This document shows, one piece after another, positions 1-64,000 of a stretch of DNA of 64,000 bases. Below the pieces are notes generated by a model. It was not told where the DNA came from. It did not search any database and worked only from the letters and a program-made list of their open reading frames with translations. The stretch spans positions 1 to 64,000 of the forward strand of contig NZ_JAGGJA010000007.1 in the NCBI RefSeq assembly GCF_026229185.1, in the 5' to 3' direction. How positions within the stretch are numbered: position 1 is the stretch's first letter; every line of letters begins with the position of its first letter. The position numbers and the translations under genes are program-made. This DNA is from Fodinibius salsisoli (GTDB lineage: Bacteria > Bacteroidota > Rhodothermia > Balneolales > Balneolaceae).

Positions 1-127
1 CGCCGCCGAAATGCTTCGCCATTACGGTCGTTATCGCCGCCGTCGTGGTCGTCTTTCCGTGGTCCACGTGGCCGATCGTTCCTATATTTACATGTGGCTT
101 GTCTCGCTGAAATGTCTCTTTTGCCAT
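1..127 (-). CDS. tuf: Elongation factor Tu, N-terminal part (cut by window edge)
   Basis: Reading leftwards from an ATG at 127 gives about 42 residues that begin [20 protein letters not shown] and run into the P-loop GHVDHGKT, the classic EF-Tu GTPase start. EF-Tu carries aminoacyl-tRNA to the ribosome. The rest lies outside the window. It sits 60 bases downstream of four tRNA genes read the same way, the thrU-tyrU-glyT-thrT-tufB order known from many bacteria, so it probably shares their primary transcript. Confidence 0.95.
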
Positions 128-187
128 GACTACAATATTTACAATTTAATGTTCAGAATCACATCGATGTTTAAGCAGCACGTCGAG

Positions 188-259
<72 letters not shown>

Positions 260-281
260 TTGTGCAAATCCCAGTGGGATG

Positions 282-354
282 AGCGGGCGACCGGAGTCGA
301 ACCGGCAACATTCACCTTGGAAGGGTGACACTCTACCAATTGAGTTACGCCCGC
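282..354 (-). tRNA. tRNA-Gly(TCC)
   Basis: Minus-strand cloverleaf with acceptor GCGGGCG/CGCCCGC, anticodon stem TCACC/GGTGA and loop CTTCCAA giving anticodon TCC, and T-loop TTCGACT. It is separated by only 22 bases from tRNA-Thr(GGT) and 5 bases from tRNA-Tyr, consistent with processing from one precursor. Confidence 0.96.
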
Positions 355-359
355 TTGAG

Positions 360-442
360 TGGGGGGAGCAGGATTCGAACCTACGAAGTCTCACGACAAC
401 AGATTTACAGTCTGCCCCAGTTGGCCGCTTTGGTATCCCCCC
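360..442 (-). tRNA. tRNA-Tyr(GTA)
   Basis: Minus-strand class II tRNA of 83 bases with acceptor GGGGGGA/TCCCCCC, anticodon loop containing GTA, a long variable arm and T-loop TTCGAAT. Its place between Gly and Thr(TGT) tRNAs matches the conserved tuf-linked cluster. Confidence 0.96.
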
Positions 443-491
443 AGCGAAATCAAAATGTCAAAATTTCGACAGCTACCCTGACAAACCTTAG

Positions 492-563
492 AGCCAGCGG
501 CCGGATTCGAACCGACGACCGGCTGTTTACAAAACAGCTGCTCTACCCCTGAGCTACGCTGGC
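492..563 (-). tRNA. tRNA-Thr(TGT)
   Basis: Minus-strand cloverleaf with acceptor GCCAGCG/CGCTGGC, anticodon stem GCTGT/ACAGC, loop TTTGTAA (anticodon TGT) and T-loop TTCGAAT. It is the first gene of the tRNA-tuf transcription unit, about 60 bases below the predicted promoter. Confidence 0.96.
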
Positions 564-631
564 TTGTCAAGATAAAGTCTGATAATTATGCCAACAAATG
601 TGTCGACCCATCAGCCCCAGTCGAAAGACTC

Positions 632-662
632 GAAAGCTACGGACACTTTTTATTTTTGTCAA
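632..662 (-). promoter_or_regulatory. Promoter of the tRNA-tuf cluster
   Basis: On the minus strand TTGACA is followed, 20 bases after the TTG, by TAGCTTTC. This fits the Bacteroidota -33/-7 form (TTG, spacer of 19-20, TAnnTTTG) with one mismatch in the -7 box. Transcription would start near 626, about 60 bases before tRNA-Thr(TGT). Confidence 0.6.
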
Positions 663-723
663 CAAATAAACCAAATAAAAATACTATTTCTTTACAAGAC
701 TATTCATATTAAAAAACATGCTC

Positions 724-1344
724 TCATTTTCTATAATAATAGATTCCAATCCTGATTAACAGGTATAGAGCAACACCGCCCAAAATGATTCGTCCATATA
801 TCGAAAGATATTCTCCAATAAGTCGCCAATTCTCGTGCACGACCCACCCAAAACCAAGCAAAATACTGTTCCATAAAACAGAACTAATTGCCGAACATAA
901 GATCGTTGCACTCACTTTGGTATGCCCAAGTCCGGCTGCTAAAGAAATAACTGATCTTGTGCCTGCCAAAAACCGATTGGCCAAGACAACCCCCATCCCC
1001 CATTGCTGCATCCAGGAACGAACTTTATTGAGGTATTCTACCGGAATAAACCGCAATAACCTAACTCCTTTGGGACTACCTTCTATTTGCTCGCCCCATT
1101 TACTTCCAATCCAGTACATACTCATAAAACCAAATACCGAGGCAATGGTAGTGAGCAGTAAAATGGGAAGCAAACCAATAACCGATTCGGCTGCTAAATA
1201 TCCACCGAAAGCAACCAGCACATCACCAGGAATAGGAGGTAGCACATTTTCTACATAAGCAACTGTAAAGAATACAAGGTAAATACTGACCGGGGGCAGT
1301 GTTTGAATCAACTGAACAGTCTCCTGAATAAATTGCTCAACCAT
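724..1344 (-). CDS. DedA-family membrane protein
   Basis: This 206-residue protein shows the DedA (SNARE-associated/VTT) pattern: a re-entrant segment with ENVLPPIPG near residues 32-40, hydrophobic helices, and the conserved NRFLAGTRSVISLAAG block near 122-137. DedA proteins are inner-membrane transporters or scramblases, and some members recycle undecaprenyl-phosphate; the exact substrate here is unknown. The start overlaps the end of ispF by 8 bases, so it is the last gene of a queA-ispD-ispF-dedA operon and is probably translationally coupled. Coupling to isoprenoid genes is suggestive, because undecaprenyl-phosphate is an isoprenoid product, but that link is inference. Confidence 0.88.
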   Translation of the reverse strand: MVEQFIQETVQLIQTLPPVSIYLVFFTVAYVENVLPPIPGDVLVAFGGYLAAESVIGLLPILLLTTIASVFGFMSMYWIGSKWGEQIEGSPKGVRLLRFIPVEYLNKVRSWMQQWGMGVVLANRFLAGTRSVISLAAGLGHTKVSATILCSAISSVLWNSILLGFGWVVHENWRLIGEYLSIYGRIILGGVALYLLIRIGIYYYRK

Positions 1345-1819
1345 TGGACTGCTCTGTTAATAATGAAACAGCCCGTGCCGAAATACCTTTTTCGTTGCCT
1401 TCAAAGCCCATACCCTCTGAGGTTGTTGCCTTCACAGAAACCTGGTCGACATCTACACTAAGATCATCAGCAATATTTTTTCTCATATCGTCGATATAAG
1501 ATGCCAGTCTGGGCCGCTCGGCTACAATTGTAGCGTCAACATTGGCAACCATGAATCCCTTTTGGCGAATAAGATCAACAACTTCTCTCAATAATACTCG
1601 ACTGTCGGCCCCGGCAAATGCATTATCCGTATCGGGGAAGTGCTGCCCAATATCTCCCAATGCACAAGCGCCAAGCAGAGCATCAGTAATAGCATGCAAA
1701 AGTACGTCCGCATCGGAATGTCCCACCAAGCCTTTGGTGTGGGGAATAGCAACCCCGCCCAATATCAGACTATGCCCCTTTTCAAGACCATGAACATCAT
1801 ATCCGTAACCAATGCGCAT
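1337..1819 (-). CDS. ispF: 2-C-methyl-D-erythritol 2,4-cyclodiphosphate synthase
   Basis: IspF converts CDP-methylerythritol 2-phosphate to the cyclic diphosphate in the MEP isoprenoid pathway, as a cytoplasmic trimer. At 160 residues it has the normal length. Zinc ligands Asp8, His10 and His42 are all present (GYGYDVHG, GHSDADVLLHA), as is the C-terminal TSEGMGFEG block. The gene follows ispD by 11 bases and overlaps dedA by 8 bases. IspD and IspF catalyse non-consecutive steps; IspE is not in the window, while IspH is encoded 31 kb away. Confidence 0.97.
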   Translation of the reverse strand: MRIGYGYDVHGLEKGHSLILGGVAIPHTKGLVGHSDADVLLHAITDALLGACALGDIGQHFPDTDNAFAGADSRVLLREVVDLIRQKGFMVANVDATIVAERPRLASYIDDMRKNIADDLSVDVDQVSVKATTSEGMGFEGNEKGISARAVSLLTEQSNG

Positions 1820-1830
1820 ATTGTGTTTCT

Positions 1831-2523
1831 TTAGTTATTAATCCTCAACTTTGCCAGTTCCAAATCCATCGGGTAGGTTATCTTAAAATTAGACTGACTG
1901 CCCTTCACCATTTTAACGGGCTTGCCCAGGCGTTCAACCAGAGAAGCATCGTCCGTTCCGATGAAATCATGGCGAATAGCATCCTCATACGCCTCTTCAA
2001 GCAACTCCTTTCTAAAAATCTGTGGCGTTTGTGTTTGCCACAAGAAGGCACGGTTTGGCGTTTCCTGCACAAACTGCTGATCATCCACTCTCTTGATAGT
2101 ATCTTTGGCCGGAACCCCGAGCACTGCTGCACCAAACTGATCGGCTACCCGGCAGCACTCTTCAATATGCTGTTTCGCTACAAAAGGGCGTACCGCATCA
2201 TGGACCAACACCAAATCAACACTTGTCAACTCCTGCAAAGCATTATAAATGGAATGCTGGCGTTCCTCCCCACCAGATATCACACAGGTTTCAACTTTTT
2301 CTGGAAAAATGCTTTCCAAAATTTGTTGTGCAACACCTAAATATTCATCTGATGTCGCAACAACTACCTGGCGCAACCCACTAAGCAAGACAAAGGGACG
2401 AAGCGTTTGCTCTAAGATAGAAACACCCCCGATTTTCAAATAAGGCTTGGGCGTTTCTTTTTGCATCCGGCGACCAGAACCAGCAGCCGGTATGATCAAT
2501 GCCTTCTTAGTCACGTTATACAA
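1831..2523 (-). CDS. ispD: 2-C-methyl-D-erythritol 4-phosphate cytidylyltransferase
   Basis: IspD joins CTP and methylerythritol 4-phosphate in the MEP pathway. The 230-residue protein has the nucleotidyltransferase signature PAAGSGRRM at residues 12-20, followed by the KPYLKI lysines, and VHDAVRPF at 107-114, the typical metal and CTP binding segments. Its start overlaps the end of queA by 8 bases. The pairing with ispF directly behind it makes confusion with TarI or another cytidylyltransferase unlikely. Confidence 0.96.
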   Translation of the reverse strand: MYNVTKKALIIPAAGSGRRMQKETPKPYLKIGGVSILEQTLRPFVLLSGLRQVVVATSDEYLGVAQQILESIFPEKVETCVISGGEERQHSIYNALQELTSVDLVLVHDAVRPFVAKQHIEECCRVADQFGAAVLGVPAKDTIKRVDDQQFVQETPNRAFLWQTQTPQIFRKELLEEAYEDAIRHDFIGTDDASLVERLGKPVKMVKGSQSNFKITYPMDLELAKLRINN

Positions 2524-3562
2524 TTAATATAGAGTCACCGAAACCGAAAAAGCGGTAATCATTCTCTTTCGCTTCTTCGTAAGCCTGCATGAAAAAGTCA
2601 TACCCTCCAAAAGCAGCGCCCAGCATCAGCATAGTAGATTCAGGACGGTGGAAGTTTGTAATAACACCTTCGGTAATCTTAAAATCATAAGGCGGATAGA
2701 TAAATTTATCCGTCCAACCTGTACCGGGCTTGGAAATACCACTGGCGGTGATACTAGTTTCAATGGTCCGCACGGAAGTCGTCCCACAGCCTACCACTTT
2801 ATTATCCTTACTCTTAAGGGCTTTATTTATCTTGTCAGATGTTTCTTTGGATATATGATAGTTCTCTGAATCCATCCGATGCTTGGTCAAATCCTCTACC
2901 TCTACCGGGCGGAAGGTACCCCAGCCTATATGTAGTGTAATAGGCAACATTTCTACCCCTTTATCCTCAAGCTTTTGGACCAACTCAGGCGTAAAATGCA
3001 TAGCTGCAAAAGGAGCAGCAACAGAACCTCGCTCCTTGGCAAAAATAGTTTGATACTGTTCTTTATCCTTCTCTTTGGCTTCCCGCTCGATATATGGAGG
3101 CAATGGCATTTCACCAATCTCATCTAACAGTTGGTAGAGCTCTTCATTTGTTCCTTCATATAAGAAACGGATCGTCCGACCGCGTGATGTGGTGTTATCT
3201 ATCACTTCCGCCATTAGGTCAGGCCCAAAGTAAAGCTTATTGCCAATACGGATTTTTCGAGCCGGCTCTACCAGCACGTCCCAGAGCATATTTTCCGGTA
3301 CCAACTCACGCAATAAAAACACCTCAATGTCGGCGTCAGTCTTTTCCTTCTTTCCTTTCAGCCGCGCAGGGAATACTTTGGTATCATTATAAATGAGCAC
3401 ATCTCCCTCATTCAAATACTTATGAATATCGGAAAATTTTTCATGAGTAATGGACTCATCTTCCCGATCAAGAACCATCAGTTTTGAGTCGTCGCGCGGC
3501 TCTACAGGCTCTTCAGGAATATTGTAATCATCTATATCAAATTTAAAATCGGTTAATTTCAT
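2516..3562 (-). CDS. queA: S-adenosylmethionine:tRNA ribosyltransferase-isomerase
   Basis: QueA transfers and isomerises the ribosyl part of SAM onto 7-aminomethyl-7-deazaguanine in tRNA to make epoxyqueuosine. The 348-residue length and conserved blocks support this: YNDTKVFPARL near the start, the GWGTFRPVEVEDL stretch in the middle, and NFHRPESTMLMLGAAFGG near the end. It is the first gene of the queA-ispD-ispF-dedA operon and has a very good promoter match 63 bases upstream. Queuosine and isoprenoid genes have no obvious metabolic link, so the operon is probably just shared housekeeping expression. Confidence 0.97.
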   Translation of the reverse strand: MKLTDFKFDIDDYNIPEEPVEPRDDSKLMVLDREDESITHEKFSDIHKYLNEGDVLIYNDTKVFPARLKGKKEKTDADIEVFLLRELVPENMLWDVLVEPARKIRIGNKLYFGPDLMAEVIDNTTSRGRTIRFLYEGTNEELYQLLDEIGEMPLPPYIEREAKEKDKEQYQTIFAKERGSVAAPFAAMHFTPELVQKLEDKGVEMLPITLHIGWGTFRPVEVEDLTKHRMDSENYHISKETSDKINKALKSKDNKVVGCGTTSVRTIETSITASGISKPGTGWTDKFIYPPYDFKITEGVITNFHRPESTMLMLGAAFGGYDFFMQAYEEAKENDYRFFGFGDSILIV

Positions 3563-3624
3563 TATCGAACTTCAGCCTTTTATTTGGTTTTATTAACCCG
3601 TATTTTTATTGGATTCAAAGCCTT

Positions 3625-3655
3625 CAAATATACTCTATTTTCCGGCGGAGGACAA
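3625..3655 (-). promoter_or_regulatory. Promoter of the queA-ispD-ispF-dedA operon
   Basis: On the minus strand TTG is followed after exactly 20 bases by TATATTTG, a perfect match to the Bacteroidota -33/-7 consensus. The -7 box ends 62 bases before the queA ATG. This is the cleanest promoter in the window. Confidence 0.7.
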
Positions 3656-3670
3656 GTTCAATATTTACAC

Positions 3671-3766
3671 AAAGGTGTGCCAGAGCGGTCGAATGGGGCG
3701 GTCTCGAAAACCGTTGAGCCGTTTTTCAATTCTAAGGGTTCGAATCTTTTCGAGCTCCTCCCACCG
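3671..3766 (+). pseudogene. Degenerate tRNA-Ser(CGA)
   Basis: The D-arm and anticodon arm are those of a tRNA-Ser: TGCCAGAGCGGTCGAA, then stem GCGGT/ACCGT around CTCGAAA (anticodon CGA). A normal T-loop TTCGAAT follows. However, the T-stem needs two G-T pairs (AAGGG/CTTTT), the variable arm is irregular, and the seven bases expected at the 3' acceptor (CGAGCTC) do not pair with the 5' ones (AAAGGTG). Only GGTG and a CACC further on could pair. It may be a decayed gene; UCG codons can be read by a tRNA-Ser(TGA). An unusual but working tRNA is less likely. Confidence 0.5.
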
Positions 3767-3964
3767 ATAATCACCCCTGATGAAAGAGATTTCCATCCCA
3801 TCTTTTTATTTCAACTTACAGTTTTAAAGACCGTTACCGGGCAAATCAAAGAATGTGTTTCCTCACAAAAGCTCTTTATTGTAGAGCTATACTTTGTTAT
3901 ACTTTATATAGAGCTAATTCGTTATATTAGCCTCTAAGATTTTCTTCAATCTCGGACTATCGTT

Positions 3965-4495
3965 ATGAAAAAAACATCTTACTTCCCATTTCTCTTAGCG
4001 TTTCTCGTATTAACATTTGGTATCCATTCTCTGGCATCGGCGCAGCTTCGGGAGAATATGAACAATTCCTCTGCCCTAACGGGCCCCTTAGTTAAATCCG
4101 ACCCCAGCGAGGGAGCCAACCTTGGGAACCTGTTCAACATGCAGATGGATCATTCCTATTCCATGATGTTTTCCAGTTTTGGAGGACAGATGCAAAATAT
4201 GAATGCGTATACTAATACCATGCGCTTCTTTTTTTCTGAGAACCTGACGGGACGTGTTGACCTCTCGCTACTGCACTCCCCCTTTGGAGGAAGCTCGTAT
4301 ATGTCTAATAATAACGGAGGGATGAATACGGAGCTGATTATCCGAAACGCTGAACTCAATTATCAACTCAGCGAAAATAGCAACATCAGGCTTCAATTCC
4401 AGCAATTGCCTAATAACTACGGGATAAGCCCCTGGGGAATGGGGCAATCAGGCTACGGATACCGTCATCTACAACGACCACCCGTTTTTGACTGA
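3965..4495 (+). CDS. Secreted or outer-membrane protein of unknown function
   Basis: I do not recognise this 176-residue protein. It begins with a clear signal peptide (MKKTSYFPFLLAF, cleavage likely after SLASA near residue 26). The mature part is rich in Asn, Met, Gly and Ser, with alternating segments such as MRFFFSENLTGRVDLSLLH and AELNYQLSENSNIRLQFQQL that look like beta strands of a small barrel. It ends in a short low-complexity Gly/Tyr tail. The LytR_C-domain gene starts 14 bases downstream, so the two may be cotranscribed. Confidence 0.75.
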   Translation: MKKTSYFPFLLAFLVLTFGIHSLASAQLRENMNNSSALTGPLVKSDPSEGANLGNLFNMQMDHSYSMMFSSFGGQMQNMNAYTNTMRFFFSENLTGRVDLSLLHSPFGGSSYMSNNNGGMNTELIIRNAELNYQLSENSNIRLQFQQLPNNYGISPWGMGQSGYGYRHLQRPPVFD

Positions 4496-4509
4496 GAATT
4501 AAAGAGCGC

Positions 4510-4965
4510 ATGAGCGAACGCAATACCGAAGATTCCAACTCTTTTGTCCTTAACGCCGCTATTGGCTTCTTGAGTCTGCTCTTGGTGTTATTGGTTTTTG
4601 GACTATTCACCCGGATTATTTATCCACGGATTGAAAGCCAGCGAGCCAATCAAGATGCCAAGCTTATCGGTAAAGTGATACAACTGGAAGTGCTCAACGG
4701 TTGTGGCGTTCCAGGCTTAGCTAACCGTTTTACCTCCACACTTCGAAAAAATGGATTCGATGTTGTAGAAACGGGCAATTTTGAAAACTTTAATATGACC
4801 AATACTGTTATTATAGCCCGAACCATCAGCGCCGAAAATGCCCAGCGTGTTGCTGATGCTATCGGGGTCGATCCGGAAAATGTGTTTGTAGAGGCATCAG
4901 AAGACTTTTACCTCGATGCCACTGTAGTCATCGGATCGGATTACGAATCTTTAACTCTTAACTAA
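4510..4965 (+). CDS. Stand-alone LytR C-terminal-domain (LytR_C) membrane protein
   Basis: The 151-residue protein has a single membrane anchor near residues 14-36 and then a LytR_C-type domain, seen as IQLEVLNGCGVPGLANRFTS and the following GFDVVETGNFENF and AQRVADAIGV blocks. In LytR-CpsA-Psr proteins this domain follows a cell-wall ligase domain, which is absent here, so it is not an LCP enzyme. It lies 6 bases before rsfS; this LytR_C-rsfS pairing recurs in several phyla by my recollection. The role is unknown, probably in the periplasm. Confidence 0.8.
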   Translation: MSERNTEDSNSFVLNAAIGFLSLLLVLLVFGLFTRIIYPRIESQRANQDAKLIGKVIQLEVLNGCGVPGLANRFTSTLRKNGFDVVETGNFENFNMTNTVIIARTISAENAQRVADAIGVDPENVFVEASEDFYLDATVVIGSDYESLTLN

Positions 4966-4971
4966 CCATAT

Positions 4972-5385
4972 ATGACCGATACTGCTCCCCAAAAAGACCA
5001 GCAATTTACCAGCGTCAACAATACCAAAACAGCTGACTCTGATAAACTAATTGATGTTATTACCGAAGCAATGCTCGACCGCAAGGCTGAGGATATTACC
5101 GTTATTGATGTACACGGCCTTACCACACTTACCGACAAGTTTGTAGTCTGTCATGCTTCAACCGATGTACAAATTAAAGCCATTGCCAACCACATAAGCC
5201 AGGAGACAAAAGAACAGTTGGGAGAAAAACCCTGGAAGGAAGAAGGACGGGAAAGCCGCAGGTGGGTGATCTTAGATTATGTAAATGTAGTGGTTCACAT
5301 CTTCAAAAAAGAGTTGCGGGAATACTATGCGCTCGAACGAATGTGGAATGATGCCCCTGTCCGCAAAATTGAAGAGACCGCATAA
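4972..5385 (+). CDS. rsfS: Ribosomal silencing factor RsfS
   Basis: RsfS (Iojap/DUF143 family) binds protein L14 on the large ribosomal subunit and blocks joining with the small subunit when nutrients are short. The 137-residue protein shows the family pattern: DKLIDVITEAMLDRKAEDI, then TLTDKFVVCHASTDVQIKAI, and the C-terminal SRRWVILDYVNVVVHIF with ERMWND. The first 20 residues are a slightly long, polar extension. Neighbouring genes are close on both sides (6 and 4 bases), suggesting one operon. Confidence 0.95.
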   Translation: MTDTAPQKDQQFTSVNNTKTADSDKLIDVITEAMLDRKAEDITVIDVHGLTTLTDKFVVCHASTDVQIKAIANHISQETKEQLGEKPWKEEGRESRRWVILDYVNVVVHIFKKELREYYALERMWNDAPVRKIEETA

Positions 5386-5389
5386 TTTT

Positions 5390-5815
5390 ATGCTCACACA
5401 ACATCTAAAGCTACTGGCAGTCACTTTCGCACTGGCTTGTAGTATCTGTAGCTGTGCATCTTCTGATAATAAACAACATACTACCTACCCGAACCAAGTA
5501 CAATTGACAGAGCCGGGGGCTATACCCTATACCCCGGGCAAGGTGTATATCGATGCTATTAAACAAATATCGACGGGGGCTTCCGATGGCCTGTTGATCT
5601 CAGGATCATTTTCCGATGGATGTACACATTTACAAGCCGTACTACATAATATTGAAGACGACTCCCTTAGCCTCAAAATTTCTGCGTGGCGTAACAAGGA
5701 GGCGGTATGTACTCAGGCACTGGTCCCATTTTCTTTTATTTATGACAAGTTATCCTCACAGCAATTGAACAGCTACTCTCAAGTTAGTATAAACGGCCAA
5801 ACCTACTCTTTCTGA
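5390..5815 (+). CDS. Small lipoprotein of unknown function
   Basis: I take the ATG at 5390, four bases after the rsfS stop, because it gives a lipoprotein signal: MLTQHLKLLAVTFALACSIC with a lipobox ending at a Cys near residue 19 or 21. An upstream in-frame ATG at 5327 would lie wholly inside rsfS. The 141-residue product has no domain I recognise; the mature part contains DGLLISGSFSDGCTHLQAVL and looks like a small beta-rich fold. It ends 2 bases before the dehydrogenase gene, implying cotranscription. Confidence 0.75.
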   Translation: MLTQHLKLLAVTFALACSICSCASSDNKQHTTYPNQVQLTEPGAIPYTPGKVYIDAIKQISTGASDGLLISGSFSDGCTHLQAVLHNIEDDSLSLKISAWRNKEAVCTQALVPFSFIYDKLSSQQLNSYSQVSINGQTYSF

Positions 5816-5817
5816 TT

Positions 5818-6792
5818 ATGTCAAAGCGTATTCTAATTACCGAACCCATTATTCCTTCTGTCATTGAGAAACTCAAGGAACATTTTAACGTAGATGTCGG
5901 TAAACGGGGTGCCTACAATACCGAAGAAGCACTCATAGCAGCCATACCCGATTATGATGCGATTTTGCCCATGCTTTCCAACCCGATCACCGAGGAAGTG
6001 ATTAAAGCCGGTGACAAACTTCAAATTGTTGCTAACCATGCGGTAGGGTATAATAATATTGACGTAGAAGCTGCTCACAGACATAAGGTACAGGTAGCCA
6101 ACACCCCCGGTGTATTAACAGATTCTTGTGCAGAATTCACCCTGGCTTTGATGCTGGCCGTAGGTCGCCGGTTATGCCAGGCGCAAGAATATCTGCTTGC
6201 AGGAAAATTTGATGGCTGGGAACCCCTGGGTTTTTTAGGGACAGAATTACAAGGCAGTACCCTCGGCATTATAGGCATGGGACGCATAGGACAAGCAGTG
6301 GCAGAAAGAGCCAACGCCCTGGGGATGGATATCATCTATCATAACCGAAGCCAGCTTTCGTCAGATATCGAAAGCCAGCTCGATGCAGACTACTGTTCCG
6401 ATCTTAAGACGCTGATTCCCCAGGCAGATGTCGTCTCCCTCCACTGCCCTCTCACCGAAGAAACACGACATTTAGTTGACGCAGACATGCTGGACCTTAT
6501 GAAGGATCATGCGATCCTCATCAACACATCCAGGGGGCCGGTAGTGGATGAAGAAGCCCTTGCACAGGCCCTACATGATGGTACTATAGGTGGAGCCGGT
6601 ATCGATGTATTTGAGGAAGAACCGAAAGTGCATCCCAAGCTCAAAAATGCTCCAAACTGTTTATTAACGCCTCATATTGCCAGTGCCAGTCATAAAACAC
6701 GGGAAGATATCGGAATGTTAGCAGCCCAAGCTATTATAAAAATACTGCAGGGAAACCCTGCTTCAGAAATTCCTAACTTGATTCAGGCCTAA
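5818..6792 (+). CDS. D-isomer 2-hydroxyacid dehydrogenase (glyoxylate/hydroxypyruvate reductase type)
   Basis: This 324-residue NAD(P)-dependent enzyme reduces a 2-keto acid. Residues 1-95 form the substrate domain, with VANHAVGYNNID typical of glyoxylate reductases; GMGRIG at 153-158 is the dinucleotide-binding loop. Catalytic residues are visible: Arg239 in NTSRGPVVDEEAL, Glu in FEEEP (265-269) and His286 in LTPHIAS. Sequence style points to glyoxylate or hydroxypyruvate reductase rather than lactate or phosphoglycerate dehydrogenase, but the substrate is not proved. A strong terminator follows directly. Confidence 0.9.
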   Translation: MSKRILITEPIIPSVIEKLKEHFNVDVGKRGAYNTEEALIAAIPDYDAILPMLSNPITEEVIKAGDKLQIVANHAVGYNNIDVEAAHRHKVQVANTPGVLTDSCAEFTLALMLAVGRRLCQAQEYLLAGKFDGWEPLGFLGTELQGSTLGIIGMGRIGQAVAERANALGMDIIYHNRSQLSSDIESQLDADYCSDLKTLIPQADVVSLHCPLTEETRHLVDADMLDLMKDHAILINTSRGPVVDEEALAQALHDGTIGGAGIDVFEEEPKVHPKLKNAPNCLLTPHIASASHKTREDIGMLAAQAIIKILQGNPASEIPNLIQA

Positions 6793-6794
6793 TT

Positions 6795-6833
6795 TCGGTT
6801 CATATTAACACCATCAGATGAACCGATTTTTTT
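6795..6833 (+). terminator. Rho-independent terminator touching the next start codon
   Basis: A 9-bp perfect stem TCGGTTCAT/ATGAACCGA (6795-6803 with 6818-6826) is followed by seven T. It begins 3 bases after the dehydrogenase stop, and its T-run ends one base before the ATG of the sensor kinase, leaving no room for a ribosome-binding site. Confidence 0.8.
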
Positions 6834-6834
6834 C

Positions 6835-9800
6835 ATGAAAAACTCCTTGAATACCCAGCGGACCTACTATTTGTTAGGATGGACCCTAGTGGGTTTGCTG
6901 TTGGTTCTTCTTGCCCTCGAGGGGTGGCGTTATGGCGTCAAACCTTCAGAAGAAGACAACTTACAGCGGATAGAGCAACAGCTTACCACGGCGGCACAGC
7001 GCTTTCAAACCAAACAACATGAGCTGCTTCAGCGATCTGAAAAATTAGCCGCTACCCTGCAAACACCCCTAATCCGCAGCCAGCCTCCATCGGACCTCTA
7101 CCAGCTATTATCTCCCTATACAGACCTTTGGAGTATCGCCCTTTTTCAAAATAACCAGCCCATTGTATGGAGAGGATTTGCTCTTCAGGAACGAGAAGAA
7201 GACTTGTTTGATGAACCATTTGAGTCAAGTATTGTTCTCCGCCAAAAAAATAATACCATATTCTGGGAGTGCCACGTCCCATTCAGCTTACAACAAGATG
7301 ACAATACGACCTGGTATCGCCTGTTTACCAGTTATCGCATTGAGCAAAGCAACCCACTGGCTATCGGAAACTCCAGCGAATACAACTTATTCCGATCAGA
7401 GGTAGCAAAAAATTATCCGCTGGATTTCAGTATCTTCAGCACACCACCTTCCGATACCCTAAAATCTCAACAGCTTTCCAATCTTGCCGGTGATTCTGTA
7501 GGCGTTGTTTATGCAACCGACAACAGGTTTAATCAGATGGAGCAGGAATGGAGCCAAGACAACCAGTTCTGGCGTTCCTCATATATTGTATTGTGTTTCC
7601 TTGTTTTCGTCTTTTTGTTCTTTGTTGGAGCAGTGGATACCATCAGCTGGTCTTTTGCGCTATTAATCCAACTCCTGTTTATTGGAATTGGCTGGCTCAT
7701 CTTTAATTACACTGACCTGCTTTTTTATTGGGCGCAATCGCTGGCAGAGACTACGAATACCAGCTTAACAACTTCGGTGGTTCAGCAGTTAGGCAAGGTC
7801 TTTACCAATGTCGTTTTTGCCCTGCTTGCCACCATTGCTATTGCCCGGAAACTTCCCTTTTTCAACCGAAAACTTAAAGCAACGTCTTATTTGAGCTCTA
7901 TCGGTATTGCAAGCCTCTTTGGAACGATAAATGCCTTGGCAATACCCGCCGTATTCAACTGGATCTACCAATACACCATTATCGGTAATATTCGCCTCCT
8001 CGATTTACGAATTTTCCCCTATGGCCGAACCATTGTACTCTATCTGGTTGTAGGCATCAGCTTGTTAGCCTTGGGTATTCTGCTGATAACCCTCAATCGA
8101 TTTCTTTTCCGCACAACCCGAAGCCATATAAAACTTTCGGTTTCCATACTTAGTATCTCATTTATCATCAGCCTTTTTGCAGTTCAAATACTTGTGCTCG
8201 AACAGGCTGCTCTAAACTGGATATTCTATTCAAGCATTTGCAGTTTTATCTGTATTGCAGGCATTGCCTTGGGCCATTCAAAACGTAACGTATGGATCTA
8301 CTCTCTTTCTCCGCTTCGACACGTTGTGTTGGCAAGTACTCTTATTGCAGCCATCAGTATGCCGATGTTTTATCAAGCCTACCTGCAAAACCTGGATCAA
8401 GAACTGTTAAAAACGGCCCGCAACTTTGCAAGAGAAGAAGACAACCAGGCTGAACAACTCACTGAACAGCTGCTGATAACACTTGAAAAAGAATTTCGAT
8501 CTGTCACTTACGATGATATCCGAAACAATCCTTCTTCTCTGCAGGCCCGTTTTACCCAAACAATACAAAATTTCCTTCAGCCCCAATGGAACTCCTACTC
8601 CTTTGATCTTCAGCTTGTCAATCGCTACGAAGAACTTATAGCAGATTATTCTACCAACTTAAATTCCCCAGAGTGGGTTGATGACTTTAGTATCAACTCC
8701 TATGAGTTGGCTACTGAAATCCTGCAGATCACAAAATCCGCTATCCGTCCGGTCGTTCAGCAACCCAATGTTGTTAACCAGGAAGATTACAGCACCTTCT
8801 ACAGAGGATGGATTCCCGTTTATGGACCTTCCACGCAGACGCCCATAGCATGGATACTCTGTTCCGTTTATAAAGAACGTCCGCAATTTAATAAACCCAT
8901 CCGGGCAGTCATGGCCTCGCTCACCTACGAGGATTGGAATAGTGCTTTCCTGATGCAAAAGTATGAGAATGAACAACTCGTCAATACCCGCCAGCAGGGA
9001 TTTGCCGGTTACTTTCCAAAATATCAGCGACTAAACCAATCGGAAGTTCAAGCCCTGGCCAGCGATTCCCTGATTTATTTTACCAATAATACTGCCGAAT
9101 CCACCTATCGCACACTGTTGCGGAAAGAATCAGAAGCGGCGTCGATAAAAATCAGTACTTCGTTGGCCGAATACCGGGTCATATTGTTCTCTTTCTTCCG
9201 GTTCTGTTTTACCCTCCTGATTGTAGGATGCCTTATCGCCCTTATCCTGCACCTTTTGAGCGGAGGCTACCTTCCCTTTCTTGGAGAAAAGAAACGCTTT
9301 CAGGATCGTATCCTTGACAGTTTTCTGCTGGCTACACTTATTTTCCTGGGATTTCTTATTGCTACCTCTCACTATGCCATCAAGCAACAGAACCAGGATA
9401 TTGTCCGCCAAGAGCTATTTGATAAACTTGAACGACTGGCCGGTTCTATTGAATCGAACGAAATGGTCCGCAATCACTTAAATCTCGGATCTTCTTTTTC
9501 CTTAGAATCACTTGCCACTCCCTGGAATGCCGATGCCACCCTTTATACTAAACATAATGCTCAGCATAAAGTCAGTGAAACCACGACACCACAAATTTAT
9601 CAACAACATTTGTTGCCGACAGCTCTGCCTTATGAAATTTTCAACCAACTCTATGTGCAGCAACAGCGCGATGCATTTGCTACGGTCAACCTTGCAGGGC
9701 AATCACTGCTTATCGGTTATCGGCTCATCCTCAACCAAGAGAGAGAGCCGGTTGCAACCCTTGCTATTCCGACCTTCCTGGAATCTCCCAAATATGACCA

Positions 9801-10734
9801 ACAGCTTCTGGAAACCACAAGCTACCTGATCCTCGCGTATCTTCTGGTATTTGGTCTCTTTATTCTGGGTTCGGCTTTTATCTCCAAGTCACTGACGCGG
9901 CCATTGAACTATATCCAAAGTGGACTTAATAAAATTTCGGGTGGTAACCTGGATACCACCATTCCCGTCACCAGTCATGATGAAATTGGGAACCTGGCGA
10001 AAGCCTATAATAAGATGGTATTCAGGCTTAAAAAATTACAAAAAGAGTTAGCTGAGGCAGAGCGAGAGGCAGCGTGGAAAGAGATGGCCCAGCAAGTAGC
10101 CCATGAGATAAAAAATCCACTTACCCCCATGAAACTTAACGTTCAGCACTTGGAACGACAGTTGAAAACAGGCAATAATGAGGGACCGGAGCTCAAAGCT
10201 CGTATCCAAAAAATAACCGGCAACCTGATTGAACAAATCCAGTCTCTCAGTAATATTGCCTCTGACTTCTCTAAGTTTTCCCAGCCCGTGGAAGAAGATT
10301 TTACAACTGTAGATCTTGGTGCCCTTTTAACATCCGTAGCCCAGCTCTATGAGCACGATAAGAAGATGGATATTTCCCTGCAATTATCCTCACGCCCTAT
10401 TAAAGTTCAGGGCGCGACCGATGATCTGAAGCGGGTTTTCATCAATATGGTGAAAAATGCATACGAAGCGATGGATGGAGAAGGCGGACACATTGCTCTT
10501 TCACTTTATGAACGAAAGGGGCACGCTTTTGTAGAAGTGGAAGACAACGGCCGAGGCATCCCCGAAGAAAACCGGGGCAATGTATTTGTACCCAGCTTTT
10601 CAACGAAATCTGGTGGTACGGGACTGGGCCTTGCCATCTGTAAAAAAATTATAGACGCACACGGTGGCAGCATCTCCTTTGCTTCCGTTGAAGGAGAAGG
10701 TACCACCTTTGTGATAAAGCTTGCGCTCAGTTAG
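6835..10734 (+). CDS. Very large NtrY-like membrane sensor histidine kinase
   Basis: The 1299-residue protein has an N-terminal membrane helix (about 14-32), an outside region, then a block of roughly eight helices between 245 and 525, another outside region, two helices near 795-865, a third outside region, and a last helix near 1000-1020. A HAMP linker follows, then the HisKA helix with the phospho-acceptor His1090 (QQVAHEIKNPLTPMKL) and the ATPase domain with N-box NMVKNAYEAMDG near 1203 and GGTGLGLAI near 1260. The HEIKNPLTP form resembles NtrY. No response regulator is adjacent. It starts just after a terminator, so expression may depend on read-through or an unseen promoter. Confidence 0.9.
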   Translation: MKNSLNTQRTYYLLGWTLVGLLLVLLALEGWRYGVKPSEEDNLQRIEQQLTTAAQRFQTKQHELLQRSEKLAATLQTPLIRSQPPSDLYQLLSPYTDLWSIALFQNNQPIVWRGFALQEREEDLFDEPFESSIVLRQKNNTIFWECHVPFSLQQDDNTTWYRLFTSYRIEQSNPLAIGNSSEYNLFRSEVAKNYPLDFSIFSTPPSDTLKSQQLSNLAGDSVGVVYATDNRFNQMEQEWSQDNQFWRSSYIVLCFLVFVFLFFVGAVDTISWSFALLIQLLFIGIGWLIFNYTDLLFYWAQSLAETTNTSLTTSVVQQLGKVFTNVVFALLATIAIARKLPFFNRKLKATSYLSSIGIASLFGTINALAIPAVFNWIYQYTIIGNIRLLDLRIFPYGRTIVLYLVVGISLLALGILLITLNRFLFRTTRSHIKLSVSILSISFIISLFAVQILVLEQAALNWIFYSSICSFICIAGIALGHSKRNVWIYSLSPLRHVVLASTLIAAISMPMFYQAYLQNLDQELLKTARNFAREEDNQAEQLTEQLLITLEKEFRSVTYDDIRNNPSSLQARFTQTIQNFLQPQWNSYSFDLQLVNRYEELIADYSTNLNSPEWVDDFSINSYELATEILQITKSAIRPVVQQPNVVNQEDYSTFYRGWIPVYGPSTQTPIAWILCSVYKERPQFNKPIRAVMASLTYEDWNSAFLMQKYENEQLVNTRQQGFAGYFPKYQRLNQSEVQALASDSLIYFTNNTAESTYRTLLRKESEAASIKISTSLAEYRVILFSFFRFCFTLLIVGCLIALILHLLSGGYLPFLGEKKRFQDRILDSFLLATLIFLGFLIATSHYAIKQQNQDIVRQELFDKLERLAGSIESNEMVRNHLNLGSSFSLESLATPWNADATLYTKHNAQHKVSETTTPQIYQQHLLPTALPYEIFNQLYVQQQRDAFATVNLAGQSLLIGYRLILNQEREPVATLAIPTFLESPKYDQQLLETTSYLILAYLLVFGLFILGSAFISKSLTRPLNYIQSGLNKISGGNLDTTIPVTSHDEIGNLAKAYNKMVFRLKKLQKELAEAEREAAWKEMAQQVAHEIKNPLTPMKLNVQHLERQLKTGNNEGPELKARIQKITGNLIEQIQSLSNIASDFSKFSQPVEEDFTTVDLGALLTSVAQLYEHDKKMDISLQLSSRPIKVQGATDDLKRVFINMVKNAYEAMDGEGGHIALSLYERKGHAFVEVEDNGRGIPEENRGNVFVPSFSTKSGGTGLGLAICKKIIDAHGGSISFASVEGEGTTFVIKLALS

Positions 10735-10844
10735 CAGGTTGTAGGTAAAGCCTGACGATTTATAGGTTCCTTATCAAGCATTTATTTCAATAACTTTCAA
10801 CTTTTTAACCTTCAACCTTATACTTAACACTTCTGCTATCAACA

Positions 10845-11549
10845 TTAATCAAAGGCAATGGTAACACCTACAGCCATCAGCGGCGTGCGGTATTTTCGGG
10901 TATATCCGGCATTTATAAATCCACGGACATTGATTTTACTGCCCGACAGATCAGGACTCTGTCCCATTAATCGCAATCCATACCACTGAACATTAAAGGT
11001 GGGCTCTCCACCAGACCATTGACCTTCCTTTTCCACAAACTGCATCGGCTGAGTTCTAAAAAAAGCCCCTACACTTAATCCGCCTCCGGCTTTTTCCAGT
11101 ATCGGTCGCTGTATAATCAGTTCTCCTCCATTCTCCACTGCTAACCGATAATTGACGGTAGCAAAGACTTTCTCAATGGTGCGAACAGTAGCATCCATAT
11201 GCATACCGGTAAGGATAAGACCCGGGCTAAAGGCCACTGCAACCCGACGACCGTTCCCAAAAGAAAACCCAAAACCCGGATTAACAACGTTCCTCATAAA
11301 ATCTTGACTCAGATATGGCGACTGCTCGCTTCCGTGTTCACCAACAGCTGCTTCTTCTAATGCAGAATGCATTGGCATAGCCGATACCACGGTCACTGCT
11401 CCTCCGTAGCGAATAAAAGGAAGAATCTCTTCATGTTTCTGCCCGTATGGATCGCTGGAAGAAAAGACCAGTCCTTCAGTCACTGGCATCTGGATACCGC
11501 AACCAACCAAGAATAGCACCCCTCCCAATACTCCAAATACATATCTCAC
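10845..11549 (-). CDS. Lipoprotein of unknown function
   Basis: The 234-residue product has a lipoprotein signal (MRYVFGVLGGVLFLVGCG, lipid Cys at residue 17). No domain is recognised. The mature part has beta-rich segments such as FGFSFGNGRRVAVAFSPGLIL and ends with a hydrophobic-aromatic pattern, so it could be an outer-membrane-associated barrel-like protein. It stands alone between the kinase gene (convergent) and the MATE gene (divergent, 225 bases away). Confidence 0.72.
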   Translation of the reverse strand: MRYVFGVLGGVLFLVGCGIQMPVTEGLVFSSSDPYGQKHEEILPFIRYGGAVTVVSAMPMHSALEEAAVGEHGSEQSPYLSQDFMRNVVNPGFGFSFGNGRRVAVAFSPGLILTGMHMDATVRTIEKVFATVNYRLAVENGGELIIQRPILEKAGGGLSVGAFFRTQPMQFVEKEGQWSGGEPTFNVQWYGLRLMGQSPDLSGSKINVRGFINAGYTRKYRTPLMAVGVTIAFD

Positions 11550-11774
11550 GATGTAAAAGTATTGACCGTTAATCTTTTACTTCTTATTAATAGTACACCC
11601 AAAAGAGCGAGCATAACTATTCTTCTATCTATTAATACTGCCAAACATTAAAACAAAAATGCCCTTTTACTGATACTCATGAGAGACATATTAAAATCTG
11701 TTTTAACTATCTTTTGCGCCTCATTTTTCGTACTATAATCCACTTTTTCAAAAATTCTTAGTTTCGACTCTGTA

Positions 11775-13133
11775 GTGCTCTCATATCTAAAATCAGAAAA
11801 GTATAATATTCGTAAAGAGGCCGGTCAGACGCTCAAAGTCGGCCTGCCTGTCATCATTGCGCAGCTTCTGCAAATGTCAATGAATTTTGTGGATACGGTA
11901 ATGGCCGGAAACTTATCGGCACAGGACCTGGCTGCTGTAGCCGTAGGTGGCGCGATCTTTATGCCGTTCATGATGCTCGCGGCGGGAATCCTAATGGCCG
12001 TAACTCCCGTCATCGCCCAGCTTATCGGGGCCCGCAAATTTCGTGAGGTAGGAATCAATGTGCGTCAGGTTCTTTGGCTCAGCCAAATGTTAGCCATTCC
12101 TATTTTTTTCCTGATCAGAAACCTCGAATTTGCAATGGTTTTTCTGGATGTAGAGCCGGCCATCATTCCTATTGCTCAGGGTTACTTAAATGCAATATCA
12201 TGGGGTGTTTTTGCCGTTGCAGGCTATATGGCGCTCCGTTTCTTTAATGAGGGCCTCTCCGCAACCCGGCCCGGCATGTACTTTGCACTACTTGGCGTCT
12301 TCGTAAATATTGCAGGCAACTACATTCTGATGTACGGCAAATTCGGATTGCCCGAACTGGGGGCCCGGGGCTGTGGGTATGCTTCGGCTATTGTCGGTGT
12401 CGTCATGTTTGTTGGAATGCTCCTATTCACCTATAATTATGAATCTTATCAGCGGTTTAACATTTTCGATTCTTTTCGTAAACCGAACTGGCCCTATCTT
12501 AAAGAGCTCTTACAGGTTGGCGTACCTATCGGACTGAGTTCTACCATGGAAGTGAGCATGTTTGCGCTTGTCAGCCTGCTGATGGGATCCATCGGCACCA
12601 TTGCCGTAGCGGGTCATCAAGTTGCCATCAACTTTTCAGCGATGACCTTCATGGTTCCCTTTGGTCTTTCAACGGCTATTACTACACGGGTCGGCAACGC
12701 TATCGGCAAGGGGTCGATCTATGAAGCGCGTCGTCGTGGCTACGTTGGCATTGGCCTGGCCACTCTTTTTATGTGTGTTACCGCCATGATCATGTACCTT
12801 TTCCCAGATCTGATCACCAGTATTTATACCCAGAATGCAGACGTTCAGGAAGTCGCTATCAGCCTTCTGTATATGGCAGCTATTTTTCAAATATCCGACG
12901 GCTTGCAAGTAAGCGGTTATGGTGCTTTACGGGGATTGAAAGATACAACATTGCCCATGGCTGTTAACTTTGTAGCTTACTGGCTGGTAGGGCTGCCTCT
13001 TGGCTACTATCTCGGCCTCGTGCGAGGGATTGGTCCACAGGGGCTTTGGATGGGACTCATAGCCGGACTCACTATTGCCGCTATTCTTCATAACATCCGA
13101 TTTTACAAGCTCACCCGGCGTTCCCAAACATAA
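11775..13133 (+). CDS. MATE-family multidrug/Na+ efflux transporter (NorM type)
   Basis: MATE transporters export cationic or aromatic compounds in exchange for Na+ or H+. The 452-residue length and about twelve hydrophobic helices fit, with family features such as GLPVIIAQLLQMSMNFVDTV near residues 23-42, VTPVIAQLIGA near 80-91, and VPFGLSTAITTRVGNAIG near 297-314. The GTG at 11775 is the only start I see that keeps the full first helix. It lies 103 bases before the polyketide cassette on the same strand and could serve product export, but that is inference. Confidence 0.93.
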   Translation: MLSYLKSEKYNIRKEAGQTLKVGLPVIIAQLLQMSMNFVDTVMAGNLSAQDLAAVAVGGAIFMPFMMLAAGILMAVTPVIAQLIGARKFREVGINVRQVLWLSQMLAIPIFFLIRNLEFAMVFLDVEPAIIPIAQGYLNAISWGVFAVAGYMALRFFNEGLSATRPGMYFALLGVFVNIAGNYILMYGKFGLPELGARGCGYASAIVGVVMFVGMLLFTYNYESYQRFNIFDSFRKPNWPYLKELLQVGVPIGLSSTMEVSMFALVSLLMGSIGTIAVAGHQVAINFSAMTFMVPFGLSTAITTRVGNAIGKGSIYEARRRGYVGIGLATLFMCVTAMIMYLFPDLITSIYTQNADVQEVAISLLYMAAIFQISDGLQVSGYGALRGLKDTTLPMAVNFVAYWLVGLPLGYYLGLVRGIGPQGLWMGLIAGLTIAAILHNIRFYKLTRRSQT

Positions 13134-13236
13134 TCTGGACAACATTTTTCCGCTTTAGATTAGGATTTGGGATTTTTTACCGCCAAATTTGAGTATTGCT
13201 ACATTACACTCCCGACAAGAGAATCCATATCGATTC

Positions 13237-14343
13237 ATGGCGGCCTATATTCACAATATTGCAACCGTTGTTCCTGAACGCTCGTACCGGCAAGATTTTC
13301 TGCGTGAGCAGATGAAAAAATATATTGGCCAGCGAGATATCAGCCGGCACATCATCCATCGGATATATGCCAAGTCAGGCATTAAAAAGCGGCATACGGT
13401 TATTGATGATTTCCGGGCCAACGGAGATCCCAGAGTATTCTTTCAACAGGACGGAAGCCTGTCTACCCCTTCAACAGGGAAGCGAAATCAACTCTATATC
13501 GAAAAGGCTAAACCTCTTTGGGTTAAAACAGCCCGAAAAACAATCGAGGAGAATCCCTCTGTTAACAAAACCGATATTACCCATATTATCACGGTATCAT
13601 GCACTGGTTTTTTTGCTCCGGAGCCAGGCTTTGAAATCATCAAAGAGCTCAATTTATCCTCCTCCACCGAACGTTTCCACCTGGGCTTTATGGGATGTTT
13701 TGCTGCCTTCCCGGCTATGAAAATGGCCCAATCCTTTTGTGCAGCCCAACCCGATGCCAACGTATTAATCGTATGCCTGGAACTTTGTACCCTGCACTTG
13801 CAAAATTCCGAAGCCACCGACCATCTTATTTCGGCCTCTGTATTTGCCGATGGGGCAGCCGGGTTGATCGTCAGTGCCCGACAACCTGTAAAACGAGCAT
13901 TAAAACTTGAACATTTTTCCACAACCATTGCCGAAGAAACGGAGGAAGATATGGCCTGGACGATTGGCGACACTGGCTTTGAAATGGTACTTTCAAGCTA
14001 TGTTCCGGACCTGATTAAATCGAACCTTTCAGACGCTATTCAACCTCTTCTTGAGGCTTACCACATTTCGTTAGCCGACATTAACCGTTGGGCCGTACAT
14101 CCCGGTGGGCGGGCCATCCTTGACAAGGTTCACCAAAGCTGTAACCTTCAGCCTGAGCAGCTTGCAGCTTCAAGAAAGGTACTTGCCAATTATGGAAATA
14201 TGAGCAGTGCAACCATCTTGTTTGTGCTTAAAGAGCTTCTGGATTCCACGGAAGAAAACAATAAAACTACCACATTAGCTTTAGCATTTGGTCCCGGCCT
14301 TACCATCGAAAGTGCACTACTAACAACCACCGATCCTGCGTAG
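13237..14343 (+). CDS. Type III polyketide synthase (chalcone/alkylresorcinol synthase family)
   Basis: Type III synthases extend an acyl-CoA starter with malonyl-CoA and cyclise the chain to a pyrone or resorcinol. I choose the ATG at 13237 (368 residues; MAAYIHNIATVVPERSYRQD is the usual family start) over a TTG at 13189. The catalytic triad is complete: Cys154 in GFMGCFAAF, His288 in WAVHPGGRA, Asn321 in ANYGNMSSA, with spacing close to chalcone synthase. The GFGPG-like loop appears as AFGPGLTIE near the end. It heads a three-gene cassette with a methyltransferase 2 bases downstream. The starter unit is unknown; a fatty acyl chain is likely for a bacterium of this kind. Confidence 0.93.
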   Translation: MAAYIHNIATVVPERSYRQDFLREQMKKYIGQRDISRHIIHRIYAKSGIKKRHTVIDDFRANGDPRVFFQQDGSLSTPSTGKRNQLYIEKAKPLWVKTARKTIEENPSVNKTDITHIITVSCTGFFAPEPGFEIIKELNLSSSTERFHLGFMGCFAAFPAMKMAQSFCAAQPDANVLIVCLELCTLHLQNSEATDHLISASVFADGAAGLIVSARQPVKRALKLEHFSTTIAEETEEDMAWTIGDTGFEMVLSSYVPDLIKSNLSDAIQPLLEAYHISLADINRWAVHPGGRAILDKVHQSCNLQPEQLAASRKVLANYGNMSSATILFVLKELLDSTEENNKTTTLALAFGPGLTIESALLTTTDPA

Positions 14344-14345
14344 TT

Positions 14346-15044
14346 ATGCCTTTTTTCCTTTCCATGCGCGACACGGATAGCACAGAAAAGATGGATCGTC
14401 CGGACTGTGATCACACCGAACTTTGGAATACCTATCGGCAATTTTCTACCATTAATGCTCTTCTCTCTCAATGGAGAAAAATCTATCGAAGCCGGCTTCG
14501 CCCCTACCTTCAAAGCAAAACTCACAGCCATATTTTAGATATCGGTTTTGGCGGAGGAGACATCCCGATAAAACTGGCACAGTGGGCCAATCAGGATAAC
14601 CTCCGGCTTTCCGTTACTGCTATAGATCCCGATGAGCGAGCTTTTAATTTCGCGCAGCAAATAGCCTCTCCCAATAATGTTAAATTTCTACACTGCTCTG
14701 CTGCTGAATTATTAGCTTCTAACCGAAACTACGACTTTGTCATATCGAACCACCTGCTTCACCATTTATCGCCGGATGAACTGCCAAAAGTATTGTCGGA
14801 AGCCAAAGCGTTAAGCAACCACGCAATTATCTTTAATGATATAAAGCGCAGTGATATTGGCTATGCTCTTTTTAATGTCTTAGCGCGTCCGACCTTCCGG
14901 AGTTCATTTATTACCCATGATGGACTCACTTCCATCAAAAAGAGCTATACCCCAGCAGAATTACAGCAAACGGTTCCCAAGGGATGGCAGGTCCAAACCC
15001 TATTCCCTTTCCGGTTACTCTTAACTTATCACCACAATGGATAA
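14346..15044 (+). CDS. Class I SAM-dependent methyltransferase of the polyketide cassette
   Basis: The 232-residue protein shows SAM motif I as ILDIGFGGGDIPIKLAQWA near residues 59-77, an acidic motif II (VTAIDPDE) and SNHLLHHLSPDELPKVL typical of UbiE-like small-molecule methyltransferases. It starts 2 bases after the polyketide synthase and overlaps the monooxygenase by 8 bases, so all three are probably translated from one message. By analogy with SrsB it may methylate a resorcinol ring at carbon or oxygen. A start at 14364 is also possible. Confidence 0.9.
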   Translation: MPFFLSMRDTDSTEKMDRPDCDHTELWNTYRQFSTINALLSQWRKIYRSRLRPYLQSKTHSHILDIGFGGGDIPIKLAQWANQDNLRLSVTAIDPDERAFNFAQQIASPNNVKFLHCSAAELLASNRNYDFVISNHLLHHLSPDELPKVLSEAKALSNHAIIFNDIKRSDIGYALFNVLARPTFRSSFITHDGLTSIKKSYTPAELQQTVPKGWQVQTLFPFRLLLTYHHNG

Positions 15045-16200
15045 CGATTCCAAATATTCGGTTATCATTGTTGGTGGAGGTCCCGTGGGCCTCTTGCTGG
15101 GTGCACTGCTGATTAAAGCTGGTATCTCATGCCGCATTCTTGAACAAAATGCTGCTCCAACCCCTGATTCGCGTTCGTTTGGCATCCATCCCCCTTCTCT
15201 CGAAATTTTAAGCTCCATAGGCCTTGCCAAATCAATGGTCCAGGAGGGGTGTTGTATTCGACGCGGCCATGCGTTTACAAACACACAACCATTGGGAACA
15301 CTTTCTTTTAGTTCCTATCCCAGCCCGTTCAACTTTATACTTTCACTTCCCCAAAACCGTACTGAGCAGTTACTTGAGCAACACCTCCAAAAACTTCGGG
15401 AGAAAGTACTCCTTCGCGGAGCTACAGTAGTTGATATTTCTGAAAAGGGAGGTAAGGTGTTTGTTACCTATCTGAAAGACCAACAACCGGTGACCATCAA
15501 AGCAGATTACCTTGTGGGCTGTGATGGGAAAGAGAGCTTTGTCCGCAAAACGACCGGTATTACCTTTGCGGAAAAGAAGTATCCCGATACGTACGTGATG
15601 GGAGACTTCACTGACACCACTTCATTTGGTAATGACGCTGCAATTTATCTCTGTGATGAGGGAGTCATTGAGTCCTTCCCCCTGCCTGATAATCAGCGCC
15701 GATGGGTAGTAAAAACGAAACATTATATTCTATCAAACCAACGATCTGCTATTGAGGAATCCGTTAGCCAGCGAATCAATCGTAATTTATCACAAACCGA
15801 GCATTCTATGGTCAGCAGTTTTGGTGTTCAACGATGTATAGCCAAGCATATGGTTCGGGGACGAATTATCCTGGCAGGTGATGCTGCCCATGTTGTGAGT
15901 CCCATTGGTGGTCAGGGGATGAACTTGGGATGGCTCGGGGTAGATGATTTGGCTCAATGTCTTCAACAGATTCTCATAAATAAGGCAGATCCTGGAGAAA
16001 TATTAGATTCTTTTGAACGGCGACGAAAAAAAGCGGTAGCTAATGCTGCCCGAAGAAGTGAATTCAATATGCGCCTTGGCCGCAGAGTTACTTATCCTCG
16101 CCTTCGAAATAGGCTGGTTGCAATGATGCTCTCTCCTCCCCTATCAAAATTTATGGCTCAACTATTTGCCATGCGGGGTATCGAGCGGTGGATCACCTGA
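15037..16200 (+). CDS. FAD-dependent aromatic hydroxylase (UbiH/PHBH-like)
   Basis: The 387-residue flavoprotein begins with the FAD-binding GGGPVGLLLGALLIKAG near residues 11-27, has the LVGCDGKESFVRK (DG) motif near 160-172 and the GDAAHVVSPIGGQGMNLG block near 283-300, the three signatures of group A flavin monooxygenases. It probably hydroxylates the phenolic ring made by the upstream polyketide synthase and methyltransferase, as SrsC does to give alkylquinones. It overlaps the methyltransferase gene by 8 bases and ends 3 bases from the convergent kinase gene. Confidence 0.9.
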   Translation: MDNDSKYSVIIVGGGPVGLLLGALLIKAGISCRILEQNAAPTPDSRSFGIHPPSLEILSSIGLAKSMVQEGCCIRRGHAFTNTQPLGTLSFSSYPSPFNFILSLPQNRTEQLLEQHLQKLREKVLLRGATVVDISEKGGKVFVTYLKDQQPVTIKADYLVGCDGKESFVRKTTGITFAEKKYPDTYVMGDFTDTTSFGNDAAIYLCDEGVIESFPLPDNQRRWVVKTKHYILSNQRSAIEESVSQRINRNLSQTEHSMVSSFGVQRCIAKHMVRGRIILAGDAAHVVSPIGGQGMNLGWLGVDDLAQCLQQILINKADPGEILDSFERRRKKAVANAARRSEFNMRLGRRVTYPRLRNRLVAMMLSPPLSKFMAQLFAMRGIERWIT

Positions 16201-16203
16201 CCC

Positions 16204-17373
16204 TCAACGACTAAACCGCAACGAATATCGTGTTCCGTTTTCTGTACTCACGTTGATGGAGCCCTCAAGCCGATCGGCTAACGCTTTTATAACCCAGCAC
16301 CCTATAGAATCCTCCTTACCTATAGCAAAGTTATTTCCGATTCCTTTCCCATTATCTGAGACAACAATTTCAATATTTTCTTCCTGGTCTTCAGAAATAA
16401 GAATTTTTATCTCTCCCTGCTGCATAGAACTAAAGGCGTGCTTGTAAGCATTTAAAATAAGCTCATTCATGATGAGACCACAGGTCATAGCCTTATCTGC
16501 CTCTATCTCCTGGATGTCATCGGCTTCGATGGAGATACATATCGTTTCTTCATTATTCGAAAATGTATCTATAATCTTGTGAGTCAGATTGCGAAAATAA
16601 TTGGCTAAATCCACACTTTTCTTAGTGCCAAGCTGATAAAGCAAGCTATGTACCTGGGTAATGGATTGTATACGTGAACTTGTCCGCTGTAATGTATCAA
16701 TAGCATTCTGGTCGCTAATTTCTGAAAGGTCTACTTCTATAAGTGAAGTAATAGTGGAAAGGTTATTTTTTAACCGATGATGAATTTCTGTCATCAATAA
16801 CTCATCTTCCCGGAGCCTGGATTCTAATTCATTAGCTTGTTCAATACTTTCGATAACACAGGCAACATGTTGGGCAAGCAGTTTTACAAGTCTAATAGAT
16901 TCTTCATTTAATGCATTGCTCTCGCGAAGACTTACTACCTGCAATATCCCGACGATATTACCCTTGCCACTTTTTAATGGCAAACATATTGCTTGCTGGA
17001 TTTTCTCGTCTATCTCTTTTACCAGAAAAGAGGCTTGAACATCCTTATCGAACGTGAATGGTTTTCCCGTAGCCAATACTTTTTCTGCAAGAGCCTTCTG
17101 TTTTGACCATGATAGACCAATCTCACCATCTTTTTTTATCTTCGACAAAGGTGGTGACCTAAACACTCCTTTATTGCGATCGATTAATATCAGATTCGCA
17201 AATTCAGCAGTTACAATTGACTTTACTGTTTTAATACTTTCATCAACAACAGAAGCAATGGTTTCGCAGCGACTGATTTTATTCATCCTTTTGACAAGGA
17301 TTTCCATCCGTTCGCTTTCACTCGCCTCCGTAGATATACCTTGTGTATCTTCTTTTTGCTCTAACTCAAACAT
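16204..17373 (-). CDS. GAF-domain sensor histidine kinase, HisKA_2 type
   Basis: The 389-residue protein has no membrane segment. A GAF-like domain occupies about residues 30-190, then a HisKA_2 dimerisation part with the acceptor His in MTEIHHRLKNNLSTITSL near residue 197, and an ATPase part with NELILNAYKHAF and VVSDNGKGIGNNFA. This MTEIHHRLKNNL form belongs to the HisKA_2 group. It is a cytoplasmic sensor with no partner regulator next to it; the nearest lone receiver is at 46.1 kb. Its end almost touches the polyketide cassette, but the genes converge. Confidence 0.9.
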   Translation of the reverse strand: MFELEQKEDTQGISTEASESERMEILVKRMNKISRCETIASVVDESIKTVKSIVTAEFANLILIDRNKGVFRSPPLSKIKKDGEIGLSWSKQKALAEKVLATGKPFTFDKDVQASFLVKEIDEKIQQAICLPLKSGKGNIVGILQVVSLRESNALNEESIRLVKLLAQHVACVIESIEQANELESRLREDELLMTEIHHRLKNNLSTITSLIEVDLSEISDQNAIDTLQRTSSRIQSITQVHSLLYQLGTKKSVDLANYFRNLTHKIIDTFSNNEETICISIEADDIQEIEADKAMTCGLIMNELILNAYKHAFSSMQQGEIKILISEDQEENIEIVVSDNGKGIGNNFAIGKEDSIGCWVIKALADRLEGSINVSTENGTRYSLRFSR

Positions 17374-17500
17374 AACTGATTCCCCTCTCAGTTATTATTA
17401 CTTTATTTTTTTATCTCTTGACCTCAACACAAATAACTACTTTTTTGAGGTATTTTTAAAGCCCCGAAAAGATTATTAGCAATTTATAATATTCTGTGCA

Positions 17501-17536
17501 AAAATAAAAAAGGCCCGACCTCTCGGTCGAGCCTTT
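17501..17536 (-). terminator. Terminator of acnA
   Basis: On the minus strand a 12-bp stem with one mismatch (AGGCTCGACC with GGTCGGGCCT as core) and a 4-base loop is followed by a T-rich run. It lies 30 bases beyond the acnA stop. Confidence 0.8.
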
Positions 17537-17566
17537 CGAATAGTGTTATCTAATCTTCTGCTACGT

Positions 17567-20284
17567 TTATTTTTGGGCTTTATCAGCTTTGTGGTAATCA
17601 CGCAGCACATAATGCAAGATCCCGCCGTTGCGATAGTAATCAATTTCGACAGGAGTATCGATACGACATACTGCTTCAAAAGAAATGGTCTCGCCATTTT
17701 CTTTGGTTGCCGTAACGGGTACTAAATCTCGTGGCTGTAAATCATCTGATACCTCTATATCAAATGTTTCAGAGCCATCCAGACCTAATTCATCTGCGGA
17801 TTCGCCTTCCTTGAACTGGAGTGGAAGAACCCCCATTCCTACAAGGTTGGAGCGGTGGATACGCTCATATGACGTGGCAATAACGGCTTCGACACCAAGT
17901 AGTATCGTTCCTTTTGCTGCCCAGTCTCTGGAAGAACCTGTACCATATTGTGTGCCGGCCAGAGCAACCAATGGTGTACCATCTTCTTCGTATTTGGTAG
18001 CGGCATCAAAAATGGTTGTCACTTCATCATCCGGGAAATACTTGGTAAATCCACCTTCCGTGCCCGGTGCTAATTGGTTCTTAAACCGAACATTAGCGAA
18101 TGTTCCTCGTGTCATCACCCGGTCATTACCGCGACGTGAACCATAAGAGTTAAAATCTCTGGTCTCAACGCCATGCTCAATCAAGTACTTTCCAGCGGGG
18201 GTATCTACGCCAATATTACCTGCTGGAGAAATATGGTCGGTTGTGATAGAGTCACCAACCTTCACGAGTGCCCGCGCCCCATTAATTGATGTAATTGGAT
18301 CCGGTTCTTCTCCCATATCCATAAAGAAGGGAGGCTCCTGAATGTAGGTCGATTCATCTTTCCATTCATAGAGCTCGCCTCCGCCGACGGGAATAGCATC
18401 CCACTCTTCGGATTTGAAAATATCTCCATACTGCTTATCAAACAGCTCTGGACGAATAGCGCTGTCCAGATGCTCAGTGATTTCTTCGGATGTAGGCCAG
18501 ATGTCTTTCAGATACACCTCATTGCCGTCTTCATCCTTGCCAAGAGGCTCATGTTCCAGATCAATATCAACGGTACCAGCCAAGGCATAAGCTACAACCA
18601 GTGGGGGCGATGCCAGGTAGTTGGCTTTTACCCAAGGGTGAATTCGTCCCTCAAAGTTACGATTCCCTGAGAGCACGCCAGCTACAATCAGGTCGCCTTC
18701 TTTAACGGCGGTCTCTACAGCTTCCGGCAGAGGTCCTGAATTTCCAATACAAGTTGTACATCCATAGCCGACCAGGTTAAAGCCCAGCTGATCCATGTAT
18801 TCGGTCAGCCCTGCTTCTTCTAGGTAATCGGTAACTACACGCGAGCCCGGTGCCAGAGATGTCTTGACATAAGCAGGCACTTTCAATCCTTTTTCGAGTG
18901 CCTTCTTTGCAACAATTCCCGCCCCCAGCATAACGCTTGGGTTCGAGGTGTTGGTACAAGAAGTGATGGCAGCAATGACTACATCGCCATGCTTCATCTC
19001 AATTTCCTGGCCGTTCTTATAAATTCCTTTGTTTGCCAGCTTTTCTTGCTCCAGATTGAAGCCCATAGTGGGATCATTACTGGTAAGGCTGCTCTCGAAA
19101 GTCTTCTTCATATTCGGCAGCGTAATACGATCGTGCGGCAGCTTTGGACCGGCCAAAGAAGTTTCAACGTCTCCCAAGTCGAGCTCCAAGGTATCCGTAT
19201 ATTCCGGATCGGGAGTATCTTGCTTATGGAAGAGTCCCTGGGCACGCATATAATTCTCAATGAGCTGTACTTGCTCTTCATCACGCCCCGTACGGCGTAA
19301 GTAACGCATAGACTCGCTATCCATGGGGAAGAAGCCCATCGTAGCCCCATATTCCGGTGCCATATTAGCGATGGTTGCACGGTCTGGGAGACTCATATTC
19401 TGCAGGCCGTCTCCATAGAATTCTACAAACTTGCCCACTACTCCGTGGCGACGCAACATCTGTGTGACGGTCAGCGTAAGGTCGGTAGCTGTAATTCCTT
19501 CACGCAGCTTTCCGGTCAACTTCATTCCTACCACTTCCGGAACCAGCATGTGGATAGGTTGCCCCAACATTGCAGCTTCGGCTTCGATACCGCCAACGCC
19601 CCAGCCTAAAATACCGAGACCGTTAATCATCGTAGTGTGAGAGTCGGTACCAACGAGCGTATCAGGGAAAGCAACAGTAGACCCATCTTCTTCATCACGG
19701 GTAAAAACACCTTGTGCCAAATACTCAAGGTTTACCTGGTGTACAATACCCCGTCCTGGAGGTACCACGCGAAAGTTATCAAAGGCTTTCTGCCCCCATT
19801 TCAAGAATTCATAACGCTCGCGATTGCGTTCAAACTCGCGTTCAACGTTATGCATGAACGCGTATTCCTGGCCAAACTCATCAACCTGAACGGAGTGATC
19901 AATCACCAAATCGACCGGCACCTGCGGATTAATAGCTGTAGCATTTCCGCCCATCCGTTTCATCGCGGATCGCAGGGCTGCCAGGTCAACAACGGCGGGC
20001 ACACCTGTAAAGTCTTGCAAAACCACACGCGATGGTTTGTACGGTATTTCTCCCTCAGGATTTTTGGCATCATAATTGGCCAGCAGCTCAATATCTTTAT
20101 CAGTAATAATAAAACCGTCATGCTCACGGAGCACTGCCTCCAACAAAATACGAATGGTAAAAGGAAGCTTGTTAATATTGTCAAATCCGTGCTCTTCCAG
20201 CTTTTTTAAGCTGTATAGGTGAGCTTTTCCGGAACCGGTATCAAATTCGGTTTTTGTACTTTTAAATTTGCTCTGATTACTCAT
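17567..20284 (-). CDS. acnA: Aconitate hydratase A
   Basis: Aconitase interconverts citrate and isocitrate in the TCA cycle using a 4Fe-4S cluster. The 905-residue length fits the AcnA/IRP1 group. Cluster cysteines are visible in [15 protein letters not shown] and in [15 protein letters not shown]; the swivel domain carries [10 protein letters not shown] and later [10 protein letters not shown] with the substrate arginine. Early residues include [12 protein letters not shown] and [20 protein letters not shown], both family markers. It is a single-gene unit with its own promoter box and terminator. Confidence 0.98.
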
Positions 20285-20346
20285 CGGTTCTGAAGTATTT
20301 AGGTTAATCCGTTATAAAATTCTTCGAATCCTTTATTTAGTTTGCG

Positions 20347-20354
20347 CAAAGTTA
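20347..20354 (-). promoter_or_regulatory. -7 promoter box of acnA
   Basis: The minus strand reads TAACTTTG, a perfect TAnnTTTG, about 62 bases before the acnA ATG. No good TTG is seen 19-20 bases upstream, so the box may need an activator or be fortuitous. Confidence 0.45.
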
Positions 20355-20404
20355 TCACTTATTTTACAGAATATCTTCTTTCTTGCCGATAAATTTGCCA
20401 ACCT

Positions 20405-21304
20405 TTATTCTTCCTTTCCCTTCGCTTCTTCGCAGGGCATCAAGTTATCCTGCGCATCATAACAATTTTTGATGGGCACTTCCCTTTTTGCTATTCCTGC
20501 TACAACCCCGGTTCCATTCTCTATGTTGGATACAACATCCGGCAACTGCATTTCTTGCTCACTTAGATCGGTAAGGTCCGGCCAATCGTTACTGCCTGCC
20601 GCTATATGCAGCTCTCTTTTGTTAATTATAAAAGCATCATAGCCTGTTTCACCTGCGATTGCGCTTCTTTCATTAAATATCAACCGAAAGTCTTCACTAT
20701 TGGGATCTTCATATAAAATATCCAGATATGAGATACTCACTTTTACTTCGGGCCCTAAATCACCGAGAAATTCACGAATTTCTTGCACATGAAAAACAAC
20801 ATCTGCCATCACCAGCGGTTCCGAGGTCGATCCGTTAACCTTTACCTCTCCGCCCTCCTCGGAATACGTAACTAAAGGTAAAGGTAACTTTGATGGGGTT
20901 GTTACCGTAACACTACTTTTTTGCCCCTCTGCTCCCACTGCTTCAACAATATACTCTTCCTTGGGATATATTTTTTCTGTCGTCCAATAATTCCAAACGT
21001 AAGCATCTCCGCCAAAGACAAAAAGAGAGTCGTTAAGCTGAAGGGTCTTCCCAGTGCTTTTGCGTGTTAACGTCACCTCTGTATTATTGGAATCAGGCTT
21101 TGATGGGATGAGCTTTCCATGAATGGGCATCACCCTAACCCACTGTGTGTCTGCATGGACATCCAGCGTGCCATATATTGAATAGGTATATTGATCATTT
21201 TCCTGCAAGGGGTCGAAATTGCTTTCACACCCTGCAATCTGTATCAGAAAGCCTATCATTAATATTGCCAACAGTCCATCTATTCTGCTCATACCATTCA
21301 TCAT
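20405..21304 (-). CDS. DUF4249-like lipoprotein, copy A of a tandem pair
   Basis: The 299-residue protein carries a lipoprotein signal with Cys in LIQIAGCESNF. Its first 130 mature residues closely match copy B just upstream in transcription order (for example YGTLDVHADTQWVRVMPIH against YGTLDVYADTQWVRVTPIH), while the second half has diverged. Such lipoproteins accompany TonB receptors in Bacteroidota and probably sit at the outer surface as substrate-binding partners. It is the third gene of a receptor-lipoprotein-lipoprotein operon. Substrate unknown. DUF4249 membership is inferred from layout and fold-like pattern, more firmly for the paralogue at 50.3 kb. Confidence 0.78.
   Translation of the reverse strand: MMNGMSRIDGLLAILMIGFLIQIAGCESNFDPLQENDQYTYSIYGTLDVHADTQWVRVMPIHGKLIPSKPDSNNTEVTLTRKSTGKTLQLNDSLFVFGGDAYVWNYWTTEKIYPKEEYIVEAVGAEGQKSSVTVTTPSKLPLPLVTYSEEGGEVKVNGSTSEPLVMADVVFHVQEIREFLGDLGPEVKVSISYLDILYEDPNSEDFRLIFNERSAIAGETGYDAFIINKRELHIAAGSNDWPDLTDLSEQEMQLPDVVSNIENGTGVVAGIAKREVPIKNCYDAQDNLMPCEEAKGKEE
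20975..21025. repeat. 51-base direct repeat, copy 1 (inside lipoprotein A)
   Basis: This stretch is identical, base for base over 51 positions, to 21908-21958 in lipoprotein B. It encodes the shared FVFGGDAYVWNYWTTE segment and reflects a recent tandem duplication or gene conversion. Confidence 0.9.
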
Positions 21305-21346
21305 AATATTTGATTCTACTTAAGAAACGTTACGACCACTATTAGC

Positions 21347-22225
21347 TTACTCTTTGGTCAGCACTTCACAAAAAATCAGATCCCCCCTATCATCATAACA
21401 ACTTCTCAAAAACCCTTTCCGCTGAGCCATCCCAGCCACATGCCCTACTCCCATTTCGATATTTGAACCAACACCAGGAGACATAATTTCTTCTTCGCTT
21501 AAATCAGTAAGGGAGAGCCAGCTTTCGCTGCCCGTGGCTACATACAGTTCTCTTTTATTTATTTGATACCTTTTATTGTGGCCTATTTCGTCTAAAATCA
21601 ATTCTTCTCCATCAAACTCAGCAAGATAAACTCCATCCGAAGTTCTGTTTATTTCTTCGAGAAGAGAAGAAACGACTTCAAGCTCCTCGGTAAGGGTTCC
21701 GACCTCTGTAATTATCTGTATAGAATATTTGATATCCATCCTTACCAAGGGACTACCACTTGATCCCTTGATCTCCCCTCTATTCTCCTCAACAGAATAC
21801 TTTACCAAAGGCAACGACAACGAATCCGGAACGGTAAGCTGAGCGCTACTATAAAGACCGTTAGCGCCCTCTGCCTCTATCACATATTCTTCCTTGGGAT
21901 GGATCTCTTCTGTCGTCCAATAATTCCAAACGTAAGCATCTCCGCCAAAGACAAAAAGGGAATCGTTTAGCTGAACGGTCTTACCGGTACTTGTCTGGGT
22001 TAAAGTGACTTTAGTATTGTTAGAATCGACTTTAGATGAAATGAATGTATCATGGATGGGGGTCACCCGCACCCATTGGGTATCTGCATATACATCCAGC
22101 GTACCATAAACCGAATAGGCATACTGGTCATTTTCCTGCAAGGGTTCAAAGTTACTTTCACACCCTGCAATTGGGATCAGAAAGCCTATCATTAATATTG
22201 CCAAAAATCCCTCCTTGCTATTCAT
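21347..22225 (-). CDS. DUF4249-like lipoprotein, copy B of a tandem pair
   Basis: The 292-residue lipoprotein (signal MNSKEGFLAILMIGFLIPIA, lipid Cys in AGCESNF) is the near twin of copy A through its N-terminal half; the C-terminal halves differ strongly apart from matching blocks near the end (INKRELYVATGSESWLSLTD and GVGHVAGMAQRK). The gene is 12 bases after the TonB receptor and 42 bases before copy A, so it is probably cotranscribed. The pattern suggests duplication followed by divergence of a ligand-contacting C-terminal part; the ligand is unknown. Confidence 0.78.
   Translation of the reverse strand: MNSKEGFLAILMIGFLIPIAGCESNFEPLQENDQYAYSVYGTLDVYADTQWVRVTPIHDTFISSKVDSNNTKVTLTQTSTGKTVQLNDSLFVFGGDAYVWNYWTTEEIHPKEEYVIEAEGANGLYSSAQLTVPDSLSLPLVKYSVEENRGEIKGSSGSPLVRMDIKYSIQIITEVGTLTEELEVVSSLLEEINRTSDGVYLAEFDGEELILDEIGHNKRYQINKRELYVATGSESWLSLTDLSEEEIMSPGVGSNIEMGVGHVAGMAQRKGFLRSCYDDRGDLIFCEVLTKE
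21908..21958. repeat. 51-base direct repeat, copy 2 (inside lipoprotein B)
   Basis: Identical to 20975-21025 in the same orientation, 933 bases apart. Recombination between the two would fuse lipoproteins A and B into one gene. Confidence 0.9.
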
Positions 22226-22237
22226 ACCCTTCCTCCA

Positions 22238-24493
22238 TCACATTGATTCTATTTTTAAAGAGACATAAGGCATAAACGAAAGCTGATTAATACCCTGCTG
22301 TTTGTAGACATCGTAGAAAAACAAGTTGCGCTTGTCATACGCATTGACCGCGCCAATCTGCAATCGCGTTATAAAATCATCGGATACTTTAATGGCCTGT
22401 TCCAGCGAAACATCAAGTCGATGAAACTCTGGCAACCGACCCTGAAAAGGTTTTTCCATGAGTATTCTTGGATCTCCGTAATCATCTCTAATTTCTGGTG
22501 GACGTTCCTCGAAACTAAAATAACTGTCAAATCCCAGAGGACGAGTGAAGGGTAAACCGGAACCATAGATCCAACTTACATTGGCCGTAAACCCTTTATA
22601 GTCAAAGCCGCCCTTTACATTAAGCTTGTGTCGCCGATCATGGGGAGGGTTATAACTTTGGACCGGGGTCCCAAACCATGTACTAAAATGGTCCTGTGCA
22701 GTTTCATATTCTGTCAGTGCATACCCATAGCCTACGCCGAAATAAACGTTTTGGCTGTCAAAGTCCAACCGTATATCCGTGCCCATGGACGAACCTTTGG
22801 CATACGCAAGCTCCGTTTGGGATTGAGCAACCGTACTCCAGGCTGCCACCGGAATATTATCCATCTGCTTATAGTATCCTTCAACAGAAAAATCAAAATA
22901 GCGCCCTATTGGTTGATGCCAACCTAAAATAGCATGTTTAGCTCCCATCCTTCGTTCTTGATCGGGCATAATCCTCCATGCTGTAAAAGCCGTTCCAGCA
23001 TCGCGGAAATCGGAAATACCAACCAATGGCTGATGATAAATTCCAAGAGCAACGTTAACCTCTTCGTTAACTTTACCCCTTGGGCGCCATGACATTTGGA
23101 ACCTGGGTTCTATACCAGCTTTTACCTTACCAAGGTAGGAGCTTGCAGAAACACCCGGCACAATAGATACCTTATTTCCAAAGGGGATAGTCGCTTTGAC
23201 ATACAAACCTGTACTTAAAAATGTTCTCTTTTTTTCTTCCGTGGCTCTAAATCGACTGGACATATCATGATGGAGGTTTCTAAAATCAGTATAGAACCCA
23301 TAGTCCAACCTGACCTCCCCAAGGTTCTGCACTAGGCTGATATCAACATCAGACTTGAAAATATTGGAAAAACGCCCACGTGTATCCGCACTCCCAGCCT
23401 CATTTGAAAAATATGAAAATCCCACATTCAAATCGAAAAAAGATACAGACGACTCTTCGGAGACCCCGGCACAGCGCCCGCCGGCTACTACATTATTCCA
23501 CTTAAAAAACTCATCCCCTTCAAAGTCAAGCCTGCCCCTGTCATAAGTCCGCATTAAAAGCGCTGAACAATTTACATTTTCCCCTACACTACTGTATTTC
23601 GCAAGTTGACTATTAAAGCGAAGAGGCTGCTTCTCATCCAAATACAGCTGACTGGACTCCTCAATTAATGATCCTTTCATGGAGATCATCAGCGAGCTTT
23701 TCCCCTCTTTAACGGGAGTTTCAAAAAAGACATCTGATACAAACGGGCTTATGGAGGCCGACCATTTATAGTCATATAGGTTGCCATTTTTGAGCTGTAT
23801 ATCCATTACTGAAGACGTGCGGCCATGATACTCAGCGCCAAACCCTCCCGCATATAAATCAACTTTTGAGACCACCTCTTCCGGAAAGATCGAAAAGAAG
23901 CCTAAGATGTGGAAAGGTTGATAAATCTGGACCCCATCCACCAGAACCAAATTTTCGGTGGGTGTCCCTCCTCTTATAAATAGCTGTCCCCCCCGATCTC
24001 CGGTAGCAACTACTCCCGGCTGTGTTTGTAAATAGCTGGCCAAGTCTCCACTGGCGGCAGGGCTTGGGATACGTCCCAAATCTTCTGGCCGAATGCTTAC
24101 TTTGCCGACTTCTACATTTTCCTGAACACCCGAAACTGTTACTTCATCTAAACTTTCATTCCAACGGTTCAGACGTATGTTTTTTAAGTAGCTACGATTA
24201 CTTGCAAGCCGAAGGGTATCCGTATAGGTTTCATAACCGACATATCGAACGGTAAAAAGGTATGTTCCAGGTGTTAACCCACCCATTTCGTACAAACCAT
24301 TGGTATCCGTTGTGGTACCCGTTGTCAGCGTTTTGCCTTCCAACTGTTTCAAAATAATATTTGCCATCTCAAGGCTATTTCCTGTTTGGCGATCACTAAT
24401 GATGCCATGTACCTGAACCTCTTGTGCCCTGAGAATGGGTATAAACACGCAACATAAAAACACCCCACACAAAACTTTTTTATAATCCATCAC
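22238..24493 (-). CDS. TonB-dependent outer-membrane receptor with carboxypeptidase-like N-terminal domain
   Basis: The 751-residue protein has a signal peptide (ending near LRAQ, residue 23), a CarboxypepD_reg-like domain at about 25-110 (VHGIISDRQTGNSLEMANI), a TonB plug at about 125-235 with GGQLFIRGGTPTENLVLVDG, and a C-terminal beta barrel. These receptors import large or scarce nutrients across the outer membrane using TonB energy. Two lipoproteins follow in the same operon. It is somewhat shorter than SusC proteins and lacks SusD, so it is not a classical Sus system. The substrate cannot be told from sequence. Confidence 0.92.
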   Translation of the reverse strand: MMDYKKVLCGVFLCCVFIPILRAQEVQVHGIISDRQTGNSLEMANIILKQLEGKTLTTGTTTDTNGLYEMGGLTPGTYLFTVRYVGYETYTDTLRLASNRSYLKNIRLNRWNESLDEVTVSGVQENVEVGKVSIRPEDLGRIPSPAASGDLASYLQTQPGVVATGDRGGQLFIRGGTPTENLVLVDGVQIYQPFHILGFFSIFPEEVVSKVDLYAGGFGAEYHGRTSSVMDIQLKNGNLYDYKWSASISPFVSDVFFETPVKEGKSSLMISMKGSLIEESSQLYLDEKQPLRFNSQLAKYSSVGENVNCSALLMRTYDRGRLDFEGDEFFKWNNVVAGGRCAGVSEESSVSFFDLNVGFSYFSNEAGSADTRGRFSNIFKSDVDISLVQNLGEVRLDYGFYTDFRNLHHDMSSRFRATEEKKRTFLSTGLYVKATIPFGNKVSIVPGVSASSYLGKVKAGIEPRFQMSWRPRGKVNEEVNVALGIYHQPLVGISDFRDAGTAFTAWRIMPDQERRMGAKHAILGWHQPIGRYFDFSVEGYYKQMDNIPVAAWSTVAQSQTELAYAKGSSMGTDIRLDFDSQNVYFGVGYGYALTEYETAQDHFSTWFGTPVQSYNPPHDRRHKLNVKGGFDYKGFTANVSWIYGSGLPFTRPLGFDSYFSFEERPPEIRDDYGDPRILMEKPFQGRLPEFHRLDVSLEQAIKVSDDFITRLQIGAVNAYDKRNLFFYDVYKQQGINQLSFMPYVSLKIESM

Positions 24494-24793
24494 AACTCTT
24501 TTATTCTTTAATAGTTTAAATCTTGTGATTTTCTACCCTTACTTACAACTAAGAATGTATAAAATGTTCATTACAGCTGCAGACTTAGAAATCGCATGAT
24601 AATGTTAGACTTACACAGATCCTAACACCTCGGGATGTGCTTTTACCTCTTTGTAAAAGCATACTTTTTATAAGCTTGTATGTAATTGTCTTCTAGAAGC
24701 GTGTTTCTATAAAAATTTATCATTGCAAATGGATTTAAATAAGCCTATTTTGCGGGACTTCATACAAAAGCAATTTTTAAACAACTTTTAACC
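24494..24793. other. Divergent intergenic region between TonB receptor and rplM, with hairpin
   Basis: No gene is seen in these 300 bases. A perfect 9-bp hairpin TGCTTTTAC/GTAAAAGCA lies at 24638-24661 with a 6-base loop; read on the plus strand it is followed by a T-rich stretch. A shorter GTTAG/CTAAC pair lies just before it. The rplM promoter follows at 24723-24753. Confidence 0.5.
24723..24753 (+). promoter_or_regulatory. Promoter of rplM-rpsI
   Basis: TTG at 24723-24725, a 20-base spacer, and TATTTTGC at 24746-24753, a near match to TAnnTTTG. It would start transcription about 35 bases before the GTG start of rplM. Confidence 0.45.
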
Positions 24794-25237
24794 GTGGATA
24801 CTAATAGTTACAAGACCTACTCTGCTAAAGCGAGTGATATCGATAAGAAATGGGTTCTTGTTGATGCCGAAGGACACGCTCTTGGACGTGTTGCTACTAA
24901 AGTTGCAACTTACCTGAGAGGGAAACATAAGCCTGAATTTACTCCCCATATGGATACCGGTGACAATGTTGTTGTCATTAATGCCAGCAAAATTTCACTC
25001 TCTGGCAAAAAGTGGCAACAGAAGGAATATTTCCGATATACCGGATATCCTGGTGGTGAACGGTTTACTTCGGCTGAAGATATGCTGGACAAAGACCCGA
25101 CATTCCTTGTTACCAATGCAGTAAAAGGAATGCTACCCAAGAATAAGCTTTCTAATAAGCTGATGACAAATCTTCGGGTGTATGCTGGTCCGGTTCATGA
25201 ACAAGAAGCACAACAACCAGAAAAAATTGAGCTTTAA
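24794..25237 (+). CDS. rplM: 50S ribosomal protein L13
   Basis: L13 is an early assembly protein of the large subunit. The 147-residue protein matches the family throughout: DKKWVLVDAEGHALGRVAT, YLRGKHKPEFTPHMDTGD, and AVKGMLPKNKLSNKLM followed by LRVYAGPVHEQEAQQP. The start is a GTG at 24794. It precedes rpsI by 6 bases in the conserved L13-S9 operon. Confidence 0.98.
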   Translation: MDTNSYKTYSAKASDIDKKWVLVDAEGHALGRVATKVATYLRGKHKPEFTPHMDTGDNVVVINASKISLSGKKWQQKEYFRYTGYPGGERFTSAEDMLDKDPTFLVTNAVKGMLPKNKLSNKLMTNLRVYAGPVHEQEAQQPEKIEL

Positions 25238-25243
25238 TTAAGC

Positions 25244-25630
25244 ATGGCACAGAAAAATTTCATCGGAAGAAGAAAGACTTCTACAGCGCGTCTGTATATT
25301 CAACCGGGCTCTGGAAACTTTATCGTCAACAAAAAATCATTGGAAGACTACTTCTGCACGAAAGCACATCAGAATGTAGCTTCCCTGCCTCTTGAAGTCA
25401 CAGAATCTGAAGAGCAGTTTGACATTAAAGTAACCGTTCGCGGCGGTGGCATTACCGGCCAATCCGGTGCCATCCAACACGCACTGGCCCGTGCCCTCGA
25501 CGATCACAACGAAGAGTGGCATGATGTCTTAAAATCAAACGACCTTCTTACTCGTGATGACCGTATGGTTGAGCGTAAGAAGTACGGACAACCTGGTGCT
25601 CGTAAGAAATTCCAGTTCTCCAAGCGTTAA
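25244..25630 (+). CDS. rpsI: 30S ribosomal protein S9
   Basis: S9 reaches the ribosomal P site with its C-terminal tail. The 128-residue protein has the family start (FIGRRKTSTARLYIQPGSG), the GGGITGQSGAIQHALARAL block and the basic C-terminal GQPGARKKFQFSKR, which ends in the usual FSKR. It is the second gene of the L13-S9 operon and is followed by a 159-base leader before rpsB. Confidence 0.98.
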   Translation: MAQKNFIGRRKTSTARLYIQPGSGNFIVNKKSLEDYFCTKAHQNVASLPLEVTESEEQFDIKVTVRGGGITGQSGAIQHALARALDDHNEEWHDVLKSNDLLTRDDRMVERKKYGQPGARKKFQFSKR

Positions 25631-25674
25631 TATACCGCGCCACTTACTTTCTTTTCCAACACACGAATTCAATC

Positions 25675-25760
25675 ACACATACGCAGCGACTCAGAGCGCC
25701 GAGTGTTCTATCCCGATAATATTCGGGATGGGATTAGCGCCGGGGGCGACCTGTGTAGAG
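25675..25760 (+). promoter_or_regulatory. Structured leader of rpsB (candidate S2 autoregulatory element)
   Basis: The gap between rpsI and rpsB holds nested pairing: an outer ACACA/TGTGT stem (25675-25679 with 25752-25756), a possible CGCC/GGCG inner stem, and a strong hairpin ATCCCGA/TCGGGAT (25710-25729). The GC-rich part is unlike other gaps in the window. S2 and other ribosomal proteins often repress their own message by binding such leaders; that role is inferred here. Confidence 0.45.
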
Positions 25761-25789
25761 GATTAACTCAAACATAAATTACTTAACCT

Positions 25790-26626
25790 ATGCCAACTAC
25801 ACCTGATTTAGAAAAACTTTTGAAATCCGGCGCCCATTTCGGTCACCTTACCCGCCGGTGGAATCCCAAAATGAAGGAATATATCTTCATGGAACGCAAT
25901 GGGATTCACATCATCGACCTTAAAAAGACCCAAAAATTCTTCCAGGAAGCCCTTGATGAAGTTACCAAGCTTTCCCGGGCCGGTAAAACCATCCTGTTTG
26001 TAGGTACCAAGAAACAGGCGCAGGATATTATCAAAACGGAAGCTATCCGATGCGGTATGCCTTTTATTACCCATCGCTGGTTAGGCGGAATGCTCACAAA
26101 CTTTTCCACGGTTAAGAAAAGTATTTCGCGCATGGAAGAAATCGACCGGATGAGTGAAGACGGCACGTTCGATGAATTAACAAAGAAAGAAGCGTTGATG
26201 CTCGAACGGGAACATGAAAAACTGGAACAAACCTTAGGTGGAATTGCCAATATGGGGCATCTGCCGGGTGCAGTATTCATCGTTGACACTATTAAGGAAG
26301 ATATTGCCGTCAACGAAGCAGTTAAATTAAATATCCCGATTGTTGCCATGGTTGACACCAATAGTGATCCCGATATTCCGGATTACATTGTACCATGCAA
26401 TGATGACTCCGCACGAACCATTCAGCTTATTGCTTCAAGCATTGCCGATGCCATTATTGAAGGCAATGCCGAACGTGAGGCTCAAAATGAAGAAGAGCTA
26501 CTTCAGCAAGCAGCCCAAGATGCCAAAAAAGCTGAAGAAGAGGTCAAGACACAGACGAAAGCCACTGGCAAACGTCGCTCTCGCCGTAAGCGGAAGTCCC
26601 AAGAATCTTCTAACGAAGAGGAATAA
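25790..26626 (+). CDS. rpsB: 30S ribosomal protein S2
   Basis: S2 binds the small-subunit platform late in assembly. The 278-residue protein contains the family blocks LLKSGAHFGHLTRRWNPKMK, FVGTKKQAQDII, HRWLGGMLTNFSTVKKSI and MVDTNSDPD. It is about 35 residues longer than E. coli S2 because of a C-terminal tail that is first acidic (QNEEELLQQA) and then strongly basic (GKRRSRRKRKS). Such tails are common in related phyla. It is followed by tsf, as in most bacteria. Confidence 0.98.
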   Translation: MPTTPDLEKLLKSGAHFGHLTRRWNPKMKEYIFMERNGIHIIDLKKTQKFFQEALDEVTKLSRAGKTILFVGTKKQAQDIIKTEAIRCGMPFITHRWLGGMLTNFSTVKKSISRMEEIDRMSEDGTFDELTKKEALMLEREHEKLEQTLGGIANMGHLPGAVFIVDTIKEDIAVNEAVKLNIPIVAMVDTNSDPDIPDYIVPCNDDSARTIQLIASSIADAIIEGNAEREAQNEEELLQQAAQDAKKAEEEVKTQTKATGKRRSRRKRKSQESSNEEE

Positions 26627-26671
26627 CAGAATTTAAACTATCAACACAAAAATTAACCAGCGTAACTCGAT

Positions 26672-27505
26672 ATGAGCATTTCTGCAAAAGATGTAAAAGA
26701 ACTGCGCGAACAAACAGGGGCCGGCATGATGGATTGTAAAAAGGCCCTTCAGGAAGCAGATGGAGATTTTGATAAAGCGATTGAAATTCTTCGTAAACAA
26801 GGTCAAAAACTTTCTGAGAAGAGAGCTGATCGTGAAGCCAATCAAGGCCTTATTGTTACTCGCGTTAGCGATGATGGTAGCGAGGCGGCAGCACTTGAAA
26901 TCAACTGTGAGACCGATTTCGTAGCCCGTAATGAAGATTTCCAGAACAGAGCAAAACAGTTTCTCGACATTGTTTTTGAAAATAAAATTCAGTCTGTTGA
27001 TGAACTTCTTGAAGAAAAGCTGGACGATCTGACAGTTGCGGACCACCTGAAGGACATGGTCAGCAAGATTGGTGAAAAAATCAAAATCGGTCGCATTGTG
27101 TTCGCCAATTCCGGAGGTCATTACATCTCATACATCCATCCTGGTAACCAGTTGGGTGTACTCGTCGAATTTGAAGGCGAAGTTAACGACGAAGAGATCG
27201 GTAAAGATGTGGCTATGCAAGTAGCTGCTATGAATCCTATTGCTGTAACTAAGGATGATGTCGACAGTTCAGTTGTTGAGCAAGAGCTTGAAATAGCGAA
27301 AGAGCAACTTCTGAACGAAGGCAAACCTGAAGAAATTGCTGAAAAAGCTGCCCAGGGGAAGTTACGACGCTTTTATGAAGAACGCGTCTTATTGCAGCAG
27401 AAATTCGTCAAAGACAACAGTCTCTCTGTTGAGGAGTATCTAAAAGAACAAAGCACTCCTTTGGTGAAGTCCTTCCATCGGCTTCAACTTGGCGAAGACT
27501 CCTAA
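26672..27505 (+). CDS. tsf: Elongation factor Ts
   Basis: EF-Ts exchanges GDP for GTP on EF-Tu. The 277-residue protein starts with the conserved UBA-like segment VKELREQTGAGMMDCKKALQ and has the core TDFVARNEDF that contacts the EF-Tu nucleotide domain, then VAAMNPIAV. It lies 45 bases after rpsB in the usual rpsB-tsf pair and is closed by a strong terminator. Its partner EF-Tu is encoded at the window's left edge. Confidence 0.98.
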   Translation: MSISAKDVKELREQTGAGMMDCKKALQEADGDFDKAIEILRKQGQKLSEKRADREANQGLIVTRVSDDGSEAAALEINCETDFVARNEDFQNRAKQFLDIVFENKIQSVDELLEEKLDDLTVADHLKDMVSKIGEKIKIGRIVFANSGGHYISYIHPGNQLGVLVEFEGEVNDEEIGKDVAMQVAAMNPIAVTKDDVDSSVVEQELEIAKEQLLNEGKPEEIAEKAAQGKLRRFYEERVLLQQKFVKDNSLSVEEYLKEQSTPLVKSFHRLQLGEDS

Positions 27506-27519
27506 TCTTTTTGATTCTC

Positions 27520-27553
27520 AAAAAAAGGCTACCATTTCGGTAGCCTTTTTTTT
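27520..27553 (+). terminator. Terminator after tsf
   Basis: Stem AAAAAAGGCTACC/GGTAGCCTTTTTT with a 5-base loop and eight T, starting 15 bases beyond the tsf stop. The A-run before the stem would let it work in both directions. Confidence 0.88.
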
Positions 27554-27635
27554 ATGCTTAAGAGATTTCAAATATTGATCGGCACCAGTCGTAAACCAAT
27601 ATAATACCAATAGACATAAATCAGATCATACTATA

Positions 27636-28361
27636 GTGGCAAAAAGTTATAATCGGATTTTACTTAAGCTAAGTGGTGAAGCACTGTTAGGAGAACAAGG
27701 GCATGGTATTGATGGCGATATACTAACCCAGTATGCAAATGAAATTAAATCTGCTCACGACGAAGGTTATGAAGTTTCTGTTGTAGTAGGTGGTGGAAAT
27801 ATTTTTCGTGGAGTCAAAGGGGCCACCGAGGGTATGGATCGCGTGCAAGGCGATTACATGGGGATGCTCGCAACCATGATTAACAGTATGGCCCTGCAGG
27901 ATGCACTTGAACGTAAAGGAGTGCATACCCGGTTGATGTCAGCCATTCGAATGGAAGAAATTGCAGAGCCCTATATCCGCCGGCGAGCTATACGGCATCT
28001 GGAAAAGGGACGAGTGGTAATTTTCGGAGCCGGTACCGGTAATCCCTATTTTACCACCGATACGGCGGCCTCTCTTCGCGCTATCGAAATTGAAGCTGAT
28101 GTTATCCTCAAAGGAACGCGTGTCGATGGTATTTTTGATTCCGATCCGGAGAAAAATCCGGATGCTGAAAAATTCCAGACCATTACCGGTGAAGAAGTGC
28201 TCGACCGCCGGCTTTCTATCATGGATCTTACCGCCTTTACCCTCTGTCGTGAAAATGAAACGCCCATCATTGTCTTTAATATGAACATCATTGGCAACCT
28301 TAAAAAAGTATTAAAAGGTGATAATGAAATCGGTTCTACAGTAGTTTGGGAAGATTCTTAG
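27636..28361 (+). CDS. pyrH: Uridylate kinase
   Basis: PyrH phosphorylates UMP to UDP as a hexamer, the bacterial-type enzyme unrelated to eukaryotic UMP kinase. The 241-residue protein begins with [20 protein letters not shown] and carries [31 protein letters not shown] and [15 protein letters not shown], all family markers. The start is a GTG at 27636. It lies between tsf and frr, the common bacterial order rpsB-tsf-pyrH-frr, although a terminator separates it from tsf. Confidence 0.98.
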
Positions 28362-28429
28362 ATTTCTTAAATTCATTTTGATTGCAAGTTAGCCACTATT
28401 AACGATTAAAAAAACGAGAGCCCATTATT

Positions 28430-28999
28430 ATGATACCACCAGAGCTGCAGAGCATTCTTGAAGAAACCAAGAAACAGATGGATGAAGCCATCAGATATTA
28501 TAAAAAAGAACTCTCTCACGTGCGGGCAGGCAAAGCACAGCCGGCACTGCTGGATGGCATTAAAGTCGACTATTATGGTTCAATGACCCCTCTTAACCAG
28601 CTGGCCAACGTAAGCGCTCCTGAGGCTCGCCTATTAACTGTTCAGCCTTTTGATAAGTCGGCCCTGGAAGATATCGAAAAGGCCATCATGTCTGCCGGAC
28701 TGGGATTAAATCCAAATAATGATGGTAATATCATTCGAATTCCCCTACCTATTTTATCGGAGGAACGCCGCAAAGAGCTGGTAAAACGCATTAAAGAAAT
28801 TGCCGAAGACACTCGTATTTCTATCCGCAATTATCGACGGGATGCTAATGAAGAGATCAAGAAAACCGTTGAGCAAGAGTCTTTGCCCGAAGATTCAAAA
28901 TATGAGGCAGAAGAAGAGGTTCAGGCTATTACTGATAAACATACCGACACCGTATCTACACTGTTAGCAAAGAAAGAAGAAGAAATAATGACGGTGTAA
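28430..28999 (+). CDS. frr: Ribosome recycling factor
   Basis: RRF splits the post-termination ribosome together with EF-G. The 189-residue protein has the expected length and pattern: a helical N-terminus with LSHVRAGKAQPALLDGIKVD, then YYGSMTPLNQLANVSAPEAR, IRIPLPILSEERRKELVK and the three-helix C-terminal region. It is 68 bases after pyrH. The 78-base gap to smc contains direct copies of the short motif TTATTGGT. Confidence 0.98.
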   Translation: MIPPELQSILEETKKQMDEAIRYYKKELSHVRAGKAQPALLDGIKVDYYGSMTPLNQLANVSAPEARLLTVQPFDKSALEDIEKAIMSAGLGLNPNNDGNIIRIPLPILSEERRKELVKRIKEIAEDTRISIRNYRRDANEEIKKTVEQESLPEDSKYEAEEEVQAITDKHTDTVSTLLAKKEEEIMTV

Positions 29000-29077
29000 T
29001 AGGTTATTGGTTTATTAGTTATTGGTATTAGCAGCACAGTTCACCAATAGCAAATAACATCTAACAGGCCTTTTTAA

Positions 29078-32000
29078 ATGTATATATCTGAGCTGGAACT
29101 CCAGGGATTTAAAAGCTTTGCTTATAATACTGATGTCTCTTTTGACAAAGGTATTACGGCTATCGTTGGACCTAATGGCTGTGGCAAATCAAATATTGTG
29201 GATGCCATGCGGTGGGTACTGGGTGAGCAGCGCCCTACCCTGTTACGCTCTTCCAGTATGTCGAACGTGATCTTCAATGGTACTGCCAAGAAAAATGCCT
29301 TGGGTATGGCGGAGGTATCACTCACGCTTGTCAATAATAAAGGATTACTACCAACCGAGTACAATGAGGTCACCATCTCCCGTCGTCTTTATCGGTCCGG
29401 CGAAAGCGAATATCTGATCAATGGCACCACTTGTCGCTTAAAGGATATTACTGAGCTTTTTATGGATACCGGGATGAGCTCTGATGCCTATTCGGTTATT
29501 GAGCTCAAAATGGTAGAAGAAATTCTAAACGATAAAAACAATGATCGGCGTAAACTCTTTGAGGAGGCTGCCGGGATTACCCGCTACAAGGAGAAACGGA
29601 AAAAAACGTTCCGTAAGCTGGCAGATACCCAGAAAGATCTGCAGCGGGTGGAAGACATCCTGGTGGAAGTCCAAAAAAAAACCAAGTCACTGGAAAAGCA
29701 GGCCGAAAAAGCCCGGAAGGCCAAAAAATATAACAAAGAGTTAGAGCAGCTCGACAAGGCTCTCAATAAGCATGAGTTTGCCAGTATCCAGGAAGAGTTA
29801 AAGCCGCTTAAAGAGCGCATCGAGAATGCAGATAAAGAAAAGAAAGAAATTCTTTCGAAGGCTAAAAAGCTGGAGCAGGAAGAAGAGTCGGCTCGCGAAG
29901 CACTAACCGAAAAGGAGCGAGAACAGTCAGAAGCACAACGGCGGGTGAGCCAGCTGCATTCTAAAATCCGGGATAGTGAAACCAACTTGCGTATTACCCG
30001 GGAAAAAATCAGCAATGAAGAAGGAGTCATTGAGCAATATGAGAAAGATATTGAACAGAGTGAGCAGGATCTAAAGGATCTTCGCGAAGCTTTTAAAAGC
30101 AGTCAAACCAAGCTCGATTCCTTCGATTCAAATCTCAACAAAGCTGAAAAAAATCTCTCCGAATCCAAAGAGCGATATAGTGAAATTCAGCAGGAGTACT
30201 CCACTGACCGAGAAAAGCTAAACAAACTGGAAACGGAGTTTTCAAGAACCAACAACCAGCTCAATGACCTCCAGACCAAGCGCATTAAGATCGAGTCGCG
30301 GTTAGAGAATACCGAAGGTGATCTCATTCGTATTCGGGAAGAGATTGAAGACCTTGAAGATGAAATTGCCAACTTCCGGGGCGAAAAGAAGCTGCAGTCT
30401 AAAAAACTGGATGAAGCTATTGCGGCCCGTGATGAACAGCAACAGAAGCTGGAGCAGGCACGCGAGAAACGTGAAGAGCTCAGTGATCGGCAGGATACCT
30501 TAAAAGATCAGATCCGGAGCCAGCAAAGTAACCTTGATTCTGTAGAATCGGAGATTGCCCTGCTCCAGGATATTGCCGATTCAAATGAGGCTTTCCCATC
30601 CAGTGTGCAATTTTTACTGGAAGAATACAGCGATGATTTCCCACTCCTGGATGTGGTATCCAATCTTTTTTCGACCGATCAAAAACATGCCGTAGCGCTC
30701 GAAGCTGTTTTAGGTGAGGCCCTAAACTTTGTTGTCGTGGAAACCCTGGAAGAGGCGCGTGAAGCTGCTCAACTTCTCAAGGAACATGACAAGGGCCAAG
30801 CGACTTTTATCCCGCTCGACAGGCTGTCGAAATCTTATTCTGAGGAGCCTGGCTCCATGGCTAGGGAGGTTGACGCGGATCAAAAATTTAAAGCTCTTAA
30901 AACGCTCCTCTTGGGCAATGTGCTTATTTTTGATTCCGCCGAGGAAGCCTGGGAAACTATCTCCGGCAGCCGCAACACCGGCGTTACCCTCGATGGCGAA
31001 GTCATCACAAGCCGCCAATTTCTGCAAAGCGGCAGCAAAGGCAAAAATGCCGGTATCCGGGTTGGACTTAAAGATAAGATTGAAAAACTTAGCCGTAAGA
31101 AAGATAAGCTTACTTCCGATATCCAGGATTCGACCTCTACCCTGAAGAAGGTTCAAGAGCAGTATGAAAATATTAAGCTGCAAGAAATCGAAGCGGAACT
31201 TAAGGAAAAAGAGCAGCAAGTACGCTCTATTGAAAACAAGATTAACGACTTTGACTCGAAGATCCAGATTTATGAAAAAAATATTGGTGAGCTAAATAAT
31301 CGTCGAGATGGACTAATCGGCAATGAAGACTCCGCCCGCGATGAGCTTGATCAGTTGCAGCCTGAACAAAAGAAGCTCCAGCAAAAGCTAAAGGATCTTC
31401 ATAAACAGCAAAAAGAAAAGAAAAAGGCGCTGGAAGACCTGGAAGAAGAACGATCAATCGCACAAGCCCGCTATAATGATGCACAGCTCAAGCATCAGGA
31501 TCTGAAAAATAAAGTAGAAAATCATGAACGTGATATCCGCCGGGCACAAGAGGGCATCAAAAATCTGAAGCAACGGCTCAAACTGCGATCTGAGAAGACG
31601 GAAGAAGCCAAAAAACGAATCAAAAAATATGCCTCTTCTATTGAGCAGCTCGAAGATCAGCTGGAGACCCTGAAGGAACAGAAGCGCGAAGCTGACAAAA
31701 AACTCGAACAAGCCGAAGAAGCTTCCGGTAAGCAACGGGGACGCATTAATGAAATTGAAAAAGAGCTGAAGGAAGTCCGCCGACGCAAGGAAGTGAATAT
31801 GGAGCTGGTGCACCACCTGGCGATGGCTAAAGAGAAGTTCGAGATGCAGATTGAAAACCTATCTGACCATATCTGGGAGACGTATGGCGTGCTGATGGAC
31901 CAAGTGGATGAGGTGCTGCCCGAAGATATGGAGCCTGATGAAGCCAAAAAACGCATTGCTTGGTTAAAGCAGCGGCTTAAAAAAATTGGGGATGTTAATC

Positions 32001-32599
32001 CCCTCGCTATCGAAGAATACGAAGAAGAAAAAGAACGACTGGATTTTTACGAGGAGCAGATTACCGATCTTCAGCTGGCTTCAGAAGAGCTTCAGCAGAC
32101 AATCGAAGAAATTAATAAAACGGCTACCGATCGGTTTAACGATACCTTCAAAAAGATTCGGGAAAACTTTAAAAAGGTCTTCCACACTCTTTTTAATGAT
32201 GATGATTATTGCGACTTAGTCATTGATAAAGAGGCTGAAGATCCGCTGGATGCCCAGATCGAAATCAAAGCCAACCCCAAAGGAAAGCGTCCTTCTACCA
32301 TTAACCAGCTTTCCGGCGGTGAAAAAACGCTCACAGCCATTGCCCTGCTCTTCGCAATCTACCTTGTAAAGCCTTCGCCTTTCTGTGTGTTGGATGAGGT
32401 CGATGCACCGCTTGATGACGCCAATATCGAGCGTTTTGCGGATATGATCCGTAATTTCAGCGAAGAGACACAGTTCATCATCATTACGCACAACAAGAAG
32501 ACGATGGGGAAAGCTGAGATGATGTATGGCGTTACGATGCCCGAAACAGGTATCAGTCGTCTGGTTGGAGTTAGACTGGATGAAGTAGCTGAAGCGTAG
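29078..32599 (+). CDS. smc: Chromosome segregation/condensin ATPase SMC
   Basis: SMC forms ring-shaped dimers that organise and separate new chromosomes, usually loaded near oriC by ParB with ScpA and ScpB. The 1173-residue protein has Walker A GPNGCGKSNIVDAMRW near residues 32-47, two long Glu/Lys-rich coiled coils (about 170-510 and 670-1000), a hinge between them near 515-665, the signature LSGGEKTLTAIALLFAIYL near 1077 and Walker B VLDEVDAPLDD near 1106. ScpA and ScpB are not in the window. It lies 8 kb from the putative origin. Confidence 0.97.
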   Translation: MYISELELQGFKSFAYNTDVSFDKGITAIVGPNGCGKSNIVDAMRWVLGEQRPTLLRSSSMSNVIFNGTAKKNALGMAEVSLTLVNNKGLLPTEYNEVTISRRLYRSGESEYLINGTTCRLKDITELFMDTGMSSDAYSVIELKMVEEILNDKNNDRRKLFEEAAGITRYKEKRKKTFRKLADTQKDLQRVEDILVEVQKKTKSLEKQAEKARKAKKYNKELEQLDKALNKHEFASIQEELKPLKERIENADKEKKEILSKAKKLEQEEESAREALTEKEREQSEAQRRVSQLHSKIRDSETNLRITREKISNEEGVIEQYEKDIEQSEQDLKDLREAFKSSQTKLDSFDSNLNKAEKNLSESKERYSEIQQEYSTDREKLNKLETEFSRTNNQLNDLQTKRIKIESRLENTEGDLIRIREEIEDLEDEIANFRGEKKLQSKKLDEAIAARDEQQQKLEQAREKREELSDRQDTLKDQIRSQQSNLDSVESEIALLQDIADSNEAFPSSVQFLLEEYSDDFPLLDVVSNLFSTDQKHAVALEAVLGEALNFVVVETLEEAREAAQLLKEHDKGQATFIPLDRLSKSYSEEPGSMAREVDADQKFKALKTLLLGNVLIFDSAEEAWETISGSRNTGVTLDGEVITSRQFLQSGSKGKNAGIRVGLKDKIEKLSRKKDKLTSDIQDSTSTLKKVQEQYENIKLQEIEAELKEKEQQVRSIENKINDFDSKIQIYEKNIGELNNRRDGLIGNEDSARDELDQLQPEQKKLQQKLKDLHKQQKEKKKALEDLEEERSIAQARYNDAQLKHQDLKNKVENHERDIRRAQEGIKNLKQRLKLRSEKTEEAKKRIKKYASSIEQLEDQLETLKEQKREADKKLEQAEEASGKQRGRINEIEKELKEVRRRKEVNMELVHHLAMAKEKFEMQIENLSDHIWETYGVLMDQVDEVLPEDMEPDEAKKRIAWLKQRLKKIGDVNPLAIEEYEEEKERLDFYEEQITDLQLASEELQQTIEEINKTATDRFNDTFKKIRENFKKVFHTLFNDDDYCDLVIDKEAEDPLDAQIEIKANPKGKRPSTINQLSGGEKTLTAIALLFAIYLVKPSPFCVLDEVDAPLDDANIERFADMIRNFSEETQFIIITHNKKTMGKAEMMYGVTMPETGISRLVGVRLDEVAEA

Positions 32600-32672
32600 G
32601 GATTGATGGAATTAAGAATTGGGAGTGGTGAATTAGGAATTTTCTTCTTCGAAAGCAATGATCCTCTTGCCC

Positions 32673-32703
32673 CTGATGTTTCGCGCCAATCTTCGTATAT
32701 TTG
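32673..32703 (+). promoter_or_regulatory. Promoter of ispH
   Basis: TATATTTG at 32696-32703 is a perfect -7 box; CTG at 32673-32675, 20 bases upstream, is a one-mismatch -33. Transcription would start near 32710, giving a leader of about 110 bases. Confidence 0.5.
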
Positions 32704-32733
32704 AGGATCAAAGTCGTAACATTATACGTTTAG

Positions 32734-32790
32734 AAGGAGTTCTGCTCCTTATTTTCTATTACGAGAGCCAAAGCTCCCTCGGAACAGAAC
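32734..32790 (+). promoter_or_regulatory. Structured ispH leader with possible pseudoknot
   Basis: Hairpin 1 is AAGGAG/CTCCTT (32734-32739 with 32745-32750) with loop TTCTG. Hairpin 2 is CGAGAGC/GCT-CTCG (32762-32781, two-base bulge). Directly after it CAGAAC (32785-32790) is complementary to GTTCTG (32739-32744), that is, to the loop of hairpin 1, which would form a pseudoknot. The element ends 29 bases before the ispH ATG. A regulatory role is inferred only from shape and place. Confidence 0.45.
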
Positions 32791-32819
32791 GCTAATAACC
32801 AATAACTTGGAACCAATTC

Positions 32820-34064
32820 ATGGGTCGTAAACAATTTAATATCCCTGAAATTTATCATTCACCAATCATTCGCAAGGTGAAAGAGGCCAACAAGGTCATG
32901 GATCCCCGGAAGAAAGATCTGGATCCCAGCGTGCTCGATTTTGGTCCGGTACGTTTTTATGTGCCCCGCCACTTTGGATTCTGTTACGGCGTCGAAAATG
33001 CGATTGATATCGCCTATGATACGGTAGCTACTCATCGGGATAAGGATATTTACCTGTTAAGCGAAATGATCCACAACCCAACGGTCAATGAAGACCTGCT
33101 TGACCGGGGCGTGCAGTTCCTGTTTGAGACCGATGGCACCGAGCTTATCCCTATCGAGTCGTTGGATGAAGATGATATCGTAATTGTACCCGCCTTTGGA
33201 ACCACTCTGGAGATCCAGGAAAAGCTTAAGCAACAGGGGATCGATCCCTATGAGTACAATACGACCTGCCCATTTGTAGAAAAGGTGTGGAAACGGGGCA
33301 CCCAGCTGGGTAAAAAGGGCTATTCGCTGGTCATTCATGGCAAGCACCGGCATGAAGAGACGCGTGCCACCTTTTCTCACAGTGCCGACCACTCGCCATG
33401 CGTGGTACTGCTGAATCCTGAGGAGGCGCATATTTTGGCTGATATTCTCACCGGCGATCGCCCAAAATCTGATTTTGAAAAGTATTTTGGCCATAAGAGT
33501 ACCGATGGCTTCGACCCTCATGAAGATTTGAAACACTTTGGGGTTATTAATCAGACGACTATGTTGGCTACCGAGACCGAAGAAGTAATGAATATTCTTA
33601 AAAAGGCTGCGATCCAGAAATACGGCAAGTCTGATATTCTTGATCATTTTGCAGATACTTCCGATACGCTCTGTTACGCTACCAATGAAAATCAGTCGGC
33701 CACGCTTGCCCTGGCCGATATCGATGCCGACCTATCCATCGTCGTCGGCGGCTATAACTCTTCGAATACCATGCACCTGGTAGAAATTCTGGAGCATGCC
33801 TTCCCAACTTATCACGTCCGAGATGCGGAGGAGATGGACGGGCCTGCCCTGATCCATCATTTTGATCAGTGGGATAAGGAGATGAAAGGGACTTCGGACT
33901 GGCTACCCATATCCAACGAAGAGCCCGTCGATATTGTCATTACTTCGGGGGCTTCCTGCCCGGATGTGTTGGTAGACGAGGTAATCCTGAAGATACTCTC
34001 CTACTTTAACACCGATCGCTCCTTGGAGGACGTTATTCAGCCTTTTGAGCAAAAGCTCGATTAG
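32820..34064 (+). CDS. ispH: 4-hydroxy-3-methylbut-2-enyl diphosphate reductase, long form
   Basis: IspH makes IPP and DMAPP in the last MEP step, using an iron-sulfur cluster. The three cluster cysteines are Cys55 (HFGFCYGVENAI), Cys150 (NTTCPFVEKVW) and Cys380 (SGASCPDVLVDEV). At 414 residues it is about 100 longer than E. coli IspH and resembles the plant/cyanobacterial-type long enzymes, with an extra N-terminal 45 residues and internal insertions. It has its own promoter and a folded leader. The other MEP genes here, ispD and ispF, are at 1.3-2.5 kb. Confidence 0.95.
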   Translation: MGRKQFNIPEIYHSPIIRKVKEANKVMDPRKKDLDPSVLDFGPVRFYVPRHFGFCYGVENAIDIAYDTVATHRDKDIYLLSEMIHNPTVNEDLLDRGVQFLFETDGTELIPIESLDEDDIVIVPAFGTTLEIQEKLKQQGIDPYEYNTTCPFVEKVWKRGTQLGKKGYSLVIHGKHRHEETRATFSHSADHSPCVVLLNPEEAHILADILTGDRPKSDFEKYFGHKSTDGFDPHEDLKHFGVINQTTMLATETEEVMNILKKAAIQKYGKSDILDHFADTSDTLCYATNENQSATLALADIDADLSIVVGGYNSSNTMHLVEILEHAFPTYHVRDAEEMDGPALIHHFDQWDKEMKGTSDWLPISNEEPVDIVITSGASCPDVLVDEVILKILSYFNTDRSLEDVIQPFEQKLD

Positions 34065-34149
34065 CTTACAGGTTAAGCTGAGGGGTTTGGAGTCTCCGTG
34101 TCAAGATATTTATTGCAAAACCTCACACACTGTCTTCTTAGGTCTTCCC

Positions 34150-35157
34150 TCACTCATCCAACACTAAAAAGTAGGCCACTTGCTGAGGTTTAAAGGAACG
34201 TATTTTGACATGGCTATTCCCGGAAACCTGCTCAATATTCGGCTTGACATAGCCCGTAGAATCGGTTTCTATCTGTTGATAATCGAGGTAGGATCTGAAT
34301 AGTTTCTTGCCTTCGATATTAGCATATTCGCTGATCGGCACATCAAATATAACGGTAATGGAGGAAGGGCTATAGCTAATACTTCGGCCGGCCGGAAGGT
34401 TTCGAGTGTTGACCGGAACGCTTGTCTCTCCTTCTGTAAACTGCGAAACAGTACCTGTAAATTCAATTTCCTGTTGTGAGAGGCTAATTAATTTACTGGT
34501 TCTTAATTGCACCAATTGTGAAATATCACCAGCTACCCCGTTCATCGTCAATGAATCGGTTGGCCATGTAGTAATACTGTCAATCAATGATCTTGCCCCG
34601 CTGATGGTTACACTATCCGGCTGAAGATCAGGCTTCCCAATAAAACCGTACTGTCCTTCGAAAGAGACATCCAGCACGGGTCTTATGGGAACCTTTTTTG
34701 ATATACGCGGCTCCAGATCGAGCGTTAGCATCAGGGGCTGCACCTTACTTACATTCACATCCGATACCGCTTTTACTTGTCCCTGAACCTGCTCATAGAG
34801 GTTTACCTGCGAGGCTGTAACATCCACATTAATCAAAGGCGGATTATTATAAAAGCTGAGCAATTTCCATCCCTCTCCTGTTACGCTCACTGATGCCGTC
34901 TCTGGCAGTTCCCGGGCAAGGGCCTGGTCCTCGGGGACTGCTCCCCCCTGGATAGGCACATCAATATTGAGGTTGTACATCCGATTTAAGTTAACCATAA
35001 ACCAGAGGCACACGGCCAATATAAAAGCCACTATAAAAACGACAATACGCTCACGCCCCATATCAGCGATCTCATCCTCATTGGATTTCTGGATGAGACG
35101 ATCCCATAGGTCCAGTGCTTTATGCTTAAATTGTTCCAGCATGAATTTGATTCTCAT
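34150..35157 (-). CDS. YbbR-like repeat membrane protein (CdaR-type)
   Basis: The 335-residue protein has one membrane helix near residues 38-56 (IVVFIVAFILAVCLWFMVNL) and then repeated YbbR-type beta domains outside, seen as recurring VSVTGEG, VTISGARSLIDSI and SITVIFDVP segments. In Firmicutes YbbR (CdaR) regulates the c-di-AMP cyclase CdaA; no cyclase gene is adjacent here, so the partner is unknown. An internal ATG at residue 6 (MLEQFK) may be the real start. It follows dciA by 51 bases on the minus strand. Confidence 0.85.
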   Translation of the reverse strand: MRIKFMLEQFKHKALDLWDRLIQKSNEDEIADMGRERIVVFIVAFILAVCLWFMVNLNRMYNLNIDVPIQGGAVPEDQALARELPETASVSVTGEGWKLLSFYNNPPLINVDVTASQVNLYEQVQGQVKAVSDVNVSKVQPLMLTLDLEPRISKKVPIRPVLDVSFEGQYGFIGKPDLQPDSVTISGARSLIDSITTWPTDSLTMNGVAGDISQLVQLRTSKLISLSQQEIEFTGTVSQFTEGETSVPVNTRNLPAGRSISYSPSSITVIFDVPISEYANIEGKKLFRSYLDYQQIETDSTGYVKPNIEQVSGNSHVKIRSFKPQQVAYFLVLDE

Positions 35158-35208
35158 GAAAAGCTTGTGCTGCCAATATACTCTGCATCTGTTCGCTTTG
35201 CAATAGTA

Positions 35209-35511
35209 TTAGGAACGAACTACAATCTCTTTAATGATCTTTTCGTCTATACGGTCATTCAGCTTCTTGGCGATACTAAAACGTTTCATATGGATTTCAT
35301 GCCGCCAGGCCGGATTTTTTACATGCACGACCAAATTCCCATATTCAAAGTGAATATTATCTGTTTCATCAGCAATACGTTTGCCGACAGTCTGTTCCCA
35401 GATAGATAAAACCATACCTCGTTTCAACCTCTTGCGATGGGGGAAGTCATCGAGGAAATCCTTGAGCGCTTCTTTTAATGGCTTGGGACTATTTGAACGG
35501 TATCTACCCAC
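35209..35511 (-). CDS. dciA: DciA-type helicase loader (DUF721)
   Basis: DciA loads the replicative helicase DnaB in bacteria that lack DnaC or DnaI. The 100-residue protein shows the DUF721 pattern: LKEALKDFLDDFPHRKRLKR, then LSIWEQTVGKRIADETDNIH and the NLVVHVKNPAWRHEI segment with the conserved tryptophans. It lies 13 bases after recF in the same direction, a known DciA neighbourhood, and about 5.5 kb from the putative oriC. Confidence 0.88.
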   Translation of the reverse strand: MGRYRSNSPKPLKEALKDFLDDFPHRKRLKRGMVLSIWEQTVGKRIADETDNIHFEYGNLVVHVKNPAWRHEIHMKRFSIAKKLNDRIDEKIIKEIVVRS

Positions 35512-35524
35512 TATTACTCACCTA

Positions 35525-36658
35525 TTATTTGCTAATTAATGTTATTTCTCCCTGCTCAACTTCATACTTCCGATTATTCTGCCCATCGAATGAGATATAT
35601 TCCCCAAAAGGAATTGGATGAGCGGCCGTTACAAAGGTCTGCCCCGCATGCTCAATGAGGGCATTCAGCAACACCTCCGTCCGCTGGGCATCAAGGTCGC
35701 CAAACACGTCATCCAGTAGAAATATAGGCAAATCATCAAGCTCTTCCGAAAAATATAAAAGTTGAGCTAATTTTAAAGCCAGTGCAAAAAGACGATGCTG
35801 GCCCTGGGAGCCAAATTTTCGAATTTCAAAATCATCCAGGTAGAATACAATCTCATCGCGATGCGGCCCGACAAGCGTTAGCTCCCGCTCTATTTCGTGA
35901 TCTCCTTTCTGCTCCAGCTTAGCCTCGTACCGCTCGCGAATAATCTGCTCATCTTCGGAAGGCTCACAAAACGTTTCATATTTAAGGTGCGGCTCATGTT
36001 CCATACCCGAGATCACTTCATATTCACGGGCTAAATAATCCTGAAACTGATTGAGTACTTCAGTGCGCTTGGCTACAATACGCGAGCCATATTCCACCAG
36101 CTGAACGTTCCAGGGTTCCAGGTAAGCTTCCAACACTTTTCGGCTGCCACGAAACTCCTTAAGCAACTTATTACGCTGTTTCCTCACTTTTCGAAAGTCA
36201 ATAAGATCTTGTAAATACCGAGGAGAAATTTGGCTGATGAAGGAATCAATAAACGATCTGCGCTGCTTGGGCCCTTCGCTGGTTAACTTTTTATCGCTCG
36301 GTGCTAAGACAACGACCGGTACCATACCGATCAAATCGGATAGACGATCCAACGGACTTTCGTTGACAAATATTTTCTTCCCTTCTCCACGCGAATAGGA
36401 ACAGCTGACATCAAAACTGGAGCGTATGTTCCCCTCAAAGTGTCCCTTGATCGTAAAATAGGGTGCATCGTAACTCACCACATAACGATCACTGTTTGAG
36501 ACAAAACTGCGGCTCATGCACAGGTAGTGGATGGCATCAATAAGGTTGGTTTTACCGGCCCCATTCTGGCCGATAATGACATTCATCCGTGGAGCCCAAT
36601 CGATATTGGTCTCAAGATGATTTCGAAAATTTTGGAGCTGTAAGTTTGTGATACGCAT
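35525..36658 (-). CDS. recF: DNA replication and repair protein RecF
   Basis: RecF is an SMC-like ATPase that directs RecA to gapped DNA with RecO and RecR. The 377-residue protein begins MRITNLQLQNFRNH and carries Walker A GQNGAGKTNLID near residues 30-41, the GPHRDEIVFYLDD block near 271 and Walker B FLLDDVFGDLD near 319. In many bacteria recF sits in dnaA-dnaN-recF-gyrB; here it is about 4.3 kb from dnaA, facing away, with eno between and no dnaN or gyrB. Confidence 0.97.
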   Translation of the reverse strand: MRITNLQLQNFRNHLETNIDWAPRMNVIIGQNGAGKTNLIDAIHYLCMSRSFVSNSDRYVVSYDAPYFTIKGHFEGNIRSSFDVSCSYSRGEGKKIFVNESPLDRLSDLIGMVPVVVLAPSDKKLTSEGPKQRRSFIDSFISQISPRYLQDLIDFRKVRKQRNKLLKEFRGSRKVLEAYLEPWNVQLVEYGSRIVAKRTEVLNQFQDYLAREYEVISGMEHEPHLKYETFCEPSEDEQIIRERYEAKLEQKGDHEIERELTLVGPHRDEIVFYLDDFEIRKFGSQGQHRLFALALKLAQLLYFSEELDDLPIFLLDDVFGDLDAQRTEVLLNALIEHAGQTFVTAAHPIPFGEYISFDGQNNRKYEVEQGEITLISK

Positions 36659-36696
36659 CCAACAACATTACCCACCCTTCCGGATATGCTAAAGAA

Positions 36697-36726
36697 ATAT
36701 GAGGCAGGTCGTTTTCAACCTGCCTC
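36697..36726 (-). terminator. Terminator between eno and recF
   Basis: An 11-bp perfect stem ATGAGGCAGGT/ACCTGCCTCAT with an 8-base loop, 22 bases after the eno stop. The T-run after it on the minus strand is weak (ATTTCTTT). Confidence 0.7.
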
Positions 36727-36748
36727 ATAAATGCTAATAGTTAATTAA

Positions 36749-38041
<1,293 letters not shown>

Positions 38042-38069
38042 TTATGTTAATTTCCGGTGAAATTGATGG

Positions 38070-38100
38070 TAAAGGTACAAGGTTTTTACCTATGGATAAA
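38070..38100 (-). promoter_or_regulatory. Promoter of eno
   Basis: On the minus strand TTT, a 20-base spacer, and TACCTTTA, each one base off the TTG/TAnnTTTG consensus. The -7 box ends about 35 bases before the ATG. Confidence 0.4.
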
Positions 38101-38181
38101 GGAGAAAAAGGAAGGAGTGCAAGATGCCTGATACCGGATCCAAGATGGATAGTTAGAGTTCAGAGGCTCAAAATTTGGTTC

Positions 38182-38221
38182 GTACTGCGTATTCCGTAAA
38201 GAGCAAGTTAATACGCACTAC
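38182..38221. repeat. Imperfect intergenic inverted repeat
   Basis: GTACTGCGTATT (38182-38193) pairs with AATACGCACTAC (38210-38221) with one mismatch across a 16-base loop. It lies between the eno promoter and the outer-membrane protein gene. It may be a dispersed intergenic repeat; there is no adjacent T-run. Confidence 0.65.
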
Positions 38222-38285
38222 GAAATACGTAATATTTAAACAAAACTCTGGCAGAAATAGGAAGATAGCCACTCAAAACTCACTA

Positions 38286-39107
38286 CTACCACATACCGCC
38301 GAAACTAAACTTAATTTGAGGAGTTCCGAAATATTTTTGGGCATCGAAGAACGGTTCAGTTTCTGCAACAGTACCTGACTCATTATAGGATACGGCTCGC
38401 CGAGGCTCCATAATTTGCAGGCCCGGATCGAAATAGTAAAAGAAATAACCAAATTCTACTTTGGTGCGCGTTCCAAAAGAACTCCCAATATCAGCTCCAA
38501 TCTTAATCTCTCCCGCGTATCCCCACTCGGTGCTTCCCTCACTCCAGCCGGTAAAGAAATCATTGATCTGTTCATTGGGAAATAAAAATCCATCTTGAAT
38601 CACAAAGTCCCGAAGTCCATTTTCATTACTGTCATCCACATAAGGATAGGTAAAGGCCATGGCTGGTCCGGCGGCAGCACCTACATAAACCCGAAAGCTG
38701 TCTTGGATTTTATTCGCAAAGATACGTTGCTCTAATCCAAACAAAAAAGGAAACCCAAACGCACGTTTATATTTATTGGGGATGGTGCGATTGCCCGTAA
38801 AGAAACTTTGGTAGGTCTGTTCGCTCACATCACGTAAACCGGTAATGCCGGTCTTGAAGGTAAATTCTGTGTAGTCACTCAGTACTTTATTGAAATGTCC
38901 CCCTACACCAAATCCAAAATTATTCAGCATGATATCAAATCCAATTTCGGAACCATATCCTTCCGTCAGAGGAGTTTTTGGTTCCGGACTTTCAACAACC
39001 TCCGGCTCCTCCAGCTGTGCCTGTGCTTGATTTGTAAAAGCACCTACTGTTAATACCAGTACCAACGCAGCCCAACAATATTTATCTCCGAGAATTTTCA
39101 TAATCAT
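38286..39107 (-). CDS. Outer-membrane beta-barrel protein of unknown function
   Basis: The 273-residue product has a signal peptide (MIMKILGDKYCWAALVLVLT, cleaved after NQAQA near residue 30), a short Pro/Glu-rich linker (EEPEVVESPEPKTPLTEG) and then alternating aromatic strands such as IGFDIMLNNFGFGVGGHFNK and TKVEFGYFFYYFDPG. The last residue is Trp after Met (GGMW), in line with an aromatic barrel terminus. I see no enzyme motif. It is a single gene. Confidence 0.8.
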   Translation of the reverse strand: MIMKILGDKYCWAALVLVLTVGAFTNQAQAQLEEPEVVESPEPKTPLTEGYGSEIGFDIMLNNFGFGVGGHFNKVLSDYTEFTFKTGITGLRDVSEQTYQSFFTGNRTIPNKYKRAFGFPFLFGLEQRIFANKIQDSFRVYVGAAAGPAMAFTYPYVDDSNENGLRDFVIQDGFLFPNEQINDFFTGWSEGSTEWGYAGEIKIGADIGSSFGTRTKVEFGYFFYYFDPGLQIMEPRRAVSYNESGTVAETEPFFDAQKYFGTPQIKFSFGGMW

Positions 39108-39300
39108 AGACCTCTTTTAACAATCAACGCTACTATACTTTACCAGTTAACAATTAAAATCTCAATAAATTGTAAGATATTTAAAAATTGCTTATATATT
39201 TCAGTTATTTATACGCACTAAATTTGATTATGGATTCAGAAAGGCGTTTATTCAGGCTGTTTAGAAGTTAGGTAATTAAGCAACCGAAGTATAACATATT

Positions 39301-39693
39301 ATGAGTTCTGTAAGCAAGTATCTTGTTTTCGGGCCTGCCGGCACACTAAAAAGAATGCCGACACAACTTTTTAATACTATTGAGCCCAAATATTATTATC
39401 AATATGAATCTTCTGATAACAGCGACGAGGTTCATGTTGCGGTTTTTGAGGAGTATGAAAAACAGATTAATGCCAGTGTCACACTCACCTGTGTTATTGA
39501 GTTCACCGGCAAACAAAATCGCTTTGAGCTTAAAAAAACCGGTGGACGCATGGGCTTTCGCGGCAGTTCTCTGGATGAAGAAAAACGAACGATCGATGAT
39601 GAAGTAACCGACTTTATTCTCGACTTTGCCAAACGCTTCGGACTTACCGTTCAGAAAGAAGAGGAACAGACACCGGAAGAGGAGTCTGAATAA
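39301..39693 (+). CDS. Conserved-looking small cytoplasmic protein of unknown function
   Basis: I do not recognise this 130-residue protein. It has no signal peptide or membrane helix. A likely beta-rich core (KYLVFGPAGTLKRMP, NASVTLTCVIEFTG) is followed by an Arg/Gly-rich stretch (GGRMGFRGSSLDEEKR) and an acidic C-terminal tail. It is 15 bases ahead of prmC, so probably in the same transcript. A perfect -7 box TAAATTTG lies at 39219-39226, without a clear -33. Confidence 0.75.
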   Translation: MSSVSKYLVFGPAGTLKRMPTQLFNTIEPKYYYQYESSDNSDEVHVAVFEEYEKQINASVTLTCVIEFTGKQNRFELKKTGGRMGFRGSSLDEEKRTIDDEVTDFILDFAKRFGLTVQKEEEQTPEEESE

Positions 39694-39708
39694 GCCCTAT
39701 TTTTACGT

Positions 39709-40575
39709 ATGGGACAAAAGGTTAAGGAATGGACGGTCCTTTCCATGCTGGAATGGGCCACCGATTATTTTGAAGAAAAAAATATACCAGATCCCCGGCA
39801 TAGTATTGAATGGCTATTAGCCGAGATACTCAATATTAAACGTTTGGATCTGTATTTAAAATTCGATCGTCCACTCTCCCCTGCCGAGCTTGATGAGCTA
39901 CGCCCTTTGGTAAAACGTAGGGCCGATCACGAGCCCTTGCAGTATATAATCGGCTACTCGGACTTCATGAATGCCCGCATCTCTGTAAATCCTGATGTCC
40001 TTATCCCTCGCATTGAAACCGAACAACTGGTAGAAATCATCCTGGAGGACCATCAGGAGAAACAAAAAGAGCTTTCGGTGCTGGATATTGGTACAGGCTC
40101 GGGCTGCATCCCCATTGCGCTTAAAATAGAACGGCCATCGTGGCAGGTATCAGGCATTGACATATCTGAAGATGCCTTGGATACCGCCCGACAAAATGCG
40201 GCACAAAATGATGCTGAGATTAATTTCCAGAAGGGAGATATTTTAAGTCCGGAATCCATCGCCTCTCCCTCTCAACTTCATATCATCGTTTCCAACCCTC
40301 CCTACATTACTCCGGAAGAAAAGGAGACCCTTGAACCCCAGGTTCGAAACTACGAACCGAGGGGTGCGCTGTTCACTGAAGACATGAACAAGCTATACGG
40401 ACAAATTATCCAATTTTCGCAAGAACACCTCTCGCCCAAGGGAGTACTCTACCTTGAACTGCATGAGCGCTATGCGCAGCAAATTCAGCAGCTTTTTGAC
40501 CAATCTACTTGGAGAACCACCCTACAAAAAGACTACGATCAAAAAGAACGATTTTTAATTGCTCGTCCCACCTAA
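39709..40575 (+). CDS. prmC: Peptide chain release factor N5-glutamine methyltransferase
   Basis: PrmC methylates the GGQ glutamine of release factors RF1 and RF2. The 288-residue protein has a helical N-terminal domain (SIEWLLAEILNIKRLDLYL), the linker LVKRRADHEPLQYIIGYSDF, SAM motif I VLDIGTGSGCIPIALK near 125-140 and the diagnostic NPPYI near 195. It is the last gene before the presumed origin of replication. The product overlaps no neighbour. Confidence 0.96.
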   Translation: MGQKVKEWTVLSMLEWATDYFEEKNIPDPRHSIEWLLAEILNIKRLDLYLKFDRPLSPAELDELRPLVKRRADHEPLQYIIGYSDFMNARISVNPDVLIPRIETEQLVEIILEDHQEKQKELSVLDIGTGSGCIPIALKIERPSWQVSGIDISEDALDTARQNAAQNDAEINFQKGDILSPESIASPSQLHIIVSNPPYITPEEKETLEPQVRNYEPRGALFTEDMNKLYGQIIQFSQEHLSPKGVLYLELHERYAQQIQQLFDQSTWRTTLQKDYDQKERFLIARPT

Positions 40576-40973
40576 ATGGCCTTAAATAGTGGGGGCGTAC
40601 ATTCCTGCTAACGGCCAAATATAAAGAGCCCGAAACAATCAACAATTATGTGTGGATAACTTGTTGAAAACTTTTTTTACAAGGTTATCTGCGTGTTAGA
40701 AAAAGGTAAAATCATTGTTAGCGCAGTATTATGTACTGTCAAGCACTTTTTGATAGAAAAGGTAGAAAAATACTAACCTCATGCCTCGCAGTTAATTACA
40801 GTGTTTAGAGTAATGTGGATAACTTTTGAATTACTGGGCGACATTTTTTTGACATCTGTCCGCGAAATTGCCATCTTCATTCCAGCCTAATTAGTGACAG
40901 CACCCAGATAGTGTGGATAACTTACAGGCCTATTAGCACATTAACTCATTAAGAAATAGGAGGTCACAGACCG
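40576..40973. other. Probable chromosomal replication origin (oriC)
   Basis: This 398-base gap directly before dnaA carries three perfect DnaA boxes TGTGGATAA, all in the same direction, at 40651-40659, 40814-40822 and 40912-40920. A fourth, weaker TTATCTG-type site lies near 40685. Between the first and second boxes is a long A/T-rich stretch (about 40665-40800) that could be the unwinding element. Box clustering beside dnaA is the usual oriC sign. The strand bias of nearby genes is only partly consistent with a single origin here. Confidence 0.78.
40958..40963 (+). promoter_or_regulatory. Shine-Dalgarno site that fixes the TTG start of dnaA
   Basis: AGGAGG lies 10 bases before the TTG at 40974. 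It is a full anti-16S match and explains use of a rare start codon for the initiator protein. Confidence 0.8.
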
Positions 40974-42425
40974 TTGAATACGCTTTCTGCCGAAGCTGCT
41001 TGGGAGCAGTGTCTGGAAATCATTCAGGATAATATCAGCTATCAAAAATATAAGTCATGGTTTGAACCCATTGATCCCGTTAAGCTTGAGGATAATACAC
41101 TTACCATTCAGGTACCCAGTCAATTTTGGTATGAATGGCTGGAAGAACATTATTATGGGATGTTGCGGTCAACACTTGCGAAGGTATTAGGAAAAGATGG
41201 AAAGCTTGAATACTCGGTTGTTCTTGAAAAATCTGATAATGAAACCGACAACCGATCAGTCAACCTTCCACAGCGCCCGACACCGCCCGACAATAATCAG
41301 AACCAAGATATGAGCGGTTATTCCGAATACAGTCCGGGAAAGATTGAAAACCCTTTTGTTATACCGGGCATCCAGAAGACTAAAATTGATTCGAACCTTA
41401 ACAGTAACTATGTATTTGAACGATACATAGAAGGAGATTGTAACCGACTTGCTCGTTCTGCGGCTATGGCTATTGCCGAGAATCCGGGTAGCAACTCCTT
41501 TAACCCTTTTTTCATTTATGGGGGTACGGGACTGGGAAAGACGCACCTGATCCAAAGTATTGGCAATAAAGCCAAACAGGAACATGGGGATGAGTTAGCT
41601 GTTCTATATATATCCTCGGAAAGTTTTACGAATGAATTTGTTCAGGCCATCCGGAACAACCGGGCCAGCGAATTTACGATGTTTTACCGGCAAATTGATG
41701 TCCTTATTGTCGATGACATCCAGTTTTTTAGCGGCAAGGAGAAGACCCAGGAAGAATTTTTTCATATTTTTAATGCTTTACACCAGGATGGTAAACAAAT
41801 TATCCTGAGTAGTGACCGCGCCCCCCGTGAGATACCCGACATTGAAGAACGACTCATTTCTCGCTTTGGGTGGGGGCTCAGTGCTGACCTTCAAATTCCC
41901 GAGTATGAAACGCGATATGCTATTCTGGAGCGCAAGGCCAATGACAATGGCATTGAGCTTTCGCACGAAGTGCTTGAATTTATCGCACATAACTTTAAAT
42001 CGAATGTACGCGATCTGGAAGGCGCAATCATCAAGCTTCTGGCTTTTGCCTCGCTGCAGCATGTGGATGAGATTGAACCTCAAATGGCGAAGCAAGTGCT
42101 CAGGGATATGATCAAAGAATCGCATACCACGGTCTCTATTGAGCAGATCCAAAACTACGTTTGCGATTACTTTGAAATCGATACCAATAAGGTGCGTGAA
42201 AAGACACGCAAGCAGGAAATTGTAGAAGCTCGACAAATTGCGATGTATTTATCCAAGCAATTTACCGACTCCAGCCTCAAAACGATTGGCTTGCACTTTG
42301 GTGGGCGAGATCACTCTACCGTCATCCATGCTATTTCCACTGTAGAAGAGCGTATGCAGACGACTGCCAAACAGAAACGGATGGTTGATGAGTTGTATCA
42401 AAAAATAGAAATGGCCACGCTGTAA
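40974..42425 (+). CDS. dnaA: Chromosomal replication initiator protein DnaA
   Basis: DnaA opens oriC and helps load the helicase. The 483-residue protein has the domain I start (EAAWEQCLEIIQDNISYQKY), a variable linker at about 80-125, the AAA+ domain with Walker A GGTGLGKTHL near 181-190 and Walker B LIVDDIQFFSGKEKTQEEFF near 244, and the domain IV box-binding signature FGGRDHSTVIHAI near 442-454. Translation starts at a TTG with a strong Shine-Dalgarno. The origin-like region lies directly upstream; dnaN does not follow, folB does. Confidence 0.98.
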   Translation: MNTLSAEAAWEQCLEIIQDNISYQKYKSWFEPIDPVKLEDNTLTIQVPSQFWYEWLEEHYYGMLRSTLAKVLGKDGKLEYSVVLEKSDNETDNRSVNLPQRPTPPDNNQNQDMSGYSEYSPGKIENPFVIPGIQKTKIDSNLNSNYVFERYIEGDCNRLARSAAMAIAENPGSNSFNPFFIYGGTGLGKTHLIQSIGNKAKQEHGDELAVLYISSESFTNEFVQAIRNNRASEFTMFYRQIDVLIVDDIQFFSGKEKTQEEFFHIFNALHQDGKQIILSSDRAPREIPDIEERLISRFGWGLSADLQIPEYETRYAILERKANDNGIELSHEVLEFIAHNFKSNVRDLEGAIIKLLAFASLQHVDEIEPQMAKQVLRDMIKESHTTVSIEQIQNYVCDYFEIDTNKVREKTRKQEIVEARQIAMYLSKQFTDSSLKTIGLHFGGRDHSTVIHAISTVEERMQTTAKQKRMVDELYQKIEMATL

Positions 42426-42431
42426 GCCCAA

Positions 42432-42794
42432 ATGGATACCCTGACCTTAAAAAAGTTACACTTTACCGCCTACCATGGCTTTTATGAAAAAGAGCGGCAA
42501 GAAGGCAACGAATTTGAAGTGGACCTGGTATTTTCAGCTTATTTAAAGACCGCCGGCGAAAGCGATCAGCTGGATGATACCATTGACTATCAACAGGTGG
42601 TGCAAATTGTACAGGATATTATGGAGGGTCCTCCGCAAAAATTAATAGAGACACTCACCAAACGTATCGGCGACCAGCTTTTTGAGCGTTTTGAACAAGC
42701 ACAGACCTTGGAAGTAGCCGTCCGCAAACTTAACCCTCCCCTCGACGTAGAAACTGCTTACTCCGAAACTCGTATGACATGGCAACGGTCGTAG
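42432..42794 (+). CDS. folB: Dihydroneopterin aldolase
   Basis: FolB cleaves dihydroneopterin in folate synthesis. The 120-residue protein has the usual length and blocks: LKKLHFTAYHGFYEKERQEG, FEVDLVF, DDTIDYQQVVQIV and the C-terminal ETLTKRIGDQLFERF. It starts 6 bases after dnaA and overlaps folK by 16 bases. Linkage to the next pathway enzyme supports the call. Confidence 0.93.
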   Translation: MDTLTLKKLHFTAYHGFYEKERQEGNEFEVDLVFSAYLKTAGESDQLDDTIDYQQVVQIVQDIMEGPPQKLIETLTKRIGDQLFERFEQAQTLEVAVRKLNPPLDVETAYSETRMTWQRS

Positions 42795-43267
42795 TCGCCC
42801 TTGGCTCCAACGTTGGCGACCGTCGCCAACATCTCTCAGATGCCAAAACCTTTTTAACGGATGTATCCACCGCTTCGGTTACGGCCTCTTCTATCTATGT
42901 TACCGAACCTATTGGTCCCTCCACACGCGACTTTTACAATGCTGTCGTCATGCTCCATAGTTCTGAGCAAGCCGAATCCCTGATCCAACAATTCAAACAG
43001 TTTGAAGCGAATCATGGTCGATCCGGCAACCGGCCGCGCTGGAGCGCCCGTACTATTGACCTGGATATTATTTCTTACGGCCACTTGGTGATTCAATCGG
43101 ATAACCTTATCATTCCTCACCCGGAATACCACAAACGTTTGTTTGTGCTAGAGCCCTTGCGTGAGCTTATGCCAGAGTGGATTGATCCAAAATCCCATGC
43201 TACCGTAGGCGAACTTATTGCACAGGCTCCGGATATGCGAATTACGAAATTGGATCTGCGTTGGTAA
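42779..43267 (+). CDS. folK: 2-amino-4-hydroxy-6-hydroxymethyldihydropteridine diphosphokinase
   Basis: HPPK adds diphosphate to the pterin made by FolB. The 162-residue protein has VVALGSNVGDRRQHL at the start, SSIYVTEPIG, FYNAVVML and the metal-binding signature RWSARTIDLDIISYG near 84-98, followed by IPHPEYHKRLFVLEPL. It overlaps folB by 16 bases, pointing to coupled translation, and its stop is 2 bases before the kinase ATG. Confidence 0.96.
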   Translation: MATVVVALGSNVGDRRQHLSDAKTFLTDVSTASVTASSIYVTEPIGPSTRDFYNAVVMLHSSEQAESLIQQFKQFEANHGRSGNRPRWSARTIDLDIISYGHLVIQSDNLIIPHPEYHKRLFVLEPLRELMPEWIDPKSHATVGELIAQAPDMRITKLDLRW

Positions 43268-43269
43268 CC

Positions 43270-43914
43270 ATGGAAAATAACTTCGATTTTATTGCCATCG
43301 AGGGTGTCATTGGGGTCGGTAAAACCTCCCTGGCCAAACTCATCACGGAGCGTTATAATGCCCGCCTGGTATTGGAACAGTTTGAAGACAATCCATTCCT
43401 GCCCAAGTTTTATGATGATCGTGAACGGTATGCCTTTCCCACACAAATGGCCTTTTTAGCCAGCCGCTTTAAACAGCAGCAAAAAATGCTGAGCAAGGAT
43501 CTCTTTCAACAGATGACTATTTCGGATTATATCTTTGAAAAGGATCGGATCTTTGCACGTTTAAACCTGGATGATGATGAATTAGCGCTCTATGACTCAA
43601 TCTTTGAGATTATGACCGGCATCGCGGCCAAACCCGATCTGGTTATTTACCTGCAGGCCTCTGTTGATCGTCTGATGGAAAATATCCGCCAACGTGATCG
43701 TGATTATGAGCGGCAAATCTCCCGTTCATACCTTGAGGAACTAAGTAAAGCGTATAATCATTTCTTTTATAACTACAATAAATCACCACTTATAATCATT
43801 AATACATCAGAGATTGATTTCGTAAGTGATGAAAAACACTTAGATTATATAGACGAACAAATTTTCAATCAACCCATTCGCGGTAATACGCAAATTCATA
43901 TTATTCCTGATTAG
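43270..43914 (+). CDS. Deoxynucleoside kinase (dGK/dAK type)
   Basis: This family phosphorylates deoxynucleosides for dNTP salvage. I choose the ATG at 43270 (214 residues) because a TTG at 43261 would overlap the folK stop. The P-loop IAIEGVIGVGKTSL lies near residues 8-21, then EQFEDNPFLPKFY and the DYIFEKDRIFARLNL block with the DRxF-like substrate motif, and QRDRDYERQISRSYLEELS near the lid region. The exact base preference is not clear. It is last in a folB-folK-kinase run. Confidence 0.9.
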   Translation: MENNFDFIAIEGVIGVGKTSLAKLITERYNARLVLEQFEDNPFLPKFYDDRERYAFPTQMAFLASRFKQQQKMLSKDLFQQMTISDYIFEKDRIFARLNLDDDELALYDSIFEIMTGIAAKPDLVIYLQASVDRLMENIRQRDRDYERQISRSYLEELSKAYNHFFYNYNKSPLIIINTSEIDFVSDEKHLDYIDEQIFNQPIRGNTQIHIIPD

Positions 43915-43919
43915 CCATA

Positions 43920-44189
43920 ATGATACGCACACTTTTAGTCATTGTGCTGGTGTATTTTCTTATAAAAATCATCGGCCGTCTATTTTTATCTTCCGGAAGC
44001 AAAAACAGCCGTAAAAGCAAGGCTCGGGTTTTCTACGATACTTTTCGTCAGTTTCAGCAAAATCAGCAGCAACACCAAAACCAACGATCTAATCAGAAAC
44101 GTGGAGGTGATCGTTTTGAAGAGGTTGAAGAAGCTGAATTTGAAGACGTTACGGAAAAAGATAATTCTACCGCTAAATCGTCTGATTAA
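43920..44189 (+). CDS. DUF4834-type small membrane protein
   Basis: The 89-residue protein has one N-terminal helix (MIRTLLVIVLVYFLIKIIGR), a short basic stretch, a Gln/Asn-rich middle (FQQNQQQHQNQRSNQ) and an acidic end (EVEEAEFEDVTEKD). This resembles DUF4834 proteins of Bacteroidota, whose function is unknown. It lies 5 bases after the kinase gene, so it is probably in the same transcript. Confidence 0.72.
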   Translation: MIRTLLVIVLVYFLIKIIGRLFLSSGSKNSRKSKARVFYDTFRQFQQNQQQHQNQRSNQKRGGDRFEEVEEAEFEDVTEKDNSTAKSSD

Positions 44190-44228
44190 CGCCTGAACTT
44201 TGCTTATCTTTAAGGTCAAAAATTATTG

Positions 44229-44258
44229 TTGACATCATCTTTTTAATATTTAATTTGA
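44229..44258 (+). promoter_or_regulatory. Possible promoter of the TPR gene
   Basis: TTGACA at 44229-44234, a spacer of 19 bases after TTG, then TAATTTGA. It would start transcription about 10 bases before the ATG at 44274. Confidence 0.35.
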
Positions 44259-44273
44259 AAGTTTTCATTTCGC

Positions 44274-44819
44274 ATGAATTTTGAAGAACAGTTAGAAGAA
44301 GGATTGTCTCTGCTCCATGAAGGAGACTATGACCACGCGCTTGATATTTCTCACCAGCTCCAAAAAATGGAGCCTGAGTCTGCCGATGGATACCACCTGG
44401 AAGGAATGGTATTTCAAAAACTAAATCAGTGGGAAAAAAGCATTGATGCACTGGCTAAAGCCATTCAAAAAAATGACGAGAAAAGTGGATTTTATAACTT
44501 GCGCGGCTTTGCCAACTTGCAGCTTGAAAACTTAGACGAGGCAAAAAAAGACTTTGATAAGGCCATAGATTTGGATGATTCCCCTGCTGCCCATCGTAAC
44601 AGGGTTCTGCATATGATCATGAGCGATAACGGCAACGAAGCCATCAGCTACCTGCTGGACCGTATTCGTAATAATCCCAAAGACGTTGAAAATTGGATTT
44701 TGATGGGAGATCTTATGCAGCGTGCCGGTCAGGGTGCCAAAGCTCGCACATATTACGAGCAGGCACAGAAAATGGATCCTGATAACGAATATGTTAAGGA
44801 ACAGCTGGCCGAAATTTAG
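44274..44819 (+). CDS. Tetratricopeptide-repeat protein
   Basis: The 181-residue protein is almost wholly TPR repeats, about four or five of 34 residues, with the Gly/Ala, Tyr and Pro positions visible in DGYHLEGMVFQKLNQWEKSI, FYNLRGFANLQLENLDEAKK and NWILMGDLMQRAGQGAKART. No signal peptide is seen. TPR proteins act as scaffolds; no partner can be named. A putative promoter lies just upstream. Confidence 0.88.
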   Translation: MNFEEQLEEGLSLLHEGDYDHALDISHQLQKMEPESADGYHLEGMVFQKLNQWEKSIDALAKAIQKNDEKSGFYNLRGFANLQLENLDEAKKDFDKAIDLDDSPAAHRNRVLHMIMSDNGNEAISYLLDRIRNNPKDVENWILMGDLMQRAGQGAKARTYYEQAQKMDPDNEYVKEQLAEI

Positions 44820-44911
44820 TCCTGCCCCAAAATCTATTTTGAGGTGTTAGGATGCTTTCTCTAAGGTAATTTGCCCTTCCGAGGTAAGGTACAAAATTTG
44901 TATTTCTACCA

Positions 44912-44942
44912 TTGGGATTTAATAATGAATCATTTATATTAG
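44912..44942 (+). promoter_or_regulatory. Promoter of tRNA-Leu(GAG)
   Basis: TTG at 44912-44914, a 20-base spacer, TATATTAG at 44935-44942 (one mismatch to TAnnTTTG). Transcription would begin near 44949, 18 bases before the tRNA. Confidence 0.5.
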
Positions 44943-44966
44943 GGCTCTGAAATTATTACCCTCAAT

Positions 44967-45051
44967 GCCCTGGTGGCGGAATTGGTAGACGCGCTGGCTT
45001 GAGGGGTCAGTTCTCATTATGGGAGTGCTGGTTCGACTCCAGTCCAGGGCA
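44967..45051 (+). tRNA. tRNA-Leu(GAG)
   Basis: Acceptor GCCCTGG/CCAGGGC, D-arm GCGG with GGTAGAC, anticodon stem CTGGC/GTCAG and loop TTGAGGG (anticodon GAG), long variable arm, T-loop TTCGACT, discriminator A. Class II length of 85 bases. It is flanked by its own promoter and terminator. Confidence 0.96.
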
Positions 45052-45055
45052 CGCT

Positions 45056-45089
45056 AACCCTTGTAAGTCATTGGCTTGCAAGGGTTTTT
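45056..45089 (+). terminator. Terminator after tRNA-Leu(GAG)
   Basis: A 12-bp stem AACCCTTGTAAG/CTTGCAAGGGTT with one G-T pair and a 7-base loop, then a T-run, 4 bases beyond the tRNA. Confidence 0.85.
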
Positions 45090-45330
45090 AATTTTTACCC
45101 AAATCCATTCTCCATCCTTTACACCAAAATTCTTCGGTGTCTACTTAAAAGGAGCAGCCCCAATACTAATAGCGGAAGGTGCCTTTACAAAATTTTCTGG
45201 TGTTCAATCTAAGCCATTAATCGACTTAAAGCCTTAGTGTCAAATTTCCTGGCTTATAACCTTTACCTCAGATAAGAGGCACGCTCCATTTTTAGCATAT
45301 CTCATCCAGCAATATTGCTTTACCTCTCAT

Positions 45331-45801
45331 TTATAAATCTCTTACCCCTACCGAAATAATCTGAGGTTTGACTACCTCCTCATAATCCTTGTAGCCCATT
45401 TTTACCAATTCATTATGAGTACCAGCATTAAATGCGATCTCCTCATCCTCTGTCAAGACTTCCGCTACCAGAGTATCCATCTCATAGAAATTACCAAACG
45501 GTGGCATAGCCCCCAGCTCACAGTCCGGGAACAGATCACCGAACTCTTCTTCGGTAGCCAGTTCTACTTTGTCAGCACCCAGCGTATCCTTTATGGAGTC
45601 AAAGTCAATGTTATGTGTGGAGGGAAGTACCACCATCTTCATATCTCCATCGGCTTTTACTATTACGGTTTTAACCATATCCTTTCCCGGGATATGGGCA
45701 GAAGCAGCTACCTCCTGCGCCGTAAATGCCGGTGAATGCTTAACGACCACATATTTCTTGTCTCGTTCATCCAGATAATCTATCAATTTTTCTAACGGCA
45801 T
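45331..45801 (-). CDS. YbaK/ProX-type aminoacyl-tRNA deacylase family protein
   Basis: The 156-residue protein belongs to the YbaK/prolyl-tRNA editing domain family that removes wrongly attached amino acids from tRNA. Visible marks are VVKHSPAFTAQEVAASAHIPG near 20-40, the catalytic-type lysine region DMVKTVIVKADG, and GAMPPFGNF near 97-105. Which tRNA it edits cannot be told; a stress-linked role is also possible. It converges towards tRNA-Leu(GAG). The 240 bases in between hold the terminator and nothing else I can support. Confidence 0.87.
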   Translation of the reverse strand: MPLEKLIDYLDERDKKYVVVKHSPAFTAQEVAASAHIPGKDMVKTVIVKADGDMKMVVLPSTHNIDFDSIKDTLGADKVELATEEEFGDLFPDCELGAMPPFGNFYEMDTLVAEVLTEDEEIAFNAGTHNELVKMGYKDYEEVVKPQIISVGVRDL

Positions 45802-45922
45802 AAAGACCTCTTGGCTAAATTATGGCGTACTTAGCATATTATATAAATTTAGTTTAAGCGGCAAGCTTGTCTCAATTATTGGAATGGCCTTGGGGTTTTC
45901 TTTGCTGAAAGCTCAGCCAAAA

Positions 45923-46045
45923 TTATAGCATCCCTATCAACAAATAAAACAAACCATAAGATCCTCTATTACAAGCACATAGGGCAATTGATGTTTTTAT
46001 CTGATGGGGGTGGTCACAGCTAGCATCAAGGGATATGGATCCCGT
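45923..46045 (-). pseudogene. Decayed 3' end of a second nhaC-like antiporter gene
   Basis: Read on the minus strand, this stretch gives SLDASCDHPHQIKTSIALC and then, further on, GLFYLLIGML and a TAA stop. This lines up with the intact NhaC C-terminus at 46736 (SLAAGCDHLDHVKTQLPYAL then FLIYLLLGLI), including the near-invariant CDH and KT positions, and the DNA is visibly similar. Only about 40 codons remain and there is no start. The lone receiver gene ends 16 bases upstream in transcription order. A tandem duplication followed by loss of most of one copy is the simplest reading. Confidence 0.75.
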
Positions 46046-46061
46046 ATAAGATAATAAAAAC

Positions 46062-46442
46062 TTAACTATAGCTGGTTTTCAAAAACTTTATAATAGCCTC
46101 TGGTAGAATCGGTTTTTGGATAAATCCAATTGCTCCCAACTCTTTTATTTTATCTTTTATCAATACTTCATCCAACGAAGAAATAAAGAGTACTGGCACA
46201 TTTTGGCTGGGTGTGAAAGCTCGTATCTCCTTATATAGCTCAAAGCCATCAATAGTGGGCATATTAATATCTGAAATAATAAGTGTAGGTATTTCCTTTC
46301 TTAACCTTTCTAATAATTTGTATCCATCATTAAAGGTCTCTACTCTATAATTAAACCTACCCAGCAACTCTTCAAGCATGATATTATGCTCTTCATAATC
46401 ATCAACTATAAATATTAATTCTATTTCCTTTGTTGCCTGCAT
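46062..46442 (-). CDS. Single-domain response regulator (receiver only)
   Basis: The 126-residue protein is a CheY-like receiver without output domain: acidic pair Asp14-Asp15 (FIVDDYEEHN), phospho-acceptor Asp58 (LIISDINMPTIDG), Ser88/Ser89 after the beta-4 strand and Lys110 (FIQKP). Such proteins relay phosphate or act on a partner by binding. It lies between nhaC and the nhaC remnant. No kinase is adjacent; the HisKA_2 kinase at 16.2 kb and the large kinase at 6.8 kb are orphan candidates, but nothing in the sequence links them. Confidence 0.92.
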   Translation of the reverse strand: MQATKEIELIFIVDDYEEHNIMLEELLGRFNYRVETFNDGYKLLERLRKEIPTLIISDINMPTIDGFELYKEIRAFTPSQNVPVLFISSLDEVLIKDKIKELGAIGFIQKPILPEAIIKFLKTSYS

Positions 46443-46735
46443 GTAGTTTTATTTTTGAATATCGTTTCTAATATCTCCATCACTAAAAAATATTTTATAG
46501 ATAGGTATTTATACAACAATAAAATATAATAGAATGGTAATATTAGATAAGAATAAAACTAAAACAAATATTCTACAACCCTTAGTCCCATATCTAAAAT
46601 CTTATTAAGCTATGGGGAAAATAGTTATTAGAATCCGTTTCAGGATTTATCTTATAAACGACAACCTCTCCCATATGCTTTTATTCTGGTAAAGCATTCT
46701 TAGATAGGTGAATTACCCAGACAGCACACGTGCTT
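46443..46735. other. A/T-rich gap between receiver gene and nhaC
   Basis: I see no gene, RNA or strong hairpin in these 293 bases, which are notably A/T-rich between 46490 and 46620. It presumably holds the promoter of the receiver gene, but no clear TAnnTTTG box is seen. Confidence 0.4.
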
Positions 46736-48088
46736 TTATATGAGCCCTAATAATAAATAGATAAGAAAGGTAATCCCTCCCGTTACAAGTGCATAGGGAA
46801 GCTGGGTTTTTACGTGGTCGAGGTGATCGCAACCAGCTGCAAGAGAGGACATTAACGTAGTATCAGAAATGGGTGAACAGTGATCACCAAAAACCCCACC
46901 TCCAATAATTGAAGATAAAAGCAAGGGGGTAGAAAGGGATAAATCCAGAGCAAGGGGAATTCCGATGGGAATCATTATTGCAAATGTACCCCAGGATGTA
47001 CCTGTCGTAAAAGCAATGGCGCCTGAAGCTAAGAAAATGAGGGGTATAATAAGAAACTGAGGCAGGTAATCTCCGATGAGGGTCGCAATATAGGTTCCGG
47101 TCCCCAACGCCCTCAGACTTAGCCCCAGTGCAATAGACAAGAGCACAATGGTTACCAATGGCAACAGGTTGCCCATCCCTTTAAACGAAAGGTCAACCAG
47201 TTCTTTATGAGTATAAACTTTATCAATCCGAAGAAGCAGATAACCAACGGCAATAGCAAGAGAAGTGGCCCACAGAACGGAAGTTGCCCCTTCCCCCTGC
47301 ATAATATTTCCATCTCCGGTTAACCATAAAAAGAATAGGATACCTCCCGTCATTATGCTTAAGGGGATAAGCATATATCGTGCTTTGGTTGGAGATTCAG
47401 TATCCTCCAGATCTGTTTCAGTATCGTAGGTCTCTTGTTTACGCATGGGACCATAGACTTTTCCACTTAACACGGTATAAAAAACCATACCCAGAGATAG
47501 TATTGCATAAAAGTTAAGCGGTATGGTAGAGGCCAGTACGGATACCGGACTTTCAATCTCATAATTGCCAATAAGCCCCAGCAAGTAAGCGCCCCAGCCG
47601 TTTAGCAGGATAAGTACGGCTACCGGCGCACAGGTGGAATCAACGATGTATGCCAGACGTTCCCGGCTCATCTTAAATTTGTCAAAAAGTCCCCGTGAAA
47701 GAATACCAGCCGTTAAAATACTGAGATTCGTTTCAATAAATATAAGCAGCCCGGTAATACTGGTTAACAGCCCTACCTGCTTTGGGGTTCGTGTGAGTCC
47801 TATCTGTGAAAGATGCCGGACAACCGCACTGACTCCACCAGAATCTTTGATATACTCAATCAAAATACCCACCATGAGGCTAAAAAGAAGGACACTCGTA
47901 TTTGATGAACTTTCAAATACGGACACAATCCGTTCCAAAAGCTGTGTAAAGGCTAATCCCGGATGCAGAGAAGCGATAATCCATTCCGATAAAAAGAGGG
48001 CAACAAGCAACGAAAGTATGACTTCTTTACGCCAAAGCGCAATAGCTATGGCAGCAATAGGGGGTAAAATGACAATCCAGTCGAACAT
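46736..48088 (-). CDS. nhaC: Na+/H+ antiporter, NhaC family
   Basis: NhaC exchangers expel Na+ for H+ across the inner membrane. The 450-residue protein has about eleven hydrophobic helices, the FTTGTSWGTFAIMIPIGIPL block near 359-378, GDHCSPISDTTLMSSLAAGC near 400 and DHLDHVKTQLPYAL just after it, all characteristic of the family. Some relatives exchange malate and lactate, so substrate remains open. A partly deleted second copy of its 3' end lies 0.7 kb further on. Na+ export fits a saline habitat. Confidence 0.9.
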   Translation of the reverse strand: MFDWIVILPPIAAIAIALWRKEVILSLLVALFLSEWIIASLHPGLAFTQLLERIVSVFESSSNTSVLLFSLMVGILIEYIKDSGGVSAVVRHLSQIGLTRTPKQVGLLTSITGLLIFIETNLSILTAGILSRGLFDKFKMSRERLAYIVDSTCAPVAVLILLNGWGAYLLGLIGNYEIESPVSVLASTIPLNFYAILSLGMVFYTVLSGKVYGPMRKQETYDTETDLEDTESPTKARYMLIPLSIMTGGILFFLWLTGDGNIMQGEGATSVLWATSLAIAVGYLLLRIDKVYTHKELVDLSFKGMGNLLPLVTIVLLSIALGLSLRALGTGTYIATLIGDYLPQFLIIPLIFLASGAIAFTTGTSWGTFAIMIPIGIPLALDLSLSTPLLLSSIIGGGVFGDHCSPISDTTLMSSLAAGCDHLDHVKTQLPYALVTGGITFLIYLLLGLI

Positions 48089-48283
48089 AAAGAGGCTATT
48101 TTCTTAAATCGAAACGGATGATAATGAAATTTAAGACGGCTGCCAATTTGAATTGAGCTTTTCTGAGCCTCTATCCCTAATTAATCATGCTAAATTGACA
48201 TTTAACATTAATATGCGATTGGGAGCCCCTAAGATAGTTGGTATTAATAAGCAGTGTTTAACAGGAATAAGACCGGAGGCACC

Positions 48284-49267
48284 ATGCTCAAGAAAATACT
48301 GACGATATTATCTTTTACGCTCATCTGCAACCTGCCAATACAGGCTCAATCAGTACATTTTGAATTAGATTATCAATCTTTCCGTCCATTTGTACACTTT
48401 CAGCTGGATTTCAGCTCCCACTCCTACCATCGTTCCTACCGTTCGGCCTATCTAAAGGGCTATATGGACGGAGTGAACGACGCCTACTATTATGATCATC
48501 GTTATGCCGATATGGTACGTGATGCCCGAATTTATGAGACTGGTTACCAAGATGGATACAGGGATCGCTCATTGATCATACGCTTGCGGGGGCACGACTG
48601 GTACCATCGCCATCGATTCGCCTACGATGACTATTATGCTCCCTCCTATTCGGTTCGTATCTGGCTGAGTGGTTTAAGCCTGGCCTTTTTGCACGCCCCG
48701 GAGCGCCGGTTACCACGCCACTGGAAGCGAAGAGCACACCCCCGGTTTAAAAAGTATCGCAAATGGTATAAACAGCGTCGACATCGAAAAAGATACGATG
48801 ATGATTACTATGACGATGATGACTACCGCCGATATGCAAACATTGAAAGACGATATAAAAAGCGAATTAAACGCTACAAGCGCAAAGCGCACAGGATGAA
48901 AAAGCGACACCGTAAAAAAGCTTCTTATGATCGTAAAAAACGATCAAGGGCTCGGTTTAAATCTAACTCTAACAGAAGAGTTCAATCACAGCGAAAATCT
49001 CGACGGGTTAAACGATCTAGCCCCAGGCAACGAAGATCTGTCCAAAAGGCAAACAAGCGTCGAAGTATAAAAAAGGTGCAGAAACGCTCCCAGAACCGGA
49101 AAAAAAGATCCGTTCGCAAAGCAAAAAGTCGACGTGGTCGAAAAGCCGTTAAGAAACGATCTGACAACCAGCGGAAGCGTGGCACCGTAAAAAGATCACG
49201 CGGCAACAAAAAAAGCAAAGGCCGTAGCGGTGGACGAAGCCGCAGTCGAGGCCGAGGTAACATATAA
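48284..49267 (+). CDS. Secreted protein with extremely basic, histone-like C-terminal half
   Basis: I choose the ATG at 48284, which has GGAGG five bases upstream and begins a signal peptide (MLKKILTILSFTLICNLPIQ, cleaved near QAQS); an ATG at 48254 would put nine polar residues before it. The 327-residue product has a Tyr/Gly/Asp-rich first part with two related segments (GYMDGVNDAYYYDHRYADM and GYQDGYRDRS), a short Asp/Tyr patch (YDDDYYDDDDY), and then about 180 residues almost half Lys and Arg, ending in SGGRSRSRGRG. No family is recognised. A nucleic-acid, polyanion or extracellular-matrix binding role is inferred from charge. Confidence 0.82.
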   Translation: MLKKILTILSFTLICNLPIQAQSVHFELDYQSFRPFVHFQLDFSSHSYHRSYRSAYLKGYMDGVNDAYYYDHRYADMVRDARIYETGYQDGYRDRSLIIRLRGHDWYHRHRFAYDDYYAPSYSVRIWLSGLSLAFLHAPERRLPRHWKRRAHPRFKKYRKWYKQRRHRKRYDDDYYDDDDYRRYANIERRYKKRIKRYKRKAHRMKKRHRKKASYDRKKRSRARFKSNSNRRVQSQRKSRRVKRSSPRQRRSVQKANKRRSIKKVQKRSQNRKKRSVRKAKSRRGRKAVKKRSDNQRKRGTVKRSRGNKKSKGRSGGRSRSRGRGNI

Positions 49268-49329
49268 TAACCTGAATTTGAGATAAAAACTTTAAAACTA
49301 TAACGGTCTTTGTCGGACCCCATCTTATT

Positions 49330-49353
49330 CTTCCCCTAAGTAATTAGGGGAAG
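49330..49353. repeat. Inverted repeat 1
   Basis: Ten-base perfect arms CTTCCCCTAA and TTAGGGGAAG around the loop GTAA. Confidence 0.85.
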
Positions 49354-49390
49354 AGACGCCTTATCAGATTCAATTAATCATTAAAGCGTC

Positions 49391-49416
49391 CCTCTCCCTG
49401 CCTAAGTAGGGAGAGG
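49391..49416. repeat. Inverted repeat 2
   Basis: Nine-base perfect arms CCTCTCCCT and AGGGAGAGG around an 8-base loop that contains CCTAAGT, similar to the loop region of repeat 1. Confidence 0.85.
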
Positions 49417-49513
49417 ACAGGAGTGGATCAACAAAGGGTAACAAACCGAAACTTTACGTGATTTGTTGTATCGAACTTACGTCATAGTATCCAACCAAGA
49501 TACACTCCATATT

Positions 49514-49535
49514 CCCTTCCCATTTCCGGGAAGGG
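49514..49535. repeat. Inverted repeat 3
   Basis: Eight-base perfect arms CCCTTCCC and GGGAAGGG around the loop ATTTCC, followed by a short T-run on the plus strand. Confidence 0.85.
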
Positions 49536-49634
49536 TTTATGGATTTTCATCTATGTCATCAGCTTGGTTAAACAATTCAATTAATCATATATTGGAAGGC
49601 TCATAAACGGCCTTTTAATATAACTTACTTTTCC

Positions 49635-50312
49635 TTGAAGCTGGCACTCCTTTTCCCACAGTTTGCCCCCAATCTATATGATTTATCAATCATGTTGCAG
49701 GCCAATCGAATTATCCTGCTGGATGTTGAACAGTGGTCCCGCAAGAGCCGTATTCACCGCGCTAAAATTCGCGTTCCCAATGGCAGCCGGTGGATCAATA
49801 TCCCCTTGCGTACCGAAGATCGTAAGAACGCCGTGGGTGAGGTTCGGATGGATCACTCCGAGGATTGGGTGACGCCACTGCTGCGTACTATTGAATATAA
49901 TTATCGCAACAGCATTTATTATGATTTCTATGAACCGGAAATTAAGGCCGAATTTAAATCAGCTTATGACTTTACCTACCTGATGGACTTTGTGCTCCAT
50001 ATACAAAGTCGGCTCTTTCGATTTATGGATATCAACATTGAGTATGAATTAGCCAGCGAAGTTGAGGAATATACTTCCAACCCTAATGCACTGGTTGAAA
50101 GCTTGGGAGCCGACACCTTATTCCAGGAGCATGACAGCCGCCACTACCAGTGGCAGGCCGAACAGAAGGCCGAGCCTAAATTTGAACATCCTGAATATCA
50201 TCAGCACTTCGAAAACTTTGAGCCCTGGTGCTCCATCTTAGATATCTTGTTTCAGTTTGGACCGGAGAGTTTTAAAATAACCGACCAACTCAATTCTCAG
50301 GAACCTCAATAG
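49635..50312 (+). CDS. WbqC-family protein
   Basis: The 225-residue protein matches the WbqC-like family: LALLFPQFAPNLYDLSIMLQ at the start (usually PxxLPnlxYf), then LDVEQWSRKSRIHRAKIRVP and NGSRWINIPLR, and later LLRTIEYNYRNSIYYDFYEP. WbqC genes occur in O-antigen clusters and the proteins may be glycosyl or amino-group modifying enzymes, but activity is unproven. Here it lies outside any sugar cluster. The start is a TTG at 49635. Its last 23 bases overlap the end of the convergent DUF4249 gene. Confidence 0.85.
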   Translation: MKLALLFPQFAPNLYDLSIMLQANRIILLDVEQWSRKSRIHRAKIRVPNGSRWINIPLRTEDRKNAVGEVRMDHSEDWVTPLLRTIEYNYRNSIYYDFYEPEIKAEFKSAYDFTYLMDFVLHIQSRLFRFMDINIEYELASEVEEYTSNPNALVESLGADTLFQEHDSRHYQWQAEQKAEPKFEHPEYHQHFENFEPWCSILDILFQFGPESFKITDQLNSQEPQ

Positions 50313-51189
50313 GGTATTCGCTGACCTTATATCCGCCAAAAATTCCAACTCCATTTTCTATATTGTCATATACTGGCACAGGCTCAGCAAAGGGATTTTC
50401 ACTTAAATTATCCTGTAAAGAGAGTGTCTCCATATATTTAAAATAAGCTTCGCTCAGTTTTCTGATATATAGTATTACTTCGGTTTCCTGATCGCATATC
50501 TCAGACATAGGAGAACACTGTGTGCTTCCCACGGTTGTAGACAGATTTATTTTGTACGTTTTACCATTAAATAAAACATCATCCAATAATAGACGTCGCT
50601 GCCCATTTACTTCTTCGCCAAAGACCGGATCATCAGAAGAAAAAAATAATTCGTGCTCATAGGTTGTCGTATCTATCTCTTCACCATATAAAGTAATTTT
50701 CTGCTTTCCATAAAGTTGGTAATAGTCCTCAGAATTGGAATCATCAAGCCAAATAGACAGGTTAATAAATCTTTGAGAACTGGAATTTCGCTTTACTTCA
50801 TATTTTGTCATCATTGCTGAGTCAGCCGGAACGTTACCTGTAGCGGTAGCAGATGGGAATCCTTCTTTAGAAACTTTTATTTGATATGAACGGCCCGACT
50901 GGGGTTTCAGATCAGATGTATAAATCCCTGATTCTCCTTCTTGCATAGTCGTTAGTTCATCCCCTTCTTCGTCTGTCAACTTAACCGTCGCACCAGAAAC
51001 TTTTTTAAATTCGCCATTATCCAATACAAACTGACTCTGTGATAAAGAAACCCCGAATGTACTATCTGGATGAAAAAGGCTGTTTACCACCAACTGATTT
51101 TCCTTGTTTGGGACATCCAATTGTACCACATTCTCGCATCCCCATAAACAAGTAACTGATATCAACATGCCAACTATCTTACGCATCAT
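50290..51189 (-). CDS. DUF4249 lipoprotein paired with TonB receptor
   Basis: The 299-residue lipoprotein has its lipid Cys in CLWGCENVVQL and then the DUF4249 pattern ENQLVVNSLFHPDSTFGVSL, an immunoglobulin-like stretch (VSGATVKLTDEEGDEL, GIYTSDLKPQSGRSYQIKV) and a long C-terminal beta-rich half. DUF4249 proteins accompany TonB receptors in Bacteroidota and are thought to bind cargo at the cell surface. Its start touches the stop of the receptor gene (one base shared), so translation is coupled. It overlaps WbqC by 23 bases at the far end. Confidence 0.88.
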   Translation of the reverse strand: MMRKIVGMLISVTCLWGCENVVQLDVPNKENQLVVNSLFHPDSTFGVSLSQSQFVLDNGEFKKVSGATVKLTDEEGDELTTMQEGESGIYTSDLKPQSGRSYQIKVSKEGFPSATATGNVPADSAMMTKYEVKRNSSSQRFINLSIWLDDSNSEDYYQLYGKQKITLYGEEIDTTTYEHELFFSSDDPVFGEEVNGQRRLLLDDVLFNGKTYKINLSTTVGSTQCSPMSEICDQETEVILYIRKLSEAYFKYMETLSLQDNLSENPFAEPVPVYDNIENGVGIFGGYKVSEYPIEVPEN

Positions 51190-53510
51190 TAAAACTTAAG
51201 GCTATAGGTTACAGATGGAATGGTTGGAAACAAGCTGTATTGCACAAACTGCCGGCCCTCGTTAGGACCCCGGGATTGAATATCAATAAAAAACGGGTTC
51301 TTGCGATTGTAACCATTGTAGAGACCTATCGTCCAGGTCCGTTGTCCCCAACTTTTTTCTTTGGTCCAGCTTACATTCAGATCCAACCGGTGATAGGATG
51401 GCATCCGAAAACTGTTGCGACCCTCATAATGTTTGACGGACCCATTATTGCCGGCTCCGGGATACCGACCCGTCGGCAGCGTCACTGCATTACCCGTTCC
51501 ATATACCCAATTTGCCGAATACTCCAGCCCTTTACGTGGGCTGTAACTCCCCACCGCATTAATATCATGGCGGCGATCATATTTATAAGGATATGGTTCC
51601 CCAAAATTGATACCATCAAACTGTCGATTATTCCACGACAAGGTATAACCCAGCCAGCCGCTCCATTTTCCCACTTTCTTTTGTATGAACAACTCAGCGC
51701 CATAGCTTTCTCCTTCACCAGAAACCACTTTATCCTGCCAGCTTTCTTCAATGGATAAGTATGTCGCCCCTTCCTCATAAGCAATCAGGTTCTGCATGGT
51801 TTTGTAATATCCTTCCACGCTGACTTCAAAATCTTCAATCGTCTTGGCCACTCCCAATGCTGCCTGCTGTGCTCGTTGTGGCTTTACATTTTGCGTGGCT
51901 GGCACCCAAAGATCGGTGGGCAAACCAATCCCACTATTCGTTAGCAGGTGCACATACTGCGACATACGAGCATATGACCCTTTCAGGGCGATGCGGTTTG
52001 GCAACAAATAGTTAAAAGAAACCCTGGGCTCAATAGAATAATAAAGCTCATCATCTACGCTGTAAGCAGATGCGTGAAGTCCCGCATTTACCTTAAGGCG
52101 ATCGGTTAGTTCCATCTGATCTTCAGCATAAGCAAATAGCTCCGTGGAAGAAGTTTCCTGTTTTCCCAGTGTGGTATCAGACTCAAAGCTTGATGAATAG
52201 GCGAAAACCCCGGGATTAAACTGATGATGCGTGGCACTAACTCCAAATTTTATGTTATGCTTTGGAGAGGGAATGAAATCATAATCAACTTTTGCTGCAA
52301 AATCATTGATACCGGACAAATACCTCGTGCTGGATTCGTCGCGATTCGTATTTGCATCCGAAGATTCTTCATCAATAGTAGTATTAAATACATTAAATTT
52401 GTACCGACTGTAGGTGAGTGTTACGTTACTAAATAGTTGCGGATTATAAATGTGATTCCACCGCAGGGATGTAATAATATTGCCCCATTTGAGTCCAAAT
52501 TCGTCCTTTGAATAATATGTGGTTCCCGAACTGGTATAATTACTCTCGTCGCGCGAATATGCCTTATCCCTTCCTAAATAGCTGCTCATGTAAAGGCGGT
52601 CATTATTGGAAAAGCGATGGTTAATTTTTGCATTAACATCATAAAAATAATAACCGGCCACTCCATCCCCATTTGACTGTGACTTAATTATCGGACGTGC
52701 CAACAGATCAATATAAGTTCGACGTCCCGATACCAAAAAAGTCGTATTGTCTCCCAGCGGACCGTCAAGCGTAAGTTTAGAAGCAAGCAATCCAACCGAT
52801 CCCGAACCTTTTAGTTTCTCTTTATTCCCTTCTTTCATGGTAATATCAACCACCGACGACAGGCGTCCTCCATACCGGGCCGGGAATCCACCTTTGATAA
52901 GCTCTACATTGTTGATAGCATTGGCATTAAATACAGAAACAAATCCAAATAGATGAGACGCATTATAGATCGGCACACCGTCAAGCAGGATCAAATTTTG
53001 CGAGGGACCGCCACCCCGCACATATAATCCGCTGGTTCCTTCGGTACCCGATTGCACGCCCGGAACCATCTGCAACGCTTTCAAAACATCCACTTCACCA
53101 AGAATTTGCGGCATCGACTTAATTTGCTCAACCGGTACCGTAACGGTACTCATCCGTGTCTCCTCCTCGATGGGCTGGTCGGCTGTAACTACCACTTCGT
53201 CCAACTCTTTACCGGCTGTTAAACCAATATTAAGCTCTACATCTTTATCCAGATCTAATATAATGCGTTCTGACTGATACCCCACATACGAAACGAGCAG
53301 TTCAACACTATCCCTGGAAGTGGTATAACTAAAAAATCCATAATTATTGGTGGATGCCCCATTTTGGTTGTCCACATTGTAGATATTGGCTCCAATCAAG
53401 ACCTCACCGGTTACTTCATCTTTGACGTATCCGCTGATGGTATATTTCTGGGCAAATAAAGGTTGGACAGCAATGATGAATAATGATACGCAAAGTAGCG
53501 CTTTTGGCAT
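51189..53510 (-). CDS. TonB-dependent outer-membrane receptor, second system
   Basis: The 773-residue protein has a signal peptide (cleaved near LFAQ, residue 21), a carboxypeptidase-like domain (YTISGYVKDEVTGEVLIGAN) at about 22-105, a plug with TEGTSGLYVRGGGPSQNLIL near 155-175, and a barrel ending in an aromatic residue (YSLKF). It shares the layout of the receptor at 22.2 kb, including the GG(T/G)P.(E/Q)NL(V/I)L.DGV motif. The DUF4249 gene follows directly. Substrate unknown; the lack of SusD argues against glycan import by a classical Sus system. Confidence 0.93.
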   Translation of the reverse strand: MPKALLCVSLFIIAVQPLFAQKYTISGYVKDEVTGEVLIGANIYNVDNQNGASTNNYGFFSYTTSRDSVELLVSYVGYQSERIILDLDKDVELNIGLTAGKELDEVVVTADQPIEEETRMSTVTVPVEQIKSMPQILGEVDVLKALQMVPGVQSGTEGTSGLYVRGGGPSQNLILLDGVPIYNASHLFGFVSVFNANAINNVELIKGGFPARYGGRLSSVVDITMKEGNKEKLKGSGSVGLLASKLTLDGPLGDNTTFLVSGRRTYIDLLARPIIKSQSNGDGVAGYYFYDVNAKINHRFSNNDRLYMSSYLGRDKAYSRDESNYTSSGTTYYSKDEFGLKWGNIITSLRWNHIYNPQLFSNVTLTYSRYKFNVFNTTIDEESSDANTNRDESSTRYLSGINDFAAKVDYDFIPSPKHNIKFGVSATHHQFNPGVFAYSSSFESDTTLGKQETSSTELFAYAEDQMELTDRLKVNAGLHASAYSVDDELYYSIEPRVSFNYLLPNRIALKGSYARMSQYVHLLTNSGIGLPTDLWVPATQNVKPQRAQQAALGVAKTIEDFEVSVEGYYKTMQNLIAYEEGATYLSIEESWQDKVVSGEGESYGAELFIQKKVGKWSGWLGYTLSWNNRQFDGINFGEPYPYKYDRRHDINAVGSYSPRKGLEYSANWVYGTGNAVTLPTGRYPGAGNNGSVKHYEGRNSFRMPSYHRLDLNVSWTKEKSWGQRTWTIGLYNGYNRKNPFFIDIQSRGPNEGRQFVQYSLFPTIPSVTYSLKF

Positions 53511-53532
53511 TAAAATTGAATGAAATTCAGCT

Positions 53533-53579
53533 TTTGCGAATGAACAGTTATATTACTTTTCAATTTGCAGATTCGCAAA
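53533..53579. repeat. TTTGCGAA inverted repeat upstream of the second TonB receptor
   Basis: TTTGCGAA (53533-53540) and TTCGCAAA (53572-53579) are perfect 8-base inverted copies 31 bases apart, 23-69 bases ahead of the receptor start. They could be regulator half-sites; chance cannot be excluded. Confidence 0.4.
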
Positions 53580-53706
53580 TAGTCCATTTTAGTTAAAAGC
53601 TGCACGGTTAAAAATTGTAAAGTAAAAACCTCTCTAAGGGTATTTATAGATCTGTAACCGATAGCTTAACCGTCTTACTTTCAACATGTAATCTTCTACA
53701 GACACC

Positions 53707-54855
53707 ATGGATTGTCAACGACATCTTTTCAACCTGCCAGCCAATCAACATTATCTTAACTGTGCTTATTTGTCGCCGCAGTTAAAACACGTAGAGGAAG
53801 CAGGCATACAGGGCATTCAGCGGAAAAACCATCCCTGGGAGATAAAGCCTGATGACTTTTTTGAAGATAGTCACCGGCTACGGTCACTTTTTGCTGATCT
53901 CATCAGCGCAGAAAGTTCGCAGTCGGTAGCTTTAATGCCGGCCGTCTCGTATGGAATGGCTACCGTAGCTCAAAATATTGATCCCCAAAAAGGAAACGAG
54001 ATTATTCTTGCGGGCCAACAATTTCCAAGTAATTTCTATCCCTGGCAGAGATTCTGTGATCAGCATGACTGTACCCTCAGGATGATTGATCCGCCAAATA
54101 CCTTTGAAGAACGTGGAAAGGGCTGGAATGAACGTATCCATTCTGCTATCGGAAGAAATACCCTCGCGGTAGCCCTTGGAAATGTCCACTGGACTGACGG
54201 TACGCTTTTTAAGCTCAAAGAAATTGCGGAACAGACGCGCTCCTCGGACGCCTACCTGCTGGTCGACGGAACCCAATCGGTCGGCGCCCTGCCCTTGGAT
54301 GTCCAAGCTATTCAACCGGATGCACTCATTTGTGCCGGTTATAAGTGGCTTATGGGACCTTATTCAATGGCCTTCGGCTATTTTAGTGAGCGAATGCAGC
54401 AAGGTACTCCTCTCGAAGAAGGCTGGATTGTTCGTCAGAACAGTGAAAATTTCAGTCAGCTTGTCAATTATGAAGAGCAGTACCAGCCCGGGGCCCTGCG
54501 ATTCGATGTGGGGGAACGCAGCAATTTCATCCTCGTACCCATGATGATTGAAGCCCTGAGGCAAATTATTGATTGGGAGCCTGCAAATATCCAGAACTAT
54601 TGCGAACGGTTAACCTCCGATTTGGTTCAATCCTTGTCAGATAAGGGCTACCAAATTGAGGACCCGGAATGGCGGGGACATCACCTGTTTGGAATTCGTC
54701 TGCCCGAGCACCTTACGACCGAAGAGCTCCAGCCTCAACTGGAAAAAAGAAATATCCACCTTTCCCTGCGCGGGTCGGCCCTCCGCATTGCACCCAATGT
54801 CTATAACAACAAAGCAGATATCACCGCCCTGCAGGAAGTCCTTTCTGCCGTATGA
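53707..54855 (+). CDS. Class V aminotransferase family protein (cysteine-desulfurase/kynureninase-like fold)
   Basis: The 382-residue PLP enzyme has the cofactor-phosphate region near SVALMPAVSYGMA, the DGTQSVGALPLDVQA block with the PLP Asp and Gln, and the Schiff-base Lys213 in ICAGYKWLMGPY. It lacks the cysteine-containing C-terminal loop I would expect of an IscS. Reaction and substrate are open; short relatives include isopenicillin-epimerase-like proteins. It is a single gene divergent from the TonB receptor. Confidence 0.88.
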   Translation: MDCQRHLFNLPANQHYLNCAYLSPQLKHVEEAGIQGIQRKNHPWEIKPDDFFEDSHRLRSLFADLISAESSQSVALMPAVSYGMATVAQNIDPQKGNEIILAGQQFPSNFYPWQRFCDQHDCTLRMIDPPNTFEERGKGWNERIHSAIGRNTLAVALGNVHWTDGTLFKLKEIAEQTRSSDAYLLVDGTQSVGALPLDVQAIQPDALICAGYKWLMGPYSMAFGYFSERMQQGTPLEEGWIVRQNSENFSQLVNYEEQYQPGALRFDVGERSNFILVPMMIEALRQIIDWEPANIQNYCERLTSDLVQSLSDKGYQIEDPEWRGHHLFGIRLPEHLTTEELQPQLEKRNIHLSLRGSALRIAPNVYNNKADITALQEVLSAV

Positions 54856-54895
54856 TAAAGGGTCCACCACAGAGGCAGACCCTGTCAATTACCCC

Positions 54896-55996
54896 TTACT
54901 CTGCTCTATGGAAAGTCATCAGCGTGTCGTTATCGGATAGTAACAGCAGCTGGCCCTGTTCAATGGTATAGCTGTTTACCTGTTGCAGGGCATCCATAAA
55001 GCGGGCCTCCATATCACCGGGGCAAGCCATCTTCGTTGAGATCATCTGTCCAAATGATAAACTATCATCTGTGACGGTTACCAAGTTACCGTTAATTTGA
55101 TTGCAGCCGTTATTGCCATACACCTTGTTGTTCTTGAGGTCAAATTGCAAGTCGGGCACTTTACGCAAGCTATCCTGCTTGCTTACCTCCTTCCCTTTCA
55201 GGGCGTGTAAAGTCCAAAAATCGTGCAACGAATAGCGGTCATTGATAACATTTCCACATCCGCGATAGGACGTGCCGTCATAATCAACCACGACCCCATG
55301 TGTAAAAACCTCCCCCGACATATTGTCTATACAGCCGGTTGGATGTAGCGCTACTGTCAATACACCAGATTCTGTTTCCGTGACCAGGGTACGCGCCGCC
55401 GAAGCCGTATCCTGTTCCATATCCGGGACGGGTACCTGGATGGAGTCGCCGCCCAACGTGTGGAAATTCATCTCGCTATCGTAATCGATTGCTAATCCCC
55501 AGAAGGGCTCATTGCCGGCAGCCCTGAAATCAACGCCCTGCTCCCGAAGTTCTGCCCATTTCATGGAATCATCCTTGTCAGAGGCATCTTTTAGGTCGAG
55601 TACGTAATGATCCGCCAGGGATCCCGTAATTCGGTTGCCTTCTTGGTCCAGCATAACCAGGCTACTGTCATCCAGTGCAAACTGGCGGGCTTGGTCGCCT
55701 GAATCGCCCTTTAACACAATAAGGGTATCGTTTTCAACGCTCCAAGAGCCGCTTTCTGTAAAGGGACGATTGCTCTCGCCAATATAGATAGAGGAAGCGC
55801 TGTATTTTTGAGTCTCATCAAAGCTTATTTCGTACAGTATACCCGGGCAATCGGCGCATGGAATGATTCCACTGTAGGTGGCGCCTTCCAGCGATTGAAT
55901 GGTTTGGGTACTTGTGGTATCCTCGGACTGGCCACTACAGCCACCAAGTATTACTGCTCCCGATATAAAAACCAACAATATTAGTATTCTCTGCAT
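54896..55996 (-). CDS. Three-domain lipoprotein: NlpE N-terminal, COG3650-like, META
   Basis: The 366-residue lipoprotein (lipid Cys20 in ILGGCSG) begins with an NlpE-type domain containing CADC at 47-50 (YSGIIPCADCPGILYEI), continues with a middle domain at about 150-250 (AAGNEPFWGLAIDYDSEM, VALHPTGCIDNMSGEVF) like COG3650 envelope proteins, and ends with a META domain at about 255-360 (VYGNNGCNQINGN, ISTKMACPGDMEARFM). NlpE senses envelope and copper stress in E. coli through CpxA; META domains are linked to heat-shock HslJ. Function of the fusion is not known. Confidence 0.87.
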   Translation of the reverse strand: MQRILILLVFISGAVILGGCSGQSEDTTSTQTIQSLEGATYSGIIPCADCPGILYEISFDETQKYSASSIYIGESNRPFTESGSWSVENDTLIVLKGDSGDQARQFALDDSSLVMLDQEGNRITGSLADHYVLDLKDASDKDDSMKWAELREQGVDFRAAGNEPFWGLAIDYDSEMNFHTLGGDSIQVPVPDMEQDTASAARTLVTETESGVLTVALHPTGCIDNMSGEVFTHGVVVDYDGTSYRGCGNVINDRYSLHDFWTLHALKGKEVSKQDSLRKVPDLQFDLKNNKVYGNNGCNQINGNLVTVTDDSLSFGQMISTKMACPGDMEARFMDALQQVNSYTIEQGQLLLLSDNDTLMTFHRAE

Positions 55997-56383
55997 ATGA
56001 TTTGATTAAAAAATTAATATTTCTGTAGATACTCTTTGATAGTTTTTAATCCATATTGTTCCGCAAGATATGGGATGAACTCCAGACAAGTAAATATCAT
56101 TTCCATTCAAATTAATAAGATAGGTCGATCCTCCCCTCCTCCTTCTCCCCCGAATTATCGGGACACGCAAGGAGGAACACATAACTCATTATGTGTGCTA
56201 TATACAGCATTTTGAGCAAAATCTATTAATTCCCTCCAGAATTGAGCCTCTATCTTTAGGCTAATATGATAATCTACTATTAGCTGAGCCTTGTTAAAAA
56301 CCATACAAGGGGTTCCACTATAATAAAAAAGCCCCGACTGCTGCCGGGGCTTGAATAAAAGGTTGTTCTTAGTTGCGCTAACG
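55997..56383. other. Intergenic gap with CCCGA-ATTA-TCGGG palindrome and terminator
   Basis: The 387 bases hold a short palindrome CCCGA/TCGGG at 56149-56162, beside a C/T-rich and a CAAGGAGG segment, and the metalloprotease terminator at 56329-56352. An open frame of 49 codons exists on the minus strand at 56155-56304 (starts MVFNKAQLIVDYHISLKIEA), ending inside the palindrome; I cannot tell whether it is used. Nothing else is seen. Confidence 0.5.
56329..56352 (-). terminator. Terminator of the zinc metalloprotease gene
   Basis: Stem AAGCCCCG/CGGGGCTT with an 8-base loop; on the minus strand it is followed by a T-run. It starts 32 bases beyond the stop codon. Confidence 0.85.
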
Positions 56384-58885
56384 TTATTCCTCGGGATTCA
56401 GAATCTGTTCAATGCGCACTACCGCATCTGCCAGGTGGGCTTCTGTCGCACGATCACTCACCCGCACTTGCTGAACCTCATCCAAAAGCGTTTCAAGCTG
56501 ATCGCGAACAATAGGTCGAATATCCGACTGGCTGACATCCACATCCGTCCACCCATAGTATTCTTTAAATGCACTCGGAATACTCCGAAGTTCTTCGGTC
56601 ATGAGATAATCCATCCGCTCTATGTAGGCGCGCTGCAGATTCCGGCGGTGAACACCAATTGCGGTATTCTCATCGACTTCGCTCCAGATGCTGTTACGTA
56701 CATCATCCATCATTTCGAAGGCCGTGTACGTTTCACCTTCATTACGAGCATTGAACTCAACAAGACGTGCCAGCCGCTGAGGATCCGTCAGATCATTGAG
56801 CACCCGCACTTGGGCGCTGCGAATATTATCAACCACGGTAGACTGGTTGATGCGGCTTAAAATCTCATCATTCAACATCCATTGGTCAACCTTAAAGGCA
56901 TGATCAGCTAAAAAGTCCACCGCCTTTTGTTGGGTTTCTTTAGGAACTGCCTCATAAACTGCCCCTTCCTGGTTGTAAGTCTTATGATTTTCATAGACGC
57001 CGCCTACATTTTTGGTGACATGCCCCATATAGCGGCTCCACTGGCTTATAATATTGCCATACAATTCCTGGAGCTCCTCGAAATTGGTGCCATCTCGCTC
57101 CGTCCATTCCATCAGGTTGCCGGTAATGCGTTCCAGATTGGCAAGCCCTAATTTACTGGCTTCCATAGCGTTATTTCCGAGATCCTCATTTTGAGAACGC
57201 GGATCAATTTTGTTTCCAGTCTGACGACCATAAAAATAGGCCGGATCGTCAGCACGCTCACGGGTCCATTCATTAAGCTTGGCTTCACGCTCTTGTCGAC
57301 TCATATCTTCCGGGAACCAGCTGTAGCCCCATTTGATGGACCAGTTATCATATTCGCCAATGGCCGGATGGAAGTTCTCAACGCCATCTCCGGGCTGGGC
57401 GATATAGTTAAAGCGCGCATAATCCATAATGGATGGCGCCGTTCCATGCGTAGAAGTAAAGGATGGCGACCGAAGAGAATCCACGGGATACGCATAGCTT
57501 GAGCCCCAATTGTGTGGCAAGCCCAGCGTGTGGCCAACCTCGTGCGAAGATACAAAACGAACCAACTCGCCCATCACCTCATCCTCAAACTGTACGGAAC
57601 GAGCCTTGGGATTGACGGCAGCTGTCTGCACAAAATACCAGTTGCGCAGCAGGTTCATCACATTGTGGTACCACAGGATATCACTTTCTAAAATCTGTCC
57701 GGTACGAGGATCGTGCACATGTGGTCCCTGTGCATTGGGGATATCGTTGGCGATATATCGAATGACGGAATAGCGTACATCTTCCGGACTAAATGCGGGG
57801 TCTTCCTCATCCGTGGGTGGATCTTTGGCAATAATGGCATTCTTAAATCCGGCGTGCTCAAAAGCTTTCTGCCAATCTTCAACTCCCTGCTTAATGTACG
57901 AACGCCATTTCTCAGGTGTCGCCGGATCGATATAGTATACAATTGGCTCTATCGGCTCAACCAGTTCGCCATCCAGGTAGGCTTCCTTATCTTTGGGAAC
58001 CAGCTTATAGCGAGTTACGAACTGCTTATTTTCTGCCTTATGACGCTCACCACCATATTTTATCTGCTCAATAGAAAAGTAACCGACCCGATTATCCACC
58101 ACACGCTTCTGCATGGGTTCTTCCGGCAGTAAAATCATCGATTGATTCATCTCCAGCGACAGCGTTCCTGTGGCGCCATCATCCGGCGGATTGTTGGAGT
58201 CATATGTTAAAATATGGCGCGCTTCTACATTCTTGGGATAGGTTCGGATGCTGTCAATAAAGCTGCGGTCCCCATCCAGTCGGCGCACCTGAAACTCACT
58301 GCGTTGACTCTTGCTAAGCCCACTAATTAATGGCACATCGGAAGTGAAGAAGTCGGTAACATCGATAACTTTAGTGTTATGGGCAGAATCTTTGCGAACC
58401 GTTTCAATATCAAAGCTCTGTATCACCGGCTCAAAATTGTTGTTTTTGATCGATTTATATATCGGGTTATTCTCATCTGCTACATTTTCATGCGACACAT
58501 GTCGGAGCAATATCTTGTCATCTTTTTTCTGCCAGCGAATTACCTGCTGCGATTTGGCCTTCATGCCCGCGCCGCCAAAGCTCAGGTTGTTTTGGGTGCC
58601 CGCAATACGGCTAACCAGCAACATCCCCGTATCGAGGAGGGAATCCGGTAGCTCATAATAATACTTTCCATCCACTTTATGGACGGTAAACAGCCCTTCA
58701 TCTGTCTGGGCTTCATCCGTAATGACTTCGTCATAGGATTTATAGCCGTTATCTTTTTGCTCTTTTTTAGATGATGCAGTAGATTCTTTCGTCGCTTTGT
58801 TGGTTGATGCACATGCTGAGAACAGCACAACCGATAGAGTCAGCAGGGCCCAACCTTGCAGCTGCTTGAAAACCAAATTATTCAT
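56384..58885 (-). CDS. Zinc-dependent metalloprotease lipoprotein (DUF5117/DUF5118/DUF4953 type)
   Basis: The 833-residue protein has a lipoprotein signal (lipid Cys in LFSACASTNK), a short DUF5118-like part, a DUF5117-like domain at about 90-290 (YYELPDSLLDTGMLLVSRIA) and a zincin domain with HEVGHTLGLPH near residue 447-457, which fits HExxHxxGxxH of metzincins. GLPHNWGSSYAYPVDSLRSP and SIMDYARFNYIAQPGDG follow, the latter with the Met-turn. These outer-membrane-facing peptidases are common in Bacteroidota; natural substrates are mostly unknown. Confidence 0.93.
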   Translation of the reverse strand: MNNLVFKQLQGWALLTLSVVLFSACASTNKATKESTASSKKEQKDNGYKSYDEVITDEAQTDEGLFTVHKVDGKYYYELPDSLLDTGMLLVSRIAGTQNNLSFGGAGMKAKSQQVIRWQKKDDKILLRHVSHENVADENNPIYKSIKNNNFEPVIQSFDIETVRKDSAHNTKVIDVTDFFTSDVPLISGLSKSQRSEFQVRRLDGDRSFIDSIRTYPKNVEARHILTYDSNNPPDDGATGTLSLEMNQSMILLPEEPMQKRVVDNRVGYFSIEQIKYGGERHKAENKQFVTRYKLVPKDKEAYLDGELVEPIEPIVYYIDPATPEKWRSYIKQGVEDWQKAFEHAGFKNAIIAKDPPTDEEDPAFSPEDVRYSVIRYIANDIPNAQGPHVHDPRTGQILESDILWYHNVMNLLRNWYFVQTAAVNPKARSVQFEDEVMGELVRFVSSHEVGHTLGLPHNWGSSYAYPVDSLRSPSFTSTHGTAPSIMDYARFNYIAQPGDGVENFHPAIGEYDNWSIKWGYSWFPEDMSRQEREAKLNEWTRERADDPAYFYGRQTGNKIDPRSQNEDLGNNAMEASKLGLANLERITGNLMEWTERDGTNFEELQELYGNIISQWSRYMGHVTKNVGGVYENHKTYNQEGAVYEAVPKETQQKAVDFLADHAFKVDQWMLNDEILSRINQSTVVDNIRSAQVRVLNDLTDPQRLARLVEFNARNEGETYTAFEMMDDVRNSIWSEVDENTAIGVHRRNLQRAYIERMDYLMTEELRSIPSAFKEYYGWTDVDVSQSDIRPIVRDQLETLLDEVQQVRVSDRATEAHLADAVVRIEQILNPEE

Positions 58886-59098
58886 ATATTTTTTTGCATT
58901 AATTTATTGTTCATGAAACGGATGAAATGTTAGGCTTGTAATTGAACGAATCAAGAATAAGCAGGTAGATAGATGTAAAAAGATATGATATGGCTAACAG
59001 CTACCATGAGCAACCGTCCATAATTGGACTATGAGGGGCGTTATCCGGGCTAACTGTAAACAAAAAATTAAGAATTAGCCAATTTCCCTTAGCTTTAT

Positions 59099-59106
59099 TA
59101 CTTTTG
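59099..59106 (+). promoter_or_regulatory. -7 box very close to the PmtA-like gene
   Basis: TACTTTTG is a perfect TAnnTTTG and ends 7 bases before the ATG at 59114. A start at the usual distance would give a transcript with almost no leader. The -33 element is poor (TAG). Confidence 0.35.
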
Positions 59107-59113
59107 AAGCATT

Positions 59114-59749
59114 ATGGCAAAACCAATAGCAAGACCACTGAAGCATCTGATTTACTTTTTCAAGGATTTAAAGCAAACCGGGTCTATTGCACCCAGCTCA
59201 AAATTTTTGGCTCAGGATTTGGTTAGCCAACTCAAAAAGCGGGTGGCCTGCGATGAATGCAAACCACTGAAGATATTGGAGGTAGGTCCCGGAACGGGTC
59301 CTTTAACCAAACAAATTGTGAAGCATTTACGTCCAAATGACAAGCTGGATGTTGTAGAAATTCACAAAAAATTCTACCAGATTGTCAAAAGCCGTTATCG
59401 GCAACAGAATTTGCAGATCCATCACGCCGATATTTTACAATTCCAGCCGGATTACAAGTATGATTTTATCTTTTCGAGTCTGCCTTACGAAAATATGCCG
59501 GAGGAGATCAGTCGCGAGATCTGGAAAAAAAAGCTAACCCTCTGCTCCGAAGAAGCCTGCATCAGTTACTTTAAATATGTAAAGTTTCGCAACTTTAAGA
59601 GTGATTTTGAGGAAGAGGTCGTAAAAAAATATGGCCGGGATAAAAAGGTAGTGCTTCTCAATTTACCGCCGGCCAAAGTTTATACTCTGGAGATTAGTGG
59701 GCAACCTGATATTAAAACTCCCACGATCGAAAGCTCGAACGTTGCTTAA
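59114..59749 (+). CDS. Phospholipid N-methyltransferase-like (PmtA/rRNA adenine dimethylase fold)
   Basis: The 211-residue class I methyltransferase starts with FFKDLKQTGSIAPSSKFLAQ, the classic opening of PmtA-like phosphatidylethanolamine N-methyltransferases, then SAM motif I LEVGPGTGPLTKQIVKHL near 55-72 and the SSLPYENMP block near 117. PmtA makes phosphatidylcholine from phosphatidylethanolamine. A related rRNA or small-molecule methyltransferase is possible. The gene is alone on the plus strand. Confidence 0.85.
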   Translation: MAKPIARPLKHLIYFFKDLKQTGSIAPSSKFLAQDLVSQLKKRVACDECKPLKILEVGPGTGPLTKQIVKHLRPNDKLDVVEIHKKFYQIVKSRYRQQNLQIHHADILQFQPDYKYDFIFSSLPYENMPEEISREIWKKKLTLCSEEACISYFKYVKFRNFKSDFEEEVVKKYGRDKKVVLLNLPPAKVYTLEISGQPDIKTPTIESSNVA

Positions 59750-59755
59750 CTATTT

Positions 59756-60073
59756 TTAAAAGAAGATTACATTCAAAAGCGATAGCAACACACTAAACAG
59801 TACTGCCCACCAAAAGCTTTTGATTTTCAGCCCATCCACCAGTGCCGCTACCAGTAGCAACATCAATGCATTGATTACCAACAGAAAGAGGCCCAGCGTA
59901 ACGATCGTAAGCGGTAGCGTAAAGAATACTACAATCGGCTTTATAAATGCGTTTACGATGGCTAATAAAACAGCCGTTCCCAAGGCCGTCCAGTAGTTAT
60001 TAACTTTGATCCCATCTAAGAGATACCCAAGGGCAAAGATGCCAAGGCTATTTACAAGTATTTTGGTAATCAT
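59756..60073 (-). CDS. Phage-holin-4_2 (YvlD-like) small membrane protein
   Basis: The 105-residue protein has four hydrophobic helices with the YvlD-type pattern, for example LGYLLDGIKVNNYWTALGTA, NAFIKPIVVFFTLPLTIVTL and LVINALMLLLVAALVDGLKI. Despite the family name these are chromosomal housekeeping membrane proteins and not evidence of phage. Function unknown. It ends 6 bases from the convergent methyltransferase gene. Confidence 0.85.
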   Translation of the reverse strand: MITKILVNSLGIFALGYLLDGIKVNNYWTALGTAVLLAIVNAFIKPIVVFFTLPLTIVTLGLFLLVINALMLLLVAALVDGLKIKSFWWAVLFSVLLSLLNVIFF

Positions 60074-60161
60074 AATGCTAAGGTTTGGTTCCGGTTTTAG
60101 CCTTTATACGGTGGACCTCTCAAAAAGTTTTACGGGAGTTTTTGATCGTCTCCGGGTACTT

Positions 60162-62000
60162 TTATTCAACCGTCACGCTTTTGGCAAGGTTTCGGGGCTG
60201 ATCCACATCGCATCCACGGTTAACAGCAATATAATACGACAGCAACTGCAGCGGAATAGACGTCAACAATGGGGACAGGCAATCTTCCGTTTCCGGAATA
60301 GGGCAGCTGAACTCCGATAAATTAATCACCTCTTCATTATCTTCTCCGGTAATTCCAATGATGCGACCTTTTCGGGCCTTCACCTCCTCGATATTACTAA
60401 TCATTTTGTCGTTGGTATGATCGGTAGCAGCAATTACAACCACCGGCATCATGGCATCAATAAGAGCGATGGGGCCGTGCTTCATCTCAGCGGCGGGGTA
60501 TCCCTCAGCGTGGATGTACGAAATTTCCTTCAATTTGAGGGCGCCCTCCAGTGCGACAGGAAAATTATAGGTTCGACCCAGATACAGGAAGTTGGGAGCA
60601 TAAGTAAACAGCTCTGCCATCTCTTTCACCGATTCACTGCGATCCAGGATCTGCTCTACTTTATCCGGAATACGGTTGAGCTCTTCAATGAGCCGGGCAG
60701 CATACTCTTCTTCTATGGTATTCCTTTTTTGTCCCAGCAGGATGGCCATCATAGCTAAAACTGAAACCTGGGTGGTAAAAGCTTTGGTTGAAGCTACCCC
60801 AATTTCTGGTCCGGCGTGGGTATAGACCCCGGCATCGGTATCGCGGGCAATGGTTGAGCCTACCACATTACAAACGCCCAGTGCAAGTGCCCCTCGTTCT
60901 TTTGCTGTGCGCAACGCTGCCAGAGTATCAGCAGTTTCGCCACTTTGCGAGATCACCAACATCACATCATTTTCGTCGATTAATGGCTCGCGATAGCGGA
61001 ACTCTGAGGCATATTCGACCTCCACCGGCAACTTAGCGAGGTGCTCGAATAAGTACTCCCCAACCAATCCGGCATGCCAGCTGGTACCACAAGCAGCAAT
61101 GACAAGGCGATCTGCATTGACTAATTGATCAAGCACATCTGTTAAGCCACCCAGCTGTACTGAATGATTTTTGACATCCAGGCGACCCCGCAGACAATCA
61201 GCGATGGCACGAGGTTGTTCAAAAATTTCTTTCAACATAAAGTGCGGATACCCACTCTTCTCGATCTCATCGAGGCTAAGAGCCAGCTCATGGACTTTCT
61301 TCGTAAGGCTAACATCCTCAATCGTTTTAACCTCATAACCATCTTTTGTGACGATGGCCATCTCTCCGTCATCCAAATAAACCACTTTCTTGGTATATCC
61401 GACAATAGGCGAAGCATCAGAGGCAATAAACATTTCGCCGTCCCCGATCCCTAACAGTAGCGGAGATCCTTTACGGGCCACGATAATACGATCAGGCTCA
61501 TCCACATGCAGGATAGCCAGACCATAAGTACCAACGACTTGCTTGAGAGCCAAACGAACGGCCTTTTCAAAACTAACCTCTTCTCCGTTTTCGTATATCT
61601 CTTCAATTAGCTGGACAATAACTTCCGTATCGGTATCCGTATGGAACGTCCGGCCTTTATTTTGGAGCTCTTTTTTGAGCGAATTATAATTTTCAATAAT
61701 GCCGTTATGGACTAACGCGATGTCTCCTGATTCACTAATATGCGGGTGAGAATTCACATCGTTGGGCGCTCCATGGGTAGCCCATCGGGTATGGCCAATA
61801 CCTGTTGAGCCCTTAGCCGGACTGGCTTTCAGCTTATTTTTGAGCGCCTGCACCTTGCCCTTCCCCTTCTTGATATCCAATGCACCGTTCATTAACGCGA
61901 TACCGGCTGAATCATACCCCCGGTATTCCAGTCGTTCAAGCCCCTTGACGATAATATCACTCGCGGATTGGTTACCGATGTATCCTACAATTCCACACAT
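60162..62000 (-). CDS. glmS: Glutamine:fructose-6-phosphate aminotransferase (isomerizing)
   Basis: GlmS makes glucosamine-6-phosphate for cell-wall and LPS sugars. The 612-residue protein starts MCGIVGYIGNQSASD with the catalytic Cys after Met removal, contains the glutaminase part (GHTRWATHGAPNDVNSHPH), two SIS domains (AACGTSWHAGLVGEYLFEH, VISQSGETADTLAALRTAKE) and ends LAKSVTVE. It stands back-to-back with the GlmU-like gene. I see no glmS ribozyme in the 138-base upstream region. Confidence 0.98.
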   Translation of the reverse strand: MCGIVGYIGNQSASDIIVKGLERLEYRGYDSAGIALMNGALDIKKGKGKVQALKNKLKASPAKGSTGIGHTRWATHGAPNDVNSHPHISESGDIALVHNGIIENYNSLKKELQNKGRTFHTDTDTEVIVQLIEEIYENGEEVSFEKAVRLALKQVVGTYGLAILHVDEPDRIIVARKGSPLLLGIGDGEMFIASDASPIVGYTKKVVYLDDGEMAIVTKDGYEVKTIEDVSLTKKVHELALSLDEIEKSGYPHFMLKEIFEQPRAIADCLRGRLDVKNHSVQLGGLTDVLDQLVNADRLVIAACGTSWHAGLVGEYLFEHLAKLPVEVEYASEFRYREPLIDENDVMLVISQSGETADTLAALRTAKERGALALGVCNVVGSTIARDTDAGVYTHAGPEIGVASTKAFTTQVSVLAMMAILLGQKRNTIEEEYAARLIEELNRIPDKVEQILDRSESVKEMAELFTYAPNFLYLGRTYNFPVALEGALKLKEISYIHAEGYPAAEMKHGPIALIDAMMPVVVIAATDHTNDKMISNIEEVKARKGRIIGITGEDNEEVINLSEFSCPIPETEDCLSPLLTSIPLQLLSYYIAVNRGCDVDQPRNLAKSVTVE

Positions 62001-62068
62001 ATTTTTTGTCTAAAGTTCGCAATGATTTTTATTATACTGTCTCTCTGAAAGCAACAATAGAGAATGTC

Positions 62069-62076
62069 CAAATTTA
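62069..62076 (-). promoter_or_regulatory. -7 box of glmS
   Basis: The minus strand reads TAAATTTG, perfect for the TAnnTTTG consensus, 68 bases before the glmS ATG; the -33 site 20 bases upstream is TTT. Confidence 0.45.
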
Positions 62077-62138
62077 TTAATCTGATAACGATTTTAAAAC
62101 AACATTATTAGAAACATTTCAAGGGGACTTTAAATAAT

Positions 62139-63341
62139 ATGCAGCTTTGTTTTTTTGAAGGTCATCAGCACACAAACTTCCATCCACTTACCCTTAGCCG
62201 ACCGCTTGATGATTTACGAATCGGTATTTTTACGCTGGCAGAAAAGTGGAAACAGGCTTTACAAATTCAATCTTTTGCCCGTACAGTCCGCCCCAACCTA
62301 AGGGGCGTATTTAACCCTGGCACGATAGATCCACAGCAAGCTTGCTTATGGATTAATCCCCGGTACCTGCCCTCCGATGAACTTATTCAGGAGGTCAAAA
62401 ACCTAAATGAAGGAACGTGTCTGCAGTCAGATTCAGTGACTATTGCTGCCAAGGTGGATGGATCCACTTCCCAACAATGGCTACAACAGGGCGAGCCTAA
62501 CTTTAACACTTTGCTGGTTGTACAGAGCCAGCCTTTTCATTGTCTAAAGCATTTGTGGGATCTGTTTCAACTGAATGGGGAGGAAATTGAACGTGATTTC
62601 CAGAAAATTCCAGCCACAGATCAAACAGAGGCGACGATCTCTCAGAATGCTACCTTTGAAAACCACGATCAGGTTACGGTCGAGGCCGGGGCTCAAATAG
62701 AATCCAAATGTGTATTAGATGCTCGGGAAGGCCCCATTTACATTGGAAAAGATGCAACCGTAATGGCTGGATCTATACTGCGCGGCCCCATTGCTGTCTG
62801 TGAAGGAGCCATTGTTAAGACAGGAGCAAAAATTTATAGTGATACCACTATCGGTCCCGTTTGTAAAGTGGGGGGCGAAGTGGCCAACACTGTTTTCCAC
62901 TCCTATTCAAATAAAGCCCACCACGGATATATTGGCAATTCTGTGGTGGGACAGTGGTGTAACTTTGGAGCTGGCACCACCGTTTCAAACCTAAAAACCA
63001 ATTATAGTACCGTGCGGGTCCCAAACTGGGAGTCCGGTGAAGAAAAAGACAGCAATCAGCAGTTTGTGGGCATCATGATGGGCGACCACTCCAAAACTGC
63101 TATCAACTCGGTCATCAACTCTGGCACAGTGACGGGCGTGAGTGCCAACATCTTATCACGCGATTTTCCTCCCAAGTTGATCCATTCCTTCAGCTGGGTG
63201 GGCTCCAATGTCATCCAGCCCTACAAGCTCGATAAGGCACTGGAAACTATGAAAATAATGATGTCTCGACGTGATGTGAAACTTTCAGAAGCTTATAAAA
63301 GCATGATGAGCCAGATATTTGAAGATCGCCCTTCCGGTTAA
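62139..63341 (+). CDS. GlmU-like sugar nucleotidyltransferase homologue (left-handed beta-helix)
   Basis: The 400-residue protein resembles the Bacteroidota family of putative sugar nucleotidyltransferases related to GlmU: start CFFEGHQHTNFHPLTLSRPL, and a C-terminal hexapeptide beta-helix at about 180-390 with IGKDATVMAGSILRG, GAKIYSDTTIGPVCKVGGEV and the GYIGNSVVGQWCNFGAGTTV acyl-transferase-like turns. The usual GlmU N-terminal motif LAAGxGTRM is missing. Its place beside glmS suggests UDP-GlcNAc or related sugar metabolism; the exact reaction is not known. Confidence 0.85.
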   Translation: MQLCFFEGHQHTNFHPLTLSRPLDDLRIGIFTLAEKWKQALQIQSFARTVRPNLRGVFNPGTIDPQQACLWINPRYLPSDELIQEVKNLNEGTCLQSDSVTIAAKVDGSTSQQWLQQGEPNFNTLLVVQSQPFHCLKHLWDLFQLNGEEIERDFQKIPATDQTEATISQNATFENHDQVTVEAGAQIESKCVLDAREGPIYIGKDATVMAGSILRGPIAVCEGAIVKTGAKIYSDTTIGPVCKVGGEVANTVFHSYSNKAHHGYIGNSVVGQWCNFGAGTTVSNLKTNYSTVRVPNWESGEEKDSNQQFVGIMMGDHSKTAINSVINSGTVTGVSANILSRDFPPKLIHSFSWVGSNVIQPYKLDKALETMKIMMSRRDVKLSEAYKSMMSQIFEDRPSG

Positions 63342-63572
63342 TCAACGCTCTCAGAGGCGAATTATCCTCCTTCAACCAATATATTCGGGACTTATTTTTA
63401 TCAAAAAGTGAGAAATAAAATAACAAATAGGTTTTCTCCTAAAATAGCGCTACCTTAGTACGTTATATTTAATTACCCACCTACTAAGTATATTTTTTTG
63501 AAAAGACGCGTTAATTCAACTCCTTTCATCAAATGTAGCCCATAGGTGTACACAAAGTTAATGTTATATTTT

Positions 63573-63788
63573 ATGAAACAAGGAAAAATAAAATTTTTCG
63601 ACACTAAAAAAGGATTTGGATTTATCGCACCCGACGACGGTGGCGACGACGTCTTCGTCCACAGGAATAATGTTGAGAACCTGGATTATAACCAGGGATT
63701 AGAAGATGATGAAGCTGTAGAGTTTGAAGTTGAAGAAACTCCTAAAGGCTTAAGTGCTGTTAACGTAACAAGCTTGGACTATAAATAG
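63573..63788 (+). CDS. Cold-shock-domain protein (CspA family)
   Basis: I choose the ATG at 63573 (71 residues) because MKQGKIKFFDTKKGFGFIAP is the usual family start; an ATG at 63546 would add nine residues. RNA-binding motifs RNP1 (KGFGFI) and RNP2 (VFVHRNN) are intact. Such proteins melt RNA structure and may act in cold adaptation or normal growth. The 231-base region upstream holds no other gene; a long leader is common for csp genes. A strong terminator follows. Confidence 0.94.
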   Translation: MKQGKIKFFDTKKGFGFIAPDDGGDDVFVHRNNVENLDYNQGLEDDEAVEFEVEETPKGLSAVNVTSLDYK

Positions 63789-63812
63789 TAGTAAGCTTTT
63801 TAGTTACTTTAC

Positions 63813-63837
63813 AAGTCCGCTTCTTTCGGAGCGGACT
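63813..63837 (+). terminator. Terminator after the cold-shock gene
   Basis: Stem AAGTCCGCT/AGCGGACTT with a 7-base loop and a run of seven T, 24 bases beyond the stop. Confidence 0.88.
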
Positions 63838-63880
63838 TTTTTTGTTGGTTGACTATTTTATCTGTAGATCAAAATTATGT

Positions 63881-63911
63881 TTCAAATTAGTTTATAAAAA
63901 CCCTATATTTG
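63881..63911 (+). promoter_or_regulatory. Promoter of tRNA-Leu(CAG)
   Basis: TATATTTG at 63904-63911 is a perfect -7 box; the -33 triplet 20 bases upstream is TTC. The start would be near 63918, inside a short hairpin CCGCT/AGCGG that precedes the tRNA. Confidence 0.5.
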
Positions 63912-63941
63912 GAACCGCTAATTAAAAGCGGATTATTTTAT

Positions 63942-64000
63942 GCCCAAGTGGCGGAACTGGTAGACGCGCTAGCTTCAGGAGCTAGTGGGATTTTATCCCG
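63942..64000 (+). tRNA. tRNA-Leu(CAG), 5' part (cut by window edge)
   Basis: Acceptor 5' strand GCCCAAG, D-arm GCGG with GGTAGAC, anticodon stem CTAGC/GCTAG around TTCAGGA (anticodon CAG) and the start of a long variable arm. The T-arm and 3' acceptor lie beyond the window. Confidence 0.9.

Follow-up and report, generated by a model that had tools for sequence, protein, structure and literature searches.

A three-gene operon in the window (the whole 64,000-nucleotide stretch analyzed here, from Fodinibius salsisoli, a salt-loving member of the Balneolaceae) probably directs the synthesis of a phenolic lipid, which would most likely be a methylated alkyl-hydroquinone or alkyl-benzoquinone of the "polyketide quinone" kind. 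It encodes a type III polyketide synthase (PKS), a class I methyltransferase (MT), and a flavin monooxygenase (FMO), and it is the hydroxylase-bearing form, hereafter form A, of a widespread module composed of a PKS, a PRK06202-type methyltransferase, and a flavoprotein. The genes of the locus are as follows:

11775–13133, + strand: MATE-family exporter gene, upstream of the trio and on the same strand (MatE, 233 bits in Pfam)
13237–14343, + strand: type III PKS, 368 aa, with Cys154–His288–Asn321, Trp241, and a second thiol, Cys122
14346–15044, + strand: class I SAM-dependent MT, 232 aa, NF004851/PRK06202 family, with the SAM motif LDIGFGGGD
15037–16200, + strand: group A FMO (FAD_binding_3, PHBH-like), 387 aa, with GxGxxG, DG, and GD motifs
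16204–17373, − strand: histidine kinase (GAF + HisKA_2), in convergent orientation to the operon and 3 bases from the end of the FMO gene

The coordinates of the open reading frames confirm what a sequence-only reading of this region had described: three genes within 3 kb, with a gap of 2 bases between PKS and MT and an overlap of 8 bases between MT and FMO, and a MATE exporter just upstream, whose gene stops 103 bases short of the ATG of the PKS. The mechanical reading frame of the PKS opens at a TTG (13189), and the ATG at 13237 is the start found in relatives. The histidine kinase gene has an identical position in most Fodinibius genomes; its identity among them is 31–43%, versus 52–92% for its neighbors, which suggests that it is fast evolving.

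The second and third genes belong to the families first assigned to them, SAM methyltransferases and group A flavin monooxygenases. Pfam and NCBIfam concur on the family assignments, and the folds of the three proteins are evident from their sequences. The MT matches Methyltransf_25 in Pfam (54 bits) and, in NCBIfam, NF004851/PRK06202 (294.6 bits, cut-off 243), a family without assigned function. Class I families and NF004851/PRK06202 were its only matches in the two databases, with none to the isoprenylcysteine carboxyl methyltransferases (ICMT, PF04140); as a control, PF04140 gives 93.7 bits for a Nitrobacter methyltransferase encoded beside a PKS. Similarly, a search of the genome for ICMT-like genes returned one weak match only (30.5 bits), away from the operon. 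The FMO matches FAD_binding_3 (197 bits in Pfam) and carries GxGxxG at residue 13, DGKESFVR at residue 163, and GDAAH at residue 281, and it is presumed from these features to be an aromatic-ring hydroxylase.

The PKS is, as had been proposed, a complete type III synthase. PF00195 and PF02797 both match above cut-off (Chal_sti_synt_N/C, 73/109 bits in Pfam), and Cys154, His288, and Asn321, which align with the catalytic triad, hardly vary among 152 homologues. A grouping with β-ketoacyl-ACP synthase III (KAS III), which the same reading had named as the finding that would speak against it, was rejected by models and tree alike: the FabH models give 59 bits against a cut-off of 249, and the FabH proteins of relatives sit on a separate long branch. 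The solved structures that score best against the PKS are Ectocarpus PKS1 (4b0n) and Mycobacterium tuberculosis PKS18 (1ted), both of which have long-acyl tunnels. In the alignment, Cys184 corresponds to the PKS18 tunnel residue Cys205 and Ala127 to Ala148, where RppA has Met, while Leu188 differs from PKS18 Ala209 at the matching position; the tunnel positions resemble those of PKS18 in part. ArsB and ArsC of Azotobacter are likewise type III synthases with an acyl tunnel. To our knowledge, neither ArsB/ArsC nor PKS18 forms part of such a PKS–methyltransferase–flavoprotein trio.

The residue most informative on ring type is Trp241, which aligns with Tyr224 of THNS and Gly256 of CHS. It lies nine residues from Met250, a spacing equal to that of Gly284–Met293 in ArsC and of Gly256–Phe265 in CHS, and on this basis Trp241 corresponds to ArsB Trp281; the assignment was made by register with CHS Gly256/Phe265 and THNS Tyr224. 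In ArsB, Trp281 favors resorcinol over pyrone (PMC6274091), and the same residue has been used to predict resorcinol formation (PMC9927152). The pyrone maker PKS18, unlike the window PKS and ArsB, has Leu at this position. However, Trp is also present there in PKS11, a pyrone synthase, so the ring type is not settled by this residue. The synthase residues are nevertheless consistent with the formation of alkylresorcinols from long acyl chains.

An alternative that has to be considered is that the operon makes alkylpyrones, in which case the PKS would lactonize tri- or tetraketides to long-chain alpha-pyrones, the MT would O-methylate them, and the FMO would hydroxylate them or remain idle. The presence of PKS18 among the best structural relatives and the Trp of PKS11 agree with this hypothesis, and alkylpyrones are also the products of myxobacterial type III PKS clusters (PMC12766979) and of Bacillus enzymes (PMC8086630). 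We consider it unlikely, however: all 103 form A loci retain Trp241, the close co-inheritance of the form A synthase with an aromatic hydroxylase of group A makes best sense for a phenol, and planctomycete trios with the same kind of methyltransferase made resorcinols (PMC10896814).

Two forms of the operon were distinguished in a survey of 152 loci with profiles built from alignments of the PKS, MT, and flavoproteins: (i) form A, the window type (103 loci, 98 of them with both MT and FMO nearby), in which the third gene is a group A monooxygenase, and (ii) form B (20 loci), in which it is a geranylgeranyl-reductase-like flavoprotein without the DG motif. Form B is carried by Paludisphaera, Psychrobacter, Falsirhodobacter, Roseomonas, Paenibacillus, and most of the other Bacteroidota families examined. 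The separation is clean, with the window flavoprotein scoring 665 bits on the form A model versus 31 bits on the form B model, and the synthases of the two forms share only 35–40% identity. In a tree of 60 synthases, all form A rows made up one clade (ultrafast bootstrap 100, SH-aLRT 94) with no form B row inside; PKS11 and the ICMT-linked Nitrobacter synthase had a clade of their own (99/94), which does not contain the window PKS. A quicker tree (101 rows, FabH as outgroup) agrees, except that one locus with a weak geranylgeranyl-reductase-like neighbor (L146) falls inside the form A clade. Some synthases in the form A clade, mostly from Verrucomicrobia (L139, L140, L142, L144, and L152), have no detected MT or FMO neighbor; a different tailoring of their products is possible. 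In addition, L103–L107, from the same class as the window, make up another group of type III PKS that lack trio neighbors, and the quick tree places this group weakly with PKS18.

A membrane-located phenolic lipid or quinone had been thought unusual for the phylum, which proved wrong at the gene level: the PKS profile finds a match in 36 of 36 sampled genomes of the window's family, all of them scoring below 1e-139, and in 234 of 296 sampled genomes of the GTDB-level phylum, the weakest of which may be KAS III. Conserved linkage in relatives, which had been suggested as a check, was found. In every genome of the genus that was examined, the three genes lie side by side, as they also do across families and phyla, and the linkage of the trio is consequently far beyond chance. 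Outside the phylum, the linked genes are present in Deinococcus radiodurans, D. proteolyticus, and a Microbacterium plasmid. Among the 80 best-scoring of at least 591 relatives confirmed in a genome scan, which give a lower bound for the taxonomic spread, the linked trio was found in many Microbacteriaceae and Micrococcaceae (Arthrobacter, Leifsonia, Cryobacterium, Agromyces, and others), as well as in single assemblies of Kiritimatiellae, Spirochaetes, and other groups. A Microbacterium plasmid copy (L051; NZ_CP072877.1, 98587–101567) is a form A trio that is poorly annotated, with the PKS and FMO split over frames, and is either a decayed copy or the result of a sequencing error. No relative of the PKS turned up in the viral contigs scanned with it, and phage carriage of this gene was rejected on that ground.

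The order MATE–PKS–MT–FMO is found throughout the genus and in two more families, and PKS–MT–FMO without MATE in others. Within the window's order, three families (f1, f3, and f4) have a MATE gene beside the PKS in the majority of their loci; none was seen beside the trio in the loci examined from f5, f10, Deinococcus, and Actinomycetota. It is possible that the exporter is a member of the system, and its linkage may partly reflect general synteny. The directly upstream position of the MATE gene in most f1, f3, and f4 loci is what supports another hypothesis, namely that the product is a pigment or antimicrobial phenol secreted through the adjacent pump instead of a resident membrane lipid. 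This appears quite improbable, since the trios that lack MATE indicate that the core pathway does not require the pump, and the occurrence of the synthase in all sampled genomes of the family is unlike that of typical antibiotics.

The trio had also been said to mirror the Streptomyces srsABC system, as "exactly this gene set". The resemblance stands for the enzyme classes, their linkage, and the alkylresorcinol-type residues. As in srsABC of Streptomyces griseus and pkqABC of M. smegmatis and Streptomyces MNU77, a PKS, a methyltransferase, and a flavin hydroxylase or oxidoreductase share one operon, the synthase is of the Trp281 type, and a chemistry leading from alkylresorcinol to methylated alkylquinone is expected; the FAD hydroxylase encoded by the third gene also has its counterpart in srsABC, in kind, with the motifs of a group A FMO. 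In Streptomyces and M. smegmatis, such PKS–MT–oxidoreductase operons yield alkylquinones that carry electrons (PMC9927152), and the window trio probably works like srsABC in its activities. The identity of the gene set did not hold. SrsB is an ICMT (PMC6669644), and the methyltransferase of a homologous cluster is likewise named ICMT (PMC8779670), whereas the window MT is of class I and of a soluble family (PRK06202); for this reason the trio is not classed as srsABC, and straight homology was rejected for the methyltransferase. A gene-by-gene homologue of the S. griseus operon is thus highly improbable despite the three matching activities and the short operon with the PKS first, because the synthase appears to differ in clade as well, judged by the proxies PKS11 and the plasmid-borne Nitrobacter PKS–ICMT pair, SrsA having been placed with PKS10/PKS11 (PMC8086630).

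Adjoining genes for a PKS, a class I methyltransferase, and a FAD enzyme are also found in hidABC (hierridins, Cyanobium) and in the mtr–fdo–type III PKS operon of planctomycetes (Gimesia and others). In cyanobacteria, both the hidABC and the hidC–hidA–hidB gene orders exist (PMC8086630), and the latter is the order of the window trio. The characterized hid and planctomycete cases have an alkylresorcinol product, and alkylresorcinols were obtained in C. glutamicum with synthases from planctomycete PKS, methyltransferase, and FAD trios (PMC10896814). Judged by the plasmid-borne locus of Paludisphaera, the planctomycete trio has the same methyltransferase family as the window (27% identical; 260 bits on the shared profile). 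However, the FAD protein of this proxy is geranylgeranyl-reductase-like, with 14% identity and 56 versus 197 bits on FAD_binding_3, its gene order is MT–FAD–PKS, and its PKS, 35% identical, lies outside the form A clade. Together with the other form B proxies, Paludisphaera suggests that the window flavoprotein is not of the HidB/fdo subfamily. The trio sides with planctomycete-type (hid-like) trios by its methyltransferase and not by its flavoprotein.

For the synthesis of a methylated phenolic lipid, the following pathway is proposed. A long-chain acyl starter would be loaded on Cys154 of the PKS and extended by three malonyl units, and a C2–C7 aldol condensation with decarboxylation would then close the ring to give a 5-alkylresorcinol, the product predicted from the class and residues of the synthase. 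The FMO, to judge from its enzyme class, would hydroxylate the resorcinol ring to an alkyl-trihydroxybenzene, which would be readily oxidized to a hydroxyquinone. Finally, the MT would introduce a methyl group, on either O or C, at a position and in an order that are not predictable; the regiochemistry of the methyltransferase differs between the hid and planctomycete cases, and co-expression of the Gimesia methyltransferase and FAD genes led to the addition of one methyl, probably C-linked (PMC10896814). The resulting lipid is probably membrane-resident and could act as a redox carrier, an antioxidant, or an envelope-strengthening lipid. In Balneolaceae, the neighboring MATE pump might conceivably aid lipid traffic.

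The open-access literature that was searched contained no report of a form A product. Should that product be a redox-active phenolic lipid, a membrane quinone or phenol would have been overlooked in Balneolaceae and in many common soil-dwelling and radiation-resistant bacteria (Arthrobacter, Microbacterium, and Deinococcus). A broader proposal, which we put forward tentatively and with considerable doubt, is that form A is an uncharacterized polyketide-quinone lineage, core to Balneolaceae and common to Deinococcus and Micrococcales, whose product would work alongside menaquinone, as a second quinone or redox lipid of the membrane, under oxygen-poor or saline conditions, the hydroxylase having been recruited independently of srsC. 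More generally, forms A and B offer a natural experiment in which the flavoprotein is swapped in an otherwise constant pathway, and cluster-similarity labels such as "alkylresorcinol (srs)" can mask different methyltransferases.

Elsewhere in the window, positions 20405–24493 (− strand) contain two lipoprotein genes in tandem that resemble each other (N-terminal ...AGCESNF...); a TonB-dependent-receptor-like gene comes next.
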